Shown piece after piece: positions 1 to 64,000 of a DNA stretch of 64,000 nucleotides. A model generated the notes under the pieces. That model saw only the letters and a list, made by a program, of their open reading frames with translations, was not told the origin of the DNA and ran no database searches. Where the stretch lies: contig JAUPUU010000176.1 of NCBI GenBank assembly GCA_030917395.1, positions 1 to 64,000 of the forward strand. Direction: 5' to 3'. Positions within the stretch are counted from its first letter, which is position 1. The number at the start of each line of letters is the position of its first letter. The stretch is from Cyanobacteriota bacterium erpe_2018_sw_21hr_WHONDRS-SW48-000092_B_bin.40 (GTDB taxonomy: Bacteria; Cyanobacteriota; Vampirovibrionia; Obscuribacterales; Obscuribacteraceae). Made by a program: the position numbers and the translations under genes.

Positions 1-1199
1 ACGATATCAAATTTGGCCCCCTCGCTCGCCATATTGCTGTCAAGCTTTGCCAGGGTGCGAGCACCGGCTTCTTCATGACCAATTTGAAGAAAATTGACGG
101 TGATTTCGCCAGGAGAGTTAATCATCTGAGAGGCACGCGAAATGGCTGCAATCAATGCCCCTTTATCACTAGGGTCACCGTCGGTAACCACCTGCACCAG
201 CAATTTGCGGGTATTAGGATTACTCGCCCGGCGGGCAAAGTAATCATCAAAAACAGCCTCCATAACTTTGCCAGTATAGGTTCCGCCCGATGGACTATTT
301 TCGCCAAAAATGCGGGTGACATAACCTAGATCGACATTTCTGAAAATATCATAGTCAGAAGAATAGAGAGCAACAGTAATGCCGCTCTTGAACACAGAAC
401 CGATTTGAGCTGTGAGTGACATCATTTGATCCCGACACCAATCCCAACGGCTCATACCACCAGGGCAGTCACGCTCATCCATCGAGCCCGATTTATCAAG
501 AACAATAACCACATCATATTTAGAGAGTACGGCTAGTTCGCTGCTAGTGAGCGGCCGAGCAAACTTGCTGACAAAAGCCGGTTTACCTAATGAATTCTTC
601 AATAACGCACTAGAGGAAGCAGCGGCCGATGCGCTGAACTGGCCAGAACTAGGGCTATAGTTATTTCTATTGCTAGAACCAGCATTGATCGCATTAACGA
701 CTTGAGCGCCTAAGCGTAGGGCCTGACCAATATCAATCTTACTGAGTATGCCTGAAGGTGCCTGACCAGAAAACTGACTGGAAGAAGAAAACGATGACTG
801 ACTAGACACTTGATTGGAGCTAGCAGCACTAGAGGAGCTTGGAGCAGAAATAGCTGGAGCAATTTGTTGCGGCTGGCGAACTTGCGAAAATGCAGCTTGC
901 TCATCGGCAGAAAACAACGAACCAGTACTACTAGGGCTCGGGGCCACGCTAGGAGCTGGACTACCAACAACAGGCGGGGAGGGCCGCAGCAAGCGAGAAG
1001 CACCACCAATAGTACTATTGTTGATCACCGATCCATTGAGAACGGAACCATTAAAACTAGAAGAAGAAGAAGAAGAAGAAGAACTGCGCTGCAAGCGGGA
1101 AGGAGCAAGAGGAGGCGCACCTTGGGCCGAGACATCAGCAATACTGCCAACTGCGGCAGAGGCAAGCAATGCGATAGATAATAATGCTTTGACTTTCAT
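1..1199 (-). CDS. VWA-domain secreted protein, C-terminus cut by window start
   Basis: Own translation of minus strand from ATG at 1199: MKVKALLSIALLASAAVGSIADVSAQG... then Ser-rich linker and VWA MIDAS-like motif DVVIVLDKSGSMDE; open to the window edge (not in ORF track because no stop is present). Confidence 0.85.
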   Translation of the reverse strand, partial: MKVKALLSIALLASAAVGSIADVSAQGAPPLAPSRLQRSSSSSSSSSSFNGSVLNGSVINNSTIGGASRLLRPSPPVVGSPAPSVAPSPSSTGSLFSADEQAAFSQVRQPQQIAPAISAPSSSSAASSNQVSSQSSFSSSSQFSGQAPSGILSKIDIGQALRLGAQVVNAINAGSSNRNNYSPSSGQFSASAAASSSALLKNSLGKPAFVSKFARPLTSSELAVLSKYDVVIVLDKSGSMDERDCPGGMSRWDWCRDQMMSLTAQIGSVFKSGITVALYSSDYDIFRNVDLGYVTRIFGENSPSGGTYTGKVMEAVFDDYFARRASNPNTRKLLVQVVTDGDPSDKGALIAAISRASQMINSPGEITVNFLQIGHEEAGARTLAKLDSNMASEGAKFDI

Positions 1200-1261
1200 A
1201 AATAGTAATCTACCGAATTATCACAAGAGCTGATGACGCTCGATCAAGTCTCGATGTTCCC

Positions 1262-2470
1262 CTATTTTAACGTCACCGGCTTAGCCTCGACCTTAATTCG
1301 AAAGAGGACATAGGGCTTTTGCCTTTTATCGACGCCGTCATGGAAGCGCGCCTGGCGATGCAATTGATTGACTATAAAATACAAATAGCCGTCATGGGCA
1401 AGACAGAGAGTATCAGGCCACAATACCCGAGGGTCGCAGACCAAAGTCTCATCCTTGCCACTGAGCGAAATACGATGAATAGCGTTGTGTTCATAATCAC
1501 CGGCGTAGATGCGACCAAGGCTATCGCTTTCAAGGCCATCCGAAGCACCTTTGGTAATAACATCGCAGACAGTTTTTGCCACATCATCTTCGCTAATACT
1601 GCGGTCACAAAGAGCGTCAACACTGACGCTATAGAGCTTGCGACTCGACAGAGGGCAATAGAACAAGCGCTTACCATCAGCACCAATGGCAATACCATCA
1701 CTACCAACATGCAGATCCGGCAATGATTCGCCTTCCACCATTGGTAGAAAGCCGCTGACTGGGCGAACGGAGACATGACCGTTTAAACGACGCCAACTCT
1801 CACCACTGGCTAAATCGACCACGACAATACCGGGACAGGTGCTGGAAGAATCAGTTATAAAAGCCATTCCGGCTTTGCCGCGACTGAGGTCAAAACGCAC
1901 GTCATTCAAATATGAGCGAGGGAGGGCCGTGCTCTCAGGCATGGTAATAGTCTGGACTACTTTATTTATGGCAAGATCAACGCAAACGAGCTTGGCCGCC
2001 GCCCCCACCACAGGCTCAAACCTTGGGCTACCAGTGTCAAGCAGCCATAAACGGTCTTTGCCGTCCATCACGACAGATTGAACCGACAACAAATGATCTC
2101 TAACGCTAGCGAGGTTGCAGCGATTAATCTCGGCATTGGGATAGGCCACAGCCTTTCCGGCTACCAACTCAGCCACAGTAAAGGGAACATCATCGCCCCA
2201 GCGAGGAAAATTGACAAATATGCGCCCCTGGGCAGAAACTGTCACCCCGGTTGGCATTGGGCCATCAAAAAAGGCTATCGGCTCTAACTTACCAATAAAT
2301 CTTTGCGAGGGAATTACCCGCTGTGCCGCTTCACTAGCCAGTGGACAGACCAAATTCGTAAGCAGAGCGAGAATTACAGACAGAGCCATAGAGGCTGGCC
2401 CCAGCGCTGACAAGGCTCCAATTCTTGCCCCTGGTCGATTCACTTGTCTTTGGCCAGACATAAATTTCAC
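1262..2470 (-). CDS. Major royal jelly protein/yellow-family-like beta-propeller protein, secreted
   Basis: 402 aa ORF; motifs such as GVTVSAQGRIFVNFPRW, DGKDRLWLLDTG, AFITDSS resemble the MRJP/yellow family (SMP-30-like propeller). Confidence 0.75.
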   Translation of the reverse strand: MKFMSGQRQVNRPGARIGALSALGPASMALSVILALLTNLVCPLASEAAQRVIPSQRFIGKLEPIAFFDGPMPTGVTVSAQGRIFVNFPRWGDDVPFTVAELVAGKAVAYPNAEINRCNLASVRDHLLSVQSVVMDGKDRLWLLDTGSPRFEPVVGAAAKLVCVDLAINKVVQTITMPESTALPRSYLNDVRFDLSRGKAGMAFITDSSSTCPGIVVVDLASGESWRRLNGHVSVRPVSGFLPMVEGESLPDLHVGSDGIAIGADGKRLFYCPLSSRKLYSVSVDALCDRSISEDDVAKTVCDVITKGASDGLESDSLGRIYAGDYEHNAIHRISLSGKDETLVCDPRVLWPDTLCLAHDGYLYFIVNQLHRQARFHDGVDKRQKPYVLFRIKVEAKPVTLK

Positions 2471-2647
2471 CCACTACATTTAAGACCTTATTGCCTGAGG
2501 ATCATATAGAATCTACGGTCAAAAGCACAGCCAGCTAAGCCAGTCAGACAGTACCTGACAATTAGCCATGCAAGCAGCGGTGATAAGCTTGACTTTTGTA
2601 GACGACCGGTCTATTCTTTGCTTTCGAATGATCCAGAGGAGAAATTT

Positions 2648-3808
2648 ATGTCGAACAGCGCCAGCACTAAAGAAGAAGCAAAAGAAAGTTCAAAAGAGCT
2701 GCAAGACAATACAGCATCTAATCTCTTCAGCCCCTTCACCTTGCGCAGCGTAACTTTGCGCAATCGCATCGGTGTTTCACCCATGTGCCAATACGCCAGT
2801 GTTGACGGCTTTGCCAATGATTGGCACCTGGTGCACTTAGGCTCACGAGCAATTGGCGGAGCCGGCCTGGTTATTCTTGAAGCCAGCGGTGTTGAAGCGC
2901 GAGGCCGCATTTCCCCTGACGACCTAGGCCTCTATAAAGACGAGCATATCGACATGCTCAAGAAAATTACCGGCTTTATCGAACAGTATGGAGCCGTGCC
3001 AGGCATCCAAATCGCCCACGCCGGACGCAAGGCATCCACGAAAAATCCCTGGAAAGTCGGCAATCGTCACGAGAAGCAAGAAATTAGCGAGGCTGATGGT
3101 GGTTGGCTGCCCGTCGCCCCTTCCGCTGTACCTTTCACTCCCGGTGCTCGCGCCCCACACGAATTAACAACTGCTGAAATAAAAGAAATTCAGTTGGCCT
3201 TTCAAAGCGCAGCTAGCCGCGCCCTCAAAGCCGGCTTCAAATGGCTAGAAATTCACGGTGCCCACGGCTATTTGCTCAACAGTTTCTATTCACCCCTGTC
3301 TAATTTCCGCACCGATGAATATGGTGGCAGTTTCGAAAATCGTACCCGCATGATCATTGAAACCACCAAACTGGTACGCCAGGTCTGGCCTGAGCACCTG
3401 CCTTTAGCAGTGAGGCTATCAGCCTCTGACTGGGTTGAAGGCGGTTGGACAGTTGATGATTCTGTCGCCCTGGCAAAAATTTTGAAAGAGCTTGGTGTTG
3501 ATTTAATCGATTGCAGCAGTGCCTATGTGCGCCCCGGAGATCACTACTCTTATGGCCCAGGCTGGCAAGTTCCTTTAGCTGAAAAAGTGCGCGCCCAAGC
3601 CAAAATAGCAACAGCAGCTGTGGGGATGATCACCGAAGCAAAACAAGCCAACGAAATAATTAGCAGCGGCCAGGCCGACATTGTTCTTTTGGCACGTGAA
3701 TTAATGCGTGACCCTTACTGGCCATACCACGCAGCCCAGGCTCTTGAAGAAGAACTTGGCCTGAAGGCAAAATCAGTTCTGCCTGCCAACTACTCATACG
3801 CAATCTAA
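2648..3808 (+). CDS. NADH:flavin oxidoreductase, Old Yellow Enzyme family (YqjM-like)
   Basis: ORF 2618..3808; internal ATG at 2648 follows a GAGGAG RBS; LFSPFTLRSVTLRNRIGVSPMCQY, IQIAHAGRKAS, EIHGAHGYLLNSFYSPLSNFRTDEYGGSFENR. Confidence 0.93.
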   Translation: MSNSASTKEEAKESSKELQDNTASNLFSPFTLRSVTLRNRIGVSPMCQYASVDGFANDWHLVHLGSRAIGGAGLVILEASGVEARGRISPDDLGLYKDEHIDMLKKITGFIEQYGAVPGIQIAHAGRKASTKNPWKVGNRHEKQEISEADGGWLPVAPSAVPFTPGARAPHELTTAEIKEIQLAFQSAASRALKAGFKWLEIHGAHGYLLNSFYSPLSNFRTDEYGGSFENRTRMIIETTKLVRQVWPEHLPLAVRLSASDWVEGGWTVDDSVALAKILKELGVDLIDCSSAYVRPGDHYSYGPGWQVPLAEKVRAQAKIATAAVGMITEAKQANEIISSGQADIVLLARELMRDPYWPYHAAQALEEELGLKAKSVLPANYSYAI

Positions 3809-3827
3809 ACTAAAGGGTGAGAATCAA

Positions 3828-4853
3828 GTGTCAAATATTGCCACAACAAATTTCAAAGCTTTCCAACTTAACAGCTTCAAAATAGAAGACATTGTTGCTA
3901 GCGAAAAATCAATCAAACGCCCCCACGGTACGCAAGTATTGGTGCGGATTAAGGCCGCCTCCCTCAACTATCGCGACATTCTCGTATCGAAAGGCTATTA
4001 CAGCAAAGCTTTGCCACTACCAATAGTGCCTCTTTCTGATGGCGCTGGCGAAGTAGTAGAAATCGGTGGCTCCGTCATTCGCGTCAAAGTGGGCGACCGG
4101 GTATCACCAAATTTCATGACCGATTGGATTAGTGGTGAAGTCGACAACGCCATAGCGAAAACCGCTCTGGGCGGCTTTGTCGATGGCATGCTGCAAGAAT
4201 ATCGCTTGCTTGATCAAGACTGCCTCACCCACGTACCAGACCATCTCAGCTACGAAGAAGCCGCCACTTTACCTTGCGCCGCCGTAACAGCATGGCATGG
4301 CCTGGTTGAAAACGGTAAGGTCAAAGCTGGAGAAACTGTTCTAGTTATGGGCACCGGTGGTGTCTCTATCTTTGCCCTGCAATTTGCCCGCATGGCTGGA
4401 GCCACAGTGATCGCTACTTCTAGCTCTGAGCAAAAACTTGCCCGCCTAAAAGAAATGGGAGCAGCTCACACCATCAACTACAAGAGCAACGAAAAATGGG
4501 ATGAAGCTGTCCTCGACTATACCAATGGCCGCGGGGTCGATCATGTCATCGAAATTGGTGGCGCTGGTACTCTTGATCGCTCACTCAATGCGGTTCGTAT
4601 GGGCGGCCACGTTAGCCTAATTGGTGTGCTTGCAGCCGGGCAGGTCAATCCTGTTCCAGTCTTGATGAAGTCTATTCGGCTACATGGTGTATTTGTCGGC
4701 TCACGCAGCATGTTTGACGACATGAACCGAGCAATCACCGCTCACAAGCTTAAACCCGTCATCGATAAAGTATTCAGTGCTGACGAAATCGTACCGGCTT
4801 TGCAATATATGGAAAGTGGCAAACACTTTGGCAAAATCGTCGTCAGTATTTAG
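3828..4853 (+). CDS. NAD(P)-dependent alcohol dehydrogenase/quinone oxidoreductase (MDR superfamily)
   Basis: 341 aa; SLNYRDILVSKGYY, GDRVSPNF, VLVMGTGGVSIFALQFARMAGATVIATSSS. Confidence 0.9.
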   Translation: MSNIATTNFKAFQLNSFKIEDIVASEKSIKRPHGTQVLVRIKAASLNYRDILVSKGYYSKALPLPIVPLSDGAGEVVEIGGSVIRVKVGDRVSPNFMTDWISGEVDNAIAKTALGGFVDGMLQEYRLLDQDCLTHVPDHLSYEEAATLPCAAVTAWHGLVENGKVKAGETVLVMGTGGVSIFALQFARMAGATVIATSSSEQKLARLKEMGAAHTINYKSNEKWDEAVLDYTNGRGVDHVIEIGGAGTLDRSLNAVRMGGHVSLIGVLAAGQVNPVPVLMKSIRLHGVFVGSRSMFDDMNRAITAHKLKPVIDKVFSADEIVPALQYMESGKHFGKIVVSI

Positions 4854-4883
4854 ACTTTAGAATTTAGAATTCAGAATTTAGAC
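4849..4883. repeat. Heptanucleotide tandem repeat, 5 copies
   Basis: TTTAGAC TTTAGAA TTTAGAA TTCAGAA TTTAGAC. Confidence 0.9.
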
Positions 4884-4889
4884 TTAGGC

Positions 4890-5426
4890 TTAGTAAGACA
4901 TAACTCGGCCGTTGACGTTCTTGCTTGCGCTCGATGAAGGGCTGCTGCCATATGATGGCATTACTTTGCCATAGGTATTGCCGTAGCTGCTGCCGCTATA
5001 AGAATAGACGGCGGTTTGCGGACGAGCCTGAGCCACAATGGCAGGGCGAATGCGGCCGCTTAGGTCAGAGTTGGCGGTGTGAATATCACCCCAAATGTTC
5101 TTATTAGCACGAGGAGGCAAAACTTTAGGCTTGCAATCGCTGGCTGTACGGGGCATAACGCTGTAGCCAGTGCCAGCACGGTTAATTACTTTGTAAGCAG
5201 CCTTGTTGCGGTCAATTTCGGTCCAGTAGTAATGCTTGAGGTTGTTCTCTTTTTCTACTAAAGGTTGCTCCCAGCCAGAGCGACTGCGATGCTCTTGGAC
5301 CACTGCAGGTGCCCCTTCCGCTTGCTGCACTTCCTCAATCATTTGGGCCTGGGCAGGGCTAACAAAGACAAAGCCAAAGGCTAAGAGAGTAGCGAAAATG
5401 ATGGAAGATACAATTCTATTGAGCAT
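4890..5426 (-). CDS. Hypothetical secreted protein
   Basis: 178 aa ORF with N-terminal signal peptide (FATLLAFGFVFVSPAQAQ). Confidence 0.65.
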   Translation of the reverse strand: MLNRIVSSIIFATLLAFGFVFVSPAQAQMIEEVQQAEGAPAVVQEHRSRSGWEQPLVEKENNLKHYYWTEIDRNKAAYKVINRAGTGYSVMPRTASDCKPKVLPPRANKNIWGDIHTANSDLSGRIRPAIVAQARPQTAVYSYSGSSYGNTYGKVMPSYGSSPSSSASKNVNGRVMSY

Positions 5427-5649
5427 TGCAGTGACCTCTCTGACAAGGTTAAGAAAATGGTTTTAGACCAGAAATAATTGGTAAGGGGGAAGCATTTCCT
5501 GCTTCCTCTCTATTAATAGCGACAATTTGTTATCGAGTTGTAAACGGAAGCGCTAATTTTCAAATCAGAGTTAAAAATCACCCTTGAAACAATGCCAGAA
5601 ACCCCCAATACTTAAGCTCGGCAATCCTTTTCTATAAAGGTACACATCT

Positions 5650-6495
5650 ATGTCAGGGCTTCCTATTGTTCTCGTGGTCTGCCTCGGTTCAGCTATCCTG
5701 GCTATGGCGAGCTTTACCCTTACGCGCAAACTCCTAAAGCCCATCGATATTAGCGAGCATCAGACCTTCTTAGATGCCATGTTTAATATAGTTGGCACCC
5801 TTGTGTCTCTAATACTTGGCCTGCTCGTTGCCGCCGCCCTCGATCAATATCAAAACCTGGAAAGGGCTGTAGATAACGAAGCCGCCAGCGTCTCCGAAAT
5901 TTATCGTTTTTCTCGAGGCTTGCAAGAGCCATCCCGCAGCCAGATACAGGGCTTATGCGAACGCTATTGCCAGCTGGTAATTTCAGATGAATGGCCGGCC
6001 CTGGCTCAAGGCAAAGTAAGCCAGGCCGTATTTGAGACTTTCTGCCTACTGAGCGACGAAGTGGTCTTGATTCACCCCAGCCATGATGGCGAAGCCAATC
6101 TGCAAGCAAGCATGCTGGAAAGTCTCGACATTGTCGGTGCTGGCCGGCGCGAGCGCTTGCTCACCTTAAACAACACCAGAGAACACCTGCTGGGCCCCAT
6201 TCTTCTGGCCGGAGCCGTAATTGTGCTGGCCTTTGCCTTCTTCTATGTCAAAAGAAACTCACTCTTCCACTCGGTGGTTATTGCTTTTGTCGCCATTGCC
6301 TTAGGGGGCAATATGGCTTTAATTTACGTACTGAGTAAACCTTTCGATGGCGATTGGAAAATTCAGCCCCGGGCCTTTGCCCTAAATTTAAAAGCCAGAC
6401 AAATGTTGCGTGAGTCGACCCTGCTCGACCCCGCTCAGGCCAAATCCATTCCCCTTAAGCCTGCTACAAAATTGCCCCAGCCGATTAAACCCTAA
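5650..6495 (+). CDS. DUF4239-like (bestrophin-like) membrane protein
   Basis: 281 aa; N-terminal TM segments, NIVGTLVSLILGLLVAAALDQYQ, C-terminal TM pair. Confidence 0.7.
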   Translation: MSGLPIVLVVCLGSAILAMASFTLTRKLLKPIDISEHQTFLDAMFNIVGTLVSLILGLLVAAALDQYQNLERAVDNEAASVSEIYRFSRGLQEPSRSQIQGLCERYCQLVISDEWPALAQGKVSQAVFETFCLLSDEVVLIHPSHDGEANLQASMLESLDIVGAGRRERLLTLNNTREHLLGPILLAGAVIVLAFAFFYVKRNSLFHSVVIAFVAIALGGNMALIYVLSKPFDGDWKIQPRAFALNLKARQMLRESTLLDPAQAKSIPLKPATKLPQPIKP

Positions 6496-6521
6496 AGTGC
6501 TATTGCGAGCATTGGGTTGTT

Positions 6522-7193
6522 CTACTGATCTAAAATGTAGCCGCTGCCGTGGATGGTTCTAATCAATACAGGTAAGCCTTCGCGGTCAATTTTCTTGCGC
6601 AACTTATTTATATGCACCCGCACTGTATCGTTGGCGGTGTCTTTCTCATTAGACCAAACTTTATCGAGTATCTCATCAGAGCTAAAAACCCGATTGGGAT
6701 GGCGCATAAAGAACTCAAGCAAAGCGAACTCTTGAGGCAATAGCTTAACTTCGCTGCCCTCAATTAGAACTTTGCGTGAGGCGGTATCAATTGTCAAATG
6801 CTTGGCCACCAGCTGCTCAGAAACAATCTGAGCCGGCCGGCGCATTAAGGCCTTGATGCGCACATTTAGCTCTTTGGGGTGGAAGGGTTTGGTCAAATAG
6901 TCATCAACGCCCGCATCAAAGCCAGCGGTTTTATCATTGATATTGCCTTTACCGGTGAGCATGATGATCGGCAGCATGCCCCCGCCCAGGCGGTAGCGCC
7001 GACAGACTTCAAAGCCGTCAATATCAGGCATACCAACATCGAGAATAACCAGGTCGTACTGATAAAGCTTGAGGCGCGACAGGGCGTCTTCGCCGCAATT
7101 GGCACATTCAACAATGTTACCTTCAGTGGCCAACCACTCAGATAAGATAGAAGTCAATTCTTCGTCATCGTCTACAAGTAAGAGCTTGGCCAT
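6522..7193 (-). CDS. OmpR/PhoB-family response regulator
   Basis: REC domain (LLVDDDEEL, DLVILDVGMPDIDG, GVDDYLTKPF) and winged-helix C-terminus (VRVHINKLRKKID...IRTIHGSGYIL). Confidence 0.95.
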   Translation of the reverse strand: MAKLLLVDDDEELTSILSEWLATEGNIVECANCGEDALSRLKLYQYDLVILDVGMPDIDGFEVCRRYRLGGGMLPIIMLTGKGNINDKTAGFDAGVDDYLTKPFHPKELNVRIKALMRRPAQIVSEQLVAKHLTIDTASRKVLIEGSEVKLLPQEFALLEFFMRHPNRVFSSDEILDKVWSNEKDTANDTVRVHINKLRKKIDREGLPVLIRTIHGSGYILDQ

Positions 7194-7289
7194 GGCTGTA
7201 GCTTAACACCATTCATATTTTTGGCAAAGTACATCAAAAAAAAGAGGGCCGACTTTGCAGCCGGCCCATACTTTTCAAGAAGTTGCTAG

Positions 7290-8552
7290 TTAATCCCAGC
7301 TGAGCGCACCACCGGTTTGGTAGTCGATAACGCGAGTCTCAAAGAAATTCTTCTCTTTCTTCAAGTCGATCATCTCGCTCATCCATGGGAATGGATTCTT
7401 AGCGCCGACATATTGCTCAGGCAAACCAATTTGCTTGAGGCGACGGTTCGCAACGTAGCGTAGATACTCAGAGAACATCTGCGCATTGAGGCCAAGCACG
7501 CCGCGTGGCATTGTATCCACAGCGTAAGCGTACTCAAGCTCGACACCCTCTTTAACTAGATCGATGATTTCTTGTTGGAATTCAGGTGTCCAGAGGTGTG
7601 GGCTTTCGAGCTTGATCGAATTGATCATATCGACGCCAAAGTTGAGGTGCATTGATTCGTCGCGCATGATGTACTGGAATTGCTCAGAAGCACCAGTCAT
7701 TTTGTTCTGGCGGCCGAAGCTCAACATCTGTACGAAACCAACATAGAAGAACAAGCCTTCCATAATGACATAGTAGCCAATCAAGTTACGCAAGAAGCGA
7801 CGATCGGTTTCAACAGTACCAGTCTTGAAGTTAGGGTCAGCCAACTCTTGAGTGAACTGCAACTGGAAGACGTCTTTGGCGTAGATTGACGGAATCTCGC
7901 GGTACATGTTGAAGATTTCGCCTTCATCAAGGGCAAGACTTTCCACTACATACTGGTAGGCATGGGTGTGAACAGCTTCTTCAAAAGCCTGACGCAGTAG
8001 ATACTGACGGCACTCAGGATTAGTGATATGGCGGTAAATTGCCAACACTAAATTGTTTGCTACCAGTGAATCAGCGGTAGAGAAGAAGCCCAGGTTGCGT
8101 TTGATAATGGTGCGCTCATCAGCACTAAGACCATTAGGATCTTTCCAGAGAGCAATGTCGCGGCTCATGCTGATTTCTTGCGGCATCCAGTGATTGGCGC
8201 AACCATCCAAATATTTCTGCCAGGCCCATTCGTACTTAAATGGCACAAGCTGATTAAGGTCGGCGCGGCAATTGATGATGCGCTTTTCGTCAACAGTAAT
8301 GCGCTTGTCAGTGATTTCAATTTGCTCAAAACCAGTGGCACCAGCGCCAACTGCGACAGTAGGAGAAGCGGCTGGCACAACCGAAACGCTGGATACCATT
8401 TGAGCTACTGGTGTAGTTACTGGTTGAGCGACACTAGCAGCAGCCACTTGGCCCGGTGCGAAATTCAAAGTGGCAGTCTCGCCCCCGGATTCCAAAGTTG
8501 AAGCTGAAGTAGAAGCTGTATTTGAAACTGGAACGTCATCAAAACTAAGCAT
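7290..8552 (-). CDS. nrdB: Class I ribonucleoside-diphosphate reductase beta subunit
   Basis: 420 aa; [38 protein letters not shown] with metal ligands and radical Tyr at ExxHxxxY spacing. Confidence 0.95.
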
Positions 8553-8640
8553 TTTTTGTTTCCTTTTCTAAGGCTAAGAATATAGGTAGAACGATTGCGA
8601 AAGTCTTCTTTCTAGGTTGCTGGATAGAAACTACAGAAAA

Positions 8641-11538
8641 CTATTGGCAGGCCTCACATTCGGGATCGATAATCGAACAAACTTTTGGCACCGGAGCGGA
8701 AGCCGTTCCTTTTACTTGTACTGATTTGGCACCAGAGCTGGTGACTGCATTAAGAACACCAATTTGAGTTGTGGATTTTTCTGGAGCAGTAGCAGCGGCA
8801 GTTCTTAAATAATAGGTAGTTTTTAGACCTTTGGTCCAAGCCATTTTATAAATTTCGTCCATTTTCTTACCGCTTGGCTCAGCCATGTAGAGGTTCAAGC
8901 TTTGAGCTTGATCAATCCATTTTTGGCGGCGGGAAGCTGCTTCAATTAGCCAACGGGTATCAACTTCAAAAGCAGTAGCATAGAGTTCTTTGATATGGTC
9001 AGGAATACGGTCGATAGGCTGTAGAGTGCCATCGAAGTACTTAAGGTCATGCACCATAACTTCATCCCAGAGGCCCAACTGTTTGAGATCATCAACGAGG
9101 TATGTATTTACCACGGTGAATTCGCCAGAGAGATTCGACTTAACGTAGAGATTCTGGAAAGTTGGTTCAATCGACTGACTGACGCCAACGATATTAGAGA
9201 TGGTGGCAGTAGGAGCGATTGCCAAGCAGTTGCTATTGCGCATACCGTATTTGGCAACACTCTCACGAACGAATGTCCAGTCAAGTCTGCCACCACGTTC
9301 GAGATCAAGAATTTGACCACCAGCTGCTAGACGAGCTTCATCAACAAGAGCGAGAGAATCTTGAGGGAAGATGCCTTTGTCCCAGAGAGAGCCTTTGTAT
9401 GAATGGTAGGTTCCACGCTCGCGGGCTAATTCGCTAGAAGCGAAGATAGCATTCATGCTCACAGCTTCTTGGCAGTAATCGGCAAAGTCGACAGCTTGCT
9501 GACTGGCATAAGGAATACGCAACTTCAATAGAGCGTCTTGGAAGCCCATTACGCCTAGACCAACTGGGCGGTGACGGACGTTAGATTGTCTTGCCTTAGG
9601 CACGCTGTAATAGTTGATATCAACTACGTTATCAAGCATGCGCATGGCGGTCTTGCAAGTCTTGCTCAACTTCTCTAGGTTGAGGGCACCATCAACGATG
9701 TGAGCAACCAGGTTGATTGAACCAAGATTGCAAACGGCTGTTTCAGTCTCAGAAGTATTGAGAGTGATTTCAGTACATAGGTTAGAGCTATGCACAACGC
9801 CAACGTGTTGCTGAGGGCTTCTCAAGTTGCATGGATCTTTGAAAGTCATCCATGGATGGCCAGTTTCGAAGAGCATGGTCAACATCTTTCTCCAGAGAGA
9901 AACAGCTGGAATGCGCTTGAAGAGTTTGATTTGTCCGTTATCGGCCATTTGCTCATAACGCTCGTAAGCGTTCTTGAATGGAATACCGAACAAGTTGTGC
10001 AAGTCAGGAGTTTCTTCAGGGCTAAATAGTGTCCATTGGCCATTCTCCAAAACCCGTTGCATGAACAAGTCAGGAATCCAGTTAGCACTATTCATGTCAT
10101 GGGTGCGGCGGCGATCGTCGCCAGTATTCTTGCGCAACTCCAAGAACTCTTCGATATCCATGTGCCAAGTTTCTAGGTAGCAGCAAACTGCACCTTTGCG
10201 CTTACCGCCCTGGTTAACAGCAACAGCGGTGTCATTAACGACTTTAAGGAAAGGCACTACACCTTGGCTCTTACCGTTCGTTCCAGCAATGTGTGAACCG
10301 AGAGCGCGCACTGGTGTCCAGTCATTGCCCAGACCGCCGCTGAACTTAGAAAGCAGAGCGTTCTCTTTCATGGCATCGTAAATAGAGCCAAGATCGTCAG
10401 AAACAGTGGTGAGGAAGCAAGAAGAAAGCTGGGGGCGATGAGTACCGGAATTGAAAAGTGTTGGTGTGGAAGAAACGAAGTCGAAGCTAGAAAGCAAGTT
10501 ATAGAATTCGATTGCTTTGTTCTCGCGCTCAATTTCGTTTAGAGCCAAGCCCATAGCGACTCGCATCCAGAAAGCTTGAGGCATTTCAAAACGCTGACCA
10601 TCAGTATGGAGCAAGTAACGATCGTAGAGGGTCTGCAAACCAAGGTATTGGAATTTGAAATCGCGATCGCCATCAAGAGCAGCACCGATTTTTTCTAGAT
10701 CAAATGTTGCCAAACGAGGATCAAGCAAACCAGCGTGGATGCCCTTAGCAACATAATCGCTAAAGTAAGTGGCATAGCGCTCTTTCATGGCACTCTGACT
10801 GAGAGCTTCACCAAGAATCTCTAAGCGCATTTGGTGCAAGAGCAAGTGCGAAGTGACATAGCTATAGGCTGGGTCGGTTTCGATTAGTGCACGTGAACTC
10901 ATGATCGCCGAGCGAATTACTTCGCCTTCTGGCACGCCTTCGTAGAGGCTCTCAAGAGTAGACTCGATAATTTTGCGATAGTCCACAACATCGCCATGAG
11001 CAACGCAAGCTTCTTTGACAATGACATCAAGGGCGAGATCAGAGAAGGCAACAGTGCTGCCATCTATGCGAGTAACTGTTGGCCCCTTGCTGTCAGCTTG
11101 TACGGTGGCTGGCAAAGCAGCTTCGCGCTCAGCACGCTCTTTCGAACGAGCTTCACGATAGAGAACATAGCCACGAGCAACTTCTTGCTCACCAGCTCTC
11201 ATCAAGGCCAATTCAACTTGGTCTTGGACGTGTTCAATATGTAGCACTCCGCCTTCAGGCAGACGACGCATCAAAGTTTCAGTAACCTGACCTGTCAATT
11301 TGTTAACCAGATCTCTTACTTTCGAACTGTCGGAACCATGGGTGCCTTCAACAGCGAGAAAAGCCTTGGTGAGCGCAACTGCAATTTTAGAAGGATTGAA
11401 CTCAACCACATTGCCGTTGCGTCTTAGCACTTTGTAGAGCACAAATTGGCTGACGAGAGTTTCGCTCAAACCAAAGTTGGCACCAGCGCTAGCTGAGGGC
11501 TCAGCATGTGTGGGGGCAGCTGAAAGGACTTGGCTCAT
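8641..11538 (-). CDS. nrdA: Class I ribonucleoside-diphosphate reductase alpha subunit
   Basis: 965 aa; two ATP-cone-like N-terminal domains, FNSGTHRPQLSSCFL, NLCTEITL, MRNSNCLAIAPTATISNI, C-terminal ECEACQ redox cysteines. Confidence 0.96.
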   Translation of the reverse strand: MSQVLSAAPTHAEPSASAGANFGLSETLVSQFVLYKVLRRNGNVVEFNPSKIAVALTKAFLAVEGTHGSDSSKVRDLVNKLTGQVTETLMRRLPEGGVLHIEHVQDQVELALMRAGEQEVARGYVLYREARSKERAEREAALPATVQADSKGPTVTRIDGSTVAFSDLALDVIVKEACVAHGDVVDYRKIIESTLESLYEGVPEGEVIRSAIMSSRALIETDPAYSYVTSHLLLHQMRLEILGEALSQSAMKERYATYFSDYVAKGIHAGLLDPRLATFDLEKIGAALDGDRDFKFQYLGLQTLYDRYLLHTDGQRFEMPQAFWMRVAMGLALNEIERENKAIEFYNLLSSFDFVSSTPTLFNSGTHRPQLSSCFLTTVSDDLGSIYDAMKENALLSKFSGGLGNDWTPVRALGSHIAGTNGKSQGVVPFLKVVNDTAVAVNQGGKRKGAVCCYLETWHMDIEEFLELRKNTGDDRRRTHDMNSANWIPDLFMQRVLENGQWTLFSPEETPDLHNLFGIPFKNAYERYEQMADNGQIKLFKRIPAVSLWRKMLTMLFETGHPWMTFKDPCNLRSPQQHVGVVHSSNLCTEITLNTSETETAVCNLGSINLVAHIVDGALNLEKLSKTCKTAMRMLDNVVDINYYSVPKARQSNVRHRPVGLGVMGFQDALLKLRIPYASQQAVDFADYCQEAVSMNAIFASSELARERGTYHSYKGSLWDKGIFPQDSLALVDEARLAAGGQILDLERGGRLDWTFVRESVAKYGMRNSNCLAIAPTATISNIVGVSQSIEPTFQNLYVKSNLSGEFTVVNTYLVDDLKQLGLWDEVMVHDLKYFDGTLQPIDRIPDHIKELYATAFEVDTRWLIEAASRRQKWIDQAQSLNLYMAEPSGKKMDEIYKMAWTKGLKTTYYLRTAAATAPEKSTTQIGVLNAVTSSGAKSVQVKGTASAPVPKVCSIIDPECEACQ

Positions 11539-11589
11539 TCTTCTTGTTCTCCTGGTGATGACCTTAGTTAGCTTATTGTTGCGTTCCGA

Positions 11590-11800
11590 AAATAAGACCC
11601 TCTTAGTGGTTTTTCAAACCAAGAGGGTCGGCAATGCAAAGCAGCTATTTGCTTGCAAGACGTACCCTCTTACTCCACGAAGATGGTGTCCGAAGTGCCC
11701 TGGTGGGTAGCCTGACTCAGGATTTTCATCCAATTACAGTTGCGGGACAGCGATGGAATTTCACCATTCTTCCCCCACCAGATCAGTTTTACTGGTCTTC
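11590..11800 (-). ncRNA. Cobalamin (AdoCbl) riboswitch in the nrdA leader
   Basis: Minus strand GGTGAAATTCCATCGCTGTCCCGCAACTGTAATTGGATGAAAATCCTGAGTCAGGCTACCCACC matches the conserved cobalamin riboswitch core and B12 box; lies upstream of nrdA. Confidence 0.93.
11596..11629 (-). terminator. Rho-independent terminator of the nrdA leader (riboswitch expression platform)
   Basis: Minus strand GACCCTCTT-GGTTTGAAAAACCACT-AAGAGGGTC followed by TTATTTT. Confidence 0.85.
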
Positions 11801-11824
11801 ACGTCAGTCAGTTAAACCAATACA

Positions 11825-12022
11825 AAACAAAAACTGGGCGATGAAAATCGCCCCTCTCAGGTCAGCAAGTTACCTTGTTGTGCCTAGGGACTATTGGATT
11901 TGTATTTGTTCAACCGACTTAAGAGGAGCCTCGAACTGATCCCTGTTTTTTCAGGGCACTCAGTTAAATTTTGCGATAAATCTCCTGTAGTCGATTCGCA
12001 TTGACAGCAAGGTAACACTTGC
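11825..12022 (-). ncRNA. Candidate structured RNA with own intrinsic terminator, directly upstream of the cobalamin riboswitch
   Basis: 13-bp closing helix (12008-12016 with 11869-11877; 12019-12022 with 11865-11868), hairpins 11972-12000 and 11934-11965, terminator 11836-11853 followed by AGTTTTTGTTTT on the minus strand. Confidence 0.5.
11836..11853 (-). terminator. Intrinsic terminator upstream of the cobalamin riboswitch
   Basis: Minus GGGCGAT-TTTC-ATCGCCC then AGTTTTTGTTTTG. Confidence 0.7.
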
Positions 12023-12365
12023 AAAAGATCAATACAAGCCTACCCCAAAACGATTCTCGAAACGGCTGAAATCGGTGTACCCATAACGCTTGGAGCATTT
12101 GCAACAAAGTATGACCAGTTTTCTACATCCACCACTTGTGACACCACTGCGTATATGCTTTTGCGCATAGCAAATATGCACTAGTAGTGCGACGTGATTC
12201 ACAACACCCAATTAAATTTGCGCGGAGCAGATAACTCTTCGATAATTTCCGATAAATCGGACGTTTTCTGGGTATTCTCTCATCTAAATTGAGTATTGAT
12301 TCACGCAAGATTCACAGCAAATATAGAGTCGCGATCAAGCGCATATAGACTTGATTAAGCCCATC

Positions 12366-13244
12366 TCAAAGTGGCCCGCCATGAGCCTTTGCGAGATCAA
12401 CTATTGAAGGTAGAATACTGCCGCTCTTACCCGAGAGAAAAACATCGACGTGATCAGACAATGGCGTGCGCTCTATATTGATTTCAACTAATTTGGCACC
12501 ATTGCCCTCGGCAACATAGGGCAGCGAGATAGCTGGTTGAACCAAAGCAGAAGTGCCAATCACAATAAACAGATCGCATTGTCTTGCCGCTTGCATAGAG
12601 GCTTCTAGCGTAGCTGGATCTAACTGCTCACCAAACCAAACAACATTGGGGCGTAGTTTAGAAGAGCAGTGCGGGGGATTGCACAGAGGCGGCTCCAGCA
12701 AATGGTAGGGCACTTCTGAAGACTGATGCCCATGGTCAAAGCAACGAAAGGTAATGATGTTGCCGTGCAGTTCTAAGATGTTTTGAGAACCGGCCCGGTG
12801 ATGCAGACGATCAACGTTTTGGGTAATCAAAGTGAATGGTCGCGGGGCAATTAGTTTTTCAATCTGAGCCAAGGCCAGGTGCCCGGCATTGGGCTCAACC
12901 CCTTCTACAAGACAGCGACGCCAGTCATACCACTGCCAGACCAGCTCAGGGTGCTTACGAAAGCCTTGGGGGCTTGCCAATTCGGTCGGGTCATACTTTT
13001 CCCAAAGGGGCGTAGGCTCGTCTTTTTCGGCAGCTGAGCGGGCAGCATCGGCACCGCGACGAAAAGTAGGCACGCCACTTTCGGCTGAAATGCCAGCACC
13101 GGTCAAAACGGTTATGTTGCGGCAATTAGTTATCCAATCAGCGACTATTTGAAGACTGGCGCTCTGGAAATTAGTACCTGATTGCATAATTAGCGGCCTA
13201 TCTCTTTTTTTTTCACTTTTGCAATGGTTTCCATTGAAACCCAT
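12366..13244 (-). CDS. Sirtuin, NAD-dependent protein deacylase (start may be internal, ...MQSGTNFQ)
   Basis: VLTGAGISAESGVPTFR, LITQNVDRLHHRAGSQNILELHGN, VVWFGEQLD, VIGTSALVQPA. Confidence 0.95.
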   Translation of the reverse strand: MGFNGNHCKSEKKRDRPLIMQSGTNFQSASLQIVADWITNCRNITVLTGAGISAESGVPTFRRGADAARSAAEKDEPTPLWEKYDPTELASPQGFRKHPELVWQWYDWRRCLVEGVEPNAGHLALAQIEKLIAPRPFTLITQNVDRLHHRAGSQNILELHGNIITFRCFDHGHQSSEVPYHLLEPPLCNPPHCSSKLRPNVVWFGEQLDPATLEASMQAARQCDLFIVIGTSALVQPAISLPYVAEGNGAKLVEINIERTPLSDHVDVFLSGKSGSILPSIVDLAKAHGGPL

Positions 13245-13454
13245 TTATTTTGCAGCACTAATTCCTTGCATTCTACAGGCGAATTTAGCTAGAGAAGGTC
13301 ACGGGGCAGAAAAGGAAGCCCCATCCTGGGCCACTGAATGGCATTAACAATCACTATTAATAGATCAGAAGCAAACTGGGTTGCCCCCTGATTTCCTGCT
13401 AAATTCCCCCTATATCTAACCAGATTGAATATTTTGCATTTGGAGGACCTATTA

Positions 13455-13862
13455 ATGGCAGTTGTAGAAGTAAAGGCCCGCGCCGACCAAGGCTATCGTC
13501 AAGAAATCACATCGAGTGCCCACTCATTCGCTTCTGATGCGACTAAAGAGTTTGGCGGCGGCGACTCTGCTCCAAACCCACACGAACTTCTTTTAGGCTC
13601 ACTTGGCGCCTGTACTGCAATCACAATGCAAATGTATGCCAAGCGCAAAGGCTGGGATTTGACAGCAGTAAACGTCAAATGCGAAGAAAAGCAAGTTGAG
13701 AACGAAGGCAAGAAATCTAGCTTGATTACCCGCCACATCGACATCGAAGGCAACCTAACTGCCGAGCAAATCGATGGCCTCAGAGTAATTGCTGACAAGT
13801 GCCCCATCCACAAATTGTTGGAAGGACCAAAGCAAATCCAAACTGAAATCGCTCACAAATAG
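13455..13862 (+). CDS. OsmC/Ohr-family protein
   Basis: ATG at 13455 after GGAGG; NPHELLLGSLGACTAITMQMYAKRKGW, CPIHKLLEG. Confidence 0.9.
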   Translation: MAVVEVKARADQGYRQEITSSAHSFASDATKEFGGGDSAPNPHELLLGSLGACTAITMQMYAKRKGWDLTAVNVKCEEKQVENEGKKSSLITRHIDIEGNLTAEQIDGLRVIADKCPIHKLLEGPKQIQTEIAHK

Positions 13863-13887
13863 TAGAGCGCTCAAACGGAAGAAATAG

Positions 13888-14745
13888 ATGGAAGGCTCAG
13901 AGATTCTTTCATTAGAGGTAATCGAAGCCTCGCTCTCGACCAAAATAATTGGCCGGGCGCAGCGCCTAGATAATCTTTCTAATGTAAATGGCGATTCTAG
14001 TGATTTATCCAAGAACGAACTCTGGGACGAAATCGATTCAACCAATACTAGAGCGGCCGCGCTTGCTGCCCAAGGTTGTGCTGAAGGGGTAATGGTAATT
14101 GCCCGGCAGCAAACCGCAGGGCGCGGTCGCCTCGGTAGAGCTTGGATTTCTCCACCCGATGCAGGCATTTCTTTCTCAGTTGTACTGCGCCCGAAAATTG
14201 AATTATCGCGTTTGCCTTTGATTACGCTCGCCACAGGCGTAGCTGTAGCACAGGCTATTGAGGCAAGCGCTGGCGTGCGCCCCGGTCTGAAATGGGTCAA
14301 CGATCTCACTTTGTCTGGTCGCAAACTTGGTGGCATCCTCGCTGAGATGCCTGGTCAAGCTTTAATTATCGGCATTGGCATCAATGTCAGACTGAAAGCC
14401 GATGAGCTGCCAGAGGAGTTAAAAGACAAAGTTGAATGGCTAGAACGCGCTGTCGGCGGCCCAGTTGACCCTAATTTAATAGTGATGGAACTGGCTCATA
14501 AACTAGAAGCTCAATACGAATTATTGAAAGCCGGCAAGACTGCTGAAATACTAGGCCTCTGGCGAGCTTATTCAGTCACCATCGGTCAAATGATTGAAGC
14601 ACGTAGTGCCAATCAAGTAATTACGGGCAAAGCAATTGATATCGCCGATAGTGGCGCCCTGATTGTTGAAGCAGAAGACGGTACTCGCACCGAATTAGTA
14701 GCTGGCGAAATCTCAATACGCCTGCAAGACGGCAGCTACTGCTAA
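13888..14745 (+). CDS. birA: Biotin-[acetyl-CoA-carboxylase] ligase
   Basis: DEIDSTNTRA, ARQQTAGRGRLGRAWISPPDAGISFSVVLRP, LKWVNDLTLSGRKLGGILAE. Confidence 0.95.
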   Translation: MEGSEILSLEVIEASLSTKIIGRAQRLDNLSNVNGDSSDLSKNELWDEIDSTNTRAAALAAQGCAEGVMVIARQQTAGRGRLGRAWISPPDAGISFSVVLRPKIELSRLPLITLATGVAVAQAIEASAGVRPGLKWVNDLTLSGRKLGGILAEMPGQALIIGIGINVRLKADELPEELKDKVEWLERAVGGPVDPNLIVMELAHKLEAQYELLKAGKTAEILGLWRAYSVTIGQMIEARSANQVITGKAIDIADSGALIVEAEDGTRTELVAGEISIRLQDGSYC

Positions 14746-14854
14746 TTGGCAGATAAGCTCTATTTGAATGAAAATTGTTCACTCGAAAAAGAAATTGAAC
14801 TTTTTTTGACATAAAACGTTCAATCAATTTTGCCACTATCACACAGATATTGAA

Positions 14855-14903
14855 CCGAAAAAGGTGTAAGAAATTCTGGTGGAATTTCTTACACCTTTTT
14901 CGG
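14855..14903. repeat. Perfect 22-bp inverted repeat with 5-nt loop
   Basis: CCGAAAAAGGTGTAAGAAATTC-TGGTG-GAATTTCTTACACCTTTTTCGG. Confidence 0.97.
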
Positions 14904-14949
14904 CGAGGGCCAGAAAATGCAAAAAATCCGACTAGCCGCGGCATATGTA

Positions 14950-14978
14950 TTGACAATTGCCACAGCGTGACAGATACT
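14950..14978 (+). promoter_or_regulatory. Sigma70-like promoter for the 15002 toxin-antitoxin locus
   Basis: TTGACA-N17-GATACT, 24 bp upstream of ATG 15002. Confidence 0.65.
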
Positions 14979-15001
14979 GAAATTATCTTGGGAGTTTAGC
15001 A

Positions 15002-15280
15002 ATGGCATACAAACGACTAAAATCCCGAGATACGTACCTCTTCTTTAAATACGAAGACGACTAGCCCGACCTGCTGCATATCTGGGCTAGACACTTAAAG
15101 GAAACGGACGATGCGATCTACATCTACTTCGAAGGAAAAAGCCACTGGAACCAAACCCATCAGCGCTTCGAAACGCGTCTAGATGGTGAATGTATTTACT
15201 GGTTTTGGAAAAATCAAAGCAAAAAAGAAGTAATTATCATCTCTTGCTTCGACGAAATAGAGAGTAAAACCAATGACTAA
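15002..15280 (+). pseudogene. Putative toxin gene with one in-frame TAG stop, upstream of a CopG-like antitoxin
   Basis: Translation MAYKRLKSRDTYLFFKYEDD*PDLLHIWARHLKETDDAIYIYFEGKSHWNQTHQRFETRLDGECIYWFWKNQSKKEVIIISCFDEIESKTND*; TAG at 15062-15064; the frame stays open either side and overlaps the antitoxin start by 8 nt. Confidence 0.65.
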
Positions 15281-15557
15281 AAGAAAAAGCAAAAGAGGAA
15301 ATTTCGAGATTGAAGATCTCGGTGATGTTGAGCTTTCGCCAGAATTAGACAAGCAAGTTAAAGAAATGACCGCCGAAGCAGACGAACAAGTTGACAGCAC
15401 TAGAGTGAATTTTCGCTGGCAAAAGGAGCCTCTTAATTTGGTGAAACGAGTATCCGAGGCTATGGGAATTCCTTACCAAACTTACATCAAGCACGTGGTA
15501 TACAACCAAGCCATGGAAGACCTAAACAAAATCAAAAACTCAACCACCCCGGATTAG
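15273..15557 (+). CDS. CopG/BrnA-like antitoxin
   Basis: 94 aa; C-terminal RVSEAMGIPYQTYIKHVVYNQAMEDLNK resembles CopG-type antitoxins. Confidence 0.7.
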   Translation: MTKRKSKRGNFEIEDLGDVELSPELDKQVKEMTAEADEQVDSTRVNFRWQKEPLNLVKRVSEAMGIPYQTYIKHVVYNQAMEDLNKIKNSTTPD

Positions 15558-15592
15558 GTGAATTGACAGAGCTTGAACTAGCAAAGCTTGAA

Positions 15593-16174
15593 TTAGTAGT
15601 GAATCACCGAGTAAACATCAAGCTCTTGATCTTCTAGCAATTTTTTGCGGCCATCGAGGAAATCGAGTTCAACAATAAAGCCAGCACCAACTACATTGGC
15701 ACCAAGTTTCTTCAAAAGATGCTTAGCAGCAAGGGCTGTGCCACCAGTGGCAAGCAAGTCATCAATAATGATTACTCTATCTTCTGGTCCTACGGCATCT
15801 TTGTGAATCTCCATAGAGTCTTCACCATATTCAAGAGCGTAAGAAATTTTCTCTGTTTGCCATGGCAATTTGCCTGGCTTACGAATTGGCACAAAGCCAA
15901 CATCTAAGTGGTGGGCAATTGCCGGAGCAAGAATAAATCCGCGGGCTTCAATGCCAACAATCATAGTTGGCTTGAGTGTTTTGCAATGGAAGGTGAGAGC
16001 ATTGAGCACCAACTTGAAAGCAATTGGATCTTTCATCAAAGTGGTGAGATCTTTAAATACAATTCCCACTTTAGGAAAATCAGGCACATCGCGAATAGTG
16101 CTCTTCAACCAATCTTGTTGTGCCACAGGCAGCGGCAAGCCGATCACACTGTGCGTTTTTTCACTGGCGGTCAT
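15593..16174 (-). CDS. apt: Adenine phosphoribosyltransferase
   Basis: IRDVPDFPKVGIVFKDLTTLMKDP, GIEARGFILAPAIAHHL, VIIIDDLLATGGTALAA. Confidence 0.96.
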   Translation of the reverse strand: MTASEKTHSVIGLPLPVAQQDWLKSTIRDVPDFPKVGIVFKDLTTLMKDPIAFKLVLNALTFHCKTLKPTMIVGIEARGFILAPAIAHHLDVGFVPIRKPGKLPWQTEKISYALEYGEDSMEIHKDAVGPEDRVIIIDDLLATGGTALAAKHLLKKLGANVVGAGFIVELDFLDGRKKLLEDQELDVYSVIHY

Positions 16175-16212
16175 GCGAATATGGTCCTCAAACTCTGAAA
16201 GAAACTAGCTAC

Positions 16213-18879
16213 TTAATACGGCGGCTCAGTGGCAACCGTCACTGCACGAATAGCCGGAGAAACAACTTCTTCAGATGCTTCAGGCTGTCCTGGCAGACCC
16301 AACTGATTGGGTATCAGTGCTAATTGTAGCTCTTTAATTGAGCATTCCTTACACCAGAGTCTGAATTTCCTTACCTGGTCTAGGGTTTGAGCCAGTTGCT
16401 TGTATTCGGGGGTGTCCTCAACACGAGAGGCTGGCTCACCAAGCAAGTCAAGATATATCATGCCGTTTTCAGAGAACCAATCGACCCAGTGCACTTTCTT
16501 GAAAGCGGTCAGGGCCAGGGCCACTGACATCTTACTGGCACCCATGACATTAGTGAGCTTGTCACCTTCCACCTGTCCATCTTTTTGATTGATGGTGTAA
16601 CGCACAAGGCCGAGCAAGCGCTTGAGGAAACTCGAAGGCTCCTCTAATTCATCATCTTCGCAACCAACTAAGTAGATATTGCTAGCTCCACTATCGCGCA
16701 ACAACTCTTGAAAAGCCTTAAGCGATGGCGGGAATTGCCAGATCAAAAGATGGTCTGTCTTTTTAGCGGCGACTTCCTGTCTATCCAGCAAACTGATTCC
16801 AGAAAGCTTGGGGCAAGATTCGCCAAAGACTGAAAGCTCTTTGCCTAATTTGGCCTGGGCTTTTTTCACCACTTCAGGATTAGCATTGAAGGAACGCAAA
16901 TCTTTGAAAGTAAACTTGAAAGCCGTTGGCGTTTGCGTACCAGGATGACTAGAAGCCACACTAGCGGCTGGCTCAGCACTGTATTCGCTGCCAACAGTAC
17001 GAGTAGAAGTGGCCTTGGGCTTATCTTGAACAGCTTGCTTGCCCATAGTAGCTTGCAGTTTCGCTTCATCTTCAGCTTCTTGGGCACGAGCAGCATCGCC
17101 AGCTTTACGCCAATCACAAAGAATTAGCTGCAAGCGCTCACGGCCATTGAAATTATTGATATCAGGATTGAACGCTACGTCAATTTCATCGCCTTCAGCA
17201 GGAACTCGTCCGCGGGTGCTCCACATAACTGACTCAAACTCTTTGCCTGAGCCATAGTCTTTGAACATGATGCGGCTGTGCTTAGCTTCTTTACCAAGTG
17301 GCCGGGTGGAAGTCACTACCATTTTGCTCATAGACAAAACAGGTTTGCGATTTGACATACCAAACGGTGCCATGGCATTGAGTTCGCGCACCAAATCTAG
17401 TGACAGAATTTCAGGCTCAACTACGCTGTCTATTTCTAGACGCACACGCATATTCTTCTCGGCCAAGAATTTATTGCAGCTTGCCACAATACCGCGGGTG
17501 GCCGCTTCTGCTTTCTCACCTTCAATGGAGAAACCGACGGCCATTTTGTGTCCGCCCCATTTAATCAATAGATGCTCATTGGCTTTCAATACTTGATACA
17601 AGTCAATTTGCTCGACGCCGCGAGCAGAGCCGCGCACCATGTTGTCTTCTGGATCAAACTCACCAATGAAGACTGGGCGTTGAAAACGCTCGACCAGGCG
17701 AGAAGCAACAATGCCGACTACACCATGGTGCCAGCCTTCATTGTAGATAGCAATGCCTTTATCGCTATTCAAATCACAAGTGGTGAGAACTTTGGCTTCG
17801 GCCTCTAAATAAATACGTTCGCAAAGTTCTTGGCGTCGGGCATTATCGCGCTGCAGTTGTAGAGCTAATTCTTCTGCCCGTGCAGCATCATCGGTGGTGA
17901 GCAACTCAACAGCGACATTGGCATCAGCCAAGCGACCTACGGCATTAATGCGCGGTGCCAAGCCAAATCCAACTAAATCGGTGTCTTCTTTTCCGCCCAC
18001 CTGAGCTAACAAAGCACGGATGCCTGGGCGAGGAGAGGCAACAAGTTTAGGCAAACCGATTTTGACAAGATAGCGATTCTCGTCGACTAGTGGCACCAAA
18101 TCGGCAATCATGCCGAGGGTAACATAGTCTTGCAGTGCGTCCACTTCGTTTGAACGATCAAACTTAGCCAGAAGGGCCTCGCAGACTTTGTAGGCAACTC
18201 CCACCCCAGGCAGATGGAACAAGGGATGACCCTCATTCAATAACTTAGGATGGACCACGGCCACGGCAGGCGGCAAGAGCTCAGGCATGGTGTGGTGATC
18301 GAGTACGAGAGTATCAACGCCCAGTGACTTGGCCAGGTTGATCTCAGAGAAGTTAGAAACGCCACAATCGCAGGTAATTAATAACTTAGTGCGATGCTTA
18401 CTGGCTAAGACGCTGACAGCCTTTAGATTAAGACCGTAGCCCTCAGATGAGCGGTTAGGAATATAGAAATCGACATTGGCATTCAAGCTTCTTAGAACAG
18501 AAAGGAGCACCGAGGTGCCAGTAATGCCGTCAACGTCGTAGTCACCATATACGGTGATTTTCTCGCCTTTGGCAATGGCGGCGCTCATGCGCTCAACGGC
18601 CTTTTCTACACCAGGAAGTTCAAAGGGAGCAGTGGGAACGTATTCACTTTCATTGAGAAACTGGCGGACGGCAGCTGCTGTGGTCAGCCCACGGCGTATC
18701 AAAACTCTAGCTAGAGTGGCAGAGCCACCACAGGCGGCCAACAAATCGGCACTGGGCTCAACCTCTTGAGGAAAGACCCAAAGCTTAGCCGGCAGAGACA
18801 CTGGCATTACCATTGCCGCTTCAGCTTGACCACTTTTATTCGGCTCGAGCATAGACCACCCCGTTAAAGCATGCCCCAC
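16213..18879 (-). CDS. recJ: Single-stranded-DNA-specific exonuclease RecJ
   Basis: 888 aa; VYGDYDVDGITGTSVL, DHH motif (VLDHHTMPE), GVGVAYKVCEAL, SARGVEQIDLYQVL, WGGHKMAVGFSI. Confidence 0.95.
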   Translation of the reverse strand: MGHALTGWSMLEPNKSGQAEAAMVMPVSLPAKLWVFPQEVEPSADLLAACGGSATLARVLIRRGLTTAAAVRQFLNESEYVPTAPFELPGVEKAVERMSAAIAKGEKITVYGDYDVDGITGTSVLLSVLRSLNANVDFYIPNRSSEGYGLNLKAVSVLASKHRTKLLITCDCGVSNFSEINLAKSLGVDTLVLDHHTMPELLPPAVAVVHPKLLNEGHPLFHLPGVGVAYKVCEALLAKFDRSNEVDALQDYVTLGMIADLVPLVDENRYLVKIGLPKLVASPRPGIRALLAQVGGKEDTDLVGFGLAPRINAVGRLADANVAVELLTTDDAARAEELALQLQRDNARRQELCERIYLEAEAKVLTTCDLNSDKGIAIYNEGWHHGVVGIVASRLVERFQRPVFIGEFDPEDNMVRGSARGVEQIDLYQVLKANEHLLIKWGGHKMAVGFSIEGEKAEAATRGIVASCNKFLAEKNMRVRLEIDSVVEPEILSLDLVRELNAMAPFGMSNRKPVLSMSKMVVTSTRPLGKEAKHSRIMFKDYGSGKEFESVMWSTRGRVPAEGDEIDVAFNPDINNFNGRERLQLILCDWRKAGDAARAQEAEDEAKLQATMGKQAVQDKPKATSTRTVGSEYSAEPAASVASSHPGTQTPTAFKFTFKDLRSFNANPEVVKKAQAKLGKELSVFGESCPKLSGISLLDRQEVAAKKTDHLLIWQFPPSLKAFQELLRDSGASNIYLVGCEDDELEEPSSFLKRLLGLVRYTINQKDGQVEGDKLTNVMGASKMSVALALTAFKKVHWVDWFSENGMIYLDLLGEPASRVEDTPEYKQLAQTLDQVRKFRLWCKECSIKELQLALIPNQLGLPGQPEASEEVVSPAIRAVTVATEPPY

Positions 18880-19107
18880 CGATAGCGAATGTTATATATA
18901 CTCGAGATACATCAAGAACACATTCGGTATCGAAGCGGGCACCACTAATGATGCGTTTTTTTGTTATATCCTATCTTTCGCTATGCTAACACGAAAGCCA
19001 CCCCAAACCCAGTGGTGAAGGGGATTTAGAGAGAGCGAAAGTCGACCTATTACTTATACGATCGAAAGCCCAAAATAGTTCAATCGCATATACGACGAGA
19101 AAAACTA

Positions 19108-19359
19108 CTACTTATTAAGGTCCGGGTCCATGACATTGATTACTTTTTTGGGTTTTGGCATATTGGGCCAGCCCCTCAGATCGTATTCAATGATTGTGGT
19201 TATGACAGGAAATTTCGGCCACGGTAGCGCCCAGCCAATAATCCACATTATCGGCAAGAGCACGACATGCAAACTTAGCGCCACAAAAAAGGCCTGAAAC
19301 AGAGTAGTCTGATCCTTAAGCCAAGCGGATATAGTTTCAAGAAAAAGGTCCAATTTCAC
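19108..19359 (-). CDS. Hypothetical small membrane protein
   Basis: 83 aa ORF with central TM segment. Confidence 0.5.
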   Translation of the reverse strand: MKLDLFLETISAWLKDQTTLFQAFFVALSLHVVLLPIMWIIGWALPWPKFPVITTIIEYDLRGWPNMPKPKKVINVMDPDLNK

Positions 19360-19370
19360 TAATCAAATCG

Positions 19371-20396
19371 ATGGTGCTACTATGTGCCATATTACTTGAT
19401 ACGCGCCGGATATACACCATGGCAAGCGCCTCTAGAACTCTTATTCTATCTATTGTTATGAGCCAGGCCCTAATTTGCCCAGCATTTCTCAATATGGGCG
19501 AGCAGGCGGCCTTTGCTTTCGGCAAAGAGACCTCAGAAGAAAAATCCGCCGACCAAGCGATAAAAACCGATAAAACGGACAAAGGCGACAAAGCCCAAAA
19601 AGCGACAAAAACCGAGAAAGCCGAGAAAACGGCCAAAGCAGACAAGCCGGAACAAACCGCCAAGGCAGAGAAGCCTGAGAAGAAAGAAAAAAAAGAAAAA
19701 AAAGAAAAGAAAGTCGAGCTTAGCGAAGAAGAAATTGAGGCAGAAAAAGCCTACGCCGAGCACCAGGCCAAACTCCAAGCCCTGCTCAAAGAAGTAAAAA
19801 CGCCCTTTGGCAACCAGTCAGAAGTGGAAGAGCAAAAGGCCGACCCAACCGCCCCCATGACATTACCGGCCACAGCCCGACAACGCAGCCTGGGCCGCAG
19901 CCTCAGCGACCGCTTATTGGCTTCAAGGCTATACCTGCCAGGCCGGCTCGTCATAGGACACCCCGCCGAATTCACCATAAAAGGCCGCCCCGGCCACTGG
20001 GTGGCCCTAGCCATGGCCGACCGCGACAGTGGAGCCAAGCCAATTAATGGCCACACAATTAGACTCGGACCAGACAGAAAAGTCATAGCCCTTGGCAAGA
20101 TTCCTGAATCAGGCGTATTGCCCTTGAAAATTTATGCGCCTGTAGCTGGCGACCTGATTGGCCAAAACTTATATTTTGAAGCGGCCATTTGGAACGAGAA
20201 CGACCTCAGTCATGTTGAGTTTGCCCAAACAATTACTTCCGAGACCCAAACCAACGGCAGCAGCACCACAAATGCAGTGCTTGTGGCAGCCGAAGGAGAC
20301 CACAAGCGCGGTGTAAGAATCGTGCCCGACTCAGCAGTGCCCATGTATCAACGCGCCAACATGGGCGGAGTGACCCTAGACTCCGGCAAACCTTAG
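19371..20396 (+). CDS. Hypothetical secreted protein with Lys/Glu-rich low-complexity region
   Basis: 341 aa; likely start at the internal MASASRT; KTDKTDKGDKAQKATKTEKAEK...KKEKKEKKEKK tract. Confidence 0.7.
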   Translation: MVLLCAILLDTRRIYTMASASRTLILSIVMSQALICPAFLNMGEQAAFAFGKETSEEKSADQAIKTDKTDKGDKAQKATKTEKAEKTAKADKPEQTAKAEKPEKKEKKEKKEKKVELSEEEIEAEKAYAEHQAKLQALLKEVKTPFGNQSEVEEQKADPTAPMTLPATARQRSLGRSLSDRLLASRLYLPGRLVIGHPAEFTIKGRPGHWVALAMADRDSGAKPINGHTIRLGPDRKVIALGKIPESGVLPLKIYAPVAGDLIGQNLYFEAAIWNENDLSHVEFAQTITSETQTNGSSTTNAVLVAAEGDHKRGVRIVPDSAVPMYQRANMGGVTLDSGKP

Positions 20397-20398
20397 CA

Positions 20399-21874
20399 AT
20401 GGAAACCCCAATGAAGATCCTGCTTATTCCCCTCGATGATCGTCCGGTCACCTATAGCTATCCGCAACTTTTGGCCAAGCTCGGTGGTGCTGAAGCAATT
20501 GTGCCAGCGCGCACTATGATGGGCTCCCTCAGTCGCGGCGCACAAATCGATGAGCTATTTAGTTTTTGTGAGGGCTGCCTCAGCCGCAACGAAGTAGACG
20601 CTGTAGTAGTTTGTCTTGATAGTTTGCTCTACGGCGGCTTAATTACATCGCGCCGCAGCACAGAGCAAGTGAAGACCATCCAGGCTAGACTGGATCGCCT
20701 GAAGAAATGGAAAGAGCTGAGCAATAAACCCATAACTATTTACGCGCAATCAAGCATCATGCGCATCTCAGACAACTACGATAATACTGAAGAAAAAGAA
20801 TACTGGTCGCGCTTTGGACGCGAATTATTTGAATGGTCCGCTTGTTTGCACCGACTTGCTAGCGGTGAGAAACTTGCCCCCGGCCTACTCGAATCGCTCG
20901 AGCGCCGCATCCCAGGAGACATTCGCCAAGACTATCTCGACACTCGCTTCCGCAATTTCACCATCAATATGACAGTGCTCAAGTCGATGGAAGATGGCTT
21001 AATTGATCACCTGGTATTTTCGCAAGATGACTCTGGTGCCTGGGGTCTAAATGTCGGCGAAAGGGATCGACTAATAAGCGTCAGTCAGCAAATGTCGCTA
21101 CAAAATAAAGTGAACATCTATGCTGGCGCCGACGAAGTAATGTGCACACTGCTGGGCCGCCTGCTCATGGCCGAGAACAAGCCTTCGCTTCAGTTACAAT
21201 TCAGCCCAGAAAACTGTAGCACTGTGGCCAGTCGATACGAAGGACAAGATATTGGCACCACTGTTCAAGCTCAAATCAAAGCTATCGGACTAAATATTAG
21301 TGATAGCTCAAACGCTTTAACAATGATTGTCCACGGTCCTAGCGAACGGCAAGGCGACCACATAACTCTACCTGGCTTGCCAGACTTTAGTCACATAGAC
21401 AGCTCAAAGGCAGCCGCTAACACAATCAATTTAATTGAATCAGCCCCAGGCTTCGTCATTCTTTGCGATGTGGTTTATGCCAACGGCGGCGATCCAATAT
21501 TAATGGAACAGCTAATCAAACGACCTGAGCTTCTCAAAAAAATATGCTCTTACGCTGGCTGGAACACCACCGGTAATACCATTGGCAGCGCCTTGGGTAC
21601 TGCGGTTTGCACAATTGCCGGCCTGGAAATTAACAACAAAGCCGTCAGCGACAGCCAGAAACGCAGCCTATTTACCAGGCTAGTTGACGACTGGGCGTAT
21701 CAGACCAAAGTGCGCAAAGAACTACAAGGAGAGCCATCCACACAGAAGCTGGCCGAATTGATTTCGCCATACATAAAGACAGTAAGTGCCGCCTTGGGCT
21801 TCGAACCAAGTGTCAGACTTTCTTTTCCCTGGCGCCGAACATTTGAAATCGAAATTGGATTTGAAGGGGGCTAA
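20399..21874 (+). CDS. DUF4127 family protein
   Basis: 491 aa; MKILLIPLDDRPVTYSYPQLLAKLGG N-terminus. Confidence 0.85.
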   Translation: METPMKILLIPLDDRPVTYSYPQLLAKLGGAEAIVPARTMMGSLSRGAQIDELFSFCEGCLSRNEVDAVVVCLDSLLYGGLITSRRSTEQVKTIQARLDRLKKWKELSNKPITIYAQSSIMRISDNYDNTEEKEYWSRFGRELFEWSACLHRLASGEKLAPGLLESLERRIPGDIRQDYLDTRFRNFTINMTVLKSMEDGLIDHLVFSQDDSGAWGLNVGERDRLISVSQQMSLQNKVNIYAGADEVMCTLLGRLLMAENKPSLQLQFSPENCSTVASRYEGQDIGTTVQAQIKAIGLNISDSSNALTMIVHGPSERQGDHITLPGLPDFSHIDSSKAAANTINLIESAPGFVILCDVVYANGGDPILMEQLIKRPELLKKICSYAGWNTTGNTIGSALGTAVCTIAGLEINNKAVSDSQKRSLFTRLVDDWAYQTKVRKELQGEPSTQKLAELISPYIKTVSAALGFEPSVRLSFPWRRTFEIEIGFEGG

Positions 21875-21880
21875 TACGGA

Positions 21881-23011
21881 ATGGCCAGAATTTTGCATAA
21901 CAAAATTTTTGACAAAAAGCTGTTTACCACCCTTGCAGCAGTTAGCCTTCTTGCTGGCCTGTTAACGCCGCTCTCGTTCCCCCAAGCAGCTGAGGCCGTC
22001 GAGACCTGGGAAAAGCTCGACAAAAGAATGAAAGGCCAGGTTGTCCAGCTCAGTGTCGGTCTCAAGATGAAGATTAAAGACAGCCTCTGGGCCTCACTTG
22101 CTGATGTCTCCCCCAAATATCGTTATCCGGTTTTCAGTGCCTCGGCTCGCGACCCGGGCTATCGAGTAGTATCTTATGGCTCGGCATTTCCTGTTAAAAC
22201 AATTGCTGGCGACAAATCAAAAGCCTATTTTCTCACTAACGAACACGTAGTCGTCGGAGCCGATGAAATCATCAAAGAAAGCCAACGCTTCTATGCTGGC
22301 ATGCGTCTTTACTGCGAGCAAACAGCAGCAGGACGAGATGTAGATGGTCGCTTCCGTGAGATCTTGCAAATAATCAATTTGAGTACAAAAAGCAGTCGCT
22401 CCACGGCAGAGCTGAGCACCTATCAGGCAACGGCTGATGCTATTTGGGATACATATGAGACTTATTTATCAAAGAAAGCCGACCCAACTAGAGCGCTATT
22501 CAACCGCTATTTGAGCCAGGTTTCAGTAACTAGCGAAGTCGGCTATTTCTTGCATGCCGCCGGCCCAGTCTCGCAACCACCTATGGTGGCAAAGCTCTTC
22601 AAAGTAGCAAAAGCTGATAAAGATCCCGACATTGCTATTTTGACAGTCGAGAAATCGACCATAGCTCCAATGGAGTTTGATACCATCGCCGCCAGCGAAG
22701 GACAAGAAATTCAAGTTATTGGCTATCCCGAAGCCTCCGACCAATTAGATTCTGACTCGGCCAATTATTATGCACCGACCTTCACCAGTGGTCGCATCAG
22801 CCGCTTGGCACCACGAATGCTACAAGTAGACGCGCCCATCACCAATGGCAATAGTGGTGGGCCTGTTGTAAGCCTGCGTGGAAAAGTACTGGGAGTTGTG
22901 GCAAAACGCGCACGCACAGAACGAGGACAAGAGCTAAACACTTTTGGCGGCGCAATGACAGTGCAGTCGATCAAGAACTTTGCCCCTGATCTATTTGGTA
23001 CTGCTCCCTAG
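21881..23011 (+). CDS. Secreted trypsin-like serine protease
   Basis: SAFPVKTIAG...FLTNEHVVV, DPDIAILTVE, TNGNSGGPVVSLRGKVLGVV (His-Asp-Ser triad). Confidence 0.85.
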   Translation: MARILHNKIFDKKLFTTLAAVSLLAGLLTPLSFPQAAEAVETWEKLDKRMKGQVVQLSVGLKMKIKDSLWASLADVSPKYRYPVFSASARDPGYRVVSYGSAFPVKTIAGDKSKAYFLTNEHVVVGADEIIKESQRFYAGMRLYCEQTAAGRDVDGRFREILQIINLSTKSSRSTAELSTYQATADAIWDTYETYLSKKADPTRALFNRYLSQVSVTSEVGYFLHAAGPVSQPPMVAKLFKVAKADKDPDIAILTVEKSTIAPMEFDTIAASEGQEIQVIGYPEASDQLDSDSANYYAPTFTSGRISRLAPRMLQVDAPITNGNSGGPVVSLRGKVLGVVAKRARTERGQELNTFGGAMTVQSIKNFAPDLFGTAP

Positions 23012-23013
23012 AA

Positions 23014-23042
23014 AGCCGTAGAAAACACTAAAAGCTACGGCT
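23014..23042. terminator. Intrinsic terminator between convergent genes
   Basis: AGCCGTAG-N13-CTACGGCT followed by TCTTCTTC on plus strand. Confidence 0.55.
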
Positions 23043-23832
23043 TCTTCTTCAAGAAGTCCATGTCCGTTTCGCCATCCATGCTGTCATCCATCAAAAGCTG
23101 CATCTCCGACTTCACCGGTCTATAACCAACGGGCGGATCGAAGAACGATGCTGGTTTCTTAGTTGACGTTACCTTGAGAGTCTCGTAGGCAGTATCCATC
23201 AGGCTATAAGAACCAGCCTTGAGCACTTGAAACTTCAGAACCATGCCTTCTTTGACGTCAACTTTGACCAGGTTTTTCATCACCTGTGTTAACTCTTGCG
23301 GGGCAGGAAATTTCTCGGCGATCCATACGACACCAGCCTTGTATGGCTTATGGGGCTCACCTTTATTGAAAGGAGCCACGGGGGTGCGAATCAGTTCGGC
23401 TTTGCGACAGTTATAACCAGCAATTTTCTCGTGCTTGCCAGTCTCTTTTAACTTTAGCTCGTCTTTTTTGTGCACTTTCTTTTGCGCTTTCAACTCAAAG
23501 AAGCCGTTCTTCCATGTTTCATGATCACGCACCAACACTGTTTTGGCCTCAGGATTGAAGCAATAGCTGTTCCATTTAGGAGCCGAAGCCAACCAACAAA
23601 TGCCAAGCTTGTCGAGAGTAAATTTGAGCTGCTGCTTACCAACAACCATATTCATAGGACCTGTCTGAATGGCGTTTTGTTCAAGCACAATGACATCAAC
23701 AAGAGGACGCGTATCTGCCGCTTGAGCGGCGACAGCACTACTGAAGAAGCCCCCTAGAGATAGAGCAACGCTAAAAAGGGCGATTTTGAAGCCAACCACT
23801 TTTGCTTGCAAAAATTCGTTTCTTGTTCTCAT
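23035..23832 (-). CDS. Hypothetical secreted protein
   Basis: 265 aa with N-terminal hydrophobic segment; overlaps upstream gene by 4 nt. Confidence 0.75.
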   Translation of the reverse strand: MRTRNEFLQAKVVGFKIALFSVALSLGGFFSSAVAAQAADTRPLVDVIVLEQNAIQTGPMNMVVGKQQLKFTLDKLGICWLASAPKWNSYCFNPEAKTVLVRDHETWKNGFFELKAQKKVHKKDELKLKETGKHEKIAGYNCRKAELIRTPVAPFNKGEPHKPYKAGVVWIAEKFPAPQELTQVMKNLVKVDVKEGMVLKFQVLKAGSYSLMDTAYETLKVTSTKKPASFFDPPVGYRPVKSEMQLLMDDSMDGETDMDFLKKKP

Positions 23833-25325
23833 CTTGGTAATTCCATGGGTGGTGGCTCAAACGACCAGAGTGTAAAAATATGCTTGTCAGGCTTATCGGC
23901 GGCTTCTTGAATAATTTTGACCAGTTCTGGCAACGATTTTACAGGCTGATCGCTCATGACTTCTACCTTGTCTTCATCGCGCTTCGTGGCAATTATGGCT
24001 TTGCTCTCAGTCAACTTGTCATCATACACAATACAAGCAGGAGGATCTTTAGCGTCTTGTAGATGGGCAAAAATTACCCCAGGTAGTGAACGCAACTTCA
24101 ACTCAATAACAGGAATGCGGCAGCCACACTTAATGTTACTAAAGAGCACTCGCAAAATATGCAAAGAACTTGGGGTGGCATTACTGCTCAAAATCTGACC
24201 GGCATAACTTAAAGTCTGGGTGAAAATTTCTTTGTGCCCACGTGGCTGCGGCTTGCCACCTACTAATTGCACACCAACATATTGTTTGACCAGTCGATTG
24301 GCTTCGTCCAAATCATTGGCTGCAGCACGATTGCCCACCAGAGCAAGTACCGACGCTCCACTAGCGCCCGAGTAGTTAATGGCCTGCAGATATGCTTTGG
24401 CAGCCAAATCTAGCTGACCACTAGCTTCAAGATTGCGTCCCAACTGATAGAAGAACTGATCAGCGCCAATAAAATTACGCTCGCAAATAGCCTCGAGACT
24501 GGTTAACTCCTGGGCCGTCAACTTTGCTGCAGGCAAAGCCAGAGCAAGAGCAATTGACTGGTCTAACAGCTTATCTGTCATGGTCGTGGGCAAAAGTTCG
24601 CGCGCGACTCTCAAATTGTTAGCGGCAAGGGCCGACTTGAGCCGACCTAATTTGACCACATAATCATCGGGCTTGAGCTTGAGAGCATTGCCAAAACAAT
24701 TCTCAGCCTCTTGGTTCAGGCGCAAAACCAGATAGGTAGAACCCAGGGCAAACCATTTCTCAACACTATCATTTGCTGTTTGACAAGCAAGTTTCAGTTC
24801 ACGCTCAGCGATGACACGACCATCGGTGCCATCAACTGATAAGCACTGTGCAATGCCAAGATGGGCACGCCAGTCGCCCGGGTCGACCGCTAAAGCGGCG
24901 CGATACTTCTCGATAGCATTGGCGCGCTCGCCGTTTCGCTGCAACAGCGAACCAAGATTTGAGTTGGCAACAGCGTTGCGTCCATTAATCTTGACAGCAG
25001 CACGAGCTGCGGCCAGAGGATAGATCAAAGGCTTTGTCTTGAAGAGCAAAACCGATTGATAAAGATGGTAGAGGAAACTATCAGCCGAGATTTTCTGGGC
25101 GTCTTTGGCTGCATTCAAAGCCGTCAGGGCCTCTTCGAACTTACCATCGCGATAGAGCAAACCCACCTGATTGAAAAGCAATTTTGCATCTAGGCTTTCA
25201 ACCGGCGCAGCTGCCGCACTTTTCTTAGAGGCCGCGTTGGTGGTGGCAGAGTATGCCGCCAAGGGGAAAGAAGAGAGCGAAAGAAGAACGCTCAAAGCGA
25301 CTAAAGACTGTAATTGCTTGCCCAC
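23829..25325 (-). CDS. Secreted TPR-repeat protein
   Basis: 498 aa with signal peptide and TPR-like repeats (ANSNLGSLLQRNGERANAIEKYRAALAVDPGDWRAHLGIA). Confidence 0.85.
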   Translation of the reverse strand: MGKQLQSLVALSVLLSLSSFPLAAYSATTNAASKKSAAAAPVESLDAKLLFNQVGLLYRDGKFEEALTALNAAKDAQKISADSFLYHLYQSVLLFKTKPLIYPLAAARAAVKINGRNAVANSNLGSLLQRNGERANAIEKYRAALAVDPGDWRAHLGIAQCLSVDGTDGRVIAERELKLACQTANDSVEKWFALGSTYLVLRLNQEAENCFGNALKLKPDDYVVKLGRLKSALAANNLRVARELLPTTMTDKLLDQSIALALALPAAKLTAQELTSLEAICERNFIGADQFFYQLGRNLEASGQLDLAAKAYLQAINYSGASGASVLALVGNRAAANDLDEANRLVKQYVGVQLVGGKPQPRGHKEIFTQTLSYAGQILSSNATPSSLHILRVLFSNIKCGCRIPVIELKLRSLPGVIFAHLQDAKDPPACIVYDDKLTESKAIIATKRDEDKVEVMSDQPVKSLPELVKIIQEAADKPDKHIFTLWSFEPPPMELPR

Positions 25326-25404
25326 AGGTTACCAATAGTAAGGCCATAACTAGCCGAAGTTTAGCGCATAAGGCCTAAACTCGCACACTGCTAAGGTCGC
25401 TTAA

Positions 25405-25569
25405 TTAGTACTGCTGCTCAGAAAGATAGGCTGACTGCAGTGCCTTGTAGGCGATAAAGCCATAAACGAGGAAGAGCACAAAGAAGCCAACGAAATAGAA
25501 TTTGAAGCCAAATCTCAATATTGGTCGCACCAACATGTCGATAAAAATTAAACCGGTTGCCGCGCCCAT
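25405..25569 (-). CDS. Hypothetical small membrane protein (54 aa)
   Basis: Own translation: MGAATGLIFIDMLVRPILRFGFKFYFVGFFVLFLVYGFIAYKALQSAYLSEQQY*; below ORF-track size limit. Confidence 0.5.
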   Translation of the reverse strand: MGAATGLIFIDMLVRPILRFGFKFYFVGFFVLFLVYGFIAYKALQSAYLSEQQY

Positions 25570-25765
25570 AATTTTGCCTCGACTGGCTTTAATTCGCTAC
25601 CCCAAACATTAAATGATGGGGGACGGCAATATCGTATCGCGAGCGGCCGCCACTTGTTGCGATAAAAGAGATTAAATCTGGCCCTTGACAATACCCTTCT
25701 GAAAAACATCGCAAGACCGACTAAAATCATTAGCGCAACCAGCATTTTATTGATTGGAGTAGTCG

Positions 25766-27694
25766 ATGTCAGGAAGATTGATCAACAGTTTCAAAACAGT
25801 CATGGCCATGTCGTTAGCCCTTGGCTCAATGGCTGGCTGCGCCAGTATTGATGCTCCAAGCAAGAGTACAGGTAGTACCACAACGACTACAACTACTACT
25901 TCAACGACAACTAGCACCAGCTCTGACTCACCGATTCAGAAATGCGATAGCCAATCACCAGGGCCATACAAAACAGTCACCGTCAATGGTGCCGACATGC
26001 GCCAGGGTCGCTACCAAGTTGGTAAGCCCGGGGGCAAACTAGTGCGTTCTATCGTGGCCTCCAACCCTGCGACATTCAATTATTGGGCTGCTGCCGATAC
26101 CTCTTCAAGAGAAATGGCATCGCTAATGTATGCCGGCTTGCTCGATATCGATCCATACACTGGCGAAGTGACACCAGCTCTGGCTGAGAGTTTTACAGTT
26201 GATCCGGATGGTCTTACCTACACGACAAAATTGCGCAAAGGCTTGAAGTGGTCAGACGGTAAACCAATAACTGCCGAAGACGTAGCCTATACCTGGAACA
26301 CCATTATCAAAGGTGGCTATGGCAATTCATCCCTGCGTGACGTCACCACAGTCGAAGGTAAATCGCCAGTAGTAACAGTTGTAGATGAGCTCACCAATAA
26401 ATTCGTCACCCCCGTGCCCTTTGCTCCCTTTGTCAGGGTCATGGGTCTGCCCATTGCCCCAAAACATATTGTCGAACCGGTCATCAACAAAAAAGATGGA
26501 CGCAAGCTCTTTAGCAATCTCTGGACAACCGAATCTAAACCGGAGAGCTTTGTCACAAGTGGCATGTTTACTCTTGAATCATATGTACCTAGCCAGCGAA
26601 TTGTTTTCAAAAGAGCAAGCAATTATTACACCGTCAGCCCTGAGGGCAAACCACTACCATACTTAGAGCGCATAACCTATTTGATAGTGCCTGAAGTAAA
26701 TACCAACTTGCTTAAATTCAAAGGCAAAGAAATTGATATCACTCCAGTGCGCTGTCGCGACGCTGGCGATCTAGCGGCGATGTCGAAAGAAGGCAACTTC
26801 AAACTCTACGACTTCGGACCTAGCCAGGGCAGTACTTTCATCATGTTCAATATGAACCAAAGAAAGAATCCTAAAACAGGCAAACCCTATGTTGATCCGA
26901 TCAAATCGGCCTGGTTCAACGATGTTAATTTCCGCCAGGCAATTAGCCACGGCGTTGATCGCCAATCAATAGTTTCAAACTATTTCAAAGGCTTAGGCGA
27001 CCCTACTTTCTCCGCTCAAGTCTCCACCAGCCCGTTCTACAACAGTGAACTGAAAGCCTACGGTCGAGATGTTACTGTCGCCAAAGACTTATTGAAAAAA
27101 TCTGGCTTTAGCTGGGACAAAGACGGCAGCCTTGTTGATAAAGCTGGACACAAAGTCGAGTTTGATTTGCTCACCTCTGCCGGTGGCACATACTACGAAT
27201 TCGTCGGCACCAACTTCACTAAAGATATGAAAGAACTTGGTATCAAAGTCAATTTTGCACCAATTGATTTCAATTTGCTCTCTGGCAAAATCAACTCATC
27301 TCTAGACTGGCAAGCAGCCCTCTTCTCCCTTAGCGGCGGCGATCCGCTAGAGCCTAACGACAGTGCCAACGTTTATAAGAGCGACAGTCGTTTGCACCTC
27401 TTTGATCAACGTCTACCCGACGAAAAAGGAGAGATCAAAGTAAACGATGCCAGACCATGGGAAAAACAAATCGACCAGCTCTTAGACAAAGGTGCAATCA
27501 CTTTTGACAAAGCCGAAAGAAAGAAAATCTACAACGAAGTGCAACAGATTTTCTATGACCAAATGCCTTTCATCTATCTAGCCTCACCTAGAACCATTGT
27601 CGGCGCCCGCAACACAATACAGAACTATGTGCCAACACCAATGTCACAGCCCGCAGCAGGCTTACACAACCTCGAAGAGATCTGGGTACAGTGA
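25766..27694 (+). CDS. Peptide/nickel-type ABC transporter substrate-binding lipoprotein (SBP_bac_5)
   Basis: Lipobox SMAGC, Ser/Thr linker, LRKGLKWSDGKPITAEDVAYTW. Confidence 0.92.
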   Translation: MSGRLINSFKTVMAMSLALGSMAGCASIDAPSKSTGSTTTTTTTTSTTTSTSSDSPIQKCDSQSPGPYKTVTVNGADMRQGRYQVGKPGGKLVRSIVASNPATFNYWAAADTSSREMASLMYAGLLDIDPYTGEVTPALAESFTVDPDGLTYTTKLRKGLKWSDGKPITAEDVAYTWNTIIKGGYGNSSLRDVTTVEGKSPVVTVVDELTNKFVTPVPFAPFVRVMGLPIAPKHIVEPVINKKDGRKLFSNLWTTESKPESFVTSGMFTLESYVPSQRIVFKRASNYYTVSPEGKPLPYLERITYLIVPEVNTNLLKFKGKEIDITPVRCRDAGDLAAMSKEGNFKLYDFGPSQGSTFIMFNMNQRKNPKTGKPYVDPIKSAWFNDVNFRQAISHGVDRQSIVSNYFKGLGDPTFSAQVSTSPFYNSELKAYGRDVTVAKDLLKKSGFSWDKDGSLVDKAGHKVEFDLLTSAGGTYYEFVGTNFTKDMKELGIKVNFAPIDFNLLSGKINSSLDWQAALFSLSGGDPLEPNDSANVYKSDSRLHLFDQRLPDEKGEIKVNDARPWEKQIDQLLDKGAITFDKAERKKIYNEVQQIFYDQMPFIYLASPRTIVGARNTIQNYVPTPMSQPAAGLHNLEEIWVQ

Positions 27695-29673
27695 GATATA
27701 ACAAAGGCCTTAAAATCTTCAGCTCATTTGCTGCACTGCTCTGCTCTGGAGTTCTGCTTAACAGCTGCATCGCCCCAGCACCAGTGAAAACCAGTGCCAC
27801 CACAGCACAGCCCAGTAAGGCAGAGAAGGTCGAGAAGGTCGAGCCATCGATCAATTCAACGGTGCACTACACTCCCAAGCAAGCTGAAGCAAGCAAACCC
27901 TTTCTCTTTCCCAACCCTGGCCCATTCAAGCTTGTCGAAAAAGACGGAGTTGAATATTGGCAAGCACGAGGCGAAGTAGGAAAGTTTGGTGGCTCGCTTA
28001 AACTTGGTAGCTTTGGAGGAGGCCCCAAGACCTTCAACGCTTGGGACGCATCTGATGTTGAAAGCCATGGCATCGGCATGCTGCAATTTGACTCACTGGT
28101 TGACTTTGACCCATGGACAGGTAAGGCTATTCCCAAATTAGCCAAATCATACAAAGTTAGTGCCGATGGTCGCACCATCGACTTTGTTATGCGCAAGGGT
28201 TTGAAGTGGTCTGACGGTCATCCACTAACTGTGGACGACGTGGTTTTTACCTACGCCACTCTAATAGGCGATGGCTTTGGTGAAACCAGCTCACGCGATA
28301 CCATTTCTACCCCAGGCGACTATCCCAAGGTCGTCAAAGTAGATGAAGATACAGTGAGCTTTCGCTTCAAGAAACCGTTCTCACCATTTCTGGCCAACTT
28401 AAATGCCACCATGGTGGCACCAAAACACATCATCGAGCCAATTACCAAACGTTCAAAAGCTGAGTTTCACAATTTTTGGAATATCAATGCCGATCCCAAG
28501 ACTTTTGTCGGCTCTGGCCCAATGATTGTCGAGCGCTACGTAGCTGGGCAGCGCCTGGAGTTTAAGCGCAACCCCAATTATTCATTCATTGATAAAGAAG
28601 GGCGTCAGTTGCCCTACCTAGACAAGATGGTGATTGGTATTGTGCCCGATCAAAACACCATGATCATCAAGTTTTTAGGTGATGAAATCGACTTGCTCGA
28701 CAATCGCTCAGTCAGAGGAATTGACGCCGCCCTTTTAAAACAACGGGAATTAAGCGGCAATTTCACCATGTACAACCTCGGTCCAGACGACGGCACCATG
28801 TTCTTGATGTTCAATCTCTGCCAGCGCAAAGATCCCAAAACAGGCAAGCCCTACGTTGACCCGATCAAGCAAGCCTGGTTCAACAATGAGAAATTTAGAT
28901 GGGCCATTAGTCATTCGGTTGACCGCAAACGTATTATCAACAACGTACAAAAAGGGGTAGGTTACCCACTTTCGACCAATGAGACTGAAGCTTCACTTTA
29001 TCTAAACAAAGATCTAAAGCAAATTGAATACGATCCAGCACTGGCAGCAAAGCTCTTAGCCGAAGCTGGCTTTGTCAAAAATGGCGATGAACTTTTCGAT
29101 GCCAAAGGCAATCGTGTTGAGTTTGATCTCATCACCAATTCAGGCAACACTGGCCGTGATGCCTGCTGCATCACCATCAAAGAAGAGTTGAAAAAACTTG
29201 GCATTAAAGTCAACTATCAACCAATTGAATTCAATACCATGACCAACCGTGTACATACCAGCCTCGACTGGCAAGCCATAGTAATGGGCCTCAGCGGTAG
29301 CAGGTTTGAACCATATGGCGGGGCCAATGTCTGGAAGTCTGATGGCCGCATGCACATGTTTGATACTCGCCTGCCCGACAAAAATGGCCTGGTAAAAGCA
29401 CCAGATGCCAGACCATGGGAAAAAGAAATAGACAAATTGCTCGATACTGCTGCTGGTACCATGGATGAGAAAACAAGAATCGACTGTTACAACCGTTTTC
29501 AAAAGATTGCTTATGACGAACAGCCATTTATCTATATCTACACCAACATGGTATTAACGGCTGCACACAACAAACTGGGCAACTACAAGCCTTCTCCTTA
29601 CGGCATTTATTACACGCCCAAGGGAACATTGCACAACATCGAAGAGATTTATATAAAGGGAGCCAAGCACTAG
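27691..29673 (+). CDS. Second paralogous peptide-type ABC substrate-binding lipoprotein
   Basis: GTG start overlapping upstream stop; MRKGLKWSDGHPLTVDDVVFTY; paralogous to upstream ORF across the length. Confidence 0.92.
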   Translation: MRYNKGLKIFSSFAALLCSGVLLNSCIAPAPVKTSATTAQPSKAEKVEKVEPSINSTVHYTPKQAEASKPFLFPNPGPFKLVEKDGVEYWQARGEVGKFGGSLKLGSFGGGPKTFNAWDASDVESHGIGMLQFDSLVDFDPWTGKAIPKLAKSYKVSADGRTIDFVMRKGLKWSDGHPLTVDDVVFTYATLIGDGFGETSSRDTISTPGDYPKVVKVDEDTVSFRFKKPFSPFLANLNATMVAPKHIIEPITKRSKAEFHNFWNINADPKTFVGSGPMIVERYVAGQRLEFKRNPNYSFIDKEGRQLPYLDKMVIGIVPDQNTMIIKFLGDEIDLLDNRSVRGIDAALLKQRELSGNFTMYNLGPDDGTMFLMFNLCQRKDPKTGKPYVDPIKQAWFNNEKFRWAISHSVDRKRIINNVQKGVGYPLSTNETEASLYLNKDLKQIEYDPALAAKLLAEAGFVKNGDELFDAKGNRVEFDLITNSGNTGRDACCITIKEELKKLGIKVNYQPIEFNTMTNRVHTSLDWQAIVMGLSGSRFEPYGGANVWKSDGRMHMFDTRLPDKNGLVKAPDARPWEKEIDKLLDTAAGTMDEKTRIDCYNRFQKIAYDEQPFIYIYTNMVLTAAHNKLGNYKPSPYGIYYTPKGTLHNIEEIYIKGAKH

Positions 29674-30641
29674 TGTCGACACCTGTCTACATCTTCAAGC
29701 GAATATTGCAGGCCTTGCCTCTACTCTTCTTGATTTCACTCATGGCCTTCACCATGCTCAAGTTGTCTCCCATTGACCCACTGGCAGCAATGCGCGCCAA
29801 TCCATCGGTCTCTCAAGCAGCGATTCAGGCCGAAGAAGAAAGACTGGGTCTAAACAAACCAGCCCCAGTGCAATATGCCATCTGGCTAACAAGTACACTG
29901 CAAGGCAACCTCGGTGTTTCCACCACCGGTGGCTCTGTGGCCATAAGGCTAATGCAACATGCGGGCAACACTCTTTTGCTCAATGTCGTCACACTCTTCT
30001 TCACCTGGTTGATTGCACTGCCAGCAGGCGTTTACGCTGCGGTGCACCGGGGCAAATTCCTCGACAAATTATTCGGCTTAATCACTGCCATTGGCATGTC
30101 GATGCCGACATTCTTATTGGCATTTCTGTTCTTGATGTTTGCTCTGGCCACTCACTGGCTTCCCATTGGCGGCATGACCAGCTCTGATTTTGCCGAGCGC
30201 GACACACTCAGTCAAATACTCGATATTGCCTACCACCTGATTATTCCAGTTTGCGTCCTCACCTTTGTTTCGCTAGCCGGCATTCAAAGACAAGTGCGCA
30301 GCAACCTCTTAGACGTACTGCGAGCTGACTATGTACGCAGCGCTAGGGCTAAAGGCCTGAGCGAAGAAGTAGTGATTTACAAACACGCCTTACGAAATGC
30401 TATTAATCCTCTGATTACACTTTTAGGTTTTGAGTTTGCCGGCCTCCTTAGTGGTGCCGCTCTAACCGAGATGGTACTAGCCTATCCGGGTCTTGGTCGA
30501 TTGACTTTAGAAGGAGTCTTGACCAAAGACATGAACCTGGTAATGGCCTCGATTATGCTCGGGGCCGTCATGCTGATCACGGGCAATCTTGTGGCCGACT
30601 TGCTACTGAAATTTACCGACCCTCGTATCACTGTTGAATAA
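29673..30641 (+). CDS. ABC transporter permease, OppB/DppB type
   Basis: 322 aa; YIFKRILQALPLLFLISLMAF, RSNLLDVLRADYVRSARAKGLSE. Confidence 0.95.
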   Translation: MSTPVYIFKRILQALPLLFLISLMAFTMLKLSPIDPLAAMRANPSVSQAAIQAEEERLGLNKPAPVQYAIWLTSTLQGNLGVSTTGGSVAIRLMQHAGNTLLLNVVTLFFTWLIALPAGVYAAVHRGKFLDKLFGLITAIGMSMPTFLLAFLFLMFALATHWLPIGGMTSSDFAERDTLSQILDIAYHLIIPVCVLTFVSLAGIQRQVRSNLLDVLRADYVRSARAKGLSEEVVIYKHALRNAINPLITLLGFEFAGLLSGAALTEMVLAYPGLGRLTLEGVLTKDMNLVMASIMLGAVMLITGNLVADLLLKFTDPRITVE

Positions 30642-30668
30642 CTTCGATTTAGAAAAAGGAACCATATA

Positions 30669-31796
30669 GTGGTATCGTCAGCAGCCCCGCAAGTATCAAC
30701 ACCGGCCAGAGTAAAAGCCGATCTCAAACATACGATTTTAAGTCGCATGTGGAAAGACAAAGTGGCTAGAGCAGCTTTGATTGGTCTCTTTCTTCTCTAC
30801 TTTAGTGCTCTCTTTGCTGACGTACTGACACCCTATGGCATGGAATTCAACGACCCCAATGTCGGCAATGCCCCAGCTACTTTGCTGCATATTCATAACG
30901 ACAATGGTGAGCTTTGCTTGCCCTATGTTTATCCAGTAAAGCAAGAGAATGACCCTACTACCTATCGCCAGACATTCTCAGAGATAAAAACGGCCAAGTA
31001 CCCAGTCAAGTTCTTGGTCAAAGGTGAAAGCTACAAATTGCTGGGCTTAATTCCTATGGACTTACACTTGTTTGGCGTAGATTCGCCCGCTCGCATCTAT
31101 CTGCTCGGGGCCGACATGAACGGTCGCGACAATTACTCTAGACTCTACTTTGGGGCACAGAAAAGCCTTACCATTGGTTTCCTTGGTCTCTTCATTGCCT
31201 TTCCCATTGGTATCTTCTACGGTGCCATGGCCGGTTATATAGGCGGCATGGCTGACAATTTGATGATGCGTTTTGCCGAAGCGGTGATGTCAATTCCCAG
31301 CTTCTATTTATTGATTGGTCTAGCAGCCGTGCTGCCATTAGGAATGACTAGTTCACAACGTTTTGCTCTAATCACGGTGATTCTATCTTTCATCAGTTGG
31401 CCGGGTCTTGCTCGCGTCATTCGCGGCATGGTGCTCTCAATTAGAGAAGAAGAATTTGTGCAAGCCGCTAAATCAGTAGGCATGCCTGAAGTGACTAACA
31501 TCATCAAACACGTCATTCCCCAAACAGCCAGTTATGTTGTTATCGCCGCGACCTTGCAGGTGCCCAATTTTATTCTGGCTGAGAGCGGCTTGAGCTTAAT
31601 TGGTCTAGGCATTCAGCAGCCCGATGCCAGCTGGGGCAATATGCTCAAAGCGGCCATGGATCAACCTAATGAACTACTGAGCCAGCCCTGGTTAATTGCC
31701 CCGGGCTTCCTCATTTTCTTCACCATTCTCTGCTTCAACTCAATTGGTGATGTGCTGCGCGATGTGCTTGACCCTAAACTCTCTGGTGGTCGCTAA
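30669..31796 (+). CDS. ABC transporter permease, OppC/DppC type
   Basis: 375 aa; GADMNGRDNYSRLYFGAQKSLTIG, EEEFVQAAKSVGMPEVTNIIKHVIP. Confidence 0.95.
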   Translation: MVSSAAPQVSTPARVKADLKHTILSRMWKDKVARAALIGLFLLYFSALFADVLTPYGMEFNDPNVGNAPATLLHIHNDNGELCLPYVYPVKQENDPTTYRQTFSEIKTAKYPVKFLVKGESYKLLGLIPMDLHLFGVDSPARIYLLGADMNGRDNYSRLYFGAQKSLTIGFLGLFIAFPIGIFYGAMAGYIGGMADNLMMRFAEAVMSIPSFYLLIGLAAVLPLGMTSSQRFALITVILSFISWPGLARVIRGMVLSIREEEFVQAAKSVGMPEVTNIIKHVIPQTASYVVIAATLQVPNFILAESGLSLIGLGIQQPDASWGNMLKAAMDQPNELLSQPWLIAPGFLIFFTILCFNSIGDVLRDVLDPKLSGGR

Positions 31797-31798
31797 GC

Positions 31799-32020
31799 AT
31801 GAGCATGAACATAAACGAGACAGTCATACACTGGATTTTAACGGCCATAGTTTTAGGGGCAACCTTAGCTCTGAGCATCGCCGCTCTAAAAAATCGCAGG
31901 GGCAAAGGGGCCTATCTCTGCGAAGACTGCCGCTTCAACGACAGCGAGAAATGCCTCAAACCTGTGCGGCCCTATGCTGTTGAATGCACCAGTTATCGGC
32001 CCAATCTGAAGCAAAACTAG
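31799..32020 (+). CDS. Hypothetical small TM protein with cysteine-rich C-terminus
   Basis: 73 aa; TM helix then CEDCRFNDSEKCLKPVRPYAVEC; starts 3 nt after upstream stop. Confidence 0.6.
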   Translation: MSMNINETVIHWILTAIVLGATLALSIAALKNRRGKGAYLCEDCRFNDSEKCLKPVRPYAVECTSYRPNLKQN

Positions 32021-32022
32021 AA

Positions 32023-32433
32023 TTACCAAAACAGCTTACATGGAGAATGTTCATGCATCTTTCCATCGTTAGAAATCAACGGTAAATCCATGAGAATTGC
32101 AGTAGCAACTATTGCGCGGTCAAATGGATCCGTATGGTAGCGAACGTCATAAAAAGCCTTAACGGCCTCGACATCAAACGGCAACGGGTTAATGGCTGGA
32201 TATTGAAATAGGCAATCAATCCACTGCGCAAATGGCTTATCAAGCTCAATATCGTTATCTTCAACCAGCATAGCCAGCTCCCAAAGAACAGGAGTCGGTA
32301 CGAAGATAGTTGTTTGAGTACCAGACACAGCCTCCTTAAAAGCGACCAAGGCTTTCTTCCCTAAACGCTTTCCACCATCGCAGAAGAAGTAAATAATCGG
32401 ATGAGTATCCGTTATCAATAATCTCTCAGTCAT
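32023..32433 (-). CDS. PIN-domain toxin, VapC-like
   Basis: 136 aa; acidic residues in LLITDTHPIIYF, PVLWELAML, DPFDRAIVATA, LISNDGK. Confidence 0.88.
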   Translation of the reverse strand: MTERLLITDTHPIIYFFCDGGKRLGKKALVAFKEAVSGTQTTIFVPTPVLWELAMLVEDNDIELDKPFAQWIDCLFQYPAINPLPFDVEAVKAFYDVRYHTDPFDRAIVATAILMDLPLISNDGKMHEHSPCKLFW

Positions 32434-32786
32434 AATTTACCAGCGGTTTCATCGAGGGACTTCGAAAAACGAGCAGCTACTCTCTGACTAGCGGCCTCAA
32501 GATTGTTTGTTTTGATTCTGATTGAGCCCATCAAATTTGTTGCAGGTTGCTGAGCTGAAGCCTTTGTCAGCATATTTAGCTTAGCTACGAGCGCCACATA
32601 ATTTTGATAGCTCAGAAGCACCGCCACCGGTTTATCGTGATCTGTAATCTCAACAACCGAAGAACTTGTGCTCAACGCATCAACTAGGGGAAAAAACTCT
32701 TTGCGGGCTTGCGTCTTTCCTATAGACTGCTGCGTGTAGCCCATAAGAACAGCTGCTTGTTTTTCAATGTCGTCTAAATTGGGCAT
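32430..32786 (-). CDS. Phd/YefM-like antitoxin
   Basis: ATG at 32786 (MPNLDDIEKQ); IGKTQARKEFFPLVDAL...VEITDHDKPVAVLLSYQNYVAL; 4-nt overlap with toxin. Confidence 0.82.
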   Translation of the reverse strand: MPNLDDIEKQAAVLMGYTQQSIGKTQARKEFFPLVDALSTSSSVVEITDHDKPVAVLLSYQNYVALVAKLNMLTKASAQQPATNLMGSIRIKTNNLEAASQRVAARFSKSLDETAGKL

Positions 32787-32841
32787 GGGTGCACCTTGGT
32801 AGAACCAGCGAACTAGCGCACCCTTAAGGCACACGCGCTGC

Positions 32842-32880
32842 GTACACAACTAGTGTACACTTTCAGGGGCGCCTTGACAA
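32842..32880 (-). promoter_or_regulatory. Promoter and overlapping operator-like palindrome of the PIN toxin-antitoxin locus
   Basis: Minus TTGTCA (32875-32880)-N17-TACACT (32852-32857); inverted repeat GTACAC-N5-GTGTAC at 32842-32858 overlaps the -10. Confidence 0.65.
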
Positions 32881-32883
32881 GCC

Positions 32884-34128
32884 TCATTCAACCCTACCCC
32901 TTCCTACCGTCGGCAAAGGTTCTAACCGCTCTTTCAGTGCAGCCCGAAGCTGGGGTGCTTTCTCTATGGCCTTGCTTATATACTCAGCCAAGCGAGTGCC
33001 ACCATCGGCGTTAAGATGAACAGTGTCGCAAAAATCACCAAGCAAAAAATTCGGTGAAGCCGAAAGGTCTAGATATTCGGCCCCGCTATATTGACATTCT
33101 GCAGCTAAACGACTGCGAAAGGCTTGCCAAAAATCACTAGACAGAAGCTGGCGATTCTCCCTTGTCAGCGGCATTCCTACTACCAAAACTTTTATTCCTT
33201 CTTGCTTTAGCTGTGCCAAAAAGGAGTGCATAAAGTTGAACTGAATGTCGTAGGAAACCGGATATTGATCTTTATAGCGATGCTTATAATCAAGGCTATT
33301 GTCTACATAAATCTTGGGCAAATTCGGAGTGAGAACGGCTTGACCGGGCTTGAGATTACCACCATAGGCGCCCATAACAAATTTGACTTGCTCGGCAGCA
33401 GAAGCCGCGGCACTTGTTGCCGTTGATGAAGGCTTACAAGCAACGCCACCACTAGCAGTGTCAGCCTCTTTGAGTTTTTCTACAAAATGCTCAACAGTTT
33501 GATTGAAAACTGCCAATTGACCGCGCAGTGGTAGTTCGCTAGATACAAAGTAAGTAAAACGTGACCAGGGATCATGAAAAGCCCAACCAGTGTAGGCGCT
33601 CATATCAGTGTATTGAGAGAAAAAGCGATATGAGTCGGTGGCACCAGCTGAGGGTAAAGTATTATCGATAAAATCTCGCGGGGAAACAGTGAGGACTAGC
33701 AGAGCCGGGTGGTGACTGGGGCGAAAGAGTGCTCGCGAAATAGCAAAATGATCCGAAACCATGGCCCCCGGTAGGGCAGAAAGAAAGACTTCGGCGCCGG
33801 GGCCAAATGTTTTGGCCAGATCGTTCTCTATAGTAAGGCAGCGTCTATTGAATACTAGGTCGACAGTTTTGCCCGATGTATTGGCATCGGCAGCCTGTAA
33901 GCCTCCAATTTGAGAGCTGCCGCAGACTACTACATCTGGCACTCTGGCACTGGTCAAAAAGGTCCGAGCCAACCACCAGCTAGCGGGCTTTCCTTCTTCT
34001 AATATCTGGGGCGTTAAATTAACGTCAGCTAAAGTCAATTCTGGTTTAGCAGCAGGCACCAAAAAAGAAGCTAAGGCCACGTTGACGAGAGCAAATAGTA
34101 ATAGAGCAACAGGAAAGCGAGGAACCAT
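32884..34128 (-). CDS. Hypothetical secreted/membrane-anchored SGNH-hydrolase-like protein
   Basis: 414 aa; N-terminal TM, VVVCGSSQIGGLQ, FCDTVHLNADGGTRLAEYI (GxSx and DxxH-like blocks). Confidence 0.65.
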   Translation of the reverse strand: MVPRFPVALLLFALVNVALASFLVPAAKPELTLADVNLTPQILEEGKPASWWLARTFLTSARVPDVVVCGSSQIGGLQAADANTSGKTVDLVFNRRCLTIENDLAKTFGPGAEVFLSALPGAMVSDHFAISRALFRPSHHPALLVLTVSPRDFIDNTLPSAGATDSYRFFSQYTDMSAYTGWAFHDPWSRFTYFVSSELPLRGQLAVFNQTVEHFVEKLKEADTASGGVACKPSSTATSAAASAAEQVKFVMGAYGGNLKPGQAVLTPNLPKIYVDNSLDYKHRYKDQYPVSYDIQFNFMHSFLAQLKQEGIKVLVVGMPLTRENRQLLSSDFWQAFRSRLAAECQYSGAEYLDLSASPNFLLGDFCDTVHLNADGGTRLAEYISKAIEKAPQLRAALKERLEPLPTVGRGRVE

Positions 34129-34186
34129 TGAAAGATTTTATTGCCGCTTGATGGAAGATTGTCTGACTTACAACAGAACAATACTA

Positions 34187-34239
34187 CAAAAAGCACCAGA
34201 CCCCTGTGCCGGTTCACACACCGGACTCACAGGGGTCTG
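34187..34239 (-). terminator. Strong intrinsic terminator/attenuator hairpin upstream of 32884..34128
   Basis: Minus CAGACCCCTGTG-AGT-CCGG-TGTGTGAA-CCGG-CACAGGGGTCTG followed by GTGCTTTTTGT; 12-bp outer stem. Confidence 0.8.
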
Positions 34240-34383
34240 CTCCTAACAAATTGCCATTACAGCAATCGACGGGCTTTCACTGTATCGAGACGAGAACCGC
34301 TCTATGTGCTTTGAGATTTACTCCGGGATCCATTACTGGTGGCCCGCTGACAGGAGAGCATTGGCTTCGTGCGATATGTTTTA

Positions 34384-34411
34384 ATTATAGCAAGTTGCCA
34401 AGACCTGACAA
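34384..34411 (-). promoter_or_regulatory. Sigma70-like promoter upstream of the 34187-34378 leader/sRNA
   Basis: Minus TTGTCA (34406-34411)-N16-TATAAT (34384-34389). Confidence 0.65.
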
Positions 34412-34537
34412 GCCCTTTCAACATTAGAAATTATCGGACCATCTACATATATAGGGGATATCCCCAGAACTGAGCTAAGCAAGACAAACAGAGCACTGCA
34501 GGGTGCAGCGATTCACCTAAATAGTTGGTGAAATAGA

Positions 34538-37500
34538 CTAGTGTTTTTCCGCTTTATTGTCTTTCTGCAAAAGAGAGACAAATACTTTGACCAAACGAGG
34601 GTCCCATTCCTTGCCAGCGCCTTCTTGAATGAGCTTAAGAGCAGCCTCATGACTATGGGCCTCACGATAAGGTCTATCACTGGTCATGGCGGTGTAAGCG
34701 TCAACCAACGAAACGATGCGCGACTCAATCGGAATGACATCACCCTTAATACCATTGGGATAACCGCTGCCATCCCAGTGCTCTTGATACGCTTCTACAA
34801 TAGGAGATATTTTGGCCAGCACTTTGGCTGGTTCCAAGAATTTAGCACCAGTATGCGGCACCTGATTGATGTAGACCAAATCTTCATCAGACAATGGCTC
34901 AGGTCGCTTCAATGTTTCTTCAGGCACAGCAATTTTGCCAAGATTACATAGCACCGCCGCTAGTGACACTACTTCGGTGTGGTCTTTTGTCAAATGCAAT
35001 GCCTGAGCAATACGATTGGCATAACCGTATGCCCGCGATGAACGGTCAGGGCCATAAGACGAGCGCTCTTCAACTGTACGTATTAGCTGGGCTAACATTC
35101 CGAGCAGACCCTTCTCTCGAATCAATTCGACATCAAACTCGGGCACGAGATTTGCCACAGGAGCAGCAGTGGCAGCAGGCTTCTCTACCGCAGGCCCCAT
35201 GCGATTGTCTACTTTCATAGCTTTCTTCAATTCTTCTTCGCCGCCAGCAGCAAGACTAGGCATCAAATCTTCAGTGACTGTGCAAACTTGGTTACGGCCT
35301 CTATGCTTAGCTAAGAAAAGGGCTTGGTCAGCCAGCTCAAAGAGACGCTCTTTGTCTTGAGCATCGTGGGGGAAAGTAGCGACACCAACTGAAGCGGTGA
35401 CAATACCCCAACCTTCGACTGGTTTCTCCCGCATAGCAGCACAAGCTCTCTCAGCCACCATCTTTGCCCATTTCAAATCGGTTTCAGGCAACAGTACAAC
35501 AAACTCTTCACCGCCAAATCTGCCCACAGTATCAATTTCGCGCACACTGCGCTTAATCACATTACCAATATGGATAATAGCGGCGTCACCAACGTGGTGG
35601 CCCTTACTATCATTGATGCGCTTGAGATAATCTAAGTCGACGATGATAAATGAGAAGGGGTGACCGAAGCGTTGGAAACGATCAATTTCTTTAGTAAGTT
35701 GCTCTTCAAAATAGCGGCGGTTAAACAAACCAGTCATTGGGTCAGTAATCGCCTGTCTCTCAACAGTAGCGAACAGCTCAGCGTGTGAAATCACAACACC
35801 AACCCGATCAGCCAAGTCAATTACCATGCGCATGTCTTTGTCAGGGAATGACCGGGTGCGATCTTTCGCCACCAGCATCAGGGCGGCTTTAAAGTTATTG
35901 CCTTGACCTAAAGGCACACATATAGCCGAGCGATTGTCCCACTCACTCGACAAGATATCGGGCTCTAAGCGGGTCTTAATTTCTTCTGGCGTAACAAATA
36001 CAGTTTGCCCATCTCTCAATTGCTCTAGGGCGCCAGCGAAGATACGGTCAGCAATCATATGAGCCAGGGGCTTAACTACTTCATCATCAGGATGACCATA
36101 GTCTTCTGGATCAGGCGGCTCAGGCTGAGGAAACTCCTCATCCAAACCCGCAAACTTGCATTTAGTGGCATCATCGGTGGGGCCATCATAGAGAGAGACC
36201 ACGCACAAATCGAGCTGGAAATACTCTCGCACCGAGCGCACCAGAGTATCCATGATTTGGTCAGCTTCTTTTAGCGAGCGCTTGATTTCAACTGACACTT
36301 TATTGATCAAACTCTCGCGCACTTGATCAGCACGAATCTGCTGAACAGCCATGTCTGCACGAATTACGTTAGACAAGTGACCGGCAATTGTTAGACCCAG
36401 TTCTCTATCTTGGGGCTTGAACTGTGGTCGCTTCGGTTGCCTTTGCCATAGCCCGATCACACCCAGGCGCGTCCCTTCTGATATAAGAGGAAGCACCAGA
36501 GCCATGTCGTGGCCGAAGAAAGGATCGCCCTTTCTTGAATATTCCATATTCACAACTTTGCCGCGGCCAGACTCGAAGACGGCAACGAATGGATTGTCTT
36601 TATTCTCCAGCTCCACAGAACTTTCTTTATCGGCCCGAATCTGCGGCTCCAGCACTCCACTATCTTGATTAAACAAATAGATTTGCGAATGAATGAAGCC
36701 CATGTGGTCGGCCACAAGAAGCACTGATTTAACCAGTGAATCACGACTGGTCTGGCCCTTAGAATCGCGGAAGAGACTAGCGATCTCATTGATCAGCTTC
36801 ATTTCTTGTGCGTCCATTTCAATCTTCGATTGGTCGAAAGATTGTTGCACAACAACTGAAAGCATTTCAGCTACTTTCTGCAGCACGACTGCATCTTCAG
36901 TGGTCCATTCCCGCGGATTACCACATTGCTGTAGCTCCAAAAATCCAGAGAAGATACCACGAGAGCGAAGCTGAACCATCAGGCGCCCGCGCACATCGCC
37001 TAACTCCAGCAGCGATGAAAGTGTGCGTGAGGTCTTGTGCAAATCAGTATCTTGGGCCGTGTCCGGAATGCTGATAACACCAGCACCAGACTCATCGGGG
37101 AAACGCGAGAGAAACTCAAGCACAATCGACATTGATTCTTGTGAATTGAGTTGATTATCGACAAAACAAGTATGACCAGTAATCGAATACTCGTTAGTGA
37201 CTACCAGCTGGTCACCAACCACTTTCCAAATCAATCCACGATCAGCTTTGAGGACATTGGTTAGCACTTCAATGGCGTACTGCAAGATTGAAGTGAGGTC
37301 GCTGGAGTGCCTGAGCTGCCCAATAATGTCACTAATAATTGTCTGAGCAGCCGGTGGAATGAGATTTTTGGCGTCGGCGTCGGTGGTTTTGACAGCCTTA
37401 AGATTGGTGCGCGTGCCTCCCTTACCGCCCTTGCGAGTCTCAGCGGGAGCTGGAACGCGGGCGTCAACCGGTCCATCACCTTGAGTAGCAGCATTGCTGC

Positions 37501-38593
37501 CATCACCATTGACTCCAGCATTGACCCCGGCACTGACAGCGCCGCTTGGACCACTGGCAGAATTAGAGTTAGCAGAGTTGGCAGCCCCCGAACCAGCTGC
37601 AACACCACCGTTGCCATCGCTAGTTCTTGACGGAGAACCTGAAGGGCCAGCATGCTGACCTGAAATAGCCTGATTACCGAAGGGAGCGGTCGGGGCGAAA
37701 TTGGAACTGCTGGCGGAAGGGAAAGTCATGCCGCCGCTATTCACTGGAGCCTGGAAAAACGAAGCATCCGGTGGTGGCAAACCTACTGCCAAATGCTGGG
37801 CAATGATTTTGTCCATCTCTTCTTTGCTTAAACCACCAACCACAGCCTGCATAGGCGATGGATTGGCATCAATTGGGGTGAAGTTAGAAGAAGTAGTAAG
37901 TACGTCTACGGCAATAGGCGAAATTTTGTTCGGGCCGGTAGTTGATTGACTGGCCTGAAGGGAATGTTCACCGCTGATGTTGTTGTCGTAGTAAGAAGCA
38001 TTGGCGCCATCACCTTGCAAAATCAAACCTTGCTGAATCGGTGCTTTTACCACCGGCCATGCCGCTTTCATACGTTGCACAGATGCTGGTGAACTGCCGC
38101 CTGGCCCCAGCGAAACACGGCAATCTTCAAGACGGTTGCTCTCAGATAGATTGAGCGACTGCCAGATAGGCAAGAGGCGATTAAACGACTCACGCACAAT
38201 GGCAGGCTCCATAGAACCCGTGCATTGATATTTCTCTGAGTTAGGCGATTCCATAGCTTGCTGGCCATAGACAACAATGGAGAGCCCAGGGCTCTCCATC
38301 AAAACACACCATTCATCAGGCGAATCTTGTCTTTCTTCTGAGAAACAAGAGACACAAGTCGACTCGCGCAGCAATGTGCCAAAGTAACGCCCACCAGGCA
38401 AAAGCCGGGCGGCACTCTGTCGACTCCAGTAGACGATTACTGGCGCTAATTTCTGGTCAAGACTAAGTTTTTCTAGTTCACGAATAAATGGCAAAAAACT
38501 ATCAGGCGCCAAAATACTTAGGGGCAATGCCCCAGCGCCGGACTGTTGTACCAGCATCATCTGCAATTGTATGCGGCCGGACTCGTCCGTCAA
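34538..38593 (-). CDS. Multi-GAF, GGDEF and degenerate HD-GYP signalling protein
   Basis: 1351 aa; GAF-like regions, GRFGGEEFVVLLPE, HD-GYP-like LCNLGKIAVPEETL...YQEHWDGSGYP...SRIVSLVDAYTAMTSDRPYR. Confidence 0.9.
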   Translation of the reverse strand: MTDESGRIQLQMMLVQQSGAGALPLSILAPDSFLPFIRELEKLSLDQKLAPVIVYWSRQSAARLLPGGRYFGTLLRESTCVSCFSEERQDSPDEWCVLMESPGLSIVVYGQQAMESPNSEKYQCTGSMEPAIVRESFNRLLPIWQSLNLSESNRLEDCRVSLGPGGSSPASVQRMKAAWPVVKAPIQQGLILQGDGANASYYDNNISGEHSLQASQSTTGPNKISPIAVDVLTTSSNFTPIDANPSPMQAVVGGLSKEEMDKIIAQHLAVGLPPPDASFFQAPVNSGGMTFPSASSSNFAPTAPFGNQAISGQHAGPSGSPSRTSDGNGGVAAGSGAANSANSNSASGPSGAVSAGVNAGVNGDGSNAATQGDGPVDARVPAPAETRKGGKGGTRTNLKAVKTTDADAKNLIPPAAQTIISDIIGQLRHSSDLTSILQYAIEVLTNVLKADRGLIWKVVGDQLVVTNEYSITGHTCFVDNQLNSQESMSIVLEFLSRFPDESGAGVISIPDTAQDTDLHKTSRTLSSLLELGDVRGRLMVQLRSRGIFSGFLELQQCGNPREWTTEDAVVLQKVAEMLSVVVQQSFDQSKIEMDAQEMKLINEIASLFRDSKGQTSRDSLVKSVLLVADHMGFIHSQIYLFNQDSGVLEPQIRADKESSVELENKDNPFVAVFESGRGKVVNMEYSRKGDPFFGHDMALVLPLISEGTRLGVIGLWQRQPKRPQFKPQDRELGLTIAGHLSNVIRADMAVQQIRADQVRESLINKVSVEIKRSLKEADQIMDTLVRSVREYFQLDLCVVSLYDGPTDDATKCKFAGLDEEFPQPEPPDPEDYGHPDDEVVKPLAHMIADRIFAGALEQLRDGQTVFVTPEEIKTRLEPDILSSEWDNRSAICVPLGQGNNFKAALMLVAKDRTRSFPDKDMRMVIDLADRVGVVISHAELFATVERQAITDPMTGLFNRRYFEEQLTKEIDRFQRFGHPFSFIIVDLDYLKRINDSKGHHVGDAAIIHIGNVIKRSVREIDTVGRFGGEEFVVLLPETDLKWAKMVAERACAAMREKPVEGWGIVTASVGVATFPHDAQDKERLFELADQALFLAKHRGRNQVCTVTEDLMPSLAAGGEEELKKAMKVDNRMGPAVEKPAATAAPVANLVPEFDVELIREKGLLGMLAQLIRTVEERSSYGPDRSSRAYGYANRIAQALHLTKDHTEVVSLAAVLCNLGKIAVPEETLKRPEPLSDEDLVYINQVPHTGAKFLEPAKVLAKISPIVEAYQEHWDGSGYPNGIKGDVIPIESRIVSLVDAYTAMTSDRPYREAHSHEAALKLIQEGAGKEWDPRLVKVFVSLLQKDNKAEKH

Positions 38594-38824
38594 TTTCTGT
38601 TTACCAGCGCTGAACTAGTGAAAGTAAGATACTAGATTTTAATAGGTTTCCTGCCTAAATAGATACCACTGTACCGAGGGGCTTAATCTCAGATAAGCAG
38701 ACTGTGACTTAATGTTACCCTTTACATCTCTTCTCAAGTGCCATCCCTTGCGAGGGTCAGTGCTAACATGGGTCATCCCGGCCAAATCCAAACGATTTGG
38801 CAAAGGGCTCTATGAGCGAGAATT

Positions 38825-39529
38825 TTGAATTTGACGATGACTAAAGCTGACAAAATCACTAACAGCGAAAGGCAAGAAGGGGCAGGACTGCCCCTTGAAG
38901 TCGTCTACCAGGAAAACATCAATTTCTGGGAAAAAGCCTGGAATATGTGCAAGGTGCCGTACACGCAATTGCCCGACTTGTCTTACATTCCGCGCATTGC
39001 CGATGAATTGAAGAAAAACGGGGCAAAGAAAGTACTTGACCTCGGCTGCGGCTCCGGCTGGCTGGCGGTCTACCTGGCTCGACAAGGGTTTGAGGTCGTG
39101 GGCGTCGACGTCTCCGCTCAGGCTATAAATCTTGCCAATACCTGGGCTTCACAAGAGGACCTGAAGATTTCCTTCGACGTCGCTGATGCTTCGCAATTGC
39201 AATACCAGGCTGGCAGTTTTGATGCAGTAGTAGCCAATTCAATTTTTGAACACTTCCCCATTAAACAGGCCCAGCAACTGACTGATAAAGTTAATACAAT
39301 GCTCGGAGACGGTGGCATTTTTATCGGCTGCTTTGACAAAGTGGGCGGCGGTCCAGGCGAGTATTACACCCTCGAAGATGGCACCCATGTTTATACAGAC
39401 AAAGCTCGAAAAGGCATGATGCTGCGCCGTTATGAGCTAGACGAGCTGCAAGATCTCTTCAAAGCTTTCAAAACCATGGAAAACGATGAAGTCGATGGCG
39501 GTTCAATTTTTCTTGTGGCTAATAAATAG
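38825..39529 (+). CDS. Class I SAM-dependent methyltransferase
   Basis: KVLDLGCGSGWLAVYLARQGFEVVGVDVS; likely start at internal MTKADK. Confidence 0.9.
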   Translation: MNLTMTKADKITNSERQEGAGLPLEVVYQENINFWEKAWNMCKVPYTQLPDLSYIPRIADELKKNGAKKVLDLGCGSGWLAVYLARQGFEVVGVDVSAQAINLANTWASQEDLKISFDVADASQLQYQAGSFDAVVANSIFEHFPIKQAQQLTDKVNTMLGDGGIFIGCFDKVGGGPGEYYTLEDGTHVYTDKARKGMMLRRYELDELQDLFKAFKTMENDEVDGGSIFLVANK

Positions 39530-39553
39530 ACACTCTTGTCTCAAACCCAATAC

Positions 39554-40663
39554 TCAAGCACACTTAAGCTCGGTCCACATGCTGTCGAAAATGAAGATGG
39601 CTGAGCCAATCTCACCCAACTCTTCACAACGTTCCATGACATTGGCGGGCGGATAAAGATTCGGGTCCTGACGCAAATGAGTGTCAACCAGCTTCCAGGC
39701 TGTTTCATTGGCAATTGCATAATTAGTAAAATTAGCACAAGCGGCTGCCACAGCAGGCTCCAGCATATAGTTAATCCACTTATAAGCGAGATCAACGTGG
39801 GGAGCTGTTTTCGGTATGCAAAAATTATCAGTCCAAATTGAGGCACCATTGCTCGGAATGACATAACGCAAATCAGGATTATCGCGTCGCGCCTGATAAG
39901 CATCGCCACTAAATACTTGCGACAAATATGAGTCACCACTGGCTAACTCAACAATTACTTGATCTGACGTATAGCACATGGTGAGGGGCTTCTGCTCAAT
40001 CAACTTGGCCGTGGCGGCAGCAATAATTGGCTTCTCAATAGTATTGTAAGAGTGACCCGCCATCTTTAACGACATTCCAATTACTTCGCGGCCATCATCA
40101 AGCAAAGTCATACGCTGAGACAGCCGATTGTCCCAAAAAACTTCCCATGGCAATGATAAATTAGACGAGTTCTTGATCAAGCCCAGGTCAGTTAACTTGG
40201 CCAAACTAAAGCCTATACCTGTGGTGCCCCAGGTATAAGGCACACAGTGCTGCAAACCCGGGTCGAAGGCCGAATTAGTAAAGCGCGGCATCATATGGGC
40301 TAGGCCCGGCAACCGACCATGATCGAGGGGCGAAAGGATGTCTAGTTTGTTTAATTGCTTGACCATATAACTAGACGGCACAATAACATCATAGCGGCTA
40401 CCACCGGCTTGCAATTTGGCCATCAGAGCTTCGTTTGAAGCAAAGGTGTCATAAACTACTTTGCAAGAATAGCGTCTCTCAAATTCGGGGATGGCATCAG
40501 GATGCAGATAGTCAGCCCAATTAAGAATGTTGAGCTGCCGCTCGGCGCTGCCATCAGACGATCTTGAATTGCAAGCTGATAGCGCAGGAAGGAGCAGCAT
40601 TGAAGACATGGCCGCAAGCAATTGCCGACGATTCAATTGCATTTGCTCAAAGGGCGCAGCCAT
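39554..40663 (-). CDS. Spermidine/putrescine-type ABC substrate-binding protein (PotD-like)
   Basis: LNILNWADYLHPDAIPEFERRYSCKVVYDTFASNEALMAKLQAGGSRYDVIVPSSYMV. Confidence 0.92.
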   Translation of the reverse strand: MAAPFEQMQLNRRQLLAAMSSMLLLPALSACNSRSSDGSAERQLNILNWADYLHPDAIPEFERRYSCKVVYDTFASNEALMAKLQAGGSRYDVIVPSSYMVKQLNKLDILSPLDHGRLPGLAHMMPRFTNSAFDPGLQHCVPYTWGTTGIGFSLAKLTDLGLIKNSSNLSLPWEVFWDNRLSQRMTLLDDGREVIGMSLKMAGHSYNTIEKPIIAAATAKLIEQKPLTMCYTSDQVIVELASGDSYLSQVFSGDAYQARRDNPDLRYVIPSNGASIWTDNFCIPKTAPHVDLAYKWINYMLEPAVAAACANFTNYAIANETAWKLVDTHLRQDPNLYPPANVMERCEELGEIGSAIFIFDSMWTELKCA

Positions 40664-40685
40664 ATTTTTCCTTTTATCTCTAAGG

Positions 40686-41843
40686 TCAGGCAGAGATCAC
40701 CGTAACAGACTGGGGAGTGAAAGTGAGATATAACTCGGCACCAGCTAGCTGTTCAGCGCTTAAGCAATGCAAAGCCGAAGATGGCACCACTGCTCGCAGC
40801 AAAACTCCCTCAGCAGCGCAAGTGAGCTTTAAATCGACCAAGCTACCAAGGTAAGAACTATTGGCGATGCGGCAAGAAATTACATTCTCGCTAGAATCAG
40901 GCCTTTCTGCCATCAATGTCACTGATTCTGGTTTAAAACATGCAAAAGCATTGTCGCCCACAGCCAATTTTGCCAGACTTGCACTACCTGCGGTGCAGAA
41001 GCTAAGCACTCGACCAGTAGAACAATCTAGCAGCACCGACTGATTATCACTAGAGACAACTTTACCTGCCAGTAAATTAGAACGACCAATGAAACCAGCA
41101 GTAAAAGCAGTTTTAGGCTGCTCATAAATTTCAGCAGGTGTACCAACTTGCTCTAAATTTCCACCATTGAAGACAGCTACTCGGGTAGAAATAGCCAGTG
41201 CCTCTGCTTGATCATGAGTAACCATAACAAATGTCAGATTCAACTCGCGTTTTAAGCGCGACAACTCTTCTTGCATCTCTTCGCGAATACGCACGTCTAG
41301 AGCCGAAAGCGGCTCATCAAGGAGGAGAACCACTGGTCGCATAACCAAGGCTCGAGCGAGAGCAACCCGCTGCTGCTGGCCACCAGAAAGTTGAGCCGGC
41401 AAGCGCTCAGCAAACTCACTCAAACGCACTATTTTAAGAGCTTCTCTACTCTTTTCACCAATTTCAGAATTACTGTAGCGTTTAGCCGAACGCAAACCAA
41501 AGGCAACATTTTCTAAAACCGACATATGAGGGAAGAGAGCATAGCTCTGAAAGACCATATTCACTGGTCTTCTATATGGCGGAACCCCTATGGTTTGTTT
41601 ACCATCAATGAAAATAGTTCCGCTGGTCGGTTCTTCAAAGCCAGCAAAAATTCTAAGCAGCGTTGTTTTTCCGCAACCAGAGGGCCCGAGAAAACTGTAA
41701 AACTCACCGGGGGCAACATCTAGACTAATATCATTGAGGGCATTATTAGCGGCGCCATCAAATCGCTTTGACACTCGATCGGCCACCAGTACAGCCGTAC
41801 TGCTACTAATTCTACTACTAGAATTCTGCTTCACTTCTTCCAC
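40686..41843 (-). CDS. ABC transporter ATP-binding protein (PotA-like)
   Basis: Walker [37 protein letters not shown]-terminal TOBE-like region. Confidence 0.93.
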
Positions 41844-43582
41844 TAGCGCTTCTTCTGCCCAGTTTTCATATCACGAATTAAATAAGCAATTTGCAAGTTC
41901 AGCAAAACTTCTTGGGAGTCAATATCGACCTTAAGAATGTCAGCAATCTGCTCTAAACGATAGCGCAAAGTGTGGCGGTGAATGAACAACGAGCGAGCGG
42001 TAGAATTTAAGTTGGCACCATGCTCAACATAAACTCGCAGAGTTTCTACCAATTCAGATTCCCACTCTTCGTCATAGGCCTCAAGCAAACTCAAATTTTC
42101 TTCCAAGAATCGATCTGATTCAGGGTGATCAATTATCAAGTAAAGCAAGCGCTTGATACCAAGCTCAGCGTAGCCGAGAAGAAACTCTCCATCGGCATCA
42201 ATCATAGAACCGACTACAAGGGCCTGCCGCGCCTCGCCATAGGCATCGGGCAAATCAAGGGCGGTGGTAATCAAACGACCAGCACCTAGTCTTACTTTTA
42301 CACCAGGATTAAGTTCTTTAATGCGAGCAGAGAGAGTCTCAGCGTGAGTAAGCCAGGGTTCAGATGATTTTTCTTTGTAGGGGATAACAAAGGCGCGCAT
42401 GCCCTCGGCTTCACAAGAAATATAAGTATCATCAGGATAAGCCACAGCAGCCGATGGTGAAACAGTGGCTTTGCCGTCTTCAGCAAATCGAGCATCTACG
42501 GCAAAAACGAGAAAACCATCGCATAGGTCAAAACCAAAATGCCGATCGAGCCTTTCTTGGTCAGCGGCAGAAAGAGTGCGTCCCGAAAGCAGATCTTTCA
42601 ACAGAGTTTTCTGCGTCACTGAAAAAGTGGGCGAATCTTTTAGCCGGTGCGAAAAATCGACCTTACAGGCCAAAGTCAGGGGATGCATGTACTCACAGAG
42701 CGCAATCTCATCGTCTTGAGGTCGAATCATAACCGAGACGTAACCAACTAAAACGTCGCTCAGCGGAACAGGGAAAACCAATCTCCGCCCCAGTTTAAAC
42801 GGTGTCATGTTAACTTCAGAGGTAATGTCGCGATGTGGAGCAGTCCCGGGCGTTAGGGCCTCGCGACTCTTTTGATAAGAGCGCAGAGCATTGGCTCCTT
42901 CTTCTCGTAAATTGCGTTGCTGAGCAGCTGGCGTAGCTCCCATATTACGAGCGGCCAATACCTTAAACTCAGCAGTTTCAACTACCAGCGGGCGATTAAG
43001 CCAACCAGAAACAGTTTCCACCAGGCCATCCAAGCCTTCTTCAAGGACAATGCTAAGCATGACTGAATAGAGGCGAGCAGAAGAATGCTTCAACTCGCGC
43101 AAGAAGACGAAACGGAAATCTTCGATTACCTGAGCTGGATCGCCATAACTTGGTACTACTATCAAGGCAACGGAGGCCTCCTGACAGCGCTTAATCAGGC
43201 GTTGCACCCCAGCGTCGACTAAAGAAGGAACAGCATTGGCAGCAGCACTATTAGCGGTACCAGCGGCAGCAGCAGAATTAGCCTTAGAAGCAGCCGTGGC
43301 TGAATTACTTACAGCACTAGAGCCGGTGGCATAATCAGCACTCGTCTTGACAATAACCAAGGCCGACAAAAGAGGAAGAGTAGATAGCTCCACCTTGCTC
43401 AAGGCATCGGAGCGCGTCACCACCAAGCTGCCAGCCCGTGGCTGAGTGCCAATTGTAGAAATTACTTGAGAGACCTGCCGATCAAGCAAATCGCTGCCTA
43501 CAACCACCTGGGCCTCTGCTAAAGAATCAGAGGTCAGCAGTTGCCTGACTGTAGGATGAATCGAATATGGTGCCTGCGACAT
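41843..43582 (-). CDS. PucR-family transcriptional regulator
   Basis: N-terminal TVRQLLTSDSLAEAQVVVG...GSLVVTRSDAL and C-terminal HTH VYVEHGANLNSTARSLFIHRHTLRYRLEQI. Confidence 0.88.
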   Translation of the reverse strand: MSQAPYSIHPTVRQLLTSDSLAEAQVVVGSDLLDRQVSQVISTIGTQPRAGSLVVTRSDALSKVELSTLPLLSALVIVKTSADYATGSSAVSNSATAASKANSAAAAGTANSAAANAVPSLVDAGVQRLIKRCQEASVALIVVPSYGDPAQVIEDFRFVFLRELKHSSARLYSVMLSIVLEEGLDGLVETVSGWLNRPLVVETAEFKVLAARNMGATPAAQQRNLREEGANALRSYQKSREALTPGTAPHRDITSEVNMTPFKLGRRLVFPVPLSDVLVGYVSVMIRPQDDEIALCEYMHPLTLACKVDFSHRLKDSPTFSVTQKTLLKDLLSGRTLSAADQERLDRHFGFDLCDGFLVFAVDARFAEDGKATVSPSAAVAYPDDTYISCEAEGMRAFVIPYKEKSSEPWLTHAETLSARIKELNPGVKVRLGAGRLITTALDLPDAYGEARQALVVGSMIDADGEFLLGYAELGIKRLLYLIIDHPESDRFLEENLSLLEAYDEEWESELVETLRVYVEHGANLNSTARSLFIHRHTLRYRLEQIADILKVDIDSQEVLLNLQIAYLIRDMKTGQKKR

Positions 43583-43817
43583 ACCATCCCTTTGCTTGAG
43601 CTTTTTTGAAGAAAAGCATCCTTTCTTATCTTAGCCGAGCGAGAGGACGATTTGGCAGTTATACTGCTTAGACAACGTATATACATTTGGTTTGATAGAT
43701 AAAACTTTGACTTTTCAGTAGATTTTGGTCTCTGACCTATTGAGGTTTTCCGGCGTTTGAGTAATATTTAATACAGTCTTTTCTTCCCAGATTTTTTTAG
43801 CCTAGAAAGAGCTATCG

Positions 43818-43985
43818 ATGAACCGCAACGAGCACGCCCAAGCCCTTGACACGAGATTACTCGGAATTTTCGAACACAAAATCTTGGAATTCACCAAGTT
43901 TTCTGAAGAAAATCCCAATACAGCAGCTATCACAATGCTGATTGCTGGCCTCTACCGCGACCTAGCCAATATTGTCAAAAACTAG
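43818..43985 (+). CDS. Hypothetical small protein (55 aa)
   Basis: Own translation MNRNEHAQALDTRLLGIFEHKILEFTKFSEENPNTAAITMLIAGLYRDLANIVKN*; followed by a perfect terminator. Confidence 0.5.
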   Translation: MNRNEHAQALDTRLLGIFEHKILEFTKFSEENPNTAAITMLIAGLYRDLANIVKN

Positions 43986-44031
43986 ATTTTTCGCCAGAAA
44001 CAATCTTAGAGAACAACAAGAACAACCGAAT

Positions 44032-44060
44032 AAGAGGGGCCCAAGGCCCCTCTTTTCTTT
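44032..44060 (+). terminator. Intrinsic terminator
   Basis: AAGAGGGGCC-CAA-GGCCCCTCTT then TTCTTT. Confidence 0.85.
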
Positions 44061-44178
44061 ATTGAATATGAGTATTTTTCCCATTTACAACAACTTGGCG
44101 CTGGGTTAATCTCAAGCCCGTCGCCCATCGGAGCGAATCTAGACTAAATCAGAAGCAAGAAGAGGATAAGTACTGAAT

Positions 44179-44439
44179 ATGGACGGATTGTTTTATCTGA
44201 CCAGCGCCTTAGTAGCTATTTTCATCTTGGTCTTTATCGCCGAGTCAGATCGCCTGCTCTCTTACATCAAACCAAAGCCAAAGAAAGTCAACACGAACTG
44301 CTGGGGTACCTACGAAGGGGTGCACTCCACAGCTGTAGTTGGCACAATGGAAGTGAAACCACTATCCGGCAAACAAAAAATTATCGGCGGCAGTACCACC
44401 TATGCTGCTGGTCGCGGCGTTAAAATGAACGGCAGCTGA
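44179..44439 (+). CDS. Hypothetical small membrane protein
   Basis: 86 aa with N-terminal TM helix. Confidence 0.55.
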   Translation: MDGLFYLTSALVAIFILVFIAESDRLLSYIKPKPKKVNTNCWGTYEGVHSTAVVGTMEVKPLSGKQKIIGGSTTYAAGRGVKMNGS

Positions 44440-44459
44440 TCAAGAAGACTTATTCAAAA

Positions 44460-45197
44460 ATGCAAAAAACACGCTTTTCTAGGCTTTCGCCGCGGCATTA
44501 CAGCAAGCTCAGCCTGCTTGCCATCGCCTTGGTTCTGTTTCCGCCTTTGGCTCTAGCCCACTCGACGGTAGAAATCGAGGCCATGCACAGCAAGGCCGAC
44601 CATAGCCTGCCACCGATTAAGGAAGCGCTGAAATTCAGCTATTCAAAAGAATCAGAGAAAGAATTTGACCAGGCCGTCGCCCGAGGCAAAGCGGCCATAG
44701 ACAAAGCCCTCGCTGAGGCGAAAACCAGCAAGAAAGAAAAGGCCTTATGCATCGTCTCAGACATCGACGAGACCATTCTCGACAACCGGCCTTTCATCGA
44801 AAAAGAAGTAGCTAAAGACGTCAAAGAAGTTAACTGGGATGGCTTTGCTGCCTGGGTAGACGAAGCGGCCGGCAAACCTTTGAAACCATCAATCGAGCTT
44901 CTGGCCTACGCCCGAAAAAAGGGCCTGGCAGTGTTTTTGATATCGGGTCGCGTCGAAAAACTGCGTCGAGCCACCATCACCAACCTGGTCAAGTATGGTA
45001 TCGCCTACGATGGCCTCTACCTGCGCGGCAATGAAGATAAGAGCTCGGCCATTCCCATGAAGTCAGCCTATCGCAAGAAAATCGAAGATATGGGCTATGA
45101 AATTGTCGTCAACATTGGCGACCAATACTCAGACCTTAAAGGCGGCTACTCAATAGACTGTGAAAAGCTGCCGAACAAGATGTATTACATCCAATAA
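44460..45197 (+). CDS. Secreted HAD-family acid phosphatase (class B/e(P4)-like)
   Basis: Signal peptide; CIVSDIDETILDN, VFLISGRVEKLR, VVNIGDQYSDL. Confidence 0.85.
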   Translation: MQKTRFSRLSPRHYSKLSLLAIALVLFPPLALAHSTVEIEAMHSKADHSLPPIKEALKFSYSKESEKEFDQAVARGKAAIDKALAEAKTSKKEKALCIVSDIDETILDNRPFIEKEVAKDVKEVNWDGFAAWVDEAAGKPLKPSIELLAYARKKGLAVFLISGRVEKLRRATITNLVKYGIAYDGLYLRGNEDKSSAIPMKSAYRKKIEDMGYEIVVNIGDQYSDLKGGYSIDCEKLPNKMYYIQ

Positions 45198-47249
45198 TTA
45201 GCGTGCTAATCGACCCGAAGTAATGGTGTCGTAGCTAATCACACCAATATCACGCAACAACTGGGCCTGTTGAATATTGAAGGCAACGATAGCCTGAGCC
45301 TTGCGCACAAGTGCCTGAGTAAAGTCACGCTGAGCGTTAATAACGTCAATGTTGGTACCGACACCGTTGGCCAATCTCACCCGCGACAAGCGCAGTTCTT
45401 CTGCCGATGACAATACTTCTTTGGTGGCAACTTCAATTTGCTTTTCGGCTGTCAAACTCGTCAAATAGCTGGTACGAACTTGCTGTAAAACCGCAATTAC
45501 CTGTTGGTTGACTCGCAAGGTTGCTTGCCGCGCTACCGCCCGTGCCGCCTGGACGTTGGCTAAATCTGGCACTCCCATACCGAGGTAGTTCCAATCAACC
45601 CGCATACCGATTTGATAAGACTTACGCAGACTGCGGTCAGTCACTTGACTGGGGTTATAGACAGCCGCCACAGGATAAACCGTCTGCGGTGCGCTGACCA
45701 CAGCACTAGAGCCATTATTGGTGATGGTCTGAGCGGTAAAACCAGCCCCTTGAATTGGCACAACTGACAGCGATGGGATGCTGTTGCCGTACTGATTAGT
45801 TAGAGTTTGACCGTTGCCGTTATAGCCGCCGAAGAACTGAAATTGCGGATATAAAGGCGCAGCTTGCACCTGGATATTGCGCTTAGCAGCCATGCGCAAC
45901 TGTTCGTACTGCTTCAACTCTGGCCGATTGAGGATGGCGAGATTGATCAACTGATTGACATCAATTGAGGGGTCAACCAGACGCACCTTGCGTACTTCAG
46001 ATTCAACTGAAAGCAAGTTAACAGCGCTATTTAAGTTAAGGGCTGTGGCCAAATCAATAGCTGTTCGCCGCAAGTCAACTTCTTGAGTAAGAAGAGCTTG
46101 CTCATCACGAGCCAATTGCGTCTCTGATTGCAAGACCTGAAAGCGTGTACCAGTGCCAGCCCGCTCCAGCTGCTGGTTGAGCAAAACTTGTGCCTTAGAA
46201 ACATCTACCGCTCTCGTCTGAATCTGCAGTAGGGCCTGATTTTGCACCAAGTTGTAATAAAGCTTGGTAACGTTTAGCAGAGTATCGTTTATCGAAGCCC
46301 GCAGGCCCTGTTTGGAAGCGCGGTAGTTGTGCATATTGGCTAAGGAGCCAAACATCACACTGCCACCACGAAAACCATAATAGCGGAAGCCAGCCGTGGC
46401 AGTAGCGAATGGGTTACCGAAGGAAACGGGGATGGTACCACCGATCAAGGATGTACCAGCCTGGTACTGAGAGTTGTAGCTCATCAAGGCATCAGGCAAA
46501 AATTTGCCTAAAGAGTTGCCCAGAATCCATTTGTTCTGGGTAACAACTTCGCGTTGAATACGAATGTCGAGGGTATTATCAAGCGAGTATTGCACCACTT
46601 CGCGCAATGAAATTGGTTGGGTGTAACTGGCTTCTAGTCTAATTGGTGGCAATTTAGAGCCAAGCGACATGAGCTGATCGCCCATGGGCAATCTCAACTC
46701 AATGGCCTCACCTTGTAAAAAGCGTTTGCGAAATTCATCAGCCTGGGTGTTGACCACATCATAGTCACCCTGCCGTTCTTTGGCAGTCAAACCAGAGGCA
46801 TCCAGCGGTAGAGAGAGGGCTCCGCTAGGCAAGCCAGTCTTAGCTGTGGTGGGCGTATTGGCCGGAGAATTACTTGGAGCAGTTAAATTGCCATTGTCCA
46901 CCACCGCATCTTGCGGCGGCAAACTGTAGTCTAAGGTAGGTAATGGCGGACGGAGCTGCGGAGTAGAACTAGAACTGTTAGTGTTACTAGAAGATGGAGC
47001 GGTGACTGGCCTTACAAGCGGAGCACCAGCATTGCTCGCTGGAGCCTGACTGCCTGCGGCAGTAGCGCTTGAACCAGTACTAGTATGACCGGGAGTATAA
47101 GGATCTTGAGCCATGGCCCCCAGGCTGAAGCCCGAGCAAAGACTCTGCGCCAGAGCAAAAGCCATGCCAAAACTAGTGAGACGCTTGTTCTTAGTAACTA
47201 TGGGGGACACCTTCATACAACTCGCTCTGAACCTTTGAATTATATCCAA
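45198..47249 (-). CDS. TolC-family outer-membrane efflux protein (start may be internal MKVSPIV)
   Basis: 683 aa; VTQNKWILGNSLGKFLPDALMSY, QAQVLLNQQLERAGTGTRFQVLQSETQLARDEQ, RLANGVGTNIDVINAQRDFTQA. Confidence 0.9.
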   Translation of the reverse strand: MDIIQRFRASCMKVSPIVTKNKRLTSFGMAFALAQSLCSGFSLGAMAQDPYTPGHTSTGSSATAAGSQAPASNAGAPLVRPVTAPSSSNTNSSSSTPQLRPPLPTLDYSLPPQDAVVDNGNLTAPSNSPANTPTTAKTGLPSGALSLPLDASGLTAKERQGDYDVVNTQADEFRKRFLQGEAIELRLPMGDQLMSLGSKLPPIRLEASYTQPISLREVVQYSLDNTLDIRIQREVVTQNKWILGNSLGKFLPDALMSYNSQYQAGTSLIGGTIPVSFGNPFATATAGFRYYGFRGGSVMFGSLANMHNYRASKQGLRASINDTLLNVTKLYYNLVQNQALLQIQTRAVDVSKAQVLLNQQLERAGTGTRFQVLQSETQLARDEQALLTQEVDLRRTAIDLATALNLNSAVNLLSVESEVRKVRLVDPSIDVNQLINLAILNRPELKQYEQLRMAAKRNIQVQAAPLYPQFQFFGGYNGNGQTLTNQYGNSIPSLSVVPIQGAGFTAQTITNNGSSAVVSAPQTVYPVAAVYNPSQVTDRSLRKSYQIGMRVDWNYLGMGVPDLANVQAARAVARQATLRVNQQVIAVLQQVRTSYLTSLTAEKQIEVATKEVLSSAEELRLSRVRLANGVGTNIDVINAQRDFTQALVRKAQAIVAFNIQQAQLLRDIGVISYDTITSGRLAR

Positions 47250-47268
47250 CTAATCGACCAGTCAATTA

Positions 47269-47835
47269 TTATTTGACCAATTTTTGCACAGCTTTAAATC
47301 TTTCAGTTCCAGATTCCACCAGCATTTCAAATAAGCAACATTCCACAGATGATGGCAACGCGCCTGCAGCATACATTTTGGCCAATCCAACCAATTTATT
47401 TTCGGCCGAGCGACTGCTTAAGGCATCCGTAACTAAATGCACTTGATAGCCTAGGCGCAAAAGGTCATGCACCGTCTGATTGACACAAACATGGGTTTCA
47501 ATACCGCAAACAATAACTTGATTGCGACCGAGCTTGGCCAAGTGACTAGCGACTTCAGGCGAACCAGTGGCACTAAAGCAACTTTTCTCAAAATTGCCAA
47601 CGTCGGGCAAAAGCTTAGCCTTAATGCAAGCAACGGTCTCACCTAAGCCCTTGCGATATTGCTCGGTGACTACCACTGGCAGAGAAAGCAGAGTGGCGGC
47701 CTGAACCAGGATGCCAATATTGGCAACCATCTTTTCAAAATCAACAATATGACTGGCAAAGCGCTCCTGGACATCGATTACCAAAAGCACGGCTTGCTCA
47801 GCATCAAGTAAGTTCTTATGCCTTTCTACTGCCAT
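47269..47835 (-). CDS. Isochorismatase-family hydrolase
   Basis: LLVIDVQERF, VTEQYRKGLGETV, VIVCGIETHVCVNQTVHDLL. Confidence 0.93.
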   Translation of the reverse strand: MAVERHKNLLDAEQAVLLVIDVQERFASHIVDFEKMVANIGILVQAATLLSLPVVVTEQYRKGLGETVACIKAKLLPDVGNFEKSCFSATGSPEVASHLAKLGRNQVIVCGIETHVCVNQTVHDLLRLGYQVHLVTDALSSRSAENKLVGLAKMYAAGALPSSVECCLFEMLVESGTERFKAVQKLVK

Positions 47836-48117
47836 TCTTTACCTTCTATCTATCAATCATGAGACTAACAGGCAACCTGGTCGATTTTGTGAATATCAGC
47901 CCATAAAGCCAATCTATTTTATGTAGTTTGGTTAGGAAAAACTCAGCTTGCTGCTGTAGTTGATTGGGAGGAGGCCTGTTTTCCAGTAATTCTAGCACTT
48001 AAATGAATGAATTCATTCACTTATACTTTACGGTGTTAACGAGCTGTCATCGTTAGCTTTTCCCTGGCCCAAAATATGTGATATAACTGCAATTCAACCC
48101 AACGAACTACGGTCTTT

Positions 48118-48193
48118 GGGGCGTTAGCGCAGTTGGTAGCGCGCTTCAATGGCATTGAAGAGGTCACCGGTTCGAATCCGGTACGCTCCACCA
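48118..48193 (+). tRNA. tRNA-Ala (anticodon GGC), CCA encoded
   Basis: Acceptor GGGGCGT/ACGCTCC, anticodon arm CTTCA-ATGGCAT-TGAAG, T-arm GGTTCGAATCC, 3' CCA. Confidence 0.96.
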
Positions 48194-48200
48194 ATTTAGA

Positions 48201-48233
48201 AAAGGCTTTCAGGACTACCTGAAGGCCTTTTTT
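48201..48233 (+). terminator. Intrinsic terminator after tRNA-Ala
   Basis: AAAGGCTTTCAGG-ACTA-CCTGAAGGCCTTT then TTT. Confidence 0.85.
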
Positions 48234-48302
48234 CTTGGGGCGACAGCAATCACAGACAAAAATAGCTAAAATGCTTGAGTTACCTCAAACCAAGCAAAGC
48301 CT

Positions 48303-49151
48303 TTGATAATCAAGAAAAACCAACAAGCCAATCTGCCGGCACTGGCGGTCTCTTTCGCCCTAGTTGCCTTCGGCTTGATTATGACTTTTGTGCATGATAT
48401 ATCGAGAGCGCCAAATTACATACAAGCCTACCTCACCCAAGTGAAGCGGCCGGAAAGACCAGACTTTAGTAAGTATGATCTCTTACTCAAAACTTTTGCC
48501 AAAGACGGTCGCGTAGACTACAAGAATCTCAAGACCAGCCCCTTGCTGCAAGCTGCCATGGACGAGATGGCAAGCACTAGCCCAGACAACTTCAAAAGTC
48601 TTGACGATACCATTTGCTATTGGATGAATGCGCACAATCTAATCGCCATCAAGATAGTCTGCGACGAATATCCAGTAAGTGCCCCGCTCAAACTCAAGCG
48701 CGAATTCGTTGCTCGCCTTTTTGTAGTTGGTGGCAAAGCGCAATCGGCAGAATCAATATGGACCGATTGTATTCATCCAAAATTAGTAGAAAAACGAAAA
48801 GAAAAAGCCGTGCAAGCCGATACCATTTTTCTTCTCTGCCGCGCCTACCTTGGCTATCCAGAAATAACTGATCACGCCGTCACAGCCGAAACTATTAGGG
48901 CTGACGTAGAGCGCAACGTTGATAAATTTGTTCACTCTCCGAACAATTTCGACTACAAACCACAAGATCATATTTTCGCGATCTCACGCTTCTTTCAATT
49001 TTATCGTGATGTCTTTGGCCAAGGCTTTGAAGATCCCTGGGCCTTTGCTATGTACTATTATGACAAGTCTGACAAGGTGCCCTTCGAGCCCAGACTAGCC
49101 AAAACATTCATACAGAATTTTGATTGGAGTATTAATGACGTTAGCCACTAG
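48303..49151 (+). CDS. DUF547 family protein
   Basis: YDLLLKTFAKDGRVDYKNLK, TICYWMNAHNLIAIKIV. Confidence 0.8.
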   Translation: MIIKKNQQANLPALAVSFALVAFGLIMTFVHDISRAPNYIQAYLTQVKRPERPDFSKYDLLLKTFAKDGRVDYKNLKTSPLLQAAMDEMASTSPDNFKSLDDTICYWMNAHNLIAIKIVCDEYPVSAPLKLKREFVARLFVVGGKAQSAESIWTDCIHPKLVEKRKEKAVQADTIFLLCRAYLGYPEITDHAVTAETIRADVERNVDKFVHSPNNFDYKPQDHIFAISRFFQFYRDVFGQGFEDPWAFAMYYYDKSDKVPFEPRLAKTFIQNFDWSINDVSH

Positions 49152-51078
49152 AGTCGCTACTGCCTCATTGGCGGCACTGACAGTTAGCTCCTGTGCCAAC
49201 GCCCAAGTATCTGATAATGTTAGCGAATCTTTCAAAAGCACCACAAGCAGTACCGGCCCAGTAGTAAAAAAATACAAAAGACCAGCGCTTGAGCCAAGTA
49301 AGCCACTTTTGATTGTTTATCCCAATACCGAAGGCACAGCAAAAATTGCGGCTAGTAGCTCGTTTTTGATTGGCTCTACCTATCCTGGCTTTTCCTTAAC
49401 TGTCAACGGTGAGAAAGTACTGACCAACAAGGAAGGTTTTTTTGCCCATGTGGTGTCACTGGCCAAAGGCAAGAATAAATTTGAAGTCAAAGTCTTTGGC
49501 AGCGATGGCAGCCAGACCTATAACCAGATAGTGGAAGTAGCTCGCGAAGGCGCCCGCCAGAGCTTGTCACTGACAAGTTTTGAGTTCGCCCCGAATAGCT
49601 TTGAACCGAAAGAAGACCGGGGTCTCAATGTTGGTGAAATAATTGAATTTGCCGTGCGCGCCACACCGGGCAGCCAAGTGCACGTCTTAATGGGCAAAAA
49701 ACAAATTGCCCTAGCCTCAATCGCCAACTTAAAGTCGAGAAAAGCTGGTGCCGCAGTTGGTGGCATTAATCGCGGTCTAGAGGCTGCCTACGGTCAAGTC
49801 TTTCAACGCCACCCAGCAGCACAACCTGACTTGTATGTCGGGCTCTATCGCATCGAAGCCAATGACCAGTTTTATCAAGAGCATCCCCGCTATGTCATGC
49901 AAAAAGAAGGGAAGAGCCTAACTGTTGCTAGCCCTACTGCAATTACAGTTTTGCGCCAACCCCAAATTGCTCATACCGTTCATAAAGACACCATCACCAG
50001 GGTGGCCCCAGATTTGGCGCGCTTAACGCCACTGCCAGAGGGAGTAAGACTGATCGTCGATGGCTACCAGGGCGAAAACATTCGTTGCCGCTACGCTCCC
50101 AATAAGCATATCTGGATTAAGAAAGAAGATCTAAGCCTAGGCGACAGCACTGGCCCAGCACCAGATTCGGTAGCACGCACCATCCAGGTAAAAGAAGATA
50201 GCTATGGCGAAACTGTCGTAATTCCGCTGAACCAGCGCTTGCCTTTTTTAGTAGAGCAGAATCTCAAAACCAATCATCTAAATGTCAAAATCTATGGGGC
50301 CTTAGCCGATACCGACTGGATTTACCAGGCACCAGACGGAGGCAATTCGAAACTGATTGAGAACGTCAGTTGGAAGCAACCTGAAGACGGCGTTTATCAA
50401 GTCGATATTGATCTAACCGGCTCACGACAGTGGGGCTATTTCGCCGACTTTGAAGACAACAATCTCAATTTGCATATTAAGTATCCACCGAGATTGAAAC
50501 CAATAGCTGAAGAAGCGCCCATGCGCCTGCAAGGACTAAGTATTTGTCTTGACCCTGGCCATGGTGGCAAAGAAACAGGTGCCATTGGCCCCTCAGCCAT
50601 TCGCGAAGCCGAAATTAATCTAGCCATCGCCCTCAAGTTCAGAGATCTGCTTGTGGCCGAGGGAGCCACTGTCTACATGACCCGAGAAGGAGATGTCGAT
50701 GTCTCACTCAATGATCGCGTCGACTTTGCCAAAGCAAAAAATGTCGACCTGCTGATTTCAATCCACAACAATGCCCTGCCGGATGGTCGCGATCCCAATA
50801 AAGAACACGGCACATCTAGCTACTGGTATCACCCGCAGTCGCAAGAATTGGCAGCCAGCCTCAAAAATGCTGAGGCCAAAGAACTGGGCTTTCCTGATAT
50901 CGGAGCGCGCTATCAGAACCTGGCTCTGTGCCGCCCAACCAATATGCCAGCAGTCTTAGTAGAGGTTGGTTTTGTTTGCAATCCAGACGAATATGCCAAA
51001 TTAATCAATCCAGCCAGTCAACAGACCGCCGCACAGGGCATGCTCAAAGGGCTGATTAATTACTTTGCGAAGAAATAG
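49135..51078 (+). CDS. N-acetylmuramoyl-L-alanine amidase (Amidase_3) with N-terminal extension
   Basis: ATG at 49135 with signal peptide; LSICLDPGHGGKETGAIGPSAIREAEINLAIAL, LLISIHNNALPDGRDP, AVLVEVGFVCNPDEY. Confidence 0.93.
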   Translation: MTLATRVATASLAALTVSSCANAQVSDNVSESFKSTTSSTGPVVKKYKRPALEPSKPLLIVYPNTEGTAKIAASSSFLIGSTYPGFSLTVNGEKVLTNKEGFFAHVVSLAKGKNKFEVKVFGSDGSQTYNQIVEVAREGARQSLSLTSFEFAPNSFEPKEDRGLNVGEIIEFAVRATPGSQVHVLMGKKQIALASIANLKSRKAGAAVGGINRGLEAAYGQVFQRHPAAQPDLYVGLYRIEANDQFYQEHPRYVMQKEGKSLTVASPTAITVLRQPQIAHTVHKDTITRVAPDLARLTPLPEGVRLIVDGYQGENIRCRYAPNKHIWIKKEDLSLGDSTGPAPDSVARTIQVKEDSYGETVVIPLNQRLPFLVEQNLKTNHLNVKIYGALADTDWIYQAPDGGNSKLIENVSWKQPEDGVYQVDIDLTGSRQWGYFADFEDNNLNLHIKYPPRLKPIAEEAPMRLQGLSICLDPGHGGKETGAIGPSAIREAEINLAIALKFRDLLVAEGATVYMTREGDVDVSLNDRVDFAKAKNVDLLISIHNNALPDGRDPNKEHGTSSYWYHPQSQELAASLKNAEAKELGFPDIGARYQNLALCRPTNMPAVLVEVGFVCNPDEYAKLINPASQQTAAQGMLKGLINYFAKK

Positions 51079-51087
51079 AGAGTAAGC

Positions 51088-51873
51088 ATGCCAGAAGCAG
51101 AAAGAGCACTAGCTATTGACATAGGCAATTCTAGAATTTGCTGCGGTCTATTTATTGGCGGTCAATTAAACGAAACTTGGAACTACAGCACGGCAGACCC
51201 AGCCACAGCTTCATCACACTTGAACAGCCTGCATAACAAATACGGCAGAGGATTAATTGCAGTATCGTCTGTGGTGCCCGGAGTTCTACCCAGCATAATT
51301 GAGCAGTGGCCCAACGCCAAAGACAAAATATTTGAAGTCTCGGCCAGCAGCCAAACTCTAATTAGTGGACTCTACGACACCATGGGCTCAGACCGAGTTG
51401 CCAACGCCGCTGCAGCTTTCAAGCTTCACACCATCGATTCTGAAGCAGCCGTTGTAATAGATTTTGGTACCGCCACAACACTTACTGCCGTTAATAACAA
51501 AGGCAATTTTCTTGGCGGCATGATTACCCTGGGGCTGACCAAAACATTTCAAGCTCTGCACTATTCAACAGCACAACTACCCGAACTCTCAGTGCAAGAA
51601 CTCGAGAATCTCTCGCTCTCTTCACCCCTGGCCTTCGATACCCAAACAGCCATAGAAAGAGGCTGTGTTATCGGACACATCGGCATGGTTAGATATTGGC
51701 TCGAACGTGCTCTCAAGAGCCTGCCCAGAAAGACTACAGTGGTGGCAACAGGAGGGCTGGCACGATTAATTGCACCAGCCATCAAGTTGTTCGATCATGT
51801 AGACGTTAATCTGACTCTAAAAGGAATCAAGATTATTGGCGAGGCGGCAGCGGACCAAGTGGGTCAAGTTTGA
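51088..51873 (+). CDS. coaX: Type III pantothenate kinase
   Basis: ALAIDIGNSRICCGLF, VVIDFGTATTLTAVNNKGNFLGGMITLGL. Confidence 0.93.
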   Translation: MPEAERALAIDIGNSRICCGLFIGGQLNETWNYSTADPATASSHLNSLHNKYGRGLIAVSSVVPGVLPSIIEQWPNAKDKIFEVSASSQTLISGLYDTMGSDRVANAAAAFKLHTIDSEAAVVIDFGTATTLTAVNNKGNFLGGMITLGLTKTFQALHYSTAQLPELSVQELENLSLSSPLAFDTQTAIERGCVIGHIGMVRYWLERALKSLPRKTTVVATGGLARLIAPAIKLFDHVDVNLTLKGIKIIGEAAADQVGQV

Positions 51874-52048
51874 AACTTTGTTCAAGTTGATCGCGGTACG
51901 CCATGTTGGTGAGAGCTTCTACTGAATACAGTTCATCGTGCCAGTAACTTGCTTCAAGCTCTTTCAATTCTTCTAAACGCTGGAGCAAATTGGCTGGTAT
52001 AAGCTCGTCTTGCATTAAGTCCTCAGTTCTAGTTTTAAAAGATTCCAC
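51833..52048 (-). CDS. Hypothetical small protein, convergently overlapping coaX by 41 nt
   Basis: 71 aa ORF, charged and non-repetitive; start may be internal (MQDELIPANLLQRLEE). Confidence 0.4.
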   Translation of the reverse strand: MESFKTRTEDLMQDELIPANLLQRLEELKELEASYWHDELYSVEALTNMAYRDQLEQSFKLDPLGPLPPRQ

Positions 52049-52258
52049 CTCTTCAGTTTAGTTCGCTTTATCGAAACCGCAATTCTTGACTTCCGCGCAT
52101 ATACAATAGAAACCAGCGCCAAATCAGGTTCTTCAAAGTGCCACATAAAATCAAAATCTTAGTGTTTTCGAATATATACCAGTGCCCTACCTCAAGGTAG
52201 GCTACTAAGATCCCCTTCGATACACCGTTTTTTTATCGGACCTTTGCTAAGATGGAAC

Positions 52259-52314
52259 TAAGAAAGGTCCAAAGAAAGACCCTAAGAAAGGCCCTAAGAT
52301 AGCCCCTAAGATAG
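52259..52314. repeat. Degenerate 12-bp tandem repeat, about 4.7 copies
   Basis: TAAGAAAGGTCC AAAGAAAGACCC TAAGAAAGGCCC TAAGATAGCCCC TAAGATAG. Confidence 0.9.
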
Positions 52315-52345
52315 TAAAAGTCCGCCAAGTAACCACGAGTTAGTA

Positions 52346-52654
52346 ATGATGAATTTAAAACTTCGACTTGAAAGACTCTGCGACACCCGCTCCTGGGTGC
52401 GGCTCCACTTCATGGACGGCACCAGCCTAATTGGCCGGGTACTGCGCATTGGCCAAGATTATGTAGAGATTGAGTCATTTGGAGAAGCCGATAGACACGG
52501 TACCCCAGACTATTCAAAGCATCTCATCCCCTTGGCCCTAATCAAATTTTTGACCATAGAATCAGCCCGCTTTGCCGAAGCCGAAAGAAGACGCCTAGAT
52601 TATCTGTCACAGCTAGAAACCAACCCCGATGCCATTTCGGAGCTAGAGCGCTAG
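52346..52654 (+). CDS. Hypothetical protein with Sm/DUF2642-like beta-barrel pattern
   Basis: 102 aa; WVRLHFMDGTSLIGRVLRIGQDYVEIESF...HLIPLALIKFLTIES. Confidence 0.65.
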   Translation: MMNLKLRLERLCDTRSWVRLHFMDGTSLIGRVLRIGQDYVEIESFGEADRHGTPDYSKHLIPLALIKFLTIESARFAEAERRRLDYLSQLETNPDAISELER

Positions 52655-52677
52655 CACTGTAGTTCTATTTCTATTTA

Positions 52678-54108
52678 CTAGCTTTTCGTCAGGGCGCCAG
52701 CTTTACGCTTAGCACTCCAACCTTCAACATTGGCTTGCTTGGCCCGGGCCACAGCTAGAGCACCGTCTGGCACAGTCTTGGTGACCACACTGCCGGCCCC
52801 CACCACCGCTTCAACCCCAAGCTCTACCGGGGCGACCAGAACAGAATTACTGCCGGTCGAAGCCCCATCATTGATAATTGTGCGAGCCTTCTTCTTGGTC
52901 AGATGGTCATAATTAGCTGTAATTGTGCCAGCACCGATGTTGACGTGGTTGCCCAAAACCGCATCGCCGACATAACTAAGGTGCGAAACATTACTATGAT
53001 GGCCAATATCAGCCTTCTTCAATTCGACAAAGTTGCCTACTTTTGAAGAATCGCCAATGACATTGCCCTCGCGTACATGGGCAAAGGGGCCAACCTTGAC
53101 GCCATCGCCGATAACCGAATTGTTCACTTGCGAATTGTTGATAGTGGTATTGTTGCCAACTTTTACCACACCCTTAATTACAGTAAAGGGTCCAATCTGG
53201 CAATTAGAGCCAATCTGGATGTTACCAATCAAATAGCAACCAGGTAGCACAACAGTCTCTTCGCCAATACTTACCTCTGGTGCAATCCATGTGGCACTTG
53301 GGTCAACGATAGTCACACCTGACTCCAGGGCCAATTTAGTGGCGGTTATATCGCGCAAGTGAACCGTCGCTTCTGCCAATTCCACTCGTGAATTAATACC
53401 ACAGACTTCTCTAAAGTCAGTCAGTACCATTGTTTCAGTAACGTGATTGCTGTGATAGGCCCAAGCCACGAGATCAGTCAGATAATATTCTTTCTGCTTG
53501 TTATCGCAAGAAAGCGAGTTCAAACCGGCAGCAGCAGCGGGCCACTCGATGCAATAAATACCGGTGTTTACTTCATTGATTAGCTTTTCGCCCGGAGAAC
53601 AATCTTTGTCTTCAACAATGCCGCGCACTTTGCCATCCTGGTCTCGCACCATGCGGCCATAGTTTTTAGGGTCTGGCACTACCGTGCTCAGGGCCGTTAT
53701 CACGGCTTTCTTTTCCCGATGAGTAGCCAAAAGCTCTGCCAGGGTATTACTTTGCAAGACCGGAGCATCACCCACGGTCACAATCAGCGTACCTTCAAAG
53801 CCTTCTAAAGCTGGCATTACCTGCATCACGGCATGACCAGTGCCAAGCTGAGGTGATTGCAAATGGGTAGAGAAAGGGCATACTGGCGGATTGTTCACAA
53901 CAAAGTCAGTAACAATATCAGCCGAATGTCCTACTACTAGATGCAAATGCTCTAGACCTTCACCCTCAACAGCAGCGCCAACAGCATCCATTACTCGACT
54001 CAATATGGCGCGACCAAGAACTTCATGAAGCACTTTGGGCTTATTAGACTTCATCCGCTTGCCTTGACCGGCAGCCAATACAATCGCTCTAACAGGTCGC
54101 ATAATCAC
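52678..54108 (-). CDS. glmU: Bifunctional UDP-GlcNAc pyrophosphorylase/glucosamine-1-P acetyltransferase
   Basis: VLAAGQGKRMKSNKPKVLHEVLGR, hexapeptide-repeat C-terminus, GNHVNIGAGTITANYDH. Confidence 0.96.
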   Translation of the reverse strand: MIMRPVRAIVLAAGQGKRMKSNKPKVLHEVLGRAILSRVMDAVGAAVEGEGLEHLHLVVGHSADIVTDFVVNNPPVCPFSTHLQSPQLGTGHAVMQVMPALEGFEGTLIVTVGDAPVLQSNTLAELLATHREKKAVITALSTVVPDPKNYGRMVRDQDGKVRGIVEDKDCSPGEKLINEVNTGIYCIEWPAAAAGLNSLSCDNKQKEYYLTDLVAWAYHSNHVTETMVLTDFREVCGINSRVELAEATVHLRDITATKLALESGVTIVDPSATWIAPEVSIGEETVVLPGCYLIGNIQIGSNCQIGPFTVIKGVVKVGNNTTINNSQVNNSVIGDGVKVGPFAHVREGNVIGDSSKVGNFVELKKADIGHHSNVSHLSYVGDAVLGNHVNIGAGTITANYDHLTKKKARTIINDGASTGSNSVLVAPVELGVEAVVGAGSVVTKTVPDGALAVARAKQANVEGWSAKRKAGALTKS

Positions 54109-54149
54109 TCCACTTAGCTAATGCAAGCAATGATTATAAGCCGTAAAAG

Positions 54150-54300
54150 CAAAAAGCCTCACCAGAAGTGAGGCTCTTTTGAAATGTCCGCAGTGTTGGT
54201 GCCGCCCCAACAGACTCAATCCCTTGTGTCTCTCGTACTGGAGTTCCTGCGATGAACAAGGCTAATGTTATCCAACCCTCCACACTTTTGGCCGCCTTTT
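54150..54300 (-). ncRNA. Candidate small RNA ending in an intrinsic terminator
   Basis: Non-coding stretch upstream of glmU; minus strand hairpins GTTGG-N7-CCAAC and AACA...TGTT, terminating at 54155-54175 with a T-rich tail. Confidence 0.35.
54155..54175. terminator. Intrinsic terminator, T-run on both strands
   Basis: AGCCTCAC-CAGAA-GTGAGGCT; minus continues TTTTTGCTTTT, plus continues CTTTTG. Confidence 0.75.
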
Positions 54301-54456
54301 AACCTTTCGTTTATTATGCCCGTAACAAGCGTAATATCTTGTGGCATATAGATAGTGGGCCCAAATACCAATTATTAGTATCGATTGGTATCAGCAGGCG
54401 ACTATAGAGAAATAGACGGAAGGGCACTAGAATTGTTTCCCCTCGTAACAAAAGTA

Positions 54457-55302
54457 ATGTTGCACAAAAGAAAAAAACACAGTCTTACCACCCGAATATT
54501 GCCGCTATTGGCAATGGTTGCCCTAATCAGCCAAGGGTTTATTGGGGCAGCGCAAGTTGCTTCAGCCCAATATCGCAAAGCTCCAGCTAGGCCCGCTCAG
54601 GCTGGTGTCTATCCAGAGTATCGCAGTCGCTTTGGCACAATTCACTGGGTGCGCGACCAAATGCCTCTGAAGGTCTACATCTCTCCGGGGCTAACTCTTG
54701 ACAGTATGATGGATCCGAATCTGGGAGTGCCCATTGCCAACACAGATAATCTGGCGGCCTGGCCCAACCTCGTGGCCAATGTGGTCAGCAATCCGGAACA
54801 GTTTCAAGCCCTAAAACGAGCCGAAGGCTATGTTGACGGCCACTATCAGGCAGCCCTAGAAGGGGTCTTGTCGTGGAAGCAATTTGAACGCGAAGGGCTA
54901 TTCTCTTACGAGCTCACTCAAGACCCAGGAGAAGCGGATATCTACGTCTTCTTTACTAATCACTTTGTCACGAAAAGCGGCATGGCCCTCTTTGCCCAAG
55001 ACATTCGCGGCTACACATCAAAAACAAACTTTCCCTATAAAGCAATTCTTGCCGGTGGCCAAGCAGACTTCAAACCAGCGGTCATAGTACTGAGAACTAC
55101 TGATGGACAGGGTCAGCCCATGTCCCTGGGACGCCTCAAAGCTGGCGCCACCCACGAATTTGGTCATGCCCTGGGTATTGAAGGGCACAGTACCAATCCG
55201 GTAGATTTGATGAGCGCCTACTACGGCAGAGGAGTTATCTCACCCAACGACGCAGCAACGATCAGGCACCTCTACCGTTTGACACCAGATTTAATACCAT
55301 AA
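54457..55302 (+). CDS. Secreted matrixin-like zinc metalloprotease (M10-type)
   Basis: Zinc motif ATHEFGHALGIEGHS followed by DLMSAYY Met-turn-like; ORF 54385..55302. Confidence 0.85.
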   Translation: MLHKRKKHSLTTRILPLLAMVALISQGFIGAAQVASAQYRKAPARPAQAGVYPEYRSRFGTIHWVRDQMPLKVYISPGLTLDSMMDPNLGVPIANTDNLAAWPNLVANVVSNPEQFQALKRAEGYVDGHYQAALEGVLSWKQFEREGLFSYELTQDPGEADIYVFFTNHFVTKSGMALFAQDIRGYTSKTNFPYKAILAGGQADFKPAVIVLRTTDGQGQPMSLGRLKAGATHEFGHALGIEGHSTNPVDLMSAYYGRGVISPNDAATIRHLYRLTPDLIP

Positions 55303-55317
55303 GATAGTTAGCTAAAT

Positions 55318-56220
55318 ATGAAAGGCTCTGACGACTATGCAAGCAGAAGACCGAGGCCTCGCCCCTCGGCACCACCGCCTGCGTCCAGCCAAGAGTCGAG
55401 CCAAGAATCCCAACGAGAGTTTTTGCGAGATAACAGCCCGTATAGTAACAGCCGTGGCGAACTTAGCAATACTAGTGCAAACGACGAGTATGCTGACGAG
55501 CAAAGTATAGATGATGATTTTGCCCGGTCCAACAGCAAGTACTCTTCTAACGCACGCAGGCGACCAAGCACAGCCGGACGAAACACGCCCAGCACGAGTA
55601 AAAGCAAAGGCAAAAGTCGGGCAGAAAAAGAAACTGAGAAAAAAGAGAAAGCCAAACGCCTCCGTACTTTGCTAAGCAATCAAGCAATCTGCTTGGTGAT
55701 TATCTTCGCCTTGGTAGCAGGCTTTAACTGGATGGCCACAGACTGCACAGGGGAATACATTACTCAAGACAATGCCCTCGGCTTAGTTAAACTCTCTCTA
55801 GTACGTGAAGCTGGCTATGTCGATGGTGAGCTTTCATACAAAGACACTACTAACCTAGAGATGCAGCCGGGCGACCAGCCCAAAGACCAACAGATAGATC
55901 TAACTTTCGTTGCCGCCGATCCAAAATTAATTAGCCGCGGGCTAATAACTCGAGCACGCTTCATTGGCGCTATCGATGGTTCAATCGCAGAAGGGGCAAT
56001 TGTCGATGCCAAAGGCAGCCACGATGTCAAATTGACCAAAAACGTTGTTGCTTCACTCTTCAAACAACTACAGCATCACACACCTTCAGTGCCTCTACCG
56101 CGGCCACCCAAACTCTTCCAAGTGCCAAATACGCCACCACCAGCGCCACTACCAAACGAAACAGACTCAACCAAGCCCTTTACATACGGCGGTACTTCAG
56201 CACCGTCTAAAGCACCTTAG
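55318..56220 (+). CDS. Hypothetical membrane protein with disordered N-terminus
   Basis: 300 aa; low-complexity N-terminus, TM ICLVIIFALVAGFNWMA, Pro-rich tail. Confidence 0.7.
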   Translation: MKGSDDYASRRPRPRPSAPPPASSQESSQESQREFLRDNSPYSNSRGELSNTSANDEYADEQSIDDDFARSNSKYSSNARRRPSTAGRNTPSTSKSKGKSRAEKETEKKEKAKRLRTLLSNQAICLVIIFALVAGFNWMATDCTGEYITQDNALGLVKLSLVREAGYVDGELSYKDTTNLEMQPGDQPKDQQIDLTFVAADPKLISRGLITRARFIGAIDGSIAEGAIVDAKGSHDVKLTKNVVASLFKQLQHHTPSVPLPRPPKLFQVPNTPPPAPLPNETDSTKPFTYGGTSAPSKAP

Positions 56221-57203
56221 CCCTGGCCTTTAACAGCAGCAAAACTCTGCACGGCATCACTACCCAAAAATCCAGCGCGCTCATGGCTGAGTTCGATCAC
56301 CGTGGCAGCCGGTGGACAGAACAACCTGATATTGCTGCGCGGATCGGCACCCAGCCCCCGTGATATATGAATTTTGGTACCACCAACATCAAGCATGCCC
56401 GATGCGTTTTGGCGCGGCAATTCAGAATCGGTAATGATCGCTCCAAGACCAGGCAAGCGCACCTGTCCACCATGGGTATGGCCACCAAAGGCCAAGTGCA
56501 ATCCTGCCCGTGAGAGCATTTCTAGCTGCCTTGGCAAATGGAAAAGACCTAGTTTCAAAGCTCCAGCTGGTGCAGCCTGCATCAGTTTTTCTAATTCGGC
56601 TTCTTTGATACCAGGATAGTCAATGCCAGCGATAAATAGATTTTCGCTAGCGATATAGTGAGACTGGTTAACCAGTACTTTAAAACCACCGGCCTCCAGG
56701 GCAATACGATGTGGCTCGACATTATTACGCTGCGCCGGATGGCGATGCTGGCGGAATATCCGCCCTAGAGTTTTGTTATAAATCGAATAATCATAATAAT
56801 CATGATTGCCAAAAACAGCATAGGCACCCAAGCGGGGCTGGCGCGAAAGCAATTTAGGACCGTATTTCAAGCCATCAAGAAATTCGAAGACATCGCCAGT
56901 GAGCACGACCAAATCATAATCTTGATCAGTGATAGTGCGAATGAATTCAACTTTCTCATCATCATTGCCGGACAAATGCAAATCAGAAAGATGCAAAATT
57001 TTCAGAGATTGATGACTGACAATAGCACTGCCAGTAGTATCAGACTTTGTCTGCACACCGATACGCTCAAGGCGATAGCGTCTAGTCTCAACTCTGGTGC
57101 CATAGTAAAAGAGCCCCAGACCCAAAGTGGCCAGAGAGAGACCAGCTAGACCGAGGTAGAGCTTGTAGCGCCCGCTATTGTCAGCCTTAGACACTTTAGA
57201 CAA
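56217..57203 (-). CDS. Metallophosphoesterase (YkuE-like)
   Basis: KILHLSDLHLSGND, LVVLTGDVFEF, AVFGNHDYYDY, FGGHTHGGQVRLPGLG. Confidence 0.93.
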   Translation of the reverse strand: MSKVSKADNSGRYKLYLGLAGLSLATLGLGLFYYGTRVETRRYRLERIGVQTKSDTTGSAIVSHQSLKILHLSDLHLSGNDDEKVEFIRTITDQDYDLVVLTGDVFEFLDGLKYGPKLLSRQPRLGAYAVFGNHDYYDYSIYNKTLGRIFRQHRHPAQRNNVEPHRIALEAGGFKVLVNQSHYIASENLFIAGIDYPGIKEAELEKLMQAAPAGALKLGLFHLPRQLEMLSRAGLHLAFGGHTHGGQVRLPGLGAIITDSELPRQNASGMLDVGGTKIHISRGLGADPRSNIRLFCPPAATVIELSHERAGFLGSDAVQSFAAVKGQG

Positions 57204-58032
57204 ACTCTTCCACCACGTGATAGCGATCAGAGGGTTTATTACCAGGCACAGCGGTAGGGCGCGGCGCCGAATCAGGCGCAGTTAAGGTATTAGCCAGCCA
57301 GCGGAAAGGAAAAGCAATACCCACCATGATTAGACTGCTGACAAAGTCATAAATCAGGGGATACCAGCTCATATTACGGGCATGCTGAAAGACCCAGGGC
57401 TGCCAGGCAAGAGATGCCCGATTGCCATCAAGCAGATAAGAAACTAGACAACTGCCTAACAGATAAAAGATACCGGAGAGGTGTACGACGATCAGGCCAG
57501 CAATAACCGACATCAGCTGACTGACACTGGTGCGCTTTCCGCGGGTAATCATTCCCACCACAGCGGAGGCCGGAATTAGGGCCAACAGGTAGCCGAAACC
57601 AGGCTCAAGATAGTAACCGACACCGCCACCAGAGGCAAAGGCGTGAATGCCGAGAAATGGCCCCACAACTCCAAGGGCAATGAAGGTAGCACAGGCGGCA
57701 GCCCCAAGCATTGGCCCTAGAACATAGCCAACAAAAACTGCAGCTGCAGCTAATGGCATATAGAAAGTCTTGCGCACTGGGTTTGTCGGAGCCTTAAGCA
57801 GCGGCACATAGGCTTCTACTTTGCTCTGATAACGCTCAGGTACGATGTTGAAGGCATAGCGAATTTGGTTTTCAGCAAAGCTTGTGAAATTGCGCTTAGT
57901 GGCAATAGGCACTTCAAAAGAGGTAAAGGAAGCGAGGAAGAGTAAGAGCACTCCAAGCAAGGTGAGTACGGTCTGGCCCAAAAGTGACCGGCGTCTTGTG
58001 CGCGGCGATATATCCTGGGCAACTAAACGCAA
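57196..58032 (-). CDS. BioY-like membrane protein (biotin ECF transporter S component), tentative
   Basis: Multi-TM; FVGYVLGPMLGAAACATFIALGVVGPFLGIHAFASGGGVGYYLEPGFGYLLALIPAS resembles BioY. Confidence 0.65.
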   Translation of the reverse strand: MRLVAQDISPRTRRRSLLGQTVLTLLGVLLLFLASFTSFEVPIATKRNFTSFAENQIRYAFNIVPERYQSKVEAYVPLLKAPTNPVRKTFYMPLAAAAVFVGYVLGPMLGAAACATFIALGVVGPFLGIHAFASGGGVGYYLEPGFGYLLALIPASAVVGMITRGKRTSVSQLMSVIAGLIVVHLSGIFYLLGSCLVSYLLDGNRASLAWQPWVFQHARNMSWYPLIYDFVSSLIMVGIAFPFRWLANTLTAPDSAPRPTAVPGNKPSDRYHVVEEFV

Positions 58033-58145
58033 TTTTCCACCTCATCTGAACCGCTCTATTTTCGTTCGCCGCCTTATGACAAGTCAAGCCCTGCTATATC
58101 CAGAGCATGCATAGAAGTCATGTCTTTTTCGCAATACTTTCAGGT

Positions 58146-58763
58146 TTAAGCAAAATTCGTATCGGTTACAGTCAAAGCAGGCGGGATAAAGAGCTCGTCA
58201 AGAGACTCAGGACTGAAACTAAAACCTGGTATTAACGAACTAACATCTCTTTCTTTCACCCGTTTCTTAAATAAAGTGAGGAAATCTGGTGAGGAGAGTC
58301 TATCAGTCCAGAGCACAAGAGCGTCTTCGCCATTATCTTGATAGTAATTGCGCCGCACGCCAAGGCTGCGGAAACTATATTTGCCATACAAACGTTGGGC
58401 TGACTCATTTGATACTCGTACTTCTAAGGTGATCCAGTCAGCTCCAACTCTGCGCGCTTGAATGATGTCGTTAACCAATAGACGCTCACCAACATGCAGG
58501 CGACGGAAGTCTGGATGCACAGCCAGAGTAGTAATGTGAGCTTCTTCGCCAATCAACCAGAAACCGGAATAGCCCAAGATTCTTTTGTCCTGGCAATCGC
58601 GCGCGGCAAAATAGTGACCAGTAGAATTTGTTAGCTCATTAGTAAAAGATTGGCGCGACCAATGATGAGAGCCGAAAGCCACGGGTTCAATTTCCATGAC
58701 TTGCTCAAGATCGCTCAGAGTTAGAGCGCTTATCTCAACTAGATTCGACTTTTTCGATGGCAT
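58146..58763 (-). CDS. rimI: Ribosomal-protein-alanine N-acetyltransferase
   Basis: GNAT fold; HITTLAVHPDFRRLHVGERLL, ITLEVRVSNESAQRLYGKYSFRSLGVRRNYY; adjacent to tsaB. Confidence 0.88.
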   Translation of the reverse strand: MPSKKSNLVEISALTLSDLEQVMEIEPVAFGSHHWSRQSFTNELTNSTGHYFAARDCQDKRILGYSGFWLIGEEAHITTLAVHPDFRRLHVGERLLVNDIIQARRVGADWITLEVRVSNESAQRLYGKYSFRSLGVRRNYYQDNGEDALVLWTDRLSSPDFLTLFKKRVKERDVSSLIPGFSFSPESLDELFIPPALTVTDTNFA

Positions 58764-59601
58764 CGCCGTTTTTCAGTGTCACAGATGCACCCCGCAAATA
58801 AAGCGGCTCGGTCAGCCGATAATGAAATGCAGAAGCGCCCAATCCTTTCAAAGATACTCGAAGCCAAGCCATTTTAGCTTGTAATGAAGCAATATTATTA
58901 ACGACAGCGCTTAATTGCGCCCGCCAAACAGGCTCAACTTCACTTGGCAGAGCCAACAGCTTAGCCATAACAGCCGGGTCGACATGCCAGAGCGGGCAGA
59001 GAGGCAACTTCTCTGACAGACTCTCATAAGTTAGGTAAACCGGCTCTTGCACAGCCACTAAGTCAAAGTAGGCAAAAATCGGCTCGGGGCGATAGACGGC
59101 AAGATAGCAATGGCTGCGGGAGGCCGCTTTGATCACACCAAAGCGTTGCTGCGAAACTTCCCCTGCCGTCAAACCATGTGATTGCTCAAGCAAATCGAAG
59201 CAGGCAACTTCAAGAGAGTTCAAACCAATCAGCGGCAAATTGAGAGCCTGTGCCAGAGTACGAGCGGTGGTAATGGCTACGCGGATGCCAGTGAAACCAC
59301 CAGGACCGATGCCCACAGCAATGGCACCAATATCAAACTTGCTTAATTGCTTCTCGCTCAGCAGCCTATCTATTGTTGGAATTAAGAGACTGACTGACTC
59401 CTGGCGATTGGCTTTTTTGGCACCAATCATATTGCCACTAAGTGGCAAACGGGGATCGTCCACAGCGAGCTCAGCAAAATCAATGCGCTCACTGGCTAGC
59501 AGTTCGCCCTGAGGCTGCGAGGAAGCTCGTTCTAAAGAGTCGCCTTCAAACAGAGCGACTGTTAATTCACGCCCACTCGTATCAAAGGAAAGAAAGAGCA
59601 T
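58735..59601 (-). CDS. tsaB: tRNA threonylcarbamoyladenosine biosynthesis protein TsaB
   Basis: LFLSFDTSGRELTVALFE, IDRLLSEKQLSKFDIGAIAVGIGPGGFTGIRVAITTARTLAQALNLPLIGLNSLE. Confidence 0.92.
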   Translation of the reverse strand: MLFLSFDTSGRELTVALFEGDSLERASSQPQGELLASERIDFAELAVDDPRLPLSGNMIGAKKANRQESVSLLIPTIDRLLSEKQLSKFDIGAIAVGIGPGGFTGIRVAITTARTLAQALNLPLIGLNSLEVACFDLLEQSHGLTAGEVSQQRFGVIKAASRSHCYLAVYRPEPIFAYFDLVAVQEPVYLTYESLSEKLPLCPLWHVDPAVMAKLLALPSEVEPVWRAQLSAVVNNIASLQAKMAWLRVSLKGLGASAFHYRLTEPLYLRGASVTLKNGDAIEKVESS

Positions 59602-62600
59602 TATTTTTCTTTCTTCTGCTCGTCATCACTTGAATCTGAAGATTCAGCGCCGCTTGGACTATCCTCGCCTACGACCGGACCTTCAACTTGTTCTTCAACT
59701 TGTCCATCAGTTTGACCCTCTGGAATCTCACCACTTAGCAAGTCGTTGACGCCCTGGGCCCCAAGCAACGCCTCCAGATCTTCAATACTGATAAAGCCAT
59801 TTTCGCCATCAGGATTTATGCCTTGAGCTTCTTGTACTTGCTTGATGATATTGATCAAGTCTTCAGGAGTCATGCCGTCAGGCAAGTTCTCAAAAGTAAG
59901 ATTGTCGAGATCATCAACATCTACCGATTGCGGTTGCGCCCGGAAGAGCTGCTGAATTGACTCAGCCTGGATGCTGCGCAGAAGTTGATTGAACATATTG
60001 AAGGCTTCGCGCTTATATTCTTGCAGCGGATCTTTTTGACCATAGGCTCTGAGCTGAATACCTTCGCGCAGCAAGTCAATGTTGTGCAAGTAATCAACCC
60101 ACTTGCTATCAATGTTGTGCAGCAAGACCTGACGCTCAAATTCGCGCATATCTTCAGTGCCAATATGCTCTTCGCGCACCTTATAAGCTAGCTCTACATC
60201 TTCCCAAAGCTTCTGTCTCAAGTCTTCATAGGCAAGACCCTTAAGCTCTTCCACTTTGACCTCAGCCAACATTGGAATATCAACAGCGAGGTTGCGCAAC
60301 ACTTCTGGAAGCTGCTCGTCGTCCCACATATCGCTAGAAGAGTCTGGATCGATTTGAGCTTCGAGAATCAAGTCTAAGTGTTCGCGCAGCATATCGAGCA
60401 TGCCCATTTTCAGGTCAGCTTTCTCTAAGATACGACGACGTTCGCGGTAAATAACTTCACGCTGAGTATTGAGCACATCGTCGTATTGCAATACGTGTTT
60501 TCTGGTGTCGAAGTGATGGGCTTCAACTTTCTTCTGGGCATTTTCAATAGACTTACTGACCATGCCAGATTCAATCGGCATATCTTCATCGGCCTTGATC
60601 ATGTCCATCAAGCGCGATATGGCAGCTCCGCCAAAAATACGCATCAGTTGATCTTCGAGAGACAAGAAGAAACGAGTAGTTCCGGGGTCGCCCTGACGGC
60701 CAGCCCGACCTCGCAACTGGTTATCGATCCTTCGAGCTTCGTGCCTCTCTGTACCAATAATGTGCAAACCACCAACAGCAATAACTTCATCGTGCTCTTT
60801 ATCGGTTTGCTCTTTCATTTTCGGGGTCAATTCTTTGACCTTAGCCTCATAAAGAGCCAGTCTTTCTGGGTCGTTATGCAACTCTTCTTGATCAGGAAAC
60901 TCTTTGAGCAGTTTTTCCTTAGCGAGATATTCGGCGTTACCACCGAGCAAAATGTCGGTACCACGACCGGCCATGTTGGTAGCTACCACTACCGCACCCT
61001 TACGACCAGCCTGAGCAACAATCATCGCTTCTTTAGCGTGTTGTTTAGCGTTCAGTACATGGTGATCAATGCCCTTGCGAATAGCTGCCACTACTTTAGC
61101 GGTGCGCATCATTGAAAACAGCCGCTCAGCCAATTCCTCTTCTTTAGGAAACTCACTTTCGGCCTTTTTTACAAGCTCTTGCAGTTTGTCAATGTCGATT
61201 TGACCGGGGCGCTCAAAGACTTTGCGCAGGCCTTCGATGGTCTCACCACTGAGGTTGCGAGCCTTCATGTGAGTATCAATGTTTTTGATTTTCCAGATCA
61301 AATACTCGCCCATTTTCTGGGGCTTGCTCAAGAGCTCGTCTATTAGTTCTGACTTTTCAATCGAAACAGTACCAACAAGAACAGGACGCCCCAACTGGTG
61401 CATGTCCACAATTTCTTCTACAACGGCGATGTATTTCATGCGCTCGTTTTTGTAGATGATATCGGGATAGTCAATACGCTGGTTGCCACGGTTGGTGGGA
61501 ATGGCCACCACATCAAGGTTGTAAATTTTAGAGAATTCAGAGGCTTCAGTCATAGCCGTACCGGTCATACCAGCCAGCTTAGGATAAAGCCTGAACAAGT
61601 TTTGATAGGTGATCGAAGCGTAGGTCATGGTCTCTTCTTGAATCGGCACACGCTCTTTCGCTTCAATGGCCTGGTGCAGACCATCGCTCCAACGGCGACC
61701 TTGCATCATACGGCCAGTAAATTCGTCAACGATACAAATCTCAGGCTTGCCTTCTTCGTCTGGATGAATAACATACTCAGTATCGATGCGATAAAGCTCT
61801 TTGGCCCGCAAGGCTTGCACTAAGTGGTGCGAATAGTTATGGTGCATATCGAAGAGGTCAGCGACATCAAGCATTTTCTCAGCATTGATGATGCCTTGCT
61901 CGGTCAAAAGAACGTTGCGTTGTTTCTCATCAACCCAGTAGTCGCACTCTTCATCGTCTTTATCTTTGCCACGCTCAAGCAGAGGGGCCAATTGCGACAT
62001 GCGCACATAAAGGTCGGTGTGTGAATCGCGAGGGAAGCCCGAAATAATCAATGGCGTTCTGGCTTCGTCAATTAGGATGTTATCGACTTCGTCGACGATG
62101 GCAAAGTAATAGGGACGCTGCACTAGCTCATCGAGCGACTTGCGCATATTGTCGCGCAGATAGTCAAAGCCAAATTCATGGTTGGTACCATAGGTGATAT
62201 CAGCACGATAAGCTTGATATTTTTCGTGGTCAGGCTGGTGCGAATAAACCAGACCAGTGGTAAGACCAAGGAAGTTATAGAGGCGGCCCATCCACTCAGA
62301 ATCTCGGCGAGCCAGGTAATCGTTGACAGTAACAACGTGAACACCACGACCGGCTAGAGCATTGAGGTAGGTCGGTAAGGTAGCAACCAGGGTTTTACCT
62401 TCACCGGTGCGCATTTCAGCAATTTTGTTAAAGTGCAGAGCTGCACCACCCATAAACTGTACGTCGAAGTGACGCATTCCTAGAACGCGCTTACCAGCTT
62501 CGCGACAAACAGCAAATGCCTCAGGCAAAATTTCTTCTAGAACATGGGCCAGCACAATGTCTTTCTTCGTGCGCATCTGCCCCGGCATTTTCGGGGTCTC

Positions 62601-62828
62601 GTCAGGAATGAGCTTAGCGTCTTCAACGTCTTTAAGAGCGTTGGCGATTTTGGCCTTAAACTCAGCGGTTTTACCTTGCAGCTCTTCATCGGTAAGCTTC
62701 TGCATGGCAGCATCAAAAGAATTGGCCTTATCGACATAAGGTTGGAGATGCTGTACACGCTTTTCGTTGGTATCTCCGAACAATTGCTTGAGAAAACCTT
62801 TTGCCTTCTCTTCCAGAACGTCCAACAT
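59601..62828 (-). CDS. secA: Preprotein translocase ATPase SecA
   Basis: 1075 aa; MRTGEGKTLVATLPTYLNAL, VDEVDNILIDEARTPLIISG, NMAGRGTDILLGGN, RIDNQLRGRAGRQGDPG. Confidence 0.98.
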   Translation of the reverse strand: MLDVLEEKAKGFLKQLFGDTNEKRVQHLQPYVDKANSFDAAMQKLTDEELQGKTAEFKAKIANALKDVEDAKLIPDETPKMPGQMRTKKDIVLAHVLEEILPEAFAVCREAGKRVLGMRHFDVQFMGGAALHFNKIAEMRTGEGKTLVATLPTYLNALAGRGVHVVTVNDYLARRDSEWMGRLYNFLGLTTGLVYSHQPDHEKYQAYRADITYGTNHEFGFDYLRDNMRKSLDELVQRPYYFAIVDEVDNILIDEARTPLIISGFPRDSHTDLYVRMSQLAPLLERGKDKDDEECDYWVDEKQRNVLLTEQGIINAEKMLDVADLFDMHHNYSHHLVQALRAKELYRIDTEYVIHPDEEGKPEICIVDEFTGRMMQGRRWSDGLHQAIEAKERVPIQEETMTYASITYQNLFRLYPKLAGMTGTAMTEASEFSKIYNLDVVAIPTNRGNQRIDYPDIIYKNERMKYIAVVEEIVDMHQLGRPVLVGTVSIEKSELIDELLSKPQKMGEYLIWKIKNIDTHMKARNLSGETIEGLRKVFERPGQIDIDKLQELVKKAESEFPKEEELAERLFSMMRTAKVVAAIRKGIDHHVLNAKQHAKEAMIVAQAGRKGAVVVATNMAGRGTDILLGGNAEYLAKEKLLKEFPDQEELHNDPERLALYEAKVKELTPKMKEQTDKEHDEVIAVGGLHIIGTERHEARRIDNQLRGRAGRQGDPGTTRFFLSLEDQLMRIFGGAAISRLMDMIKADEDMPIESGMVSKSIENAQKKVEAHHFDTRKHVLQYDDVLNTQREVIYRERRRILEKADLKMGMLDMLREHLDLILEAQIDPDSSSDMWDDEQLPEVLRNLAVDIPMLAEVKVEELKGLAYEDLRQKLWEDVELAYKVREEHIGTEDMREFERQVLLHNIDSKWVDYLHNIDLLREGIQLRAYGQKDPLQEYKREAFNMFNQLLRSIQAESIQQLFRAQPQSVDVDDLDNLTFENLPDGMTPEDLINIIKQVQEAQGINPDGENGFISIEDLEALLGAQGVNDLLSGEIPEGQTDGQVEEQVEGPVVGEDSPSGAESSDSSDDEQKKEK

Positions 62829-63041
62829 CAGCTAAATCTCCCACCAATAGAATGCATCACGGCGTATCTTACCGCGCAAACTCTTGCGGCGCCGTCAGTA
62901 CCACGGCTATTTTAACATCTTGCAGTATCCCTCTTGGGAAGCAGCCAGAGACAGCGACGCCTGCTATCATTGGCTCGTCAAGGGCGCCAAACGGCACCGA
63001 GGCTAGATATGAACAAAACTGAATATCATGGACAACAACAA

Positions 63042-64000
63042 TGAACGAGTCGAAGCCAAGCACTGATACGAACGAGCAGCCGAAGAAAGCGCTCTCAGGC
63101 CTTTCTCTGGAAGAACTGACTAAATTTGTCAAAGAGCAGGGGCTGCCAGCCTTCAGAGCTAAACAAATTCACACCTGGATTTATGTCAAATATGCAAACT
63201 CTTTTGACGAGATGACAGATCTCTCAGTTGAGTTGCGAGAAAAGCTTAATCAAGTGGCCCAAGTGCCTTTGCTCAAAATTGCCCACCTCGAAGTAAGTAG
63301 AGACGGCACCCGCAAATATCTATTTGAGCTACCAGATGGCAAGTTAGTCGAATCGGTACTAATGACTTTTCAAGACCGCCCCAGCCTATCAGCCTGCGTC
63401 TCCTCACAAGTAGGTTGCGCTGTCGGTTGTACATTCTGCGCCACGGGTTATTTGGGCTTCAAGCGCAATTTGACCAGTCAAGAAATTGTTGACCAGGCCA
63501 TGTCGATTCAGCGCGAATCAGGCCAACGCATTGCTAACATCGTATATATGGGACAGGGCGAGCCCCTGCTCAACACTGAAGAAGTAATTGCCTCTATTCA
63601 TGTGGTCAATCAATCAGTAGGAATTGGTGCTCGCCACATAACAGTATCGACCTCTGGCGTAGTGCCTGGCATCAGGCGGCTGGCTCAAGAGAACCTACCG
63701 GTTACTTTGGCCCTATCACTGCATGCCCCTGATGCTTACACCCGCGAAGAGATTGTGCCAATTACCAAGAAATGGCCTATCAACGAAGTGATGGCCTCAG
63801 TGCGCGACTACTACAAAACCACAAAACGACGCGTGACCATCGAGTATGTATTGCTTGAAGGAGTGAACGACTCAGTGGAACAGGCCAATCAGCTAGCCGA
63901 ACTAGTGAAAGATCTGCACTGCAATATCAATTTAATTCCCTTCAATCCCACTAAAAATAACGAAGGCGAAATCATGTACGGTCGCCCCGAAATGCAGGTA
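63042..64000 (+). CDS. rlmN: Dual-specificity 23S rRNA/tRNA adenine-C2 methyltransferase RlmN, C-terminus cut by window end
   Basis: Own translation from ATG 63042: ...LPAFRAKQIHTWIY..., radical-SAM CTFCATGYLGFKRNLTSQEI, IVYMGQGEPLLN; no stop before window end. Confidence 0.95.

Follow-up and report, generated by a model that had tools for sequence, protein, structure and literature searches.

Structured cis-regulatory leaders that stand in tandem with a riboswitch are a known class of RNA. Upstream of metE in Bacillus clausii, SAM-I and AdoCbl riboswitches are arranged in tandem (reviewed in PMC9481103), and in Streptomyces coelicolor an AdoCbl riboswitch precedes the reductase genes nrdABS, for which AdoCbl repression has been reported (cited in PMC4991794). 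A leader of another kind is the STAB-SD of Bacillus thuringiensis cry3A, where binding of the 30S subunit has been proposed to protect the long leader (PMC4113751).

The nrdAB locus described here resembles the metE tandem in that a structured RNA immediately precedes an AdoCbl riboswitch in what is predicted to be a single leader, with possible two-input control. In contrast to metE, the upstream element matches no known aptamer, stands before a reductase gene and contributes a strand to a helix (P6) that ends next to the second aptamer. A text search of the same review gave no mention of ribonucleotide reductase. With S. coelicolor nrdABS the locus shares an AdoCbl switch ahead of a class I reductase, and in both organisms a B12-dependent class II enzyme, here a predicted one, is encoded as well; no upstream structured element is described there in the available text of PMC4991794. 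Like STAB-SD, it carries a sequence resembling a Shine-Dalgarno site close to the predicted 5' end of its long leader with no start codon after it, but here this AGGAG lies in a hairpin loop or is paired depending on the predicted state, within a larger covarying structure.

Locus and promoter

The window, i.e. the whole stretch of DNA analyzed (64,000 nt), originates from an Obscuribacter-like MAG of the non-photosynthetic Cyanobacteriota. On its minus strand a sirtuin-family deacylase gene is followed, after a gap of about 830 nt containing a single AdoCbl riboswitch, by nrdA and nrdB (Table 1). A second large reductase of the same genome aligns to B12-dependent class II models with a score below the TIGR02504 cut-off. 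With this class II-like enzyme present, it would make sense for AdoCbl to repress nrdAB, as in Streptomyces nrdABS.

Table 1. Features of the nrdAB leader region and its flanking genes in the window
Feature	Position	Strand	Basis or remark
nrdB, class I ribonucleotide reductase small subunit	7290..8552	-	
nrdA, class I ribonucleotide reductase large subunit	8641..11538	-	
Terminator-like hairpin of B12 switch, then T-rich run	11596..11629	-	predicted fold
AdoCbl/cobalamin riboswitch aptamer	11685..11797	-	RF00174, 49.7 bits vs cut-off 31.5
P6 3' strand GUUUAACUGACU, directly upstream of AdoCbl aptamer	11806..11817	-	duplex test and covariation
Terminator-like hairpin GGGCGAU-UUUC-AUCGCCC with U-rich tail, genus g1 only	11823..11853	-	hairpin proper 11836-11853
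Possible antiterminator strand CUGACCUGAGAGGGGC, pairs with 11914-11929	11850..11865	-	prefix folding
Segments of the first-pass annotation, GCUCCUCUUA and UGAGAGGGGC	11920-11929 and 11850-11859	-	found at these positions
Shared strand AGUCGGUUGAAC: P2 3' strand (11912-11919) and P6 5' strand	11908..11919	-	covariation
P3 3' strand CUCCU, pairs with AGGAG 11982-11986	11924..11928	-	81% of cells paired, no double changes
P4/P5 hairpin AACUGA-CCCUG...CAGGG-UCAGUU	11934..11965	-	covariation
Hairpin A, UGCGA...UCGCA, with Shine-Dalgarno-like AGGAG (11982-11986) in loop	11972..12000	-	stem kept, sequences differ in other genera
P2 5' strand AAUCGACU	11989..11996	-	covariation with 11912-11919
Conserved nrdA promoter: -35 TTGTAT (12032-12037), 17-nt spacer, extended -10 TGTTACCTT (12009-12017)	12009..12037	-	pattern test
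Sirtuin-family deacylase gene upstream of nrdA	12369..13244	-	

Side-by-side reading of nrdA upstream regions revealed a promoter pattern (TTGnnn-N17-TGnTAnnTT) that is present in 24 of the 40 regions from the family, compared with 1.3 on average and at most 5 in first-order Markov sequences. This promoter sits at the 5' edge of the element, upstream of the element and the AdoCbl switch alike, and the position of its -10 places the predicted transcription start near 12002. A consensus scan missed it because its hexamers match the E. coli consensus poorly. The first-pass annotation had noted no obvious promoter between the element and the aptamer; the consensus scan agrees. We infer that one transcript runs through the element and the B12 switch.

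Closer examination of the promoter also bears on the 9+4 bp helix that was initially thought to close the element. This helix is complete in only two loci (L001 and L002), its 3' partner is not conserved either, and its 5' strand (12008-12022) overlaps the extended -10 element. Since that strand lies on the conserved promoter, the closing helix is probably not transcribed and would be absent from the RNA. Hairpin P1 (GCAAG/CUUGC), with 98% of cells paired, likewise lies on the promoter and was for this reason omitted from the covariation counts.

Additional observations were made in the surroundings of the promoter and of nrdA. About 100 nt upstream of the -35, a GGTRTCAC motif (GTGGTGTCACAAGTGGTGG, 12129-12147, minus strand) recurs in most of the element-bearing genomes and is a possible transcription-factor site. 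A coding end similar to that of the sirtuin-family gene was noticed by eye before nrdA in several other genera (L106, L110, L111, L115, L116 and L119). The best NrdA relatives outside the family, with about 62-66% identity in a genome scan, are mostly betaproteobacterial, which hints at horizontal transfer of nrdA.

The core element and its homologues

All segments listed in the first-pass annotation were recovered at their positions. The element segment folds better than its dinucleotide shuffles (z = -3.0), and its core extends from about 12002 to 11905 on the minus strand. Homologues were collected by a DNA search of 60 relatives, a family-wide NrdA protein search and a covariance model (R1). 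The core was present in 10 genomes of the Obscuribacter family representing four genera, and its position was before nrdA in each; of the other two genomes of genus g1, one has no detected nrdA and the other has an nrdA cut by the contig end. With every pair compared, identity amounted to 61-99% in the core versus 51-89% upstream of the promoter and 44-84% downstream of the core, and the core diverges fast between genera. A weaker R1 match (21 bits) occupies the equivalent place in genome G018. No convincing match to R1 was obtained outside the family in 240 genomes of the class and 339 of the phylum, which were searched with stricter filters that lose weak matches. An R1 match in genome G158, antisense within a TPR-like gene, was taken as chance.

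Only two matches in the window reached an Rfam 15 gathering score, the AdoCbl switch and a tRNA; the element had none, and a permissive scan yielded chance-level matches only for it. 6S RNA (RF00013) resembles the element in its rod-like fold and comparable length in single-sequence prediction, and differs from it in that the element is tied to nrdA and has a rod that competes with another helix; RF00013 had no match in the genome of origin (assembly 88.6% complete), while the controls were found in 5 genomes. A NiCo match in locus L115 was below the cut-off and on the opposite strand. Our literature search found nothing on Obscuribacter riboswitches or on 6S RNA of Melainabacteria. The nrdJ RNA motif, a published structured RNA, was compared with the element through Rfam only, and within this searched scope both the RNA family and the shared-strand arrangement of P2 and P6 beside an AdoCbl aptamer appear to be new. 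This would be a new RNA family in the non-photosynthetic Cyanobacteriota.

Two mutually exclusive helices

The check for covariation among homologous nrdA leaders gave a strong signal in the helices of a rod (P2-P5) across the 10 genomes. With the promoter hairpin excluded, 86.9% of the cells were paired and 9 of 24 pairs had changed on both sides (shuffled mean 3.5, 0/500 as high), in an alignment that was fitted to the rod structure and leans these counts towards it. Shifting the partner by 1-3 columns abolishes both the pairing and the double changes. Both hairpins proposed from the single sequence gained support, as the stem of hairpin A (UGCGA/UCGCA) is kept with different sequences elsewhere and the AACUGA hairpin (P4/P5) covaries. 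The partial break of P2 in the g5 genomes (a C-A pair) suggests that the rod is kept less strictly than the alternative helix P6, and the rod may lack function in some genomes.

Folding of growing RNA prefixes indicated that the 3' strand of P2 is able to pair further downstream, forming P6. In the duplex test the partner energy reached p values of 0.003-0.03 in 7 of the 9 loci with a B12 switch, and in the remaining two the best partner of the P2 3' strand was located at the same place; none of six control strands had an unusually good partner as consistently. No P6 was detected by this test in L096/L009, which belong to a genome without a B12 switch. Across seven genomes, 89% of the P6 cells were paired and 7 of 12 pairs exhibited double changes (one base of the L101 internal loop being omitted from the count). 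When the partners were reshuffled among genomes, 0 of 2000 arrangements paired as well and 52 of 2000 equaled the number of double changes. Columns 120 and 122 covary in P6 even though they lie outside P2. P6 was identified post hoc in these same data, and the sequences represent only a few clades. Since P6 and P2 have the P2 3' strand in common they are mutually exclusive. In each of the seven leaders tested, the P6 state is predicted to have the lowest energy, by a margin of 2-6 kcal/mol, with the rod not far above it. P2 versus P6 offers precisely defined helices for mutation.

Taken as a comparison of sequences, these data establish a conserved promoter, two exclusive covarying helices, a constant link to reductase genes and no match to a known family. 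The initial description of the segment as an uncatalogued structured RNA is borne out: it covaries, shares a predicted transcript with the B12 riboswitch and is consistently associated with genes for ribonucleotide reductase. We consider it probable that it represents an unnamed two-state cis-regulatory leader of the nrdAB mRNA with a conserved promoter, in tandem with the AdoCbl riboswitch. The conserved promoter, the constant place before nrdA and the position of P6 beside the aptamer argue for such a cis leader over a stand-alone ncRNA. A small RNA that has a promoter and a terminator of its own and stands before nrdA by chance would agree with the promoter and terminator-like hairpin flanking the element in g1; we nevertheless regard it as a distinctly poor candidate, given that the terminator is absent in other genera, the scan shows no second promoter before the aptamer, the element always adjoins nrdA, P6 reaches the aptamer and 6S RNA was not found.

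Terminator-like hairpin and possible antiterminator in genus g1

The terminator assigned to the element in the first-pass annotation stood in part: a GC-rich, terminator-like hairpin with a T-run is present in genus g1, but the T-run is missing in the other genera and the terminator is not a general part of the element. The proposed antiterminator pairing is perfect in L001 and L002, while by eye one mismatch each was visible in L003 and L004. A conformer combining hairpin A with the antiterminator lies no more than 3.4 kcal/mol above the best fold, and for the 165-nt prefix it is the most stable fold. The U-rich tail of the g1 terminator also constitutes the 3' strand of a P6 extension and, in the folding model, may have another reason to exist in that role. 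The pairing of the tail within the P6 extension, together with the restriction of the terminator to one genus, renders attenuation there uncertain.

The terminator-like hairpin and possible antiterminator of g1, along with the mutually exclusive covarying helices P2 and P6 and the position before both a reductase and an AdoCbl switch, would be in line with a true tandem riboswitch, in which a small molecule (a deoxynucleotide, metal or redox cofactor) selects the rod or P6 in a two-input gate; tandem gates with AdoCbl exist (PMC9481103). We judge this to be unlikely, as there is no recognized aptamer, a separate conserved core for a ligand could not be delineated, the distribution is narrow, the core diverges fast between genera, and the element is without a conserved expression platform of its own. 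A related and somewhat less likely proposal is a new class of reductase sensor, in which rod/P6 switching would respond to a signal such as dNTP supply or free ribosomes and be mechanically coupled through P6 to the AdoCbl aptamer. If true, such a sensor reading with P6 coupling would amount to an integrated two-input gate on DNA-precursor synthesis.

Proposed function of the leader

In the two-state cis-regulatory leader that we favor, the element, as the 5' part of the nrdAB mRNA leader, would be transcribed from the conserved promoter (12009-12037) in one RNA with the AdoCbl riboswitch. The core would adopt the P2/P3/P4/P5 rod in one state, with AGGAG buried, while in the other the P2 3' strand would pair beside the B12 aptamer as P6. 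Formation of P6 would release the P2 5' strand for hairpin A and thereby place AGGAG in a loop, and in genus g1 an additional choice between the terminator-like hairpin and the antiterminator is possible. The B12 switch would shut off the class I reductase when AdoCbl can support class II, by analogy to Streptomyces, and the most likely role of the upstream element is an additional layer of control through attenuation, mRNA stability or access of ribosomes. We likewise infer that switching between the two states regulates expression.

The AGGAG sequence is relevant to two further explanations. About 16-20 nt separate it from the predicted transcription start, it is not followed by a start codon at any constant spacing, and in many genera it is found in a hairpin loop. 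These features, along with the STAB-SD precedent (PMC4113751), would suit a 5' mRNA stabilizer or ribosome stand-by site where AGGAG binds 30S and protects the long leader while the hairpins present or hide it. AGGAG is, however, absent from the leaders of genus g23, and the long P6 helix adjoining the aptamer would be left unexplained, so that this explanation too seems unlikely to us. GGA motifs occur both in the AGGAG of the hairpin loop and in ACAGGGAU and could also be read as CsrA binding sites, which is highly improbable considering that CsrA (PF02599) was found neither in the genome of origin nor in 48 of 50 family genomes, in searches whose controls worked. A leader peptide was rejected, as no start codon was seen by eye at a fixed spacing downstream of AGGAG and L007/L008 lack the ATG at 11999-12001.

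Leaders in other genera and before other reductase genes

In other genera, the leader that separates the same promoter from the AdoCbl switch is shorter and consists of hairpin A, a hairpin ending near CAGGGAU and a hairpin adjoining the aptamer, in that order. AGGAG is often in the loop of hairpin A, and the stem sequences differ. These leaders have a mean folding z of -2.5 (24 of 27 below -1) and, judged by eye, would be homologous to the core. The same kind of leader with an AdoCbl switch was detected once by pattern search before nrdD, the class III reductase gene, in genome G072; none was visible by eye in front of two other nrdD genes. The occurrence of a conserved two-state RNA joined to the B12 switch ahead of nrdAB, and of a related leader ahead of nrdD, suggests that a second signal contributes to the choice between reductase classes.

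In the L009 leader (genome G014), an NrdR-box-like sequence (TGCACTATATATGGTGT) is located between the element and nrdA in a hairpin located where the B12 switch would otherwise be, and NrdR-like boxes are also present upstream of nrdD in L166 and L167. Three loci without a B12 switch (L132, L136 and L120; genera g7 and g12) share a different long conserved nrdA leader (CAAATCTGATGAAGNNGAGC...GCCCRGAA...GCGATTCTTCCAGAT), which is possibly another structured RNA.
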